NCBI GenBank assembly: GCA_903877135.1
Contig: CAIRCN010000062.1
Span: forward strand, 1 to 35,815
Reading direction: 5' to 3'
Length of the DNA stretch: 35,815 bases
DNA from: an uncultured Opitutia bacterium
Lineage (GTDB): Bacteria; Verrucomicrobiota; Verrucomicrobiia; Opitutales; Opitutaceae
Shown: positions 1-35,815 of the stretch, in pieces
How positions within the stretch are numbered: position 1 is the stretch's first letter
Layout of the letters: every line of letters starts with the position of its first letter
The notes under the pieces: generated by a model
Seen by the model: the letters and a program-made list of their open reading frames with translations, nothing else
What the model was told of the DNA's origin: nothing
The model's database searches: none
Program-made: the position numbers and the translations under genes

Positions 1-1
1 A

Positions 2-274
2 ACTGCTTTTGGGCAGATCTCCGGTAGTGGCGCCACCCCCAACGCCATCGGAGCCGCCCCCGAGAATCAAGTGCTCTTCCCTGGCGCCTACGACGCCTCT
101 GGCAACATCACCACTTGGACCGCCAGCAGCTACTACGGCAATACTAGTGGCGCCTATCAAAACCTCCAGATTCGCCCGGTGCCCGAACCCGCCACCTACG
201 GCGCGATCTTCCTCGGCGCCTGCCTTACCCTACTCGGCTACCGCCGCTTCCGTCAGCGCCGTCAGGTTGCTTGA
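2..274 (+). CDS. PEP-CTERM sorting-domain protein, C-terminal part
   Basis: Only the last 90 residues lie in the window; the 5' end is cut off. The frame ends with a classic PEP-CTERM tail: the VPEPATYG motif, one hydrophobic segment (AIFLGACLTLLGY) and a short Arg-rich end (RRFRQRRQVA). In this family the tail directs exported proteins to an exosortase, which is thought to cleave at PEP and hand the protein to the cell surface or matrix. The visible upstream part is rich in Gly, Ala, Thr, Ser and Asn, as expected of a secreted protein, but shows no recognisable catalytic domain, so its function is unknown. It converges on rdgB with 11 bp between the stop codons. Confidence 0.85.
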   Translation, partial: TAFGQISGSGATPNAIGAAPENQVLFPGAYDASGNITTWTASSYYGNTSGAYQNLQIRPVPEPATYGAIFLGACLTLLGYRRFRQRRQVA

Positions 275-285
275 GCTGACTCCGG

Positions 286-921
286 TCAGGCCTGGAGCCG
301 CCTACACTCGGCCACAGTTCTCGCCCATTCGGCCAGCCTCGCCCACGCCCGCGCCCGGTGACTGATGATGTTTTTAACCGTGGCACCCAACTCTGCATAG
401 CTCTCGCCGTGCCCGTCCGGCACGAAGAGCGGATCATACCCGAATCCACTGCCACCCCGCGGCGCAGGCAGCAACCGCCCGCCGCAGACGCCCTCGAAAA
501 CCAGTTCCTCGCCCGCCGGCCCCGCCAGATAGAGCACGCACAAAAAATGCGCACCGCGCCGCCCCTCCGGCACCTCGTTCATCACTCGCACCAGTTTGGC
601 GAGATTCGCGGCCGAGTCGCCTGCCGGTCCGGCAAAATAGGCCGACTCCACACCCGGCCCACCGCCGAGTTCGTCTACGCACAGCCCACTGTCGTCCGCT
701 AGCACCCAGCCCCCAGCCGGAAGCTGTTCACGCAGCGCCAGTGCCTTCTTCCGGGCGTTCCCCACAAAACTCCCGGCATCCTCCACCACAGGCGGCATCC
801 CACCCAACTCCACCGCCGACACGATTTCGATCCGTAACGGCCCGCTCACGGGCGAACTGTCTGCCAGCGCCTGCAGTTCCCGCGCCTTGTGCGCGTTACC
901 CGAGGCTAAATGCAGTCTCAT
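286..921 (-). CDS. rdgB: RdgB/HAM1 non-canonical purine NTP pyrophosphatase
   Basis: A house-cleaning enzyme that hydrolyses dITP, ITP and XTP to monophosphates, keeping deaminated purines out of DNA and RNA. The 211-residue protein has family hallmarks: the N-terminal substrate loop SGNAHK (residues 7-12), the DDSGL motif near one third of the length, and KNIISHRARA near the C terminus (the consensus SHR motif). Length is normal for the family. I chose the ATG at 921; an in-frame TTG at 927 is less likely. The start lies inside the end of ribD (26-bp overlap), so it is probably translationally coupled as the last gene of the leftward operon hydrolase-ribD-rdgB. Confidence 0.93.
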   Translation of the reverse strand: MRLHLASGNAHKARELQALADSSPVSGPLRIEIVSAVELGGMPPVVEDAGSFVGNARKKALALREQLPAGGWVLADDSGLCVDELGGGPGVESAYFAGPAGDSAANLAKLVRVMNEVPEGRRGAHFLCVLYLAGPAGEELVFEGVCGGRLLPAPRGGSGFGYDPLFVPDGHGESYAELGATVKNIISHRARAWARLAEWARTVAECRRLQA

Positions 922-2042
922 CGACAAACATCTTCTCGGGATACGTCACCCGCCCGCGGGTCAGCGTGTCCTCGCCCAACGCCTCGGCGTGCACATCTGC
1001 CAACCGCACGGCGTTCGCCAGTTTGTCCGTGCGCAGGCCGTTCAGCATCGGCTTCGCCCGGTCGTCCGCCAGCAGCACCGGCGCCCGGTAAACGAAATAG
1101 TAGTCGAGCTGCCGGTCCTGCAGAATCTGACTCACCAGTTGGACCCCGCCCTCGAAATACACCCCTGTGATCTTCTCTTCCACGCACTTTTGGCGGAACG
1201 CCGGCCACGGCGCGCGCTGTGTCGCCGATGGCAGCACCCACACCTGCACGCCCATGTCGCGCAACTTGCGCACATAGCCCATCCCACCGTGTGGCGTCGT
1301 CACCACCACCGTCCGCGCCCGAAACTCGTCCGTATAAATCTGCGGAACCTGTTTGTCCACGACCGTGCGCAGCAACCCGTCGAACACAAACCGCAGCGGG
1401 CACCACTCCACGGCCCCTGCCACCCGCGCCGTTAGCCGCGGGTTGTCCTTCAGCACCGTGCCCGCGCCCACCGCGATCGCCGGAAATAGCCGCCGCCAGC
1501 GGTGCACATCCGTCCGCGCCACTTCCCCGGTGATCCACTTCGATTCGCCTGTGCGGCACGCTAGACGGCCATCGAGCGTCACCGCCGATTTCGCCGCGAT
1601 TAGCGGCGTGCGGTGCGTTATCCAGTGGTTGAAAATCAAATTGAGGTCCGTGCATTCACGCTCCAACACCCCCGTCGTCACCTCTACGCCCGCCTCCCGT
1701 AGCACCTCGAAACCTCCGCCCGCGTGCGCCGGATTCGGGTCTGTCGCCCCCGCCACGACACGTTTGAGCCCCGCCGCGATGATCGCCTCCGTGCATGCGC
1801 CGGTGCGCCCCGGTGTCGAACACGGCTCCAGCGTCACGTAAAGCGTCGCGCCGGGCCGCGGCGGTTTGCCGCGCGCCAGCAGCGCCAGTCGTTCGGCATG
1901 CGGTCCGCCGTCCTCCGCGTGAAATCCCTCACCTACGATTTTTCCCTCCTCGACAATCACCGCGCCCACCATCGGATTCGGGTGCGTGGCGCCCCATCCC
2001 TGCCGGGCCAGCTCGAGCGCCCGCCGCATGAAAGTCTCGTGT

Positions 2043-2056
<14 letters not shown>
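896..2056 (-). CDS. ribD: Bifunctional riboflavin deaminase-reductase RibD
   Basis: Catalyses two successive steps of riboflavin synthesis: deamination of the pyrimidine intermediate and NADPH reduction of its ribosyl side chain. The N-terminal deaminase domain (about 1-145) shows zinc ligands in HAE (53-55), EPC (Cys79) and GAC (Cys88). The reductase domain follows, starting near KSAVTLDGRLA and containing VGAGTVLKDNPRL. The usual segment after EPC (S-H-x-GRTPPC) reads STPGRTGAC here, so the His and the PP pair differ while all metal ligands remain. Length (386 residues) is normal. It overlaps the upstream hydrolase gene by 14 bp and rdgB downstream. Confidence 0.95.
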
Positions 2057-3916
<1,860 letters not shown>

Positions 3917-3926
3917 TTTCATTCTC

Positions 3927-6707
3927 ATGACCAGCGCCCAAATCCGCCAGAGCTTCCTTGATTTCTTCGCCTCACACGGCCACACGATCGTCCCGTCGTC
4001 GTCGCTCCTGCCCGACTCGCCCGGCCTCCTCTTCACCAACGCCGGCATGAACCAGTTCGTGCCCATCTTCCTCGGCGACCGCGCCGCCGATGTCACCAAG
4101 TGGGCCGGCGCCCGCCCGGCGAAGGACACCCGCGCCGCCGACACGCAGAAATGCATCCGCGCCGGCGGCAAGCACAACGACCTCGAGGACGTCGGCTTCG
4201 ACACCTATCACCACACGCTCTTCGAGATGCTCGGCAACTGGTCCTTTGGTGACTACTTCAAAAAAGAGTCCGTCAACTGGGGCTGGGAACTCATCACGAA
4301 AATCTGGGGCATCCCGCCGAAACGCCTCTTCGCCACCGTTTACTCACCCGACAAATCCAAGGGCGACCCCTCCGACTTCGATCAGGAAGCCTACGACATT
4401 TGGGCCGACATCTTCCGCCGCGAAGGCCTCGACCCGGCCTTCCACATCATCAACGGCAACAAGAAGGACAATTTCTGGATGATGGGCGACACCGGCCCCT
4501 GCGGCCCCTGCTCCGAAATCCATTTCAACCTGCTTCCCACCGACGACGAGACCGCCGGCCGCAAACTCGTCAACGCCAGCAGCCCGCGCTGCATCGAAAT
4601 CTGGAACCACGTCTTCATCCAATTCAACGCCAATGCCGACGGCACCTTCTCGCCACTCGCCGCCAAGCACGTGGACACTGGCATGGGCTTCGAGCGCGTG
4701 GCCGGCATCTACGCCACCACCGGCGGTTTCAAGGATTTCACCAAAGACCCGTCGAACTACGCCGCCGACGTCTTTGCCCCGCTCTTCACGAGAATTGCCG
4801 AGCTCTCCGGCCGGACCTACGCCGCCACCGTCCCGACGAAGCGCGAGGGCCTGACCGAGCAGGAGAACACGGATGTCGCCTTCCGCGTCCTCGCCGACCA
4901 CGCGCGCTGCGTGAGTTGCGCCATCGCCGACGGGATCCTCCCCAGCAACGAAGGCCGCAACTATGTCATCCGCCGGATCCTCCGCCGCGGCATCCTCTAC
5001 GGCACCAAGATCGGCTTGAAGGTTGGCGACTTCTCGCAATTCGTCGCGCCCGTCGTGGAATCCCTCAGCAGCGTCTTCCCTGAGCTGAGGCAACAGCAAA
5101 ATATGATTCAGCGGGTGATTCGCGCTGAGGAAGAGTCCTTCGGTCGAACGATCGACCGCGGCCTTCAGATTTTCGAGCGAGCCACTCTGAATCCGGAGAT
5201 CATCGAAGTGCATCTCTCAACGGGAGGCTACGAGACGCAGAAGAGGATTAAAGGAGCAGACGCCTTCGAACTCTACGACACCTATGGCTTCCCGCTCGAC
5301 ATGACGCAGCTCCTCGCCACCGAGCGCGGACTCACGATCGACACTGCCGAGTTCGAGCGTCTGATGGACGAGCAGCGCAAGCGCGGCCAGGCCTCCACCA
5401 AGAAAGTCGTCGTCGTCGCCGCTACCGAGGGCGAAATCGCGGCCGACCTTCAGCCGACGAAGTTCGTCGGTTACGACCGGCTCACCGCTGACGCCAAACT
5501 CATCGACGTCGTCAAAACCGAGAAAGACACCTTCCTAGTTTTCGATCAGACGCCGCTCTACGCCGAGATGGGCGGACAGGCCGGCGACCACGGCGCGGCG
5601 AAAATCGCTGGGCAGACATTCGCCATCGTCGATGTCCTGAAAGACAAAGCCGGCCGCCACCTCCACAAGCTCGCCCCGGCCTGCGCGCTCGACATTTCCA
5701 AACTCAACCTCGTCGGCCAGCCGGCGCAGATCGGGGTCTCGCCGCTCACACGCCGCGCCATCTCGCGCCACCACACCGCCGCGCACCTCGTGCACTGGGC
5801 GCTGCGCAAGGTCCTCGGCAACCACGTCCGGCAAGCCGGCACGTCGAAAACGAAGGAGCGCCTCCGCTTCGACTTCCTCCACTTCGAGCAGGTGAAGCCC
5901 GAGCAGCTCCGCGAGATCGAGCACCTCGTCAACGACAAGGTTTTGGACAACGCCCCCATCTATTACGCCGACATTCCTTACTCCGAGGTCAAGGGCCGGC
6001 CCGACGTCCTCCAGTTCTTCGGCGATAAGTATGGCGACCGCGTGCGCGTCGTCCAAATCGGCGGCGACTCCGCCAGACTCAACGGCTACTCGATGGAGCT
6101 GTGCGGCGGCACACACGTCGCCACCGCCGGTGAAATTGGCATTGTCAGGTTCGTCGCCGAGATGGCGATCGCCGCCGGCACGCGCCGCCTCGAGGCTGTC
6201 GCCGGCCAGCCCGCTTTCGATTTTGTGGAAGACCACGAGGTGGCGCTCAAGGCGGTCAGCTCGAAGCTCAACGCCGGTCCGCAGGACGTGGCCCTCAAGC
6301 TCGACGCGCTTCTCGCCCAAAAAGCGGATCTTGAGAAGCAGCTTAAGGCGTTTCAGCAAAAGGCCCTCGCCGGACTCGCCGATGAGCTTGCATCCAAGGC
6401 AGTCATCCGTGACGGCCTGAAGTTTGTCTCCGCCATCGTCACCGTTTCCGATCAGGAAGCACTGCGCAGCCTCGGTTCGCAGGTCGCTGCCAAAATTGGC
6501 GAGGGCGTCGTCCAACTCGGCGCCGCACTCGGTGACCGCGCCAGCCTCGTTGCCTTCTGCACGCCTGGGGCGATCAAAGCCGGCCACCAGGCCGGCAAGG
6601 TCATCCAGACGCTCAGCACCCAGATCGGCGGCAAGGGCGGCGGTAAACTGGACTTCGCTATGGGCGGCGGCAAGGATATCGCCAAGCTGACCGACGTGCT
6701 GCGCTAG
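3927..6707 (+). CDS. alaS: Alanyl-tRNA synthetase AlaS
   Basis: Charges tRNA-Ala and edits mischarged Ser and Gly. The class II catalytic core occupies the N-terminal third or more (NAGMNQFVPIFLG near residue 40, then FEMLGNWSFGDYF). The editing domain carries the zinc motif HTAAH (His616, His620) and CGGTH (Cys726, His730). The C-terminal region has a coiled-coil-like stretch and the Gly-rich GGKGGGKLDFAMGGG end of the DHHA1 domain. At 926 residues it is slightly long. An atypical, lower-G+C patch with a few extra residues lies just before FELYDTYGFP (see findings). The start is the ATG 10 bp after leuB. Confidence 0.97.
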   Translation: MTSAQIRQSFLDFFASHGHTIVPSSSLLPDSPGLLFTNAGMNQFVPIFLGDRAADVTKWAGARPAKDTRAADTQKCIRAGGKHNDLEDVGFDTYHHTLFEMLGNWSFGDYFKKESVNWGWELITKIWGIPPKRLFATVYSPDKSKGDPSDFDQEAYDIWADIFRREGLDPAFHIINGNKKDNFWMMGDTGPCGPCSEIHFNLLPTDDETAGRKLVNASSPRCIEIWNHVFIQFNANADGTFSPLAAKHVDTGMGFERVAGIYATTGGFKDFTKDPSNYAADVFAPLFTRIAELSGRTYAATVPTKREGLTEQENTDVAFRVLADHARCVSCAIADGILPSNEGRNYVIRRILRRGILYGTKIGLKVGDFSQFVAPVVESLSSVFPELRQQQNMIQRVIRAEEESFGRTIDRGLQIFERATLNPEIIEVHLSTGGYETQKRIKGADAFELYDTYGFPLDMTQLLATERGLTIDTAEFERLMDEQRKRGQASTKKVVVVAATEGEIAADLQPTKFVGYDRLTADAKLIDVVKTEKDTFLVFDQTPLYAEMGGQAGDHGAAKIAGQTFAIVDVLKDKAGRHLHKLAPACALDISKLNLVGQPAQIGVSPLTRRAISRHHTAAHLVHWALRKVLGNHVRQAGTSKTKERLRFDFLHFEQVKPEQLREIEHLVNDKVLDNAPIYYADIPYSEVKGRPDVLQFFGDKYGDRVRVVQIGGDSARLNGYSMELCGGTHVATAGEIGIVRFVAEMAIAAGTRRLEAVAGQPAFDFVEDHEVALKAVSSKLNAGPQDVALKLDALLAQKADLEKQLKAFQQKALAGLADELASKAVIRDGLKFVSAIVTVSDQEALRSLGSQVAAKIGEGVVQLGAALGDRASLVAFCTPGAIKAGHQAGKVIQTLSTQIGGKGGGKLDFAMGGGKDIAKLTDVLR

Positions 6708-6738
6708 TCCGCGATCAGGGCCTGAGGCTCTCTTGGTC

Positions 6739-8202
6739 TCAAAGGACCATGAAGGCTAGGCCCATGATTACGGTTGGCATCAAAGCTCCGAGAAAAAGCC
6801 CGAGTGGCGAAATACCTTCCGGGAAAAACCGCTGCAGAATCGCCTGCCCGGCAGGGTTTGGGGCATTGGCGATCACCGTCAGTCCGCCACCGGTCACCGC
6901 GCCGGCGACCACCGCATATTTTAGTCCGGCCGTAAAGCCGGGCACCAGCGTGGCCAAGTAGGTGATGGCGGCGTTGTCGTTCAGCGCCGTCAGCGCCGTC
7001 GCACCGAGAAACAAGGCCGTTTCGCCGAGGCGCGTGAGCACCGGCTCGATCCACCAGCCTTGCAGGCCGCCGTGCACGACCAGCCCGGCGAGAAAAAATC
7101 CGACGAGCAACGGAGGCCGGAGGTCGAGTTTGCTCTGGTGGTGCGCCGTGGCCTGTGCGAAGGCGAGGAAGAACAGGAACGCCCCGATGAACAGCGCCGG
7201 ATAATGCGCCACAAACACCGTTAGCGCCATGAAGCTCAGGTGCATCGCCGTGATCAACACCGGCACGGATTCCCGTTTGCCGGCCAGGCCCTCGCGTCTG
7301 TCTGCGTCCTCTCGTGCGGTCCGCCCGGCGTCCAGCGCCGCGAACTCCTTCCGGAAAACCACCGCATAAAGCAGTGTCGCCACCACGATGCCCGCAAGCG
7401 CCCGCCAGCCAAAGTGCGCGAACATAAACGCCAGATCCCAATTCCACGGAGCGGCGACCATGAGGACCGGTGGCGCGGCAAAATGCGTGGAGGTGCCGCC
7501 CACCGAGACGTTGACGAACAGCAGTCCGAGCGTGGCGTAGCAGAACCGTGGCGTCGGCTTTAGCTCGTAGAATTGCCGGGCCAGCAGTAGCGCCGCGATC
7601 GTCATCGCCGCCGGTTCTGTGATGAACGAGCCCAGAACCGGGGCGACGATCAGAATCGCCAGCCACCACGCCGCCGTCGAGCCGCGGCCCAGCGAAGCCA
7701 CCATGCGCAAACCCTGCTCGGCCAGCACCAGCACGGGACGGGTCGAGGCCAGCGCCATGATTACCACCACGAACATCGGCTCCGTGAAATCCACGCGACG
7801 CCCGATGTAGTCCACGATTGTCGGCCAGCCCTTGAACCAAGTGATCGCCACCATCAGCACCAGCGCCCAAACGCCAAAGACCGCCTCAACCTCGCCGAGA
7901 AAATGCAGGATTTGCCCCTGAAAACTCACCTCATCCGGAACGCCGTCGTCATAGCTGTCGGCCGCCGTCTGTGGACTCAGCTTGAGCCGGGCCGCGTGCG
8001 CCGACTCGACCATGTGCGCCCAGTGGCGGAACTTTGCCGTCAGGAAAGTGTGGATGATCGCGAACAGGAAAATAACCGTCGCTACAAGATTGAACGGCTC
8101 GGCCTGGATGCGCCCCAGCAGCACTGCGCCCACCTGCGCAACCGCCCCGTCACCATAGCTATCGAGCGGAAGCGGAAACAGCGTTGGTGCTGCGGCGATC
8201 AT
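6739..8202 (-). CDS. Putative Na+/H+ antiporter (PF07399/DUF1504-like membrane protein)
   Basis: A 487-residue polytopic membrane protein with many hydrophobic segments, including LVATVIFLFAIIHTFL, AVFGVWALVLMVAI and MFVVVIMALA. Conserved-looking polar membrane motifs are SFITEPAAMTIAALL and NVSVGGTSTHFAAPPVLMVA, with TALNDNAAITYLATLVPG near the C terminus. These resemble the putative Na+/H+ antiporter family within the arsenite/NhaD-type ion transporter group. The ion specificity is inferred. The start ATG at 8202 overlaps the stop of the upstream HAD gene (ATGA), which argues for translational coupling; the frame remains open further upstream but lacks family-like sequence. It converges on alaS with a 31-bp gap and no clear terminator. 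Confidence 0.8.
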   Translation of the reverse strand: MIAAAPTLFPLPLDSYGDGAVAQVGAVLLGRIQAEPFNLVATVIFLFAIIHTFLTAKFRHWAHMVESAHAARLKLSPQTAADSYDDGVPDEVSFQGQILHFLGEVEAVFGVWALVLMVAITWFKGWPTIVDYIGRRVDFTEPMFVVVIMALASTRPVLVLAEQGLRMVASLGRGSTAAWWLAILIVAPVLGSFITEPAAMTIAALLLARQFYELKPTPRFCYATLGLLFVNVSVGGTSTHFAAPPVLMVAAPWNWDLAFMFAHFGWRALAGIVVATLLYAVVFRKEFAALDAGRTAREDADRREGLAGKRESVPVLITAMHLSFMALTVFVAHYPALFIGAFLFFLAFAQATAHHQSKLDLRPPLLVGFFLAGLVVHGGLQGWWIEPVLTRLGETALFLGATALTALNDNAAITYLATLVPGFTAGLKYAVVAGAVTGGGLTVIANAPNPAGQAILQRFFPEGISPLGLFLGALMPTVIMGLAFMVL

Positions 8203-8840
8203 AGGCGGGCCAAAAGTTCGTCCAGAGAATGGATGAAAATATCCGCGCCCGCCTGCACTTTCTCGCGCACCGTGTAGCGGCCGAAACCGACGAAGCAATC
8301 GACCACGGGCTTCGCCTCGAGGTCGCTCACGCCGTCGCCCACCATCACCGTGCGTTCGGGCCGCAGTTCCTGTTTCAACCGGGCAATCACCTCCGGCTTG
8401 CCTCCCGATCTCGTTGTGGGGAACACCCCGTCATAACCGCAATAGGCACCGTTCTTGTCAAAATGGAGTTCCACGGCCTCGACCCGCTTTACCCCAAGCA
8501 CATCGGCCAAGGGTCGGATCGCCGGCCGGAAGCCGCCACTGACGATGACCGGAGTCCATCCGCGAGCGACCAGCGCCGCAATCGTTGTGCGTGCCGTGGG
8601 CTCGATGGCCTGAACGTAATGCCGACCCACCGCGAGAGCGTCGTCCTTGCTGGGCCGGATGATATCGAGCCGCCGGCCGAAAACCTCCTCGACGCGCAGG
8701 AGGCCGTTCATCGCGTCGTTGGTCATTGCCTCGACGCGTGAAAAAATCTCCAGTCCGCGCACCCGGGCCAGCTCGTCGACTCCCTCGATGGCGCTCAGCG
8801 TGCTGTCACAGTCGAAACAGATGAGCTTGGGCGGATTCAC
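8199..8840 (-). CDS. HAD-superfamily IB phosphatase, SerB-like
   Basis: A 213-residue phosphatase with all HAD motifs: FDCDST (nucleophile Asp10, general acid Asp12), SGG at 101-103, Lys148 and the metal-binding GDGVSD at 168-173. The helical cap after motif I (EGVDELARVRG) resembles phosphoserine phosphatase, so hydrolysis of phosphoserine in serine synthesis is plausible, although related IB phosphatases act on other small phosphates. Translation appears to start at GTG 8840, with a GGAGG only one base upstream, closer than the normal spacing. A short hairpin (CCGCG/CGCGG, 8856-8869) lies just upstream. The stop overlaps the antiporter start by 4 bp. Confidence 0.85.
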   Translation of the reverse strand: MNPPKLICFDCDSTLSAIEGVDELARVRGLEIFSRVEAMTNDAMNGLLRVEEVFGRRLDIIRPSKDDALAVGRHYVQAIEPTARTTIAALVARGWTPVIVSGGFRPAIRPLADVLGVKRVEAVELHFDKNGAYCGYDGVFPTTRSGGKPEVIARLKQELRPERTVMVGDGVSDLEAKPVVDCFVGFGRYTVREKVQAGADIFIHSLDELLARL

Positions 8841-8880
8841 GCCTCCAAAACATCGCCGCGCTCCCGCGGCATGAGCAACA

Positions 8881-8906
8881 AAAAAGCCCTCCGCTAGGGA
8901 GGGCTT
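8881..8906 (-). terminator. Rho-independent terminator of the rpmJ-rpmE operon
   Basis: An 8-bp GC-rich stem (8885-8892 with 8898-8905) and a 5-base loop GCTAG, followed on the minus strand by a run of six T. It lies about 30 bp after the rpmE stop codon and upstream of the HAD gene, separating the two transcription units. It is the clearest intrinsic terminator in the window. Confidence 0.9.
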
Positions 8907-8934
8907 GGAAAATTACGGCCGTCGAACCGCCCGC

Positions 8935-9189
8935 TTACTTGGTGGCGGCGCTGCGCTTGAACTTCGAGGTGAACTTCTCGACGCGGCCCGCGGTGTCGAC
9001 GAGTCGCTTCTCGCCCGTGTAGGCGGGATGCGAGTCCATCGTCACGTCTCGCGCGACGATGAAATACTCCACGCCATCGATCGACTCCTTGCGGGCGGAT
9101 TTGATCGTGGACTTGGTAAGGAAACGCCTGCCGGTTCCGATATCGAGGAAGCAAACGTTATTGAGAGAGGGATGGCCTTCGGCTTTCAC
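8935..9189 (-). CDS. rpmE: 50S ribosomal protein L31, type B (zinc-free)
   Basis: An 84-residue protein of the large ribosomal subunit. It matches the type B L31 pattern: N-terminal KAEGHPSLNNVCFLDIGTG, the FLTKSTI segment, and the DSHPAYTG then FTSKFKR C terminus. The zinc-binding Cys set of type A L31 is missing (only one Cys is present), so this is the metal-free form. Translation starts at GTG 9189. It follows rpmJ by 19 bp and ends before a strong terminator. Confidence 0.93.
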   Translation of the reverse strand: MKAEGHPSLNNVCFLDIGTGRRFLTKSTIKSARKESIDGVEYFIVARDVTMDSHPAYTGEKRLVDTAGRVEKFTSKFKRSAATK

Positions 9190-9208
9190 GGCGGGAAATG
9201 GGGATTGA

Positions 9209-9334
9209 TCAGCCTTGGCGCGCCTTGTAGCGCGGCTCGACTTTGTTGATGACGTAAATCTTGCCCTTGCGGCGGACCACCTGGCAGGCCGGGTGACGCT
9301 TCTTGGCGGATTTGATGGAGGACACGACTTTCAT
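9209..9334 (-). CDS. rpmJ: 50S ribosomal protein L36, zinc-free form
   Basis: A 41-residue protein that starts [14 protein letters not shown] and ends YKARQG, the signature of the smallest large-subunit protein. Classical L36 binds zinc through three Cys and one His. Here only one Cys (CQVVRRKG) remains, so it belongs to the Cys-poor, YkgO-like class. The RNA-binding end EPRYKARQG is intact. It is the first gene of a two-gene operon with the similarly zinc-free L31. No Shine-Dalgarno is seen before the ATG at 9334. Confidence 0.93.
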
Positions 9335-9367
9335 AAAAGAGGTCAAAACAGAGGTCGCCTCCACCCC

Positions 9368-9373
9368 TGTCAA
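9368..9373 (-). promoter_or_regulatory. Possible -35 box for rpmJ-rpmE
   Basis: A perfect TTGACA on the minus strand, 34 bp upstream of the rpmJ ATG. A -10 at 17-bp spacing would read TGTTTT, which is weak, so only the -35 is suggestive. Between it and the start codon GAGGTC occurs twice on the plus strand (AGAGGTC-AAAAC-AGAGGTC); it could be a binding site but has no recognised identity. Confidence 0.35.
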
Positions 9374-9448
9374 CTGAAATGTCCCCAGCAGCGTCAGCGA
9401 GGAGTAATCAGCGTCTTGGCGCGATGCATAAACGGATGGTGCGGCCGC

Positions 9449-10003
9449 TCAGTTCACCCCTGGATCCTCCGGTTCGTTGGCCAGCAGCGCCCACTCGCCG
9501 CCCATCCGTGCCAGGAGCGTGCGCCAGAACCCGGCGTCCTGCGGCAATGTGAGCAAATCCGGCGAGGCGTCCGCGACTACCCACGTGGCGCATTCGAGTT
9601 CCTTTTCCAACTGCCCCGCCGACCAACCGGAATAGCCTTGGAATGCCCGCACCTCCACACCGCCATCGGCGAGAAGTTGCCCCGCCTTGTCCGGCTCGAC
9701 CCCAAAATGCAGCCGAAAACCGTCCGCCCGGTCCTCCCACGCCACGAGCAGCATCTGCTCCGTCTGCACCGGCCCGCCGGTAAACACCGCCACACCCGCG
9801 AGGGGCCCGAGCGCAAACTCGCCGTTGATTTCGCCGAGCCGTTTGCTCAGCGGACGGTTGAGCACCACGCCCATCGCTCCCTCGGCGTTGTGCGACGACA
9901 TCAGCACCACCGCGCGCCGAAAATTCGGATCGCGCATCGCCGGGTGCGCCAGCAAGAGTGCACCGGCTAGACTCGGCCTCTTGTTTTTGCTGCTTTCACG
10001 CAT
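9449..10003 (-). CDS. yqgE: YqgE/AlgH family protein (DUF179)
   Basis: A 184-residue soluble protein of the conserved YqgE/AlgH family, whose biochemical role is not established. Family features are GALLLAHPAMRDPNFRRAVVLM near the N terminus, GAMGVVLNRPL, the FTGGPVQ segment, and the FQGYSGWSAGQLEKEL motif in the second half. The ATG at 10003 gives a normal length. The frame is open far upstream through the dCMP deaminase region, but that is a shadow reading of another gene. It lies 47 bp downstream of the deaminase gene and may be co-transcribed with it. Confidence 0.9.
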   Translation of the reverse strand: MRESSKNKRPSLAGALLLAHPAMRDPNFRRAVVLMSSHNAEGAMGVVLNRPLSKRLGEINGEFALGPLAGVAVFTGGPVQTEQMLLVAWEDRADGFRLHFGVEPDKAGQLLADGGVEVRAFQGYSGWSAGQLEKELECATWVVADASPDLLTLPQDAGFWRTLLARMGGEWALLANEPEDPGVN

Positions 10004-10050
10004 CGGTCGATCGGGAGGAATTGGCGCGGGCGATTTGATGCCAGCGACGA

Positions 10051-10524
10051 TTACAGTTTCAGGATCTTGACCCCCGCCTCTTCGAGCAGCGGCGCCACGA
10101 GTTCGTCGTTCTTGTAATCGAGGCGATAACGCACCTCCGCGATGCCGGCGGCGGCGAGGATTTTCGCGCAGTTGATGCACGGGTAATGCGTCACATATGC
10201 CACGCAGCCCTCGACCGAGCTGCCGCGGCGCGCGGCGTCGGCCACCGCGTTTTGCTCGGCGTGCACCGTCGCCTGCTCGTGACCGTCGCGCATGCGCGAA
10301 TGGTGGGGCGTGCCCGGCAGGTGGCCGTTGTAGCCGGCCGCGACAATGCGGTTCTTGCGCGCCCCGCCCGTCACCACCACGCAGCCGACGTGGAGCCGCT
10401 CGCAGTTCGAGCGCGTGGCCAGCAGCACAGCCGTTGCCATGAAATACTCGTCCCACGACGGACGGTGCGGAAATTTTGACGCGGCTTTGGCGATCAGATC
10501 GACGGGATTTTTGGCGGCACTCAT
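10051..10524 (-). CDS. Deoxycytidylate (dCMP) deaminase
   Basis: A 157-residue zinc enzyme of the ComEB/dCMP deaminase family, converting dCMP to dUMP for thymidylate synthesis. The fold is marked by SWDEYFMATAVLLATRSNC near the N terminus, an Asn-containing AAGYNGHLPGTPH substrate loop, HAEQNAVADAA (zinc His and catalytic Glu) and HYPCINCAKIL (two zinc Cys). An alternative start at 10533 would add three residues (MFS); neither has a Shine-Dalgarno. It is divergent from the type III PKS operon; the 56-bp spacer contains a perfect hairpin. Confidence 0.9.
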   Translation of the reverse strand: MSAAKNPVDLIAKAASKFPHRPSWDEYFMATAVLLATRSNCERLHVGCVVVTGGARKNRIVAAGYNGHLPGTPHHSRMRDGHEQATVHAEQNAVADAARRGSSVEGCVAYVTHYPCINCAKILAAAGIAEVRYRLDYKNDELVAPLLEEAGVKILKL

Positions 10525-10548
10525 GGAAAACATCCGGCATTCTGGACA

Positions 10549-10565
10549 GCCCGGCGCATCCGGGC
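10549..10565. repeat. Perfect inverted repeat upstream of the PKS operon
   Basis: GCCCGG-CGCAT-CCGGGC, a 6-bp stem with a 5-base loop, ends 15 bp before the methyltransferase ATG and lies 24 bp upstream of the dCMP deaminase start on the other strand. In such a short divergent spacer it could be an operator or an mRNA leader hairpin. The structure is plain in the sequence; the role is inference. Confidence 0.5.
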
Positions 10566-10580
10566 AACCTTACTCTCACG

Positions 10581-11225
10581 ATGTTGCGCACCCACCAGCC
10601 GGAATGGCTCGATTCGCTACCGCCTCACCATCCTGACGCCTTGCACAACCGCCGCGATCTGCGGTTGACCAATCGGGTGATGGGAAATCACCGCTGGTTC
10701 CTGCGCACCCTGCCGCCGCTGTCGCGACACAATCAACCCGTTCTCGAACTCGGTGCCGGCACTGGCGAACTCGCCGCCACACTGGCGGCTTCCGGGCTTA
10801 ACCTGGACGGCCTTGATCTTTGGCCCCAGCCCGACAACTGGCCGGCCAGTCAGACGTGGCACACCGGCGATCTGCGCACGTTTGCAGACTACGGGCGCTA
10901 CTCTGGCGTCATCGGTAACCTCATCTTTCATCAGTTCACTGACGGCGAGCTGGCCGCCCTCGGCGAAAAACTCCGCCAGACCGCGTGTCTGATTGTCGCG
11001 TGCGAACCGGCCCGCCGTCGCCTCTCCCAGATTCTTTATCGCATCCTCGGGCCGCTCTTTGGCGCCAATCGAGTGAGCCTGCACGATGCGCACGTCAGCA
11101 TTGCCGCCGGTTTTTGCGGCGTAGAATTGCCTCACGCTCTCGGGCTGAAGGCGGAAACGTGGGAATGGCATTGTGCCACGACTCCGTTCGGCGCCTATCG
11201 CATGGTCGCCCGTCGCCACGCATGA
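10581..11225 (+). CDS. SAM-dependent methyltransferase of the type III PKS cassette
   Basis: A 214-residue class I methyltransferase. The SAM-binding motif I is VLELGAGTGELAATLAASG, followed by an acidic position in LDGLDLW and the motif-IV-like GVIGNLIFHQFTDGELAAL. The rest is variable and contains a segment (RRRLSQILYRILGPLF) seen in small-molecule methyltransferases. Because it opens a three-gene cassette ending in a type III polyketide synthase, it most likely methylates the polyketide or a derivative; the acceptor atom is unknown. The ATG at 10581 was chosen because the upstream open extension has no family features. Its stop overlaps the next start (ATGA). Confidence 0.78.
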   Translation: MLRTHQPEWLDSLPPHHPDALHNRRDLRLTNRVMGNHRWFLRTLPPLSRHNQPVLELGAGTGELAATLAASGLNLDGLDLWPQPDNWPASQTWHTGDLRTFADYGRYSGVIGNLIFHQFTDGELAALGEKLRQTACLIVACEPARRRLSQILYRILGPLFGANRVSLHDAHVSIAAGFCGVELPHALGLKAETWEWHCATTPFGAYRMVARRHA

Positions 11226-12244
11226 ATTTCCCGCGCCCCATCGAGATCATCGGCGGCGGACTCGCCGGCCTGTCGCTCGGCCTCGCTCTGCGCCGGGCCG
11301 GCGCCACGGTCACGCTGTTCGAGACGGGCATCTATCCGCGGCACCGGGTTTGCGGCGAATTCATCGCCGGGCTGCACTCCGAAACAATCCGCCGCCTCGG
11401 CCTTGCGCCGATTCTGGCCGACGCGCTCCGGCACCATGAAGTCGCGTGGTTCATCGGCGAACGGCCCGCGCGCGTCCAACGCCTCCCCTCGCCCGCGCTC
11501 GGGCTCAGCCGCCACACGCTCGACGCGCGGCTGGCGGAGGCGTTTGTCGCCGCCGGCGGCACGCTGCACCAACATACGCGCGTGACCGACACGGCGGCGG
11601 TCCCTGGTCGGGTGTTTGCGACCGGACGGCGCCACGGTCGCTCACCGTGGCTGGGTCTGAAAGTCCACGCGCTCGGCCTGCCGCTGGCGCGAGACCTCGA
11701 ATTGCACCTCGGAGCGCAGGCCTACGTCGGGCTCGCGCGCGTCGACGACCGGCGAGTTAACGTTTGCGGACTCTTCCAGCGGTGCGAAATCTCCGCCAAA
11801 GGCCCAAATCTCCTGCTCAACTACCTCCAGGCCGCGGGACTCGGCCAGCTCACGGCACGTCTCGCCGCAGCGGAGTTTGACGCAGATTCGTTCTGCGCCG
11901 TCGCAGCCGTCTGTTTCGACAGCCGCGTGCCTGTGAGCGACGAACTGCGCATCGGCGACGCGTGCGCGACGATTCCGCCGTTCACCGGCAACGGCATGTC
12001 CATGGCCTTTCAGAGCGCTGAGCTGGCCCTCGATCCGCTGCTCGCCTACGCGAGCGGCAAATCAGCGTGGCCCGAGGCTTGTCACACCGCAAACGTGGCC
12101 GTGCGCCGCCGATTCCGCGTGCGGCTGGCCGCCGCGAGCTGCCTTCACCCGTTTCTGCTGCAACCGCCCTGGCAGCGTTGGCTCGCGCGCCTCGCCCGCG
12201 CCCGGCTCCTGCCGCTGCGGCCACTTTACGCCGCCCTCCACTGA
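11222..12244 (+). CDS. FAD-dependent oxidoreductase of the type III PKS cassette
   Basis: A 340-residue flavoprotein of the PHBH/geranylgeranyl reductase-like group. The N-terminal dinucleotide motif is IIGGGLAGLSLGLALRRAG with a following acidic residue (LFE). A Cys-containing VCGEFIAGLHSE loop follows, and the second FAD motif is IGDACATIPPFTGNGMSMAF. Such enzymes hydroxylate aromatic rings or reduce isoprenoid double bonds; beside a type III PKS, aromatic hydroxylation to a quinone precursor is the better guess. It overlaps the methyltransferase stop by 4 bp, and its own TGA shares a base with the PKS ATG, so the three are probably translated in a coupled way. Confidence 0.82.
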   Translation: MNFPRPIEIIGGGLAGLSLGLALRRAGATVTLFETGIYPRHRVCGEFIAGLHSETIRRLGLAPILADALRHHEVAWFIGERPARVQRLPSPALGLSRHTLDARLAEAFVAAGGTLHQHTRVTDTAAVPGRVFATGRRHGRSPWLGLKVHALGLPLARDLELHLGAQAYVGLARVDDRRVNVCGLFQRCEISAKGPNLLLNYLQAAGLGQLTARLAAAEFDADSFCAVAAVCFDSRVPVSDELRIGDACATIPPFTGNGMSMAFQSAELALDPLLAYASGKSAWPEACHTANVAVRRRFRVRLAAASCLHPFLLQPPWQRWLARLARARLLPLRPLYAALH

Positions 12245-13275
12245 TGTTCCTCCACGCACTCGCCACCGCCGTTCCGTCCGCTCGCTTCACCCAGGCCGAA
12301 TGCTGGGAGATCACGCAACGCTCCGGCGTGCGCGAGCGCCTCCACCGCCGATCCCGCCTCATTCTGCAGAGCATCCTGCGCGGCGACCACGGCATCGCGA
12401 CGCGACATTTCGCGGTGCCACAAATCGAGCGAGTGTTTGATCTCACCTCCGACGAACTCAACGCGGCGTTTCGCAGCGAGGCGCCAAAACTAGCCGGACG
12501 CGCCCTTGCCGCCGCACTTGAGCAGACCGCTGTGCGCCCCGCCGACCTCGACGCGCTCCTGATCTGCACCTGCACCGGCTACCTCTGTCCAGGGCTGACC
12601 AGCTACGTCGCCGAGCAACTCGGGCTGCGCACCGATGCGTTTCTTCAAGACCTCGTCGGCCTCGGCTGTGGCGCGGCGATCCCCACCCTGCGAGCCGCGA
12701 GCCATGTGCTTGCCGCTCACCCCAATGCCACCGTCGCCTGCGTGGCGGTGGAGATTTGCTCCACGGCTTTTTATCTCGATGACGATCCCGGCGTGCTCAT
12801 CAGCGCCTGTCTCTTCAGCGATGGCGCCGCAGCTACGGTATGGCGCGCCACTCCCGGGCCGACCGCGCTCCGCTGCTTCGGATTCGACACGGTCCATGTG
12901 CCCGCCGACCGCGACAAACTCCGTTTCGAACAGCACGACGGCAAATTGCGCAACTTGCTCGACCGTTCCGTGCCCGAACTCGCCGCCAGCGCCGTCGGTC
13001 GTCTCTGGCAGCAACGCGGCGCGCGTCCCGTTTCGCAAGTTGTCGCGCACCCGGGCGGCCGCGATGTCCTCGCCGCGCTCGCCCCGGTCGTGGCGCCCTA
13101 CTCTCTCGACGCCAGCGCGCGCGTCCTCCGCGATTTTGGCAACATGAGCAGTCCGTCCGTGCTGTTCGCACTGGAGGAGACACTGAAGACCGCCGCGCAC
13201 GGCGCCGACGGTGATTTTTGGCTCGTGAGTTTTGGCGCGGGCTTTAGCGCACATAGTTGCCGAATCGGCACCTGA
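12244..13275 (+). CDS. Type III polyketide synthase (chalcone/stilbene synthase-like)
   Basis: A 343-residue homodimeric thiolase-fold condensing enzyme. The full Cys-His-Asn triad is visible: Cys142 in VGLGCGAAIP, His269 in VVAHPGGRDVL and Asn300 in GNMSSPSVLF. The LICTCTGYLCPGL segment is typical of bacterial members. These enzymes extend a CoA starter with malonyl-CoA and cyclise it to resorcinols or pyrones; starter size and ring type cannot be read here. The N-terminal region includes LILQSILRGDHGIATRHFAVP, as in the alkylresorcinol/alkylpyrone type. The Nif3 gene starts 3 bp after the stop. Confidence 0.93.
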   Translation: MFLHALATAVPSARFTQAECWEITQRSGVRERLHRRSRLILQSILRGDHGIATRHFAVPQIERVFDLTSDELNAAFRSEAPKLAGRALAAALEQTAVRPADLDALLICTCTGYLCPGLTSYVAEQLGLRTDAFLQDLVGLGCGAAIPTLRAASHVLAAHPNATVACVAVEICSTAFYLDDDPGVLISACLFSDGAAATVWRATPGPTALRCFGFDTVHVPADRDKLRFEQHDGKLRNLLDRSVPELAASAVGRLWQQRGARPVSQVVAHPGGRDVLAALAPVVAPYSLDASARVLRDFGNMSSPSVLFALEETLKTAAHGADGDFWLVSFGAGFSAHSCRIGT

Positions 13276-13278
13276 GCC

Positions 13279-14031
13279 ATGCCCAAACTCTCCGACCTCG
13301 TTGCCTACTGCGACCGCCGCACCCGCCGCGCCGCGTTCAAGGACTCGCCCGGCGCCTTCAACGGCCTGCAGATGGCCAACTCCGGCCGCGTGACCAAAAT
13401 TGGCGCCGCGGTCGACGCCGGCCTCGCGCCCTTCCAGCAAGCTGTCGCCGCCGGCGTGGATTTCCTGATCGTGCACCACGGCATGTTCTGGGACATGCCG
13501 CGGCCGCTCACCGGCCCGGTTTACGAACGGGTCGCGATGCTCGTGCGCGGCAACTGCGCGCTCTACTCGAACCATCTGCCGCTCGATTCGCACCCACAGA
13601 TCGGCAACAACGCCCTGCTCGCCCGCCAGCTCGGTCTTACGGCCCGCCGCGGCTTCCTGCCCAACGAAGGCGGCCCCATCGGTCGCATCGCTCCCAGCCG
13701 TCTCCCCCGCGCAGCACTCCGTGCGAAACTCGAAAAGCTTTATCCGCGCGTGACCGCCATTGAATGCGGCTCAGCCGCGCCCCGCGCCATCGCGTTTTGC
13801 AGCGGCAATGGCGCCAGCGCGGTCCCTGTCCTCCTCGCCGAGGGCGTGGACACGCTCGTGACCGGCGAGCTGCGCGAGGACGTGTTCAACCGCGCCCAGG
13901 AGGAGAAACTCAACCTCTACCTCTGCGGCCACTACGCGACCGAGGTCCACGCGGTGAAAGCGCTCGCCGCCGAACTCGCCGCAAAGTTTGGATTGCCGTG
14001 GGAGTTCATCGCCACCGACAATCCACTCTGA
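13279..14031 (+). CDS. Nif3-like dinuclear metal-centre protein (DUF34)
   Basis: A 250-residue member of the widespread Nif3/YbgI family, whose bacterial function is unsettled (often labelled GTP cyclohydrolase I type 2). Metal-ligand motifs are visible: VHHGMFW (tandem His), SNHLPLDSHPQIGNN, and the C-terminal GHYATEVHAVKAL. Length is that of the short, single-domain form. It sits 3 bp after the PKS gene and 13 bp before aroQ, so it is carried on the same transcript, but nothing suggests a role in polyketide synthesis. Confidence 0.88.
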   Translation: MPKLSDLVAYCDRRTRRAAFKDSPGAFNGLQMANSGRVTKIGAAVDAGLAPFQQAVAAGVDFLIVHHGMFWDMPRPLTGPVYERVAMLVRGNCALYSNHLPLDSHPQIGNNALLARQLGLTARRGFLPNEGGPIGRIAPSRLPRAALRAKLEKLYPRVTAIECGSAAPRAIAFCSGNGASAVPVLLAEGVDTLVTGELREDVFNRAQEEKLNLYLCGHYATEVHAVKALAAELAAKFGLPWEFIATDNPL

Positions 14032-14044
14032 ACCACCCCCGCCC

Positions 14045-14473
14045 ATGAAACGCATCGCCATCTTCAACGGGCCCAATCTCGACCGGCTCGGCAAACGCGA
14101 ACCGGAAATCTACGGCCGCGCCTCGCTCGCCGACCTCGAGCAGGCCCTTCGCGCGGAGTTTGCCGCCACCGTGCAACTCGAGTTTTTCCAGTCCAACCAC
14201 GAGGGCGAGCTGATCGACCGGATCGCCGCCGCAGCCGACACCAAGTGCGACGGTATCGTCATCAACGGCGGTGCGCTGACACACACCAGCGTGGCCCTGC
14301 GGGACGCCCTGCTCGGCGCGCATCTGCCGACCGTGGAAGTTCACATTTCCAACATCTACAAGCGCGAGGAGTTCCGCCACCGCTCCCTGACCGCTCCGGC
14401 TTGCACCGCTGTGATCACCGGCCTCGGCCTCGAGGGCTATCACGCCGCCGTGCGTTTCCTCCTCAAGACCTGA
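14045..14473 (+). CDS. aroQ: Type II 3-dehydroquinate dehydratase AroQ
   Basis: The third enzyme of the shikimate pathway, in its small dodecameric type II form (142 residues). Hallmarks are FNGPNLDRLGKREPEIYG with the catalytic Tyr and flexible-loop Arg, and the anion-binding EVHISNIYKREEFRHRS containing the catalytic His. The usual INPGAYTHTS reads INGGALTHTS, so the Pro and Tyr of that loop differ while the following THTSVALRDAL is kept. The start is the ATG at 14045. The gene lies inside the operon that begins with the PKS cassette. Confidence 0.95.
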   Translation: MKRIAIFNGPNLDRLGKREPEIYGRASLADLEQALRAEFAATVQLEFFQSNHEGELIDRIAAAADTKCDGIVINGGALTHTSVALRDALLGAHLPTVEVHISNIYKREEFRHRSLTAPACTAVITGLGLEGYHAAVRFLLKT

Positions 14474-14477
14474 GCGG

Positions 14478-14969
14478 ATGAACGACCTCGCCTGGTTTGT
14501 CTGTCACACGCGCCCCCGCTGTGAAAAGAAGTTCGCCGCCCTGATGAAGGCGGAGGGATTTGAACACTATCTGGCGCTAGTCCTGAGCGTGCGCAAATAC
14601 CGCCTGCAGACGAAGCGCTTCAGCAAACCGCTATTCCCCGGCTACGTGTTCGCCTGCATCCCGCTGGAAAAGAAAGCGCGCATCTACCAGCAGGAACTGA
14701 TCGCCCGCGCCATCCCGGTCGTGGACGAGGCGCGCTTCCTCCGACAGCTCACCGACGTCAAAGCCATCGTCGCTTCTGGTTACGAGCTGAGCGTGTTGCC
14801 GCTCCTCACACGTGGCCGGCGCGTAAAAGTCGTCGGCGGCCCACTCCATGGCCTGGAAGGCCTGATCGACGATCCGTCGAACCCCCGGGGCATCGTGCTG
14901 GTGGTCGATGTGCTCCAGCAGGGCCTGCTCGTGAAAATGCCAGTGGAACATTTGCAGGTTTTGCCCTAA
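14478..14969 (+). CDS. NusG/RfaH-family transcription elongation factor paralogue
   Basis: A 163-residue protein with the two domains of the NusG family. The NGN domain begins LAWFVCHTRPRCEKKFAALM and contains LFPGYVFACI (about residues 1-100). The KOW domain follows, RGRRVKVVGGPLHGLEGLI (about 110-163). Housekeeping NusG normally lies beside secE and the rplKA genes; this copy sits between aroQ and a secreted protein gene, so it is better read as a specialised paralogue of the RfaH/LoaP/UpxY type that prevents premature termination in particular operons. It starts 4 bp after aroQ and 11 bp before the next gene. The target operon is unknown. Confidence 0.85.
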   Translation: MNDLAWFVCHTRPRCEKKFAALMKAEGFEHYLALVLSVRKYRLQTKRFSKPLFPGYVFACIPLEKKARIYQQELIARAIPVVDEARFLRQLTDVKAIVASGYELSVLPLLTRGRRVKVVGGPLHGLEGLIDDPSNPRGIVLVVDVLQQGLLVKMPVEHLQVLP

Positions 14970-14980
14970 CAAAGGGGGGT

Positions 14981-15877
14981 GTGAATACGCCCCGACGCCT
15001 ACTCTCCGCCGGACTCTGTCTTGGGCTGCTCCTCTATTCTATGGTGGAGCGGGCTGAGGCCCAGCCGGAAGAACTCAACTCGGCCCCCGGCTATTTCGGC
15101 GAATTGCTCGACCGCATTCCCAACCTCGGCAATTTGGAGCTGCCCAGCTTCATGCCCGAGGGCATGGCCAAGTTCTACAGCAGCCCCCATTTTGGCGACC
15201 TTCTGCACCGGGAATACCTGCGGGTGCCGGTCGGCATGCGGGCCAAACTCACCAAACAGCTTGAGGCCCATGCTGAGCTCGAGAGCTATTTCACCCATGG
15301 GCTACGCGAGGGCGCCGGCTACGGCCTCGACCGGCTTCGCCTCGGTGGAAAATACGAGATCACCTCGTCGTCATCGACCGGCACCGCTTGGAGCACCGGC
15401 GTGGACTTCGAAACACCGCTCGGCCGCCCGCCCACCGAACTCAGCGACGGCCACCGCCATATCATGCCCTATGTCTCCGCGTCGCGTCCGATCATCCCCG
15501 ACTGGCATTTGCTCGGCTACAGCACTCTCGGCGCTGATCTGCTCTCCTCGACGTCGCTGCCGTCTAATTTCGGCCGCAATCAACTGCACACCGACGCCCT
15601 CACGCTGGCCACCGGCGTCGCCCGCGACTGGCCGCTGTTCAACACCTCACTGACCGCCACCTATGCGACCTCAGAGTTGTTCAGCAACGAGAGCTCCCAT
15701 GTTTTCTCTCTGCGGCCAGCCGTGATCATTCCGCTCCGGCGGCTGGAGGGAAAACACACCCGATTGATCCTCACGCTCAGTGCCCGCTCCACTTGGGGCC
15801 CGGACGGCCACGAACTCGGCACCAGCGCCAGTGTGCGAGTGGAGTTCCTGTTCCGCCCGCGAATCGACATCAAATAA
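14981..15877 (+). CDS. Secreted, possibly outer-membrane beta-barrel protein of unknown function
   Basis: A 298-residue protein not recognised as a named family. It has a signal peptide (RR then GLCLGLLLYSMVERAEA, cleavage near AEA-Q). The second half alternates polar and hydrophobic residues in strand-like runs (RLGGKYEITSS, LFNTSLTATYATSE, RLILTLSARSTW) and ends with VRVEFLFRP, all consistent with a barrel resembling the MetA-pathway/transporter-like outer-membrane family, though this is inference. The GTG at 14981 is preceded by AAAGGGGGG, one of the few strong ribosome-binding sites in the window. It is the last gene of the operon, right after the NusG paralogue. Confidence 0.6.
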   Translation: MNTPRRLLSAGLCLGLLLYSMVERAEAQPEELNSAPGYFGELLDRIPNLGNLELPSFMPEGMAKFYSSPHFGDLLHREYLRVPVGMRAKLTKQLEAHAELESYFTHGLREGAGYGLDRLRLGGKYEITSSSSTGTAWSTGVDFETPLGRPPTELSDGHRHIMPYVSASRPIIPDWHLLGYSTLGADLLSSTSLPSNFGRNQLHTDALTLATGVARDWPLFNTSLTATYATSELFSNESSHVFSLRPAVIIPLRRLEGKHTRLILTLSARSTWGPDGHELGTSASVRVEFLFRPRIDIK

Positions 15878-15889
15878 GCCACGCGGGGC

Positions 15890-15908
15890 GCCGCCGTCAG
15901 CCGGCGGC
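15890..15908. terminator. GC-rich hairpin between convergent genes
   Basis: GCCGCCG-TCAGC-CGGCGGC, a perfect 7-bp stem with a 5-base loop that contains the pgpA stop codon and lies 12 bp after the stop of the secreted-protein gene. It has no T-tract on either strand, so it may act only weakly or with Rho. Confidence 0.4.
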
Positions 15909-16424
15909 CGGATGCGACCACAGCCAGACCCATTGCGCCGTATGCATCGTCAGGCAGGCGGCCAGCGCCGCCGCGAGATCGTCCACGACTACGCCCCAGC
16001 CTCCGGGCAAATCCTGCAGCCGGGAAATGCCAAACGGCTTTGCGATGTCAAACAGCCGGAACAGCCCAAGCCCGAGCAGGAACACCGCCCACGCGGGCAG
16101 CGGCCCCACCAACATAGACCAGCCGAGAAAACACAGCGGCATCGCGACAAACTCGTCGAGAATCACCTCGCCCGGGTCCTTGCGGCCGAGCCGGAATTCC
16201 GCCTCGCCGCACAGAGCTACCGCCACATAGCTCCCGACCGCGCTGAGCAGCAGCGTTCCGGTGATCCCCATCGGGTAGAACACCACCGTGAAATACAGCA
16301 GCCCCGCCACCGAGCCCCACGTGCCCGGTGCTGGCAACCGCCGGCCGATCGGGCCAAGGGTGGCACAGGCCAGCACGGTCGTAGACGGCAGGAATCGGGG
16401 CCAAATCGGCTGCTCCAAACGCAT
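15897..16424 (-). CDS. pgpA: Phosphatidylglycerophosphatase A
   Basis: Dephosphorylates phosphatidylglycerol phosphate to phosphatidylglycerol in the membrane. Family motifs are PAPGTWGSVAG, GRKDPGEVILDEFVAMP (with the essential acidic cluster), RLFDIAKPF and GGWGVVVDDLAAA. Several hydrophobic segments fit a multi-pass membrane enzyme. The 175-residue length is normal. It starts 3 bp after the stop of pgsA, which makes its substrate, so the two consecutive enzymes are co-expressed. Confidence 0.93.
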   Translation of the reverse strand: MRLEQPIWPRFLPSTTVLACATLGPIGRRLPAPGTWGSVAGLLYFTVVFYPMGITGTLLLSAVGSYVAVALCGEAEFRLGRKDPGEVILDEFVAMPLCFLGWSMLVGPLPAWAVFLLGLGLFRLFDIAKPFGISRLQDLPGGWGVVVDDLAAALAACLTMHTAQWVWLWSHPAAG

Positions 16425-16427
16425 GGC

Positions 16428-17024
16428 TTAGGTTGTGATAATGTGGCCGTGGCGCCGCAGATATGACCAGCCCGAGGTGATCGTCAGCACTGCCGAGAGC
16501 ACAAACAAACCCATGCCGACCCACTGCACCCCGGTGACCCAATCCCGCCCCTCGCCCCTGAACAAATCGGGAAAATCGTGCGCAAACATTCTCGCGCCAA
16601 TCAGCCAGCCAATCGCATTGAACTGGACGAACGCCTTGATCTTTCCCCCGGCGTCTGCCTCGACCGTCACCCCCTTCATCGCCGCCGCCATGCGCAGGCC
16701 CGATATGGCAAACTCCCGCGCGAGGATGCATAGCAGCAGCATCATGGCCACGATGTCGTAGCCCCGGAAGTAGTCGCCGCTCACGAGGGAGATCATGATT
16801 CCAATCACCAGCACCTTGTCGATGACCGCATCCATGAACCGCCCGAACGGCGACACCTCGCCGCGCTCCCGCGCAATTTTCCCATCCAGCCAGTCGGTCA
16901 GCGCCGCCGCGCAGTAGAGCCAGAACGCGATCGTCGAGGCCCAGGCAAACTCGGCGTGCAGCAGCGCCACGATGATGAACATCAGCGGCACGCGCGAAAG
17001 GGTGAGCAGGTTGGGCAGGTTCAT
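16428..17024 (-). CDS. pgsA: CDP-diacylglycerol-glycerol-3-phosphate 3-phosphatidyltransferase
   Basis: The committed enzyme of phosphatidylglycerol synthesis, joining CDP-diacylglycerol and glycerol 3-phosphate. The CDP-alcohol phosphotransferase signature D-x2-DG-x2-AR-x8-G-x3-D-x3-D fits exactly, with Asp44, Asp47-Gly48, Ala51-Arg52, Gly61, Asp65 and Asp69. The N terminus [14 protein letters not shown] is typical, and there are about five membrane segments. Length is 198 residues from the ATG at 17024. The frame stays open for another kilobase upstream, but that is antisense to pyrH. It is divergent from pyrH. Confidence 0.95.
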
Positions 17025-17147
17025 CCGAGGCGAACGCGGGTTATGACAACCTCCCCTCCGCAGGCAATCACGGAACGCCGGAAATTCGCCCGACCCCGCG
17101 CCCAGCGAAGGATTGACGCGGATTTTCCCCTGTCGTTTCTTCTTGGC

Positions 17148-17888
17148 ATGCACGACACGACATCGGGAGTTACCAGCGTCCGATACCAGCGCATCGTTCT
17201 CAAGCTCAGCGGCGAAGTGCTTCGCGGCGGCAAGACCGGCGATCCGATTGACCCCGCCACCCTTGAAAAAGTCGGCGCCCAGGTGAAAGAGATCCACGAC
17301 CTCGGCGTCCAAGTCTGCGTCGTCATCGGCGGCGGCAACATCTTCCGCGGCCTTAACGGCGAGAAAAAAGGCGTCGACCGCACCACCGGCGACTACATGG
17401 GCATGCTCGCCACCGTCATCAACGGCCTCGCCCTCATGGACAGCCTCGAAAAGATGGGCGTCACCACCCGCGTGCAAAGCGCGATCCCGATGAACCAGAT
17501 CGCCGAGCCCTTCATCCTCCGCCGCGCCATGCGCCACCTCGAAAAGGGGCGCGTCGTCATCTTCGTCGCCGGCACCGGTAACCCCTATTTCTCGACCGAC
17601 ACCACCGCCGCCCTCCGCGCCTCCGAGATGCACGCCGACATCATCATGAAGGCCACGAAAGTCGATGGCATCTACAACAAAGACCCGAAAAAATTTCCCG
17701 ACGCCATCAAATACGACGAACTCACCTTCATCGACGCCCTGAAACAGCGCCTCAACGTGATGGACTCGACCGCCTTTTCCCTCTGCCTCGACAACAACGT
17801 GCCCATCCTCGTGTTCGACCTCAACGACCCCCACGCCATCCGGCGCGCCGTCCTCGGAGAAAAGGTTGGCACCCTCGTGAAAAACTGA
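17148..17888 (+). CDS. pyrH: Uridylate kinase PyrH
   Basis: Phosphorylates UMP to UDP, a bacterial amino-acid-kinase-fold enzyme usually regulated by GTP and UTP. Motifs are [24 protein letters not shown], the [20 protein letters not shown] helix, [20 protein letters not shown] and [13 protein letters not shown]. At 246 residues from the ATG at 17148 it carries a short N-terminal extension ([11 protein letters not shown]) before the fold. frr follows after 61 bp, the common bacterial pyrH-frr arrangement. No Shine-Dalgarno is present. Confidence 0.96.
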
Positions 17889-17949
17889 GCGCCCCCTTTC
17901 CCGCGCTTGCGTCCGCAATCGATATCCGAAATCCAAAACCGAAAATCCC

Positions 17950-18495
17950 ATGTCCCACGTCATTCTCACTGACACCCAGGCCAAGATGAAAAAAGCCGTC
18001 GATTTCACCCTGCACGAATTCAGCACGATCCACACCGGCAAAGCCACGCCGGCCATGGTCGAAAGTGTGATGATCGAGGCCTATGGCGCGCAGATGCGGC
18101 TGAAGGACTGCGCCGCCATCTCCACGCCCGACGCCCGCCTCATCCAAATCCAGCCATGGGACGTCAGCCTCGTGAAGGCCATCGTCAAGGGCATTCAGGA
18201 GGCCAACCTTGGTTTCAACCCCATTCCCGACGGCAAAGTTATCCGCATCCCGCTCCCCGAGATGAGCCGCGAGCGCCGCGTGGAGTTCGTCAAGAACGCC
18301 CACCGCCTTGCCGAGGAAGGCCGCGTGCATGTTCGCACGGTCCGCCGCGACGGGTTCGAGGCCATCAAGCGCGCCAAACTGCCCGAGGACCTGGCCAAGC
18401 GGTTGGAGAAAGACATCCAGTTCGCCACCGACGCCTCGATCAAGGACATCAACGACCACCTCGCCCACAAGGAGAAGGATTTGCTTACAGTCTGA
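17950..18495 (+). CDS. frr: Ribosome recycling factor
   Basis: Splits post-termination ribosomes together with EF-G. The 181-residue protein has the family shape: an N-terminal helix (QAKMKKAVDFTLHEFSTIHTGKATPAMVE), the beta domain (VYG-type AYGAQMRLKDCAAIS), IPLPEMSRERRVEFVK, VRTVRRDGFEAIKRAK and a Lys-rich last helix. Length is typical. It follows pyrH on the same strand and is followed by proB after 32 bp. Confidence 0.96.
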   Translation: MSHVILTDTQAKMKKAVDFTLHEFSTIHTGKATPAMVESVMIEAYGAQMRLKDCAAISTPDARLIQIQPWDVSLVKAIVKGIQEANLGFNPIPDGKVIRIPLPEMSRERRVEFVKNAHRLAEEGRVHVRTVRRDGFEAIKRAKLPEDLAKRLEKDIQFATDASIKDINDHLAHKEKDLLTV

Positions 18496-18527
18496 CGCAG
18501 TTTGCGTTCTTCTTTGGCGCCCGGCTT

Positions 18528-19661
18528 ATGGCTTCCAGCTTATTGCATAAAGCTGCGGCGCAGCCGCGCCGCATTGTCGTCAAGCTCGGCACCGGCGTGC
18601 TCACCTCCGGTGTCGGTCAGCTCGACATCGCCCGCATCGCCGCTGTCTGCGCCGAAGTCGCCGCATTGCGCGCCCGCGGCACCGAAGTTATCATCGTCAG
18701 CTCCGGCGCGGTCGGACTCGGCATGGGCGCGCTGCAACTCGAAAAGCGGCCCAAGGATGTCACGAAGAAACAAGCCTGCGCCGCCATCGGCCAGAGCCTC
18801 CTTATGCAGACGTGGCAGGCGGGTTTCGCCCCGCACCAGCTCACCGTCGCGCAGGTGCTGCTCACCCACGAGGACCTGCGCGCGCGCGACCGCTACCTCG
18901 GCATCAAGCGCTGCCTCAGCCAGCTCATCGCCTACGGCACCATCCCCGTCATCAACGAGAACGACACCGTCAGCGCCGCCGAGATTCAGGCGATGCTCCG
19001 CTTCGGCGACAACGACACGCTCTCCGCGATGGTCGCGAGCCTGCTTGAGGCGCAATACCTCTTTATCCTCTCCACCGCACCCGGCCTCGTCGACTTGCAC
19101 GGCACCAACCAGATCGTCCCAGTCGTCGAGCGCATCACGCCAGAAATCGAGGCGATGGCCGGAGGCACCAGCAGCGAAACCTCCATCGGCGGCATGGTCT
19201 CAAAAATCTCCGCCGCCAAACTCGCCACCCGCGCCGGCTGCGGTGTCTTCATCGCCAGCGGCGCCGAGTCCGAAATCCTCGCCCGCCTGCTCAGCGGCCG
19301 CGGCCCCGGCACCTTCTTCGTCCCCAGCGGTCTGCCGATGGACGCCCGCAAGCGCTGGCTCGCCTACTTCCAGCGCCCCGCCGGCACGATCCACGTCAAC
19401 ACCTGCGCCGTCCCCGTGCTCCGTGCGCAGGGTCGCAGCCTCCTCGCCGTCGGCGTGACCCACGCCACCGGCATTTTCGCCGCCGGCGAAATCGTCAACA
19501 TCGCCGGCCCCGACGGCAGCGTCTTCGCCCGCGGCAAGGTCGCATTTTCCAGCGGGGAAATCCCCACTCTTGCCGGCCGGCATGGCGACGCCGTACGCGC
19601 GCTCTTCCCCGCTCGCAAGCGTCTCGAAGTCATCCACCGCAACGACCTCGTGCTGCTGTGA
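18528..19661 (+). CDS. proB: Glutamate 5-kinase ProB with PUA domain
   Basis: Catalyses the first, feedback-regulated step of proline synthesis. The amino-acid-kinase domain (about 1-260) shows RRIVVKLGTGVLTSG, IIVSSGAVGLGMGAL, VINENDTVSAAEI and FGDNDTLSAMVA. The C-terminal PUA domain spans about residues 280-370 (RKRWLAYFQ to VAFSSGEI). Length is 377 residues. The ATG at 18528 follows frr by 32 bp; no Shine-Dalgarno is seen. proA is not in the window. The stop overlaps the start of the next gene (GTGA). Confidence 0.95.
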   Translation: MASSLLHKAAAQPRRIVVKLGTGVLTSGVGQLDIARIAAVCAEVAALRARGTEVIIVSSGAVGLGMGALQLEKRPKDVTKKQACAAIGQSLLMQTWQAGFAPHQLTVAQVLLTHEDLRARDRYLGIKRCLSQLIAYGTIPVINENDTVSAAEIQAMLRFGDNDTLSAMVASLLEAQYLFILSTAPGLVDLHGTNQIVPVVERITPEIEAMAGGTSSETSIGGMVSKISAAKLATRAGCGVFIASGAESEILARLLSGRGPGTFFVPSGLPMDARKRWLAYFQRPAGTIHVNTCAVPVLRAQGRSLLAVGVTHATGIFAAGEIVNIAGPDGSVFARGKVAFSSGEIPTLAGRHGDAVRALFPARKRLEVIHRNDLVLL

Positions 19662-20104
19662 CCGCCCCCTCGCTGCGTCCGGCCACCCCCGCCGACCGCG
19701 CCTGGGTGTGGCGGCTCAAAAAAATCACCATGCGCGCCTACGTCGTGCAGACGTGGGGCCTTTGGGATGACGCCTTCCAACGTTCGCATTTCCAAACCAA
19801 CTTCGAGCCCGCCAATCTGGAAGTCATCATGGTCGGCGGTCGCGATGTCGGTTACCTGCAGTGCGAACGGGCCCGCCACGAAATTTTCCTCGCGAATATC
19901 TCGGTCGAGCCCTCCTTCCAGAACCGCGGACTCGGCTCCGCCGTCATCCGCGAGTTGCAGGCCCAAGCCGCTGCCACGCGCCTCCCCATCCGCCTGCAGG
20001 TGCTCAAGACCAACCCCGCCGCCCGCCGCCTCTACGCCCGGCTCGGATTCTCCGTCATCGACGAGACCCCGACGCACACCCGCATGCTCTGGCGGCCCGA
20101 CTGA
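19658..20104 (+). CDS. GNAT-family N-acetyltransferase
   Basis: A 148-residue GCN5-related acetyltransferase. The acetyl-CoA-binding motif A is visible in IFLANISVEPSFQNRGLGSAVI (the Q-x-R-G-x-G core), and the motif-B-like end is NPAARRLYARLGFSVIDETPTHTRM, typical of the family. Substrate unknown. The GTG at 19658 overlaps the proB stop codon by 3 bp, so it is probably translationally coupled to proB, although a link to proline metabolism is not established. Confidence 0.88.
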   Translation: MTAPSLRPATPADRAWVWRLKKITMRAYVVQTWGLWDDAFQRSHFQTNFEPANLEVIMVGGRDVGYLQCERARHEIFLANISVEPSFQNRGLGSAVIRELQAQAAATRLPIRLQVLKTNPAARRLYARLGFSVIDETPTHTRMLWRPD

Positions 20105-20150
20105 AATCTTCTTTGCCTTCGCGCCGCTTTGCCCGACCCTCGGGCGCTTC

Positions 20151-22160
20151 ATGGATTTCGTCCTCGACCCAACGTCCACGCCGCACGGCATTCCGCCCAT
20201 CGACTTCCGCGCGGAACTGAACGACGAGCAGTTTAACGCCGTCACCGCTGCGCCCGGGCCACTGCTCGTGCTCGCGGGCGCCGGTTCCGGCAAGACCCGC
20301 ACCCTCACCTACCGCGTCGCCTACCTGCTCTTCCAAGGCGTGAAGCCCGGCGAAATTCTCCTGCTCACCTTCACCAACAAAGCCGCCAAGGAGATGCTCC
20401 ACCGCGTCCAGCACCTCACCGGCATCGAGCCCTCGCGCTTCTGGGGCGGCACCTTCCATTCGCTCGGCCACCGCGCCCTCCGCATCTACGGCGAGGCCGT
20501 CGGCCTGCCTCGCAACTTCACCATCCTCGACGCCGACGAGTCGGAGTCACTCCTCAAGCAGGCCGTCGAGCACGAGGACAAGCCCTTCTTCAAGGACAAG
20601 ACCAATCCCCGCCCCGGCCCGCTCTTCAGCGTCCTCTCCCTCGCCCGCAACACCCAACTCTCCATCGCCGACACGGTCAAAAAAAACTTCCCGCAATACG
20701 ACGAAATCGCCCACCGCCTCCCCGCCTTCGCCGCCGCCTACGAGAAGAAAAAGCGAGTTCAGAACGTCGTCGACTACGACGATCTCCTCGAACACTGGCT
20801 CGCCCTCCTCACCAACGTGCCCGAGGTCGCCGCGTATTTCGCCCACCGGTTCCGCCACGTCCTTGTGGACGAATATCAGGACACCAACACCATCCAGGCC
20901 CAGATCGTGGACCGCCTGGCCGCGCACCACTGCGTGATGGCCGTCGGCGACGACGCCCAGTGCATCTACTCGTGGCGCGGCGCCGACTTCGAGAACATCA
21001 TGACGTTTCCCGACCGCCACCCTGGCACCGTCATCCACCGCATCGAGACCAACTACCGCTCGACACCCGAGATTCTCGCCCTCGCCAACGGCGTCCTCCT
21101 CGCCCAGCCCAAGGGCCGCCACTTCGACAAGGAACTCCGCGCCGCCCGCGGCCACGCCCAAAAGCCCTTCGTCGTCCAGACCATGGACGACCGCGAGCAG
21201 GCCGAGTTCATCCTCAAGCGCATCCGCTCCCTCGTGGAGGACGACGGCGTATCGCTCAGCGGGATCGCCATCCTCTACCGCTCGCACTTTCTCGCGCTCG
21301 AAATCCAACTCGCACTCTCGCGCGCAGGCGTGCCCTACCAGATCACCAGCGGCGTGAAGTTCTTTGAGCGCCAGCATATCCGCGACCTCGTCGCCTTGCT
21401 CCGCTTCGTTTACAACCCGTCCGACGCGCAGGCCTGGCAGCGCATCGCCATCCTCCTCCCAAAAATCGGCGAGAAGGGCGCCCAGAAAATCTACACGGCC
21501 GCCACCGACCACGCGCGGCTGCTCCAGAAGAATTTCCTCGACGTGCTCACGACCGACGATGTGAAAAGCAAAGTCGCCAAGGACGCCCGCGAAGACTGGG
21601 ACAACTTTTGCGCCTCGCTCAGCCAGGTCGCCGAGAGCATGCAGACCGCCAAGCCCGCCGACGTTGTCTCCACCGCCATCGACGGCTGGTATGGAGACTA
21701 CCTGAAGGGCGCCTACGCCGACTACATTGATCGCCTCGACGAATTGAAGGCGATGATCGGCTTCGCCCAGCGGTTCGACGAGATGCAGGACCTCCTCGCC
21801 CAGATCGTCCTCCTCAACGGCGAGACCAGCGACCGCCACGTCGATCCCGACGCCGAGGCCGTGAAACTCACGACCGTGCACCAAGCCAAGGGCCTCGAAT
21901 ACGACGTCGTCTTTTTGATCGGCCTCGCCGACGGCCAGTTCCCCGGCCGCCGCTCGATCGAGGCCGGCGATGTCGAGGAGGAGCGCCGACTCTTCTACGT
22001 CGCCGTCACCCGCGCACGGAACGAACTCTACCTCAGCTATCCGAAGGTGGCGACCCGCGCCGGCCCCGGCAGCATGCTGCTCACCCCAAGCCGATTTCTC
22101 CAGGAACTCGACCCGAAACTCTACGACCCCCTCCGCATCAAACGCAGCTACGGGTGGTAG
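20151..22160 (+). CDS. UvrD/PcrA/Rep-type superfamily I DNA helicase
   Basis: A 669-residue ATP-dependent 3'-5' DNA helicase. All main motifs are present: Q-motif-like LNDEQFNAV, Walker A GAGSGKT (43-49), LLTFTNKAAKEM, Walker B VDEYQDTN, motif III GDDAQCIYSWRGAD, motif IV NYRSTPEIL, motif V LTTVHQAKGLEYDVVFL and motif VI EERRLFYVAVTRA. The length is closer to Rep/PcrA than to AddA or RecB, and there is no nuclease domain. A role in repair or replication restart is inferred from family membership. I used the ATG at 20151; the frame is open upstream only as a shadow of the GNAT gene. Confidence 0.93.
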   Translation: MDFVLDPTSTPHGIPPIDFRAELNDEQFNAVTAAPGPLLVLAGAGSGKTRTLTYRVAYLLFQGVKPGEILLLTFTNKAAKEMLHRVQHLTGIEPSRFWGGTFHSLGHRALRIYGEAVGLPRNFTILDADESESLLKQAVEHEDKPFFKDKTNPRPGPLFSVLSLARNTQLSIADTVKKNFPQYDEIAHRLPAFAAAYEKKKRVQNVVDYDDLLEHWLALLTNVPEVAAYFAHRFRHVLVDEYQDTNTIQAQIVDRLAAHHCVMAVGDDAQCIYSWRGADFENIMTFPDRHPGTVIHRIETNYRSTPEILALANGVLLAQPKGRHFDKELRAARGHAQKPFVVQTMDDREQAEFILKRIRSLVEDDGVSLSGIAILYRSHFLALEIQLALSRAGVPYQITSGVKFFERQHIRDLVALLRFVYNPSDAQAWQRIAILLPKIGEKGAQKIYTAATDHARLLQKNFLDVLTTDDVKSKVAKDAREDWDNFCASLSQVAESMQTAKPADVVSTAIDGWYGDYLKGAYADYIDRLDELKAMIGFAQRFDEMQDLLAQIVLLNGETSDRHVDPDAEAVKLTTVHQAKGLEYDVVFLIGLADGQFPGRRSIEAGDVEEERRLFYVAVTRARNELYLSYPKVATRAGPGSMLLTPSRFLQELDPKLYDPLRIKRSYGW

Positions 22161-22191
22161 CGATGAGGTCTATTTACCTCTCTGCACACCC

Positions 22192-22695
22192 ATGAAAACT
22201 ACAATCCGCCATGAGACCGCCGCGGACATCGCAGGCATCCGCGAGGTCGTGCGCGGTGCCTTCGGTCGACCGGGTGAGGCCGATTTGGTGGACGCTTTGC
22301 GCCGGGCGGACAGGCTCACCGTATCTGCCGTCACCGATCTCGGTGGTCGAATCGTCGGACATGTGGCGTTCAGTCCCATCACCATCAGGGAGCGGCATGC
22401 GGCCTTGGCGCTCGCACCTGTGGCTGTCGAACCCGAGTGCCAGCGTCAGGGGATCGGCACGGCACTCATTCGCTGGGGGCTCGATGAGTGCCGCTCGTTG
22501 GGGCACCGCATCGTCATCGTGCTTGGCTCTCCGGCTTATTATCGACGCTTCGGTTTCGCGCCCGCTTCACAGTTTGGCATTGCTTGCCCGTTCCCTGCTC
22601 CCGCGAAGCATTTCATGATGCTGGAGCTTTTCCCGGGTGCAGCCGCAGGATGCAACGGCCCGGTGCGTTACCGTCCAGAGTTCGACTTGGTTTGA
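22192..22695 (+). CDS. YhbS-like GNAT-family N-acetyltransferase
   Basis: A 167-residue acetyltransferase resembling the YhbS branch. N-terminal IRHETAADIAGIREVVRGAF, central HVAFSPITI, motif A VAVEPECQRQGIGTALI, and the branch-typical LGSPAYYRRFGFAPAS, then VRYRPEF at the end. Substrate unknown. It uses more T-ending and TTG/TTT codons than its neighbours. Together with its place between the helicase and a disrupted dgt copy, this hints that it may be part of an acquired segment. It ends 17 bp before the dgt remnant. Confidence 0.85.
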   Translation: MKTTIRHETAADIAGIREVVRGAFGRPGEADLVDALRRADRLTVSAVTDLGGRIVGHVAFSPITIRERHAALALAPVAVEPECQRQGIGTALIRWGLDECRSLGHRIVIVLGSPAYYRRFGFAPASQFGIACPFPAPAKHFMMLELFPGAAAGCNGPVRYRPEFDLV

Positions 22696-22712
22696 TCTGT
22701 TGACGAATCCGG

Positions 22713-22809
22713 CCGCGCCTTGCCCGCCTCGGTAGCCTCCAAATCGATCAGCCGACCGACGCGCGGCGGCAGTATGCTGATCGCACGCGGGCCTTCCAAT
22801 GGAGTTGCG
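22713..22809 (-). pseudogene. Remnant of a second dgt gene (C-terminal region)
   Basis: This stretch aligns to 23533-23632 inside the intact dgt. Over the first 80 bases (22711-22790 against 23531-23610) I count 64 identities with no gap. Read on the minus strand it encodes a 27-residue piece starting GPRAISILPPRVGRLID, 22 of 27 identical to Dgt residues 363-389. On its upstream side similarity continues faintly to a CGCAACT block with a 2-base length change, directly after the yoeB stop; on its downstream side it stops at KAR. It has no start and no continuation, so it is a fossil of another dgt copy. Confidence 0.85.
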
Positions 22810-22810
22810 T

Positions 22811-23074
22811 TCAATAGTGGTAGCGCAACTGCGCGATCCAGAGTTGGCCGCCGACGACTTTGTAGACGATGCGGTGTTCACTGTCGATCCGACGTGACCA
22901 GTAGCCCTGATAAGTGTGCCGCAGCGGCTCGGGCTTGCCTATGCCGGTGAAGGGCGCCCGCATGATTTCCTTGATCAACTGGTTAATGCGCTGGAGCTGC
23001 CTCGCATCGGTCGCCTGCCAATACAGATACTCCTCCCACGCCTTGGCCGAGAACACCAGCGGCGTGGCGGCCAT
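22811..23074 (-). CDS. yoeB: YoeB toxin (ribosome-dependent mRNA endonuclease)
   Basis: An 87-residue type II toxin of the Txe/YoeB family, which cuts mRNA on the ribosome and halts translation. Sequence pattern matches throughout: AWEEYLYWQATDARQLQRIN, GKPEPLRHTYQGYWSRRI, SEHRIVYKV and a C-terminal RYHY. Expected catalytic residues Glu49, Arg68 and His86 (by analogy with E. coli Glu46, Arg65 and His83) are all present, so the toxin looks functional. It follows the antitoxin gene yefM by 4 bp. Immediately after its stop codon begins the dgt remnant. Confidence 0.95.
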   Translation of the reverse strand: MAATPLVFSAKAWEEYLYWQATDARQLQRINQLIKEIMRAPFTGIGKPEPLRHTYQGYWSRRIDSEHRIVYKVVGGQLWIAQLRYHY

Positions 23075-23078
23075 CGAA

Positions 23079-23333
23079 TCAGGCGTCTTTCAGTTTCCGC
23101 ACCCGGCCCTTGCCGGACTCAAGCTGCAGGATCGACGCCAGCAGGCGCCTGGCGTTTTTCGGGCTTCGCGTCAGATACGCCGTCTCGTCGAGCGCCTTGT
23201 AGTCCTCGAGTGAAACCATCACGACCGCCTGGTCGCGGTTGCGGGTGATGATGACCGGCTCGCGGTCGTTGCAAACCTTGTCCATCGTGGCGGCGAGGTT
23301 TTCCCGGGCGGCAGTGTAGGTGATGGCGTTCAT
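23079..23333 (-). CDS. yefM: YefM antitoxin (Phd/YefM family)
   Basis: An 84-residue antitoxin and autorepressor. The N-terminal DNA-binding half is MNAITYTAARENLAATMDKV, then EPVIITRNRDQAVVMVSLEDYKAL; the C-terminal half, ETAYLTRSPKNARRLLASI, matches the toxin-binding segment of YefM. The ATG at 23333 is preferred over an in-frame TTG at 23360, because the family begins at this Met and the intervening DNA is a perfect inverted repeat. It is the first gene of the yefM-yoeB operon and lies downstream of dgt on the same strand. Confidence 0.94.
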   Translation of the reverse strand: MNAITYTAARENLAATMDKVCNDREPVIITRNRDQAVVMVSLEDYKALDETAYLTRSPKNARRLLASILQLESGKGRVRKLKDA

Positions 23334-23334
23334 C

Positions 23335-23352
23335 TGGACAGGATACTGTCCA
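23335..23352 (-). promoter_or_regulatory. Putative yefM-yoeB operator overlapping the promoter
   Basis: TGGACAG-GATA-CTGTCCA is a perfect 7-bp inverted repeat that ends one base before the yefM start codon. A TTGACG that could be a -35 lies at 23365-23370 on the minus strand, and either candidate -10 (CAGTAT, 16-bp spacer; TATCCT, 19-bp spacer) falls inside or across the repeat. This is the geometry expected for autorepression by the YefM-YoeB complex. It also implies a very short or absent mRNA leader. Confidence 0.65.
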
Positions 23353-23430
23353 TATTTCAAAATGCGTCAAGCCAACGGATCGGAACCGAGGCACCTCCGT
23401 AGTCGCCGCAACTCCGCTGCCGACTTAGGT

Positions 23431-24699
23431 TCAGCTCAAATCCCGGATCGAGCCAAACTCCGGGTCGAACAGCCGGCGGTAGGTGCGCACGATCATGCCG
23501 TCCGTCAGGCCGGCGAGCCAGTCGCAGATCTGCCGCGCCTTGCCGGCCTCTGTCGTTTCGGCGTCGATCAGCCGGCCGATGCGCGGCGGCAGGATGTTGA
23601 TCACTCGCGGGCCCTTTTGCACGTAGTTGCGCCAGCAGGAGTCCCAGAGTTCGAACATCACGCGCCGCGCCTTGTGCTCCATCTGCTGGAGCTGCGGACT
23701 CTCAAAGATGATGTCGTTGGCGAGTTTCTTCCAGAACAGGGCCTCGCGCTCCGCCGCTGGCGCCACGACCACCTCAAAGCGGTAGCGGTTGGTCCGTGCG
23801 GCCATGAAGTTGCCGCGCTCGCGCAGCCGGCAGGCCTTGATGAAGGCGCCGATTTTTTGGGAAAACACATTCTCCAGCCGGTCGCCGCGCACCGCCGCGA
23901 ACAGCGCCTCGAGGTGCGCCTGCTGCTCCGGACCGATGGCTTCGCCCGCCGCCCAGCGCTCGATCCGCTCGACGGTGAGGAAGCCCGCCTTCACGCCATC
24001 GACAATGTCGTTCAGCGAGTAGGCCGCGTCGTCCGCCCAGTCCATGATCTGGCACTCGACGCTCTTGAAGGCGTTGAGCTTTTCCCCGGCGTGGAGCGCT
24101 TCCGGTATCGTCGTCTGCCCGAGAACAAAATCGCGCGCGGTCTCCTGCGGATCGTAGAGAAAATGGTTCTTGGGCGGCACGGGAAACTCCCGGAAGAGCT
24201 TCTTGTATTTCAAGACGCCATCGAGGAGGGCGCGCGTCGGCTGCATGCCGCGCACACCGGATTCATTCTGGTAGATCGTCGCCGTGAGCATATGCAGCGT
24301 CTGCGCGTTGCCCTCGAAGCCGCCCCACATGGCCATCAGTTCCTGCAACGTGCGCTCGCCCGAATGGCCGAACGGCGGATGGCCGAGGTCGTGCGCCAGG
24401 CACACCGCCTCGACGAGGTCGCTGTCGATCTGAAAATCGGGCCGCAGAGGAGCGCCGCGAGAGAGCAGGTAGTGGCAGATCGAGCGGCCGATCTGCGCGA
24501 CCTCCATCGAGTGCGTCAGCCGAGTCCGGTAGAAATCGTATTCGCCCGAGAGAAAAACCTGCGTCTTCGACTGGAGCTTACGGAAGGCGTGCGCATGGAT
24601 GATGCGGTCCCGGTCGATTTGGAACGCGTTGCGGTAATCGGGCTTTCGCGTGCCGCCATAGTGCTCAAGATCGAAGGCATTGTAGAACCGGTTCTGCAT
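23431..24699 (-). CDS. dgt: dNTP triphosphohydrolase (dGTPase-like)
   Basis: A 422-residue HD-domain enzyme that hydrolyses dNTPs to nucleosides and triphosphate. Visible features are the N terminus QNRFYNAFDLEHYGGTRKPDYRN (first part), the RLTHSMEVAQIGRSI motif, the HD pair in CLAHDLGHPPFGHSGE, FEGNAQTLHML, and DWADDAAYSLNDIVDG with metal and catalytic residues. The ATG at 24699 gives the family-like start; a GTG at 24735 would extend it without support. A diverged remnant of its 3' part lies 820 bp downstream beyond yefM-yoeB. It is divergent from ogt, with only 37 bp between start codons. Confidence 0.92.
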   Translation of the reverse strand: MQNRFYNAFDLEHYGGTRKPDYRNAFQIDRDRIIHAHAFRKLQSKTQVFLSGEYDFYRTRLTHSMEVAQIGRSICHYLLSRGAPLRPDFQIDSDLVEAVCLAHDLGHPPFGHSGERTLQELMAMWGGFEGNAQTLHMLTATIYQNESGVRGMQPTRALLDGVLKYKKLFREFPVPPKNHFLYDPQETARDFVLGQTTIPEALHAGEKLNAFKSVECQIMDWADDAAYSLNDIVDGVKAGFLTVERIERWAAGEAIGPEQQAHLEALFAAVRGDRLENVFSQKIGAFIKACRLRERGNFMAARTNRYRFEVVVAPAAEREALFWKKLANDIIFESPQLQQMEHKARRVMFELWDSCWRNYVQKGPRVINILPPRIGRLIDAETTEAGKARQICDWLAGLTDGMIVRTYRRLFDPEFGSIRDLS

Positions 24700-24736
24700 G
24701 GATTTCGGCTTCGACACGAATCTCAAGCCGCCCACG

Positions 24737-25267
24737 ATGCAAACTCATATGCGCTCCGTGCCCCCACCGCTTGCGGCCGCATCCCGTGCCGTATTCGCCA
24801 CCGCGTTCGGCACCTGCGCCTTGTCGTGGGGCAACGCTGGCTTGACTGGTTTCGAGTTGCCCGAAGCTGCCCGGGAACCGGGCGACGCGGCCAATCCACC
24901 GTCGGAAATCGCCGCCATCACCGACCGGGTCCGCCGCCATTTGTCGGGTGCATTGCAGGATTTCTTCGACCTGCGCTACCACTTCGCGCTCGTGCCCGAG
25001 TTTGCCCGCGAAGTTTACCTCGCCACGCTTGCTGTCAAAGCCGGCCAGACGCGCACCTACGGCGAGATCGCGGCGGCGATCGGTCAGATGCCAGCCGCGA
25101 GTCGCGCCGTCGGCGCGGCGCTCGGAGCGAACCCTTGGCCACTGCTCGTGCCCTGCCACCGGATCGTCTCCTCGGACGGCAAGATGACCGGCTTCTCCGC
25201 TCCTGGCGGCGTGCGCACCAAACTGCGCCTTCTCGCCCTCGAGGGCGCCGAGCTGTTTCCCGTGTAG
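24737..25267 (+). CDS. ogt: Methylated-DNA-protein cysteine methyltransferase
   Basis: A suicide DNA repair protein that takes the alkyl group from O6-alkylguanine. The DNA-binding and active-site region is intact: RTYGEIAAAIGQMPAASRAVGAALGANPWPLLVPCHRIV, read in pieces, with acceptor Cys140 in PCHR and the following SSDGKMTGFS loop. At 176 residues it has the size of Ogt rather than the fused Ada protein. Start ATG 24737; ATG 24749 is an alternative. It is divergent from dgt. The 112 bp after its stop, before tdh, hold nothing I can identify. Confidence 0.92.
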   Translation: MQTHMRSVPPPLAAASRAVFATAFGTCALSWGNAGLTGFELPEAAREPGDAANPPSEIAAITDRVRRHLSGALQDFFDLRYHFALVPEFAREVYLATLAVKAGQTRTYGEIAAAIGQMPAASRAVGAALGANPWPLLVPCHRIVSSDGKMTGFSAPGGVRTKLRLLALEGAELFPV

Positions 25268-25379
25268 CCGGCGGCGAACGTTTCTTATACCCGTGCGCGG
25301 CTGGCTTCACGTCGGCGTATGAGACGCTTCGTGGTTGTTTCGCCCGGCCGGCGCACCAAACTGCCCCAAACTACCTGCC

Positions 25380-26420
25380 ATGCCTGCTCCTACCATGCGC
25401 GCCATCGCCAAACTAACCGCCGGCCCCGGCCTCCAAATGACCGAGGTGCCGGTGCCCGTGCCCGGCATCAACGATGTCCTGATCAAGGTCAAGAAGACGT
25501 CCATCTGTGGCACCGACGTGCATATCTACAACTGGGACACTTGGGCCGAAAAAACCATCCATCCGCCCATGGTGATCGGCCACGAGTTTGTCGGCGTGGT
25601 CGAGCAGGTCGGCGCCAATGTGCCGCATTTCAAGGCGGGCGACCTTGTCGACGGTGAGGGCCACATCGTGTGCGGCGCCTGCCGCAACTGCCTCGCCGGT
25701 CGCCGCCACCTCTGCAAGGACACCAAGGGAGTCGGCGTGAACCGTCAGGGCGCCTTCGCCGAATACCTCTGCATCCCGGCCAGCAACGCGGTCCATGTTG
25801 ACCCCGCGATCCCGCTCGACGTGCTCTCGTGCTTTGATCCGCTCGGCAACGCCGTCCACACCGCCCTCAAATACGACATGATCGGCGAGGACGTGCTCAT
25901 CACTGGCGCCGGCCCCATTGGCTGCATGGCGACCGCTATCGCGAAGCAGGTCGGCGCGCGCAAAGTCGTCGTCACCGACGTCAATCCCGCCCGCCTCGCG
26001 CTCGCGAAGCGCATGGGCGCCACGCGCGTGGTGGATGTTTCCAAGGAAAAAATCCCCGACGTGCAACAGGAACTAGGCATGAAGGAAGGCTTCGACATCG
26101 GGCTTGAGATGTCGGGCAATCCGCGGGCCCTCGCCGACATGATCGACAACATGTGCCACGGTGGTCGCATCGCGCTCCTCGGGATCATGCCCGGCGCAGC
26201 CGCGGTGGATTGGAACAAAGTCGTTTTCAACATGCTCACGATAAAAGGCATTTACGGGCGCGAAATGTATGAGACTTGGTATAAGATGACCGCCCTCATC
26301 CAAAGCGGCCTCGATATTTCGCCCGTGATCACGCACCGATTTCACTACACAGAGTTTCAGCAGGGCTTTGACCTCATGCGCTCAGGCAAGAGCGGGAAAA
26401 TCGTCCTCAACTGGGAGTGA
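25380..26420 (+). CDS. tdh: L-threonine 3-dehydrogenase
   Basis: Oxidises threonine to 2-amino-3-ketobutyrate with NAD+. It is a zinc medium-chain dehydrogenase of 346 residues: catalytic-zinc Cys43 in [21 protein letters not shown], the structural-zinc loop [15 protein letters not shown], and the Rossmann motif [20 protein letters not shown]. The HIYNWD and WAEKTI segments are specific for Tdh. Start ATG 25380; a second ATG at 25395 is possible. kbl, the next enzyme of the pathway, starts 3 bp after its stop. Confidence 0.95.
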
Positions 26421-26423
26421 GCC

Positions 26424-27614
<1,191 letters not shown>

Positions 27615-27618
27615 AACC

Positions 27619-28032
27619 ATGCCCGCCAAACTTCCCGCCGCCACCGTGCGTCGCCTCGAAAAAGCGGCCCGCGGCGCCGCCAAGGCTTCCTACTCGCCCT
27701 ACTCGAAATTTCCCGTCGGCGCCGCGATCCTCACCGGCTCTGGAAAAATCTACACCGGCTGCAACGTCGAAAATGCCTCCTATGGCCTGACGAACTGCGC
27801 CGAGCGCACTGCCATCTTCAGCGCCGCCGCACTGGGCGAGCGCGAGGTGCGCGCCGTGGCGGTTTACACGCCCACTCCCGTGCCCAGCTCGCCCTGCGGC
27901 GCCTGCCGTCAGGTGATCAACGAGTTCGGGCCTGACGCCCTCGTGATCTGCGTTTGCGACGGCCCCGGCCGCATCGCCACCACGCTCGATCGACTCCTCC
28001 CCGCTGCTTTTGGCCCCAAGAATCTCCTATGA
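27619..28032 (+). CDS. cdd: Cytidine deaminase
   Basis: Deaminates cytidine and deoxycytidine in pyrimidine salvage. It is the small tetrameric form (137 residues) with zinc ligands in NCAERTAIF (Cys and catalytic Glu) and SPCGACRQVINEF (two Cys), plus the substrate loop CNVENASYGLTN and the N-terminal YSPYSKFPVGAA. It lies between kbl (4 bp) and the M13 peptidase (4-bp overlap), so it appears to be translated within the threonine-degradation operon, an unusual partnership with no known metabolic reason. Confidence 0.95.
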   Translation: MPAKLPAATVRRLEKAARGAAKASYSPYSKFPVGAAILTGSGKIYTGCNVENASYGLTNCAERTAIFSAAALGEREVRAVAVYTPTPVPSSPCGACRQVINEFGPDALVICVCDGPGRIATTLDRLLPAAFGPKNLL

Positions 28033-30026
28033 AATCCCTGGCTTTCATATTCGCGTCCCTCGCCCTGGTCGCGGCCGCGGCGGACCGGCCCATCGTCGGT
28101 GTGGATCGTGCCTACATCGACAGCTCGGTTTCGCCCTGCAAGGATTTCTACGACTACGCAAACGGTGCGTTCAACAAAGTCGCAATTCCCGGTGAATACT
28201 CCAACTGGGGCGTCAATCAGGAGATCGACGAGCGGAACTTTGCGATCCTCAAGGGCATCCTCGAATCTTCCGCCCGCACACGCGGCTCCAAGGGCAGCGT
28301 CGCACAGCGCGTGGGCGATTTCTACGCCGCGGGCATGGACGAGGCCGCCATCGAGCGAGATGGCCTGAAATCGCTCGCCCCGTATTTCGCCGAGATTGAC
28401 AACCTCAAGGCCGGCGCAGACGTCGTGCCCGCGCTCGGACGGCTTATGGCCCATGGCGTCGACGCCGGTTTCGGTTTCGGCATCCAGATCGATGACAAGG
28501 ACACGACCGCGATGATCGCCGGATTCTCACAGGGCGGGCTCGGCCTGCCAGAGCGCGACTACTATTTCCGCGCCGGCCCCGAGGCGGAGGAGATTCGCCT
28601 CGCCTATGTTGCGCATGTGGCGCGCATGTTCGAACTCTCGGGCTATAAAACGGACACGGCGAAGAACGCCGCCACCACCGTGATGGCATTCGAGACCAAG
28701 CTCGCCCAAGCCTCGCGCACGCTTGTCGACCTGCGCGACCCGGAGAAAAACTATAACAAATTCGAGCGTGCCTCGCTCACTAAACTCGCCCCCGGTTTCG
28801 ATTGGGAAGGCTTCTTCTCCGCCATTGATTTTCCCGGAGTGCAGAAGACCGTGCTGGTCGGCCAGCCCGAGTTCTACACCGCGTTCGCTGGCCTACTGGC
28901 GAACGAGCCTATCGAAACCTGGCGTGTTTACCTGCGCTGGCACCTGCTCCGGCAAACCTCGAACTACCTCGCCCACTCTTTCGTGGACGAAACCTTTGCC
29001 TTTTACGGCAAGAAACTCTCCGGCAAAACGGAACTCCGCCCGCGCTGGAAACGCGTGCTCGCCGCGGCCGACAGCGCCATCGGCGAGGATCTCGGCCAGC
29101 TCTACGTGCAGCAGGCTTTCAGCCCCGCGGCAAAAGCGCGCGCGCTGGCGATGGTGAAGTTTCATCTCGAAGCCATGCGTAGCCGCATCGAAGCCGCCGA
29201 GTGGATGAGCGATGCGACCAAGGCGCAGGCTTACCGAAAGATCGACTCGATGCGCGCCAAGGTCGGCTACCCGGACAAGTGGCGCGACTACCGCACGCTC
29301 ACCCTCACGCGCGATTCCTACGTGCGCAATGCGCTCGCCGCGTCTGCCTTCGAGTTTCGCCGCCAACTCGGCAAGCTCGGCCAGTCCGTGGACCGCAACG
29401 AGTGGCTGATGACGCCGCAGACCAACAACGCCTACTATGAGCCGACGCTGAACGAAATGTGTTTTCCCGCCGGTATCCTCCAGCCGCCGTTTTTTGACGA
29501 AAAGGCCGACGATGCCTCCAATTACGGCGCGCTCGCCTCCACCATCGGTCACGAGTTGACTCACGGTTTCGATGACCAGGGCCGGCAATACGACTGGCAG
29601 GGCAATCTCAAAAACTGGTGGACGGACGACGATGCAAAAAAATTTCAGGTGCGCGCCGAACTCGTCGCGAAGCAATACGACGCCTACGCGCCGCTACCAG
29701 GACTCCATATCAACGGCCAGCAGACGCTTGGCGAAAACATCGCCGATGTCGGCGGCCTGCGCATTTCCTACGAGGCCTTCAAGCTCGCCACCGCAGGGAG
29801 ACAACGCTCATCCATTGACGGTTTCACGCCCGACCAGCGGTTCTTCATTGCGTTTGCGCAGGGATGGCGCACGAACCAACGCCCGGAGCAATTGCGCCTG
29901 CAGGTAACGAGCGACATGCACAGCCCGGTGCGCTGGCGCGTCCTCGGTCCGGTCGCGAACTTCCCGGAGTTCCGCACCGCGTTTGGCTGCAAGGAATCCG
30001 CACCGGGCTGGCCGCCGATTTGGTGA
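28029..30026 (+). CDS. pepO: Secreted M13-family (neprilysin/PepO) zinc metallopeptidase
   Basis: A 665-residue endopeptidase of the M13 family. Zinc ligands lie in GHELTHGFDDQG (HExxH at 508-512) and in the third-ligand motif ENIADVGGLR (Glu at 569); NAYYEPTLNEMCFPAGILQPP also matches the family. The N-terminal domain contains SPCKDFYDYANGAF. A signal peptide (KSLAFIFASLALVAAAA) predicts export to the periplasm or surface, without a lipobox. The start overlaps the cdd stop (ATGA). The 13 bp to the convergent hydrolase gene contain the 12-bp palindrome ACCGCCGGCGGT. Confidence 0.93.
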   Translation: MKSLAFIFASLALVAAAADRPIVGVDRAYIDSSVSPCKDFYDYANGAFNKVAIPGEYSNWGVNQEIDERNFAILKGILESSARTRGSKGSVAQRVGDFYAAGMDEAAIERDGLKSLAPYFAEIDNLKAGADVVPALGRLMAHGVDAGFGFGIQIDDKDTTAMIAGFSQGGLGLPERDYYFRAGPEAEEIRLAYVAHVARMFELSGYKTDTAKNAATTVMAFETKLAQASRTLVDLRDPEKNYNKFERASLTKLAPGFDWEGFFSAIDFPGVQKTVLVGQPEFYTAFAGLLANEPIETWRVYLRWHLLRQTSNYLAHSFVDETFAFYGKKLSGKTELRPRWKRVLAAADSAIGEDLGQLYVQQAFSPAAKARALAMVKFHLEAMRSRIEAAEWMSDATKAQAYRKIDSMRAKVGYPDKWRDYRTLTLTRDSYVRNALAASAFEFRRQLGKLGQSVDRNEWLMTPQTNNAYYEPTLNEMCFPAGILQPPFFDEKADDASNYGALASTIGHELTHGFDDQGRQYDWQGNLKNWWTDDDAKKFQVRAELVAKQYDAYAPLPGLHINGQQTLGENIADVGGLRISYEAFKLATAGRQRSSIDGFTPDQRFFIAFAQGWRTNQRPEQLRLQVTSDMHSPVRWRVLGPVANFPEFRTAFGCKESAPGWPPIW

Positions 30027-30039
30027 CCGCCGGCGGTGG

Positions 30040-30837
30040 TCAGAGCCCCCGTGCAAATTCCCGCACGGCACGGCCGTAGTCTTCGCCGGCCCAGCGCAGC
30101 AGGTCGTTGTGTCCGGCGAGATCGACCCAGAGGTGGCTCTTGCGCCCTAGTGCTGCTGCAAACAGCGCCTCGCCATGCGCGAACGGAATCACCCCGTCGG
30201 CGCGCCCGTGGATCACCAGCACTGGACAACGCACCGCCGGCAGCTTGCGCAGATTTTCGAACTTGTCTCCCGGGAGCAGCGGCCAGCGCGTCATCACCCG
30301 ATAGGCGCTTGTGAACGCGCTCTCCAGCACAAGCCCGGCCACCGGCTCGCGCGTCGCTAACTCGACGGCCGGGCCGCCACCAAGCGAGCGGCCGTAGAGC
30401 ACGAGCTGCGTCGGGGTAATCTTCAGTTGTTCACGCAAATACCGGAGCCCGGTTTCGGTGCTGGCGTAGAGGCTGGCCTCGGTCGGTGTGCCGTCGCTCA
30501 TGCCGTAGCCGGGGTAGTCTACCGCAAACACCGCGTAACCGAGTTGCCGGAGCGCCTCCATACGAGGCGCCAAGCGGCCTAGATCCTCCCCGTTGCCGTG
30601 GAAATACCAGAGCGTGAAGCGTGCACCCGGATTGGGCAGATAGACGACAGAGAGCTTCGTCCCGTCTGTATCGCGGAGAAAAAATCCGCCTGGTGGCTCC
30701 GCCCGCGAACCGTATTCTGGATGGAAAAGCATACCATCGGAAACGATAAACGCCCCGATTGCCACCAGACCGTAAAGTGTGGCCAAAACGACGACGAGGC
30801 GAAGCCAGTTTGTGCGCCGCGGTCGCCTGGCATCCAT
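30040..30837 (-). CDS. Membrane-anchored alpha/beta hydrolase (BEM46/ABHD13-like)
   Basis: A 265-residue alpha/beta hydrolase with one N-terminal membrane segment (LRLVVVLATLYGLVAIGAFIV) after basic residues. The oxyanion-hole motif is YFHGNGEDLG; the nucleophile Ser151 lies in YGRSLGGG, Asp214 in HGRADGVIPF and His243 in AGHNDLL, so the triad is complete. Substrate unknown; thioesterase or esterase activity is possible. It starts 4 bp after the hisS stop. An inverted repeat, CCGTGC/GCACGG (30049-30068), lies in its last codons. Confidence 0.85.
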   Translation of the reverse strand: MDARRPRRTNWLRLVVVLATLYGLVAIGAFIVSDGMLFHPEYGSRAEPPGGFFLRDTDGTKLSVVYLPNPGARFTLWYFHGNGEDLGRLAPRMEALRQLGYAVFAVDYPGYGMSDGTPTEASLYASTETGLRYLREQLKITPTQLVLYGRSLGGGPAVELATREPVAGLVLESAFTSAYRVMTRWPLLPGDKFENLRKLPAVRCPVLVIHGRADGVIPFAHGEALFAAALGRKSHLWVDLAGHNDLLRWAGEDYGRAVREFARGL

Positions 30838-30841
30838 GAGA

Positions 30842-32155
30842 TTACTCGCCGCCGAAAAAGCCGCGCACGACCGCCAGCACATCATCGCGCAGCACCTCCT
30901 GCTCAGCCCGGTCCGTGAGGTCGCGTACTTTTACAACACCCTTCGCGATTTCGTCCGCGCCGTAGATGAGGGCCAGCTTCGCCCCCGACTCGCCGGCCAG
31001 TTTGAACTGTTTGCCGAACGCGACCTCCCGGATCGGGTAGTCCACGCGGTAGCCCGCTGCCCGCAGCGCATGAATGTCGGCAAAAGCCACGCGACGCTCC
31101 GCCTCGCCGCCGATCACGCAGTAAATATCGCACGCGTTGACGAACGCCGGCATCAGTCCGCGCGCCTCAAGGAGCAGGCCCAGCGTGACATCGCCGATGG
31201 CAAAACCCACCGCAGGCAGGTCGGGTCCGCCGAGCTTGGCAACGAGATCATTGTAGCGCCCGCCGCCCGCGATTGCCCGCAACTCGCCCTTCCGGTCGAA
31301 CGCCTCAAACACAAACCCGGTGTAATAGGCCAGTCCGCGCACCACGCCAAGATCGACCTCGACGAATCGCGCCAGTCCCATTGCCTCGAGTCCGCCGAGC
31401 ACCCTGCGCCAGTCGCCGAGTCGCGCCGCCAGTTTTTCGCCGCCAAGGGGCGCGAGAATTTGTTCCAGCGCCGGCAGGGACTTGACGTCCAGAAAGGCGA
31501 GGATGCGCGCCTTGAGCTGCGACTCGAGCGGACCGAACTGTTCCTCGTAAGGCTTGAACGCGTCGTCGCCCGCCTTCTCGAACTTGTCCACAGCCGAAAG
31601 CACCGCGCGGGTGCGGGCGTCGTCCAACCCAAGCGCCTCAAGGTAGTAGAACCACAGGTTGCGGTCGCTAAGGCGCACATAAAAATCCTGCTCCGTCAGC
31701 CCGAAGGCGCACATGCATTGTGTGAGCAGTGCGATCAGTTCGATTTCCGCTTCAGGCCCTGGTTCGCCAAACAGGTCGGCGTTGAACTGAAAAAACGCCC
31801 GCTCGCGGCCCTTCTGCGCGCGCTCGTAACGGTAATATTCCGCCACGCTGAACCACTTGATCGGCCGCTTGAGCGCGTTGGCTCGAGCCCCAATCATCCT
31901 ACAGACCGACGGCGTCATTTCTGGACGAAGCGCTACCTCGCGGCCGCCCTTGTCCGTGAAACTAAAAAGCTGCGCCTCAATTTCCTCGCCCGACTTGGTC
32001 TTGTAGAGTTCGAGCGACTCCAGCACCGGGGCGTCGTATTCCGCGAAGCCAAACGCCGACGCCGTCTGCCGCCACAGGCGGAAAATATGGTTCCGGCGCG
32101 CAAATGCGTCGGGGTAAAAATCACGGAATCCGGGCAGCGATTGAAACTTGGCCAT
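30842..32155 (-). CDS. hisS: Histidyl-tRNA synthetase HisS
   Basis: Charges tRNA-His. The 437-residue class II enzyme has motif 1 (ALRPEMTPSVCRMI), motif 2 (RYERAQKGRERAFFQFNADLFG), the His-specific RGLAYYTGFVFE (RGLDYYT in many homologues, with Asp replaced by Ala here), motif 3 (GGPDLPAVGFAIGDVTLGLLL), and a C-terminal anticodon-binding domain ending RDLTDRAEQEV. The intact synthetase motifs and anticodon-binding domain argue against the paralogue HisZ. The 116 bp upstream, before the IHF/HU gene's 3' end, show no clear promoter or terminator. Confidence 0.95.
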   Translation of the reverse strand: MAKFQSLPGFRDFYPDAFARRNHIFRLWRQTASAFGFAEYDAPVLESLELYKTKSGEEIEAQLFSFTDKGGREVALRPEMTPSVCRMIGARANALKRPIKWFSVAEYYRYERAQKGRERAFFQFNADLFGEPGPEAEIELIALLTQCMCAFGLTEQDFYVRLSDRNLWFYYLEALGLDDARTRAVLSAVDKFEKAGDDAFKPYEEQFGPLESQLKARILAFLDVKSLPALEQILAPLGGEKLAARLGDWRRVLGGLEAMGLARFVEVDLGVVRGLAYYTGFVFEAFDRKGELRAIAGGGRYNDLVAKLGGPDLPAVGFAIGDVTLGLLLEARGLMPAFVNACDIYCVIGGEAERRVAFADIHALRAAGYRVDYPIREVAFGKQFKLAGESGAKLALIYGADEIAKGVVKVRDLTDRAEQEVLRDDVLAVVRGFFGGE

Positions 32156-32271
32156 CGCCGCAACATGGCAAATGCCCCATAGTGAGGGCGATTCAATTTT
32201 TCACCCTGACCCAAGTGGCGCACCAACCGGTGATTTCGCCTAGAAGCGGCTCCCTTCCGGGCTCATACCTA

Positions 32272-32580
32272 TCAGAGCGTGGTGAGATCGATCTTTTTCA
32301 ACTGCTGCTTGAGAATCTTACCGGACTTGAATTTTACGACCGCCCGCTGCGGGATAACAACTTCCGCTTCAGGCTTGTTGGGATTGCGCCCGATACGCGC
32401 CTTGCGCACTTGCACCTCTAACACACCGAAGTTGCGCAACTCCACGTTGCGCCCGTCTGCTAGCGCCTTCTGGATGATGTCGAGGGTCAGTTGCACCGAC
32501 TCCACGACCTGTTTTTGCGGAAATCCAGTCTTCTTGTAGATTTCCAATACGATCTCACGTTTTGTCAGATTGGTGGACAT
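32272..32580 (-). CDS. HU/IHF-family DNA-bending protein
   Basis: A 102-residue nucleoid protein. The family core is clear: LTKREIVLEIYKKTGFPQKQ dimer helices, VELRNFGVLEV, the DNA-intercalating arm RIGRNPNKPE and the end VVKFKSGKILKQQL. NFGVLEVQVRKARIGRNP resembles the IHF type more than HU, but alpha and beta subunits cannot be told apart here. The gene has lower G+C than its surroundings. It has both a good ribosome-binding site (AAGGA) and a recognisable promoter, consistent with strong expression. Confidence 0.93.
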   Translation of the reverse strand: MSTNLTKREIVLEIYKKTGFPQKQVVESVQLTLDIIQKALADGRNVELRNFGVLEVQVRKARIGRNPNKPEAEVVIPQRAVVKFKSGKILKQQLKKIDLTTL

Positions 32581-32619
32581 GTTATTCCTTTTTATTGTTT
32601 AGTCCTCAATAAACCGCCT

Positions 32620-32649
32620 AAAGTATTTTCACATCTTCAATTGCGTCAA
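32620..32649 (-). promoter_or_regulatory. Sigma-70-type promoter of the IHF/HU gene
   Basis: On the minus strand, TTGACG (32644-32649) and TACTTT (32620-32625) are separated by 18 bp, about 40 bp upstream of the ATG at 32580. An AAGGA ribosome-binding site lies at 32586-32590. The flanking DNA is AT-rich compared with the rest of the window. Confidence 0.65.
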
Positions 32650-32712
32650 CCCTTATGAAACGATTTTCCGCAAAAGGCCAAAGGCCCTCGATGCCGGGAT
32701 ATTTTCCGCCCC

Positions 32713-33411
32713 ATGCCTGATCCCATTGCCGTTAACTCCATGTTCGGGCGTATTGCGCGCCGCTACGATCTGGCCAATCGCCTCCTGAGCGGCGGGATTG
32801 ACCGGTGGTGGCGCCGCAGGCTCATGCGCTCAGTGCGACGAGCGACACCGCACGACGTGCTAGATCTCGCCACGGGCAGCGGGGATGTGGCCTTCGCTCT
32901 CAGCCGCGGCCTGCCACCAACAACCCAGATTACCGGCATGGATTTCTGCCAACCAATGCTCGACTTGGCGCGCCAGAAGCAGACAGCGGCTGGCCGCTTG
33001 TTCGGAAACGTTATCTTTCGCCTGGGTGACGGCCTGGCCCTGCCCGACCCCGCCTCCAGTTACGACGCCGTGACGATTTCATTTGGTCTGCGCAACATGG
33101 CCAACCGGCATCTGTCCCTGACCGAAATGCACCGCGTGTTGCGCCCCGGTGGTCGGCTTTTCGTGCTGGAATTTTCCCAGCCCTGCCGCTGGTTTCGTCC
33201 GCTCTATTATTTTTATTTGCTCAAACTATCTCCTTGGCTCGCCGGCCTGATCACAGGTGAACGACCAGCCTACGAATATCTCGGTCAATCCATCGGCCAG
33301 TTCCCCGACACAGCGACGTTGGCGCAGGAAATTCGCGCCGCCGGTTTCAGCCAAGTATCCGCCACCCGTATGACCTTCGGTATCGTCGCCCTGCATGAGT
33401 CGCAGAAATAG
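32713..33411 (+). CDS. menG: Demethylmenaquinone methyltransferase MenG/UbiE
   Basis: Methylates demethylmenaquinone (or the ubiquinone precursor) in respiratory quinone synthesis. The 232-residue protein has the UbiE family start (VNSMFGRIARRYDLANRLLSGGID), SAM motif I (VLDLATGSGDVAFAL), the family signatures VTISFGLRNM and RVLRPGGRLFVLEFS, and the YLGQSIGQFPD end. A menaquinone role is the better guess for this kind of organism. It is divergent from the IHF/HU gene. Confidence 0.94.
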   Translation: MPDPIAVNSMFGRIARRYDLANRLLSGGIDRWWRRRLMRSVRRATPHDVLDLATGSGDVAFALSRGLPPTTQITGMDFCQPMLDLARQKQTAAGRLFGNVIFRLGDGLALPDPASSYDAVTISFGLRNMANRHLSLTEMHRVLRPGGRLFVLEFSQPCRWFRPLYYFYLLKLSPWLAGLITGERPAYEYLGQSIGQFPDTATLAQEIRAAGFSQVSATRMTFGIVALHESQK

Positions 33412-33450
33412 GGCAACAGTGCCGAGCTAGCGGCCAGGGTTGAAACGAAA

Positions 33451-33499
33451 AAATCTGCGCGCCGGCGCACGAATGCCGCAGGAATCCCGCAGCAGATTT
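33451..33499. repeat. Inverted repeat between menG and the kinase gene
   Basis: AAATCTGC at 33451-33458 is matched by GCAGATTT at 33492-33499, with a 33-base GC-rich interior that contains the palindrome GCGCCGGCGC. The 148-bp gap otherwise holds nothing recognisable. It could be the end structure of the menG transcript or a control element of the kinase gene. Confidence 0.45.
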
Positions 33500-33559
33500 C
33501 GCGCCGGAAACCGAATGCACTCTTGCCAGTCAGCCCCGTCCACACTTTCTTGAAGCGCC

Positions 33560-34546
<987 letters not shown>

Positions 34547-34575
34547 GATGATATCCGTCAGCCGACAACCAGTTC

Positions 34576-35815
34576 ATGAGCGGGCCCGGATATAGTCACG
34601 ACCTCCGCCAGCGCCAGACTCAATCACTCGTTCTTGCGCCGCAGCTCCGGCATTCCTTGAAAATCCTTCAGGTGGCGGCGCTCGATCTGCGCTCCGTCAT
34701 CCAGGAGGAACTGCAGGCCAATCCCACGCTGGAAGAGCTGCCCATGGAGGATGAGAGCCTCGACGAACCCGCCGAAGCCACCGCGACCGACGCGGAAGAA
34801 TCAGAAGGCGAAGCCACTCCGCCCGCCACCGAAAGCGAGTCCCGTGAGGAAATGGATTTCTCCAAGGAGTTCGAAATCCTCGGCAAGATCGACGACGATT
34901 GGCGCGACCACATGGCAAACGCCGGGGGCACGCAGCCCCACACCGCTGAGGACGCCGAAAGACGCCAGCATTTCTTCGATTCCCTCGTGAGCGAAACTTC
35001 GCTCCAGGAACATCTCATGCAACAGGTCGCGCTCGACGATGTCTCGCCGCCGGTCCTCGCGGCGCTGCGTCAGCTCGTCGGCAATCTCAACGACCGGGGC
35101 TTCCTCGCCCAGCCACCGGCCGACGTGGCGCTCCAGGCGGGGCTGCCCTACGATACCGTGCTGGAGGCGCTGAAGCTGCTCCAAAGTTTCGATCCGCCTG
35201 GCATCGGCAGCCAGACCCTCGCCGAATGCCTGCTCGCCCAGCTCACCGCCCGTGGCCGCGGCGAGTCGCTTGCCGGGCGCATGCTGCGCAACGATTTTGA
35301 GCTCCTCTCCCGCCGCCGCATTCCCGAACTGGCCCGCAAGCTCGGTGCCGCCCAAGACGACATCCAGGCCGCCATCGAGGAGATCGGCAAACTCGACCCC
35401 GCACCCGGCCGCCGTTTTGCCGAGGACAGCAACCGGGTCGTGGTGCCCGACGTGGTCGTCGAGAAGGACGGCGACGAGTGGAAAATCCACCTCAACAGCG
35501 ACTACATTCCGCGTCTCCGCATCTCCAACACATACCGGGAACTCATCGCCAAAGGCACCCTCTCCAAGGATGAGCGCGACTACCTCCGCGAGCGAATGCG
35601 CTCGGGCAAGTTCCTGATCGACTCCATCGAGCAGCGCCAGCGAACGATCGAGCGCATCACCCGCGAGATCATCAAGGCTCAGACGCCGTTCTTCGAGCAC
35701 GGCGTCTCGCAGCTGCGTCCGCTTATCATGACCCAGATCGCCGAGATCGTCGGCGTGCACGAGACCACCGTCAGCCGTGCGATCGCCAACAAATACATGA
35801 AGACCTCGCACGGCG
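34576..35815 (+). CDS. rpoN: RNA polymerase sigma-54 factor RpoN, 3' end cut off
   Basis: The first 413 residues of sigma-54. Region I is clear (TQSLVLAPQLRHSLKILQ, then LRSVIQEELQANPTLEEL), followed by an acidic, low-complexity region II (about 55-100), the core-binding domain with LVGNLNDRGFL and SFDPPGIGSQTLAECL, and the helix-turn-helix TQIAEIVGVHETTVSRAIANKY at the edge. The RpoN box should lie just outside the window. Sigma-54 needs AAA+ activators; none is encoded here. The ATG at 34576 follows the kinase gene by 29 bp. Confidence 0.95.
   Translation, partial: MSGPGYSHDLRQRQTQSLVLAPQLRHSLKILQVAALDLRSVIQEELQANPTLEELPMEDESLDEPAEATATDAEESEGEATPPATESESREEMDFSKEFEILGKIDDDWRDHMANAGGTQPHTAEDAERRQHFFDSLVSETSLQEHLMQQVALDDVSPPVLAALRQLVGNLNDRGFLAQPPADVALQAGLPYDTVLEALKLLQSFDPPGIGSQTLAECLLAQLTARGRGESLAGRMLRNDFELLSRRRIPELARKLGAAQDDIQAAIEEIGKLDPAPGRRFAEDSNRVVVPDVVVEKDGDEWKIHLNSDYIPRLRISNTYRELIAKGTLSKDERDYLRERMRSGKFLIDSIEQRQRTIERITREIIKAQTPFFEHGVSQLRPLIMTQIAEIVGVHETTVSRAIANKYMKTSHG

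Follow-up and report, generated by a model that had tools for sequence, protein, structure and literature searches.

We found that a 35,815-nucleotide stretch of DNA from an uncultured Opitutia bacterium (the window) carries a compact cassette encoding a methyltransferase (MT), an FAD-dependent oxidoreductase, and a type III polyketide synthase (PKS). On balance, we favor a pathway in which the three enzymes make a small phenolic product, methylated, oxidized, and probably lipid-like; the pathway is built and probably works like the hidABC and planctomycete operons but uses a synthase of a different branch. The gene arrangement is already known from cyanobacteria and planctomycetes; judging by the phylogeny, what is new here is a synthase from a deep branch that holds none of the characterized enzymes in our tree. 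Our literature search found no description of the product in this lineage, as an earlier note on this DNA had supposed, and no characterized type III PKS cluster from Opitutales; PMC12193912 reports uncharacterized clusters of this type in soil Opitutales.

All three genes lie on the forward strand. The first encodes a class I SAM-dependent methyltransferase of 214 aa that resembles HidA by profile (10581..11225; ATG 10581 to TGA 11225), the second a 340-aa oxidoreductase with a PHBH fold, GG-reductase/halogenase-like and HidB-like by profile (11222..12244; ATG 11222 to TGA 12244), and the third a 343-aa PKS of group I (12244..13275; ATG 12244 to TGA 13275). The overlaps of 4 bp and 1 bp noted earlier were read directly from the sequence: the MT stop and FAD start share ATGA (11222..11225), and the FAD stop and PKS start meet in TGATG (12242..12246). 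With start codons chosen by script, an MT/FAD overlap of exactly 4 bp occurred in 52 of 65 loci with contiguous MT-FAD-PKS, supporting the proposed translationally coupled unit; the same FAD/PKS overlap was seen in 16 of 64 loci. Through these shared codons, the three genes are probably coupled in translation. A promoter scan returned 0 hits. The cassette site is bordered by a divergent dCMP/cytidine deaminase gene (10051..10533, reverse strand) on the left and a NIF3/DUF34 gene (13279..14031, forward strand) on the right, both of which are context and not part of the cassette. The NIF3 gene starts 3 bp past the PKS stop, in agreement with the description of a cassette leading straight into housekeeping genes.

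The earlier note had set beforehand that a lack of the MT and FAD genes beside the PKS in relatives would refute its reading of the cassette; both proved to be conserved. The MT-FAD-PKS order was present in 18 of 20 class loci, which represent 20 of the 23 genomes of the class that carry a window-type PKS. At the level of the order, 273 genomes were sampled, with only the best candidates per genome scored, and 67 genomes matched the PKS at first; four of them (G093, G167, G185, and G216; 20 to 34% identity) had other PKS types only and were dropped, leaving 63. The FAD gene was found in 59 of these 63 genomes versus 1 of the 210 others, and the MT gene in 59 of 63 versus 2 of 210 (Fisher P of approximately 8e-54 and 2e-52, respectively, statistics that ignore shared descent). 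A chance neighborhood was rejected on the basis of this co-occurrence and the overlap coupling across relatives. Moreover, the gene set is retained even where it is unlinked: the MT-FAD pair was on a contig other than that of the PKS in six genomes (G042, G119, G041, G071, G022, and G056), and in G002 the three genes were on three separate contigs.

Several relatives carry only part of the set. The PKS occurred without MT or FAD in G054 and G020 and with MT alone in G272 and G256, and in G613 the MT gene directly adjoins the PKS gene with no FAD gene between them. These FAD-less and MT-less relatives imply that the later steps are dispensable, and the loss pattern looks nested, as would fit a step order from PKS through MT to FAD. 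The losses in the first four genomes, of FAD or of FAD and MT together, concern some species of two genera. MT was also missing in G063 and G147, both at contig ends; G184 had FAD and MT without the PKS, again at a contig end; G106, a genome 67% complete, had MT without the PKS; and one class locus (L170) showed FAD-PKS with no MT within 2.9 kb upstream.

The synthase scored above the cut-offs for FAE1_CUT1_RppA, Chal_sti_synt_N, Chal_sti_synt_C, and also ACP_syn_III_C, and these chalcone/stilbene synthase domains together with the Cys-His-Asn triad identify it as a type III PKS. Alignments bore out the full Cys142-His269-Asn300 triad described previously: it was invariant in 10 of 10 rows of alignment A4 and lined up with the triads of THNS, Pks11, Pks18, and one CHS-type enzyme. 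A tree including characterized synthases, a check called for in the earlier note, grouped the window PKS with no characterized enzyme. The tree covered a selection of the sequences (11 rows from group I, 5 of the 13 from group ii, and 20 from group III), and its root depends on a single outgroup, a KAS III with a very long branch; long branches weaken the argument drawn from the tree. With HidC represented by the picocyanobacterial operon synthases, the AU test rejected a single clade of window-type and hid-type PKSs (P = 0.000643) as well as one of window-type PKSs and all of group III (P = 0.007). By these comparisons, the window PKS is placed in a deep type III branch separate from the HidC-type clade. 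At the gate position (CHS Phe265), all 16 group I+ii rows carry Asn (Asn237 in the window PKS) and all 20 group III rows carry Met or Ile; elsewhere among the type III PKSs of the tree, Phe, Met, or another residue occupies it. The gate Asn may signify a starter or product different from C15/C17 alkylresorcinols. Asn237 is specific to this set of rows; Arg223, likewise found in all 16, also occurs in four of the 20 rows from group III.

The partner enzymes were compared with the hid/planctomycete-type families by profile. In Pfam, the MT matched Methyltransf_23 and Methyltransf_25 only, weakly and below curated cut-offs (E up to 0.01), with no isoprenylcysteine-type methyltransferase match. 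Profile-profile comparison aligned the MT with the hid/planctomycete-type family over nearly its full length (E = 3.8e-39); pairwise BLAST gave no significant alignment with the planctomycete MT (Expect 7.6) and a weak one with the picocyanobacterial MT (E = 1e-4; 21% identity over 151 aa). Its predicted model has a pLDDT of 93. The FAD enzyme, above the cut-offs for FAD_binding_3, DAO, and NAD_binding_8, likewise aligned nearly full length by profile (E = 6.8e-47) and is 26% identical to its picocyanobacterial operon counterpart. In the FAD tree, which is rich in long branches, type-A cassette FADs formed one clade (support 96/93), and group I FADs joined Bacteroidota and alphaproteobacterial FADs with moderate support (88/87). 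Close flavoprotein paralogues that could serve as an outgroup were sought in the genome of the window, with remote matches only, below cut-off; seven paralogue rows were left out of the tree, and their place was taken by two picocyanobacterial proteins resembling geranylgeranyl reductases.

On these sequence comparisons, the closest known systems are hidABC and the planctomycete alkylresorcinol operon, and srs is a looser parallel. The srsABC genes of Streptomyces griseus and relatives, known for quinone chemistry, also combine a type III PKS, a methyltransferase, and a monooxygenase, which is the functional likeness drawn earlier; in gene order and in MT and FAD homology, however, hidABC and the planctomycete operon are nearer (PMC10896814, PMC8086630). 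SrsB is an isoprenylcysteine-type methyltransferase according to the available part of PMC6669644, unlike the class I enzyme of the window, and srs membership was rejected because the MT family differs. SrsA and PKS11 are placed in one clade (PMC8086630), and the window PKS does not group with enzymes of this type (Pks11 and a Streptomyces relative, stand-ins for SrsA, are distant from it in the tree). hidABC, by which picocyanobacteria make hierridin (Costa et al. 2019, via PMC10896814 and PMC8086630), has the same order of MT, oxidoreductase, and type III PKS, which 25 of the 84 loci of group III share; the picocyanobacterial and planctomycete operons, as stand-ins, have distantly homologous MT and FAD by profile. 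In contrast, the hid-type PKS falls in another clade, and the picocyanobacterial operon PKS is 31% identical to that of the window. The planctomycete mtr-fdo-t3pks operon (Milke et al. 2024, PMC10896814), to which 58 of the 96 PKS genes of planctomycetes belong, shares the gene order and, like the window group, includes members without the FAD gene (S. maiorica has MT and PKS only), whereas the Paludisphaera borealis PKS is just 26% identical to that of the window. Its products are known, the PKSs of G. maris, R. baltica, and S. maiorica yielding C15/C17 alkylresorcinols, while that of the window cassette is predicted. When MT and FAD genes from G. maris were added, one methylation resulted, probably a C-methylation, and the role of the FAD enzyme is left undecided in the available part of that study (PMC10896814).

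In the pathway that we favor, the PKS would load an acyl thioester onto Cys142, extend it with malonyl-CoA, and cyclize the chain; the starter, chain length, and ring type are inferred, the likeliest product of this step being an alkylresorcinol-like phenol. The MT would next methylate the ring or a hydroxyl, as its profile homology to HidA suggests, and the flavoenzyme, given its fold and HidB-like homology, may finally hydroxylate the activated ring to a hydroquinone or quinone. A whole synthase branch with hierridin-type, methyl-then-oxidize partners offers a testable product prediction. If the product is a quinone, it could serve as a redox carrier; polyketide quinones are reported to act in this way in Streptomyces (PMC9927152) and in respiration in oxygen-deficient niches (PMC10896814).

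Three other readings were weighed against this pathway. The cassette could be the hidABC/planctomycete alkylresorcinol pathway in another lineage, with a fast-evolving synthase and long-chain alkylresorcinols that are methylated and 4-hydroxylated. Such an origin is possible, given the equal gene order (PMC10896814), the profile homology of MT and FAD, and the single clade of type-A FADs, but we doubt it, as both AU tests and the gate Asn speak against it. The low PKS identities (26% and 31%) and the rejected common clade imply that the alkylresorcinol product class is not transferable to the window, and direct transfer was rejected because the PKS clade differs. Alternatively, the PKS might use only malonyl units, in a DpgA- or THNS-like manner, to build a non-lipid phenol that MT and FAD decorate into a quinone pigment or redox carrier. 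Its best NCBIfam model is indeed DpgA (E = 1.2e-36), at 126.3 bits against an unreached cut-off of 425, and its Cys110 aligns with Cys106 of THNS. DpgA nonetheless lies outside the group I+ii branch, and no dpgBCD or cupin/P450 partner, as observed beside DpgA- and RppA-like enzymes, was among the recurrent neighbors listed for representative sequences. Since all 20 rows of group III have the equivalent Cys, Cys110 is not discriminating for THNS-like chemistry, and we consider a malonyl-only product improbable.

The remaining alternative, a reductase or halogenase in place of the hydroxylase, would give a reduced or halogenated methylated polyketide. The earlier assignment as a flavin hydroxylase held in part: the FAD model (pLDDT 88) is near several flavin monooxygenases (Z of 28 to 30), but it is also near halogenases, with ChlB4, PltA, RadH, and Mpy16 as top folds (best Z 32.1 for PltA; rmsd 3.1, 325 aligned), and the best NCBIfam model is not UbiH-type but the geranylgeranyl reductase superfamily (GG-red-SF, TIGR02032; 54.5 bits, cut-off of 158.8 not reached). 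The geranylgeranyl reductase-like 3oz2 gave a Z of 27.6, and fold scores do not discriminate hydroxylase, halogenase, and reductase. WxWxIP, the flavin-dependent halogenase motif, is absent from the 340-aa sequence, and no invariant Lys occurs among residues 60 to 90, where the halogenase Lys is expected; a halogenase was rejected on the missing motif. The DG motif, a mark of NAD(P)H-using hydroxylases, is absent as well, and the lack of both motifs leaves reduction or another oxidation possible. A chlorinated hierridin C exists, formed by a mechanism given as not known in the available part of PMC8086630. Overall, a reduced or halogenated product seems unlikely.

A broader proposal, which we put forward tentatively, is that the PKS represents an ancient separate branch, shared by Verrucomicrobiota and Caballeronia and not known to hold a characterized enzyme, whose gate chemistry is its own (Asn237 in all 16 rows) and whose product is other than an alkylresorcinol. 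The MT and FAD families would then have paired with two synthase lineages that are deeply separate, and would constitute a tailoring module that type III polyketide pathways can reuse; Caballeronia would show such an exchange of partners, a case across phyla. The cluster of Caballeronia sp. SBC2 has its PKS (99/94) and MT (100/99) within the window's group; it differs in its order, PKS-MT-FAD, and in an extra ACP and ketosynthase, and its FAD is sister to that of Legionella maioricensis (100/100). The genome-contig scan comprised the best 80 of 586 matches, centered on group III, and group I outside Verrucomicrobiota was sampled in plasmids.

The view of the cassette as resident rather than mobile was borne out only partly. 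Among the best 30 of 60 NIF3 matches in 61 genomes, the cassette was at the same deaminase/NIF3 site in 13 of 30 family loci, but the site was empty in 10 of 30. Across families, no fourth gene kept a constant position next to the cassette, and the other common neighbors reflect local synteny. Histidine kinases occurred at scattered positions in 15 of 70 loci and adjoined the PKS in only five, all from one family.

The cassette lies on the forward strand of the window, in a genome of 4.2 Mb, and was read from the sequence as a methyltransferase (MT) gene at 10581-11225 (214 aa), an FAD protein gene at 11222-12244 (340 aa), and a type III polyketide synthase (PKS) gene at 12244-13275 (343 aa). 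Consecutive genes are joined by an ATGA and a TGATG overlap. The PKS scores over the cut-offs of three type III PKS Pfam models, and its Cys142-His269-Asn300 triad is invariant across 10 of 10 aligned rows; the three overlapping genes and the full triad described in the earlier note were thus confirmed. The sole other match to this PKS in the genome (E = 7.6e-4) is KAS III. A divergent deaminase gene flanks the cassette on the left, and a NIF3 gene lies 3 bp away on the right; window positions 14478-15877 encode a NusG-like protein and then a 298-aa protein without a Pfam match at E 0.001.

Each of the three families was searched for separately in 273 genomes representing the order, an even sample of a larger group. 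PKS matches were obtained in 67 genomes, and removal of 4 with other PKS types (20-34% identity) left 63. The FAD family was present in 60 of the 273 genomes and the MT family in 61, in each case with 59 among the 63 PKS genomes (Fisher p ~8e-54 for FAD and ~2e-52 for MT, not corrected for shared descent). These 63 genomes yielded 64 loci, 47 of them with contiguous MT-FAD-PKS genes; the other 17 comprised 10 with PKS and neither partner nearby, 4 with FAD-PKS, 2 with MT-PKS, and 1 with MT-FAD 2 kb beyond PKS. The MT-FAD pair is on a separate contig from PKS in genomes G042, G119, G041, G071, G022, and G056, and G002 has the genes spread over three contigs; the set is therefore kept even without linkage, with the caveat that some of these contigs are short. 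Across the class, where 20 of 23 such genomes were taken, 18 of 20 further loci had MT-FAD-PKS, and in 52 of 65 loci MT and FAD overlapped by exactly 4 bp. The conserved synteny that the earlier note had proposed to look for is thus present in relatives, and the cassette is a real, conserved, translationally coupled biosynthetic unit. When the flanks were clustered, no fourth gene held a constant position across families, and other neighbors represent local synteny. Histidine kinases occur at scattered positions in 15 of 70 loci; those next to PKS are confined to 5 loci of a single family (f11), where a convergent PAS/histidine-kinase gene lies directly 3' of PKS (L062, L063, L077, L081, and L084). 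L062 and L063 are two cassette copies with identical match scores on short contigs of one genome (G112 C66 and C70), reflecting duplication or an assembly artifact.

Gene losses in the cassette look nested. PKS persists with MT and FAD gone in G054 and G020, and PKS and MT occur without FAD in G272 and G256; PKS and FAD without MT were seen in only two genomes of the order sample (G063 and G147), both where contigs end. In G613, a further family genome, MT directly precedes PKS with no FAD between, while class locus L170 has FAD-PKS and no MT in 2.9 kb upstream. The nested losses and G613 would fit an order in which PKS acts first, MT second, and FAD last. In parallel to the FAD loss, an MT+PKS operon without the oxidoreductase is described for the planctomycete S. 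maiorica (PMC10896814).

A NIF3 search of 61 family genomes gave 60 matches. Among the best 30 of these, PKS adjoins NIF3 in 13 loci, the window included, and deaminase and NIF3 are directly adjacent with no cassette in 10 (L297, L303-L306, L308, L316, L319, L321, and L323). Of the remainder, G050 (L313) has MT and FAD genes on the opposite side of NIF3; the last 6 loci showed neither arrangement within the stretch covered. G035 combines an empty site with a cassette elsewhere in its genome. The cassette thus recurs at this site without being indispensable there, and either repeated loss or repeated transfer could lie behind the patchy occupancy. The earlier note's suggestion that it is resident rather than mobile is only partly borne out, with 13 of the 30 loci occupied and 10 empty.

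This kind of cassette is already known. PMC10896814 reports the order MT-oxidoreductase-PKS for 58 of 96 planctomycete PKS genes, an equal gene order in the cyanobacterial hierridin genes hidABC, C15/C17 alkylresorcinols as products of operon-type PKSs from three planctomycete species, and one methylation, probably C-, upon addition of G. maris MT and FAD. As stand-ins for these systems, we used the Paludisphaera borealis plasmid operon and operons from a genome scan, in whose best 80 of 586 matches PKS identity to P. borealis was 54-58% for picocyanobacterial and 39-55% for planctomycete operons. These 80 and 4 plasmids formed a set of 84 hid/planctomycete-type loci (group III), of which 66 had both an MT and a FAD gene within 4.5 kb and on one strand with PKS (MT-FAD-PKS, 25; PKS-MT-FAD, 23; FAD-PKS-MT, 16; PKS-FAD-MT, 2); the other 18, some ending early, did not have both. 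Named sources include Planctomycetota, Cyanobacteriota, Bacteroidota, Balneolota, Actinomycetota, Gemmatimonadota, Deinococcota, and others, indicating that the trio is widespread in bacteria. A Microbacterium plasmid carries a group III PKS-MT-FAD set in split frames, apparently decayed (L184:4007-6927), and a plasmid of the well-studied Deinococcus radiodurans has PKS-MT-FAD with a second FAD type (L183:3992-6951).

The FAD protein matches the geranylgeranyl reductase superfamily best among NCBIfam models, at a score below the cut-off. Its predicted structure (pLDDT 88) matches PHBH-fold enzymes, with PltA best (Z 32.1; rmsd 3.1, 325 aligned), followed by ChlB4 (31.8), RadH (30.8), 3-hydroxybenzoate 6-hydroxylase (28.6), and geranylgeranyl reductase-like 3oz2 (27.6); fold scores from such a model make no choice among hydroxylase, halogenase, and reductase. 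The WxWxIP motif, a mark of flavin-dependent halogenases, is absent from the protein, which argues against a halogenase. By analogy, hydroxylation would be the likeliest role, since hierridin B is described as 4-hydroxylated (PMC10896814).

Profile-profile comparison of the window families with those of group III gave nearly full-length matches for MT (E = 3.8e-39, 23% identity), FAD (6.8e-47, 25%), and PKS (7.6e-81, 23%). Pairwise, identity to Paludisphaera and Synechococcus sp. CS-1332 was 26% and 31% for PKS and 27% and 26% for FAD; MT gave 21% over 151 aa to Synechococcus and no significant match to Paludisphaera. A PKS tree of 53 rows places the window PKS inside an 11-row clade, group I (support 100/96), which joins group ii, from the same phylum (99/82). 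DpgA, THNS, Pks11, Pks18, 4b0n, and the CHS-type enzymes are on the other side, together with all 20 rows of group III, so that the comparison with characterized synthases advised in the earlier note placed the window PKS with none of them. Holding groups I and ii together with the hid-type PKS rows was rejected (AU p = 0.000643), as was holding them with all group III PKSs (AU p = 0.00683). At the position that we take to be the CHS Phe265 gatekeeper, aligned through the CHS-type chain, all 16 group I and ii rows carry Asn and all 20 group III rows carry Met or Ile; Phe is found in THNS, DpgA, and the CHS-type chain, Leu in Pks11, and Cys in Pks18 and 4b0n. A second type III PKS in G094, a cassette genome of the same order (L095:7979-8986; 33% identity to the window PKS), stands alone between group I and DpgA, without an MT or FAD match within 17 kb around it. 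No characterized member of the window's synthase branch was found in the open-licence literature; the branch is uncharacterized in the literature found, and the type of cassette is known.

The FAD tree unites group I, hid-type, Bacteroidota, and alphaproteobacterial proteins in one clade (96/93), separate from both the second type (Deinococcus, Arthrobacter, Balneolaceae, and others) and the reductase-like outgroups; the exact root of the trees is unsure because of long branches and a distant outgroup. From these sequence comparisons, we conclude that a single MT+FAD tailoring pair serves two or more PKS lineages that are deeply separated. Partner exchange is clear in Caballeronia, whose PKS (99/94) and MT (100/99) lie within group I but whose FAD has the Legionella maioricensis FAD as its sister (100/100). 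On plasmid pSBC2-3 of Caballeronia sp. SBC2 (L102:6001-10708), the group I PKS is followed by MT, FAD, acyl carrier protein, and ketosynthase genes, the last two of which suggest a putative carrier protein-borne starter.
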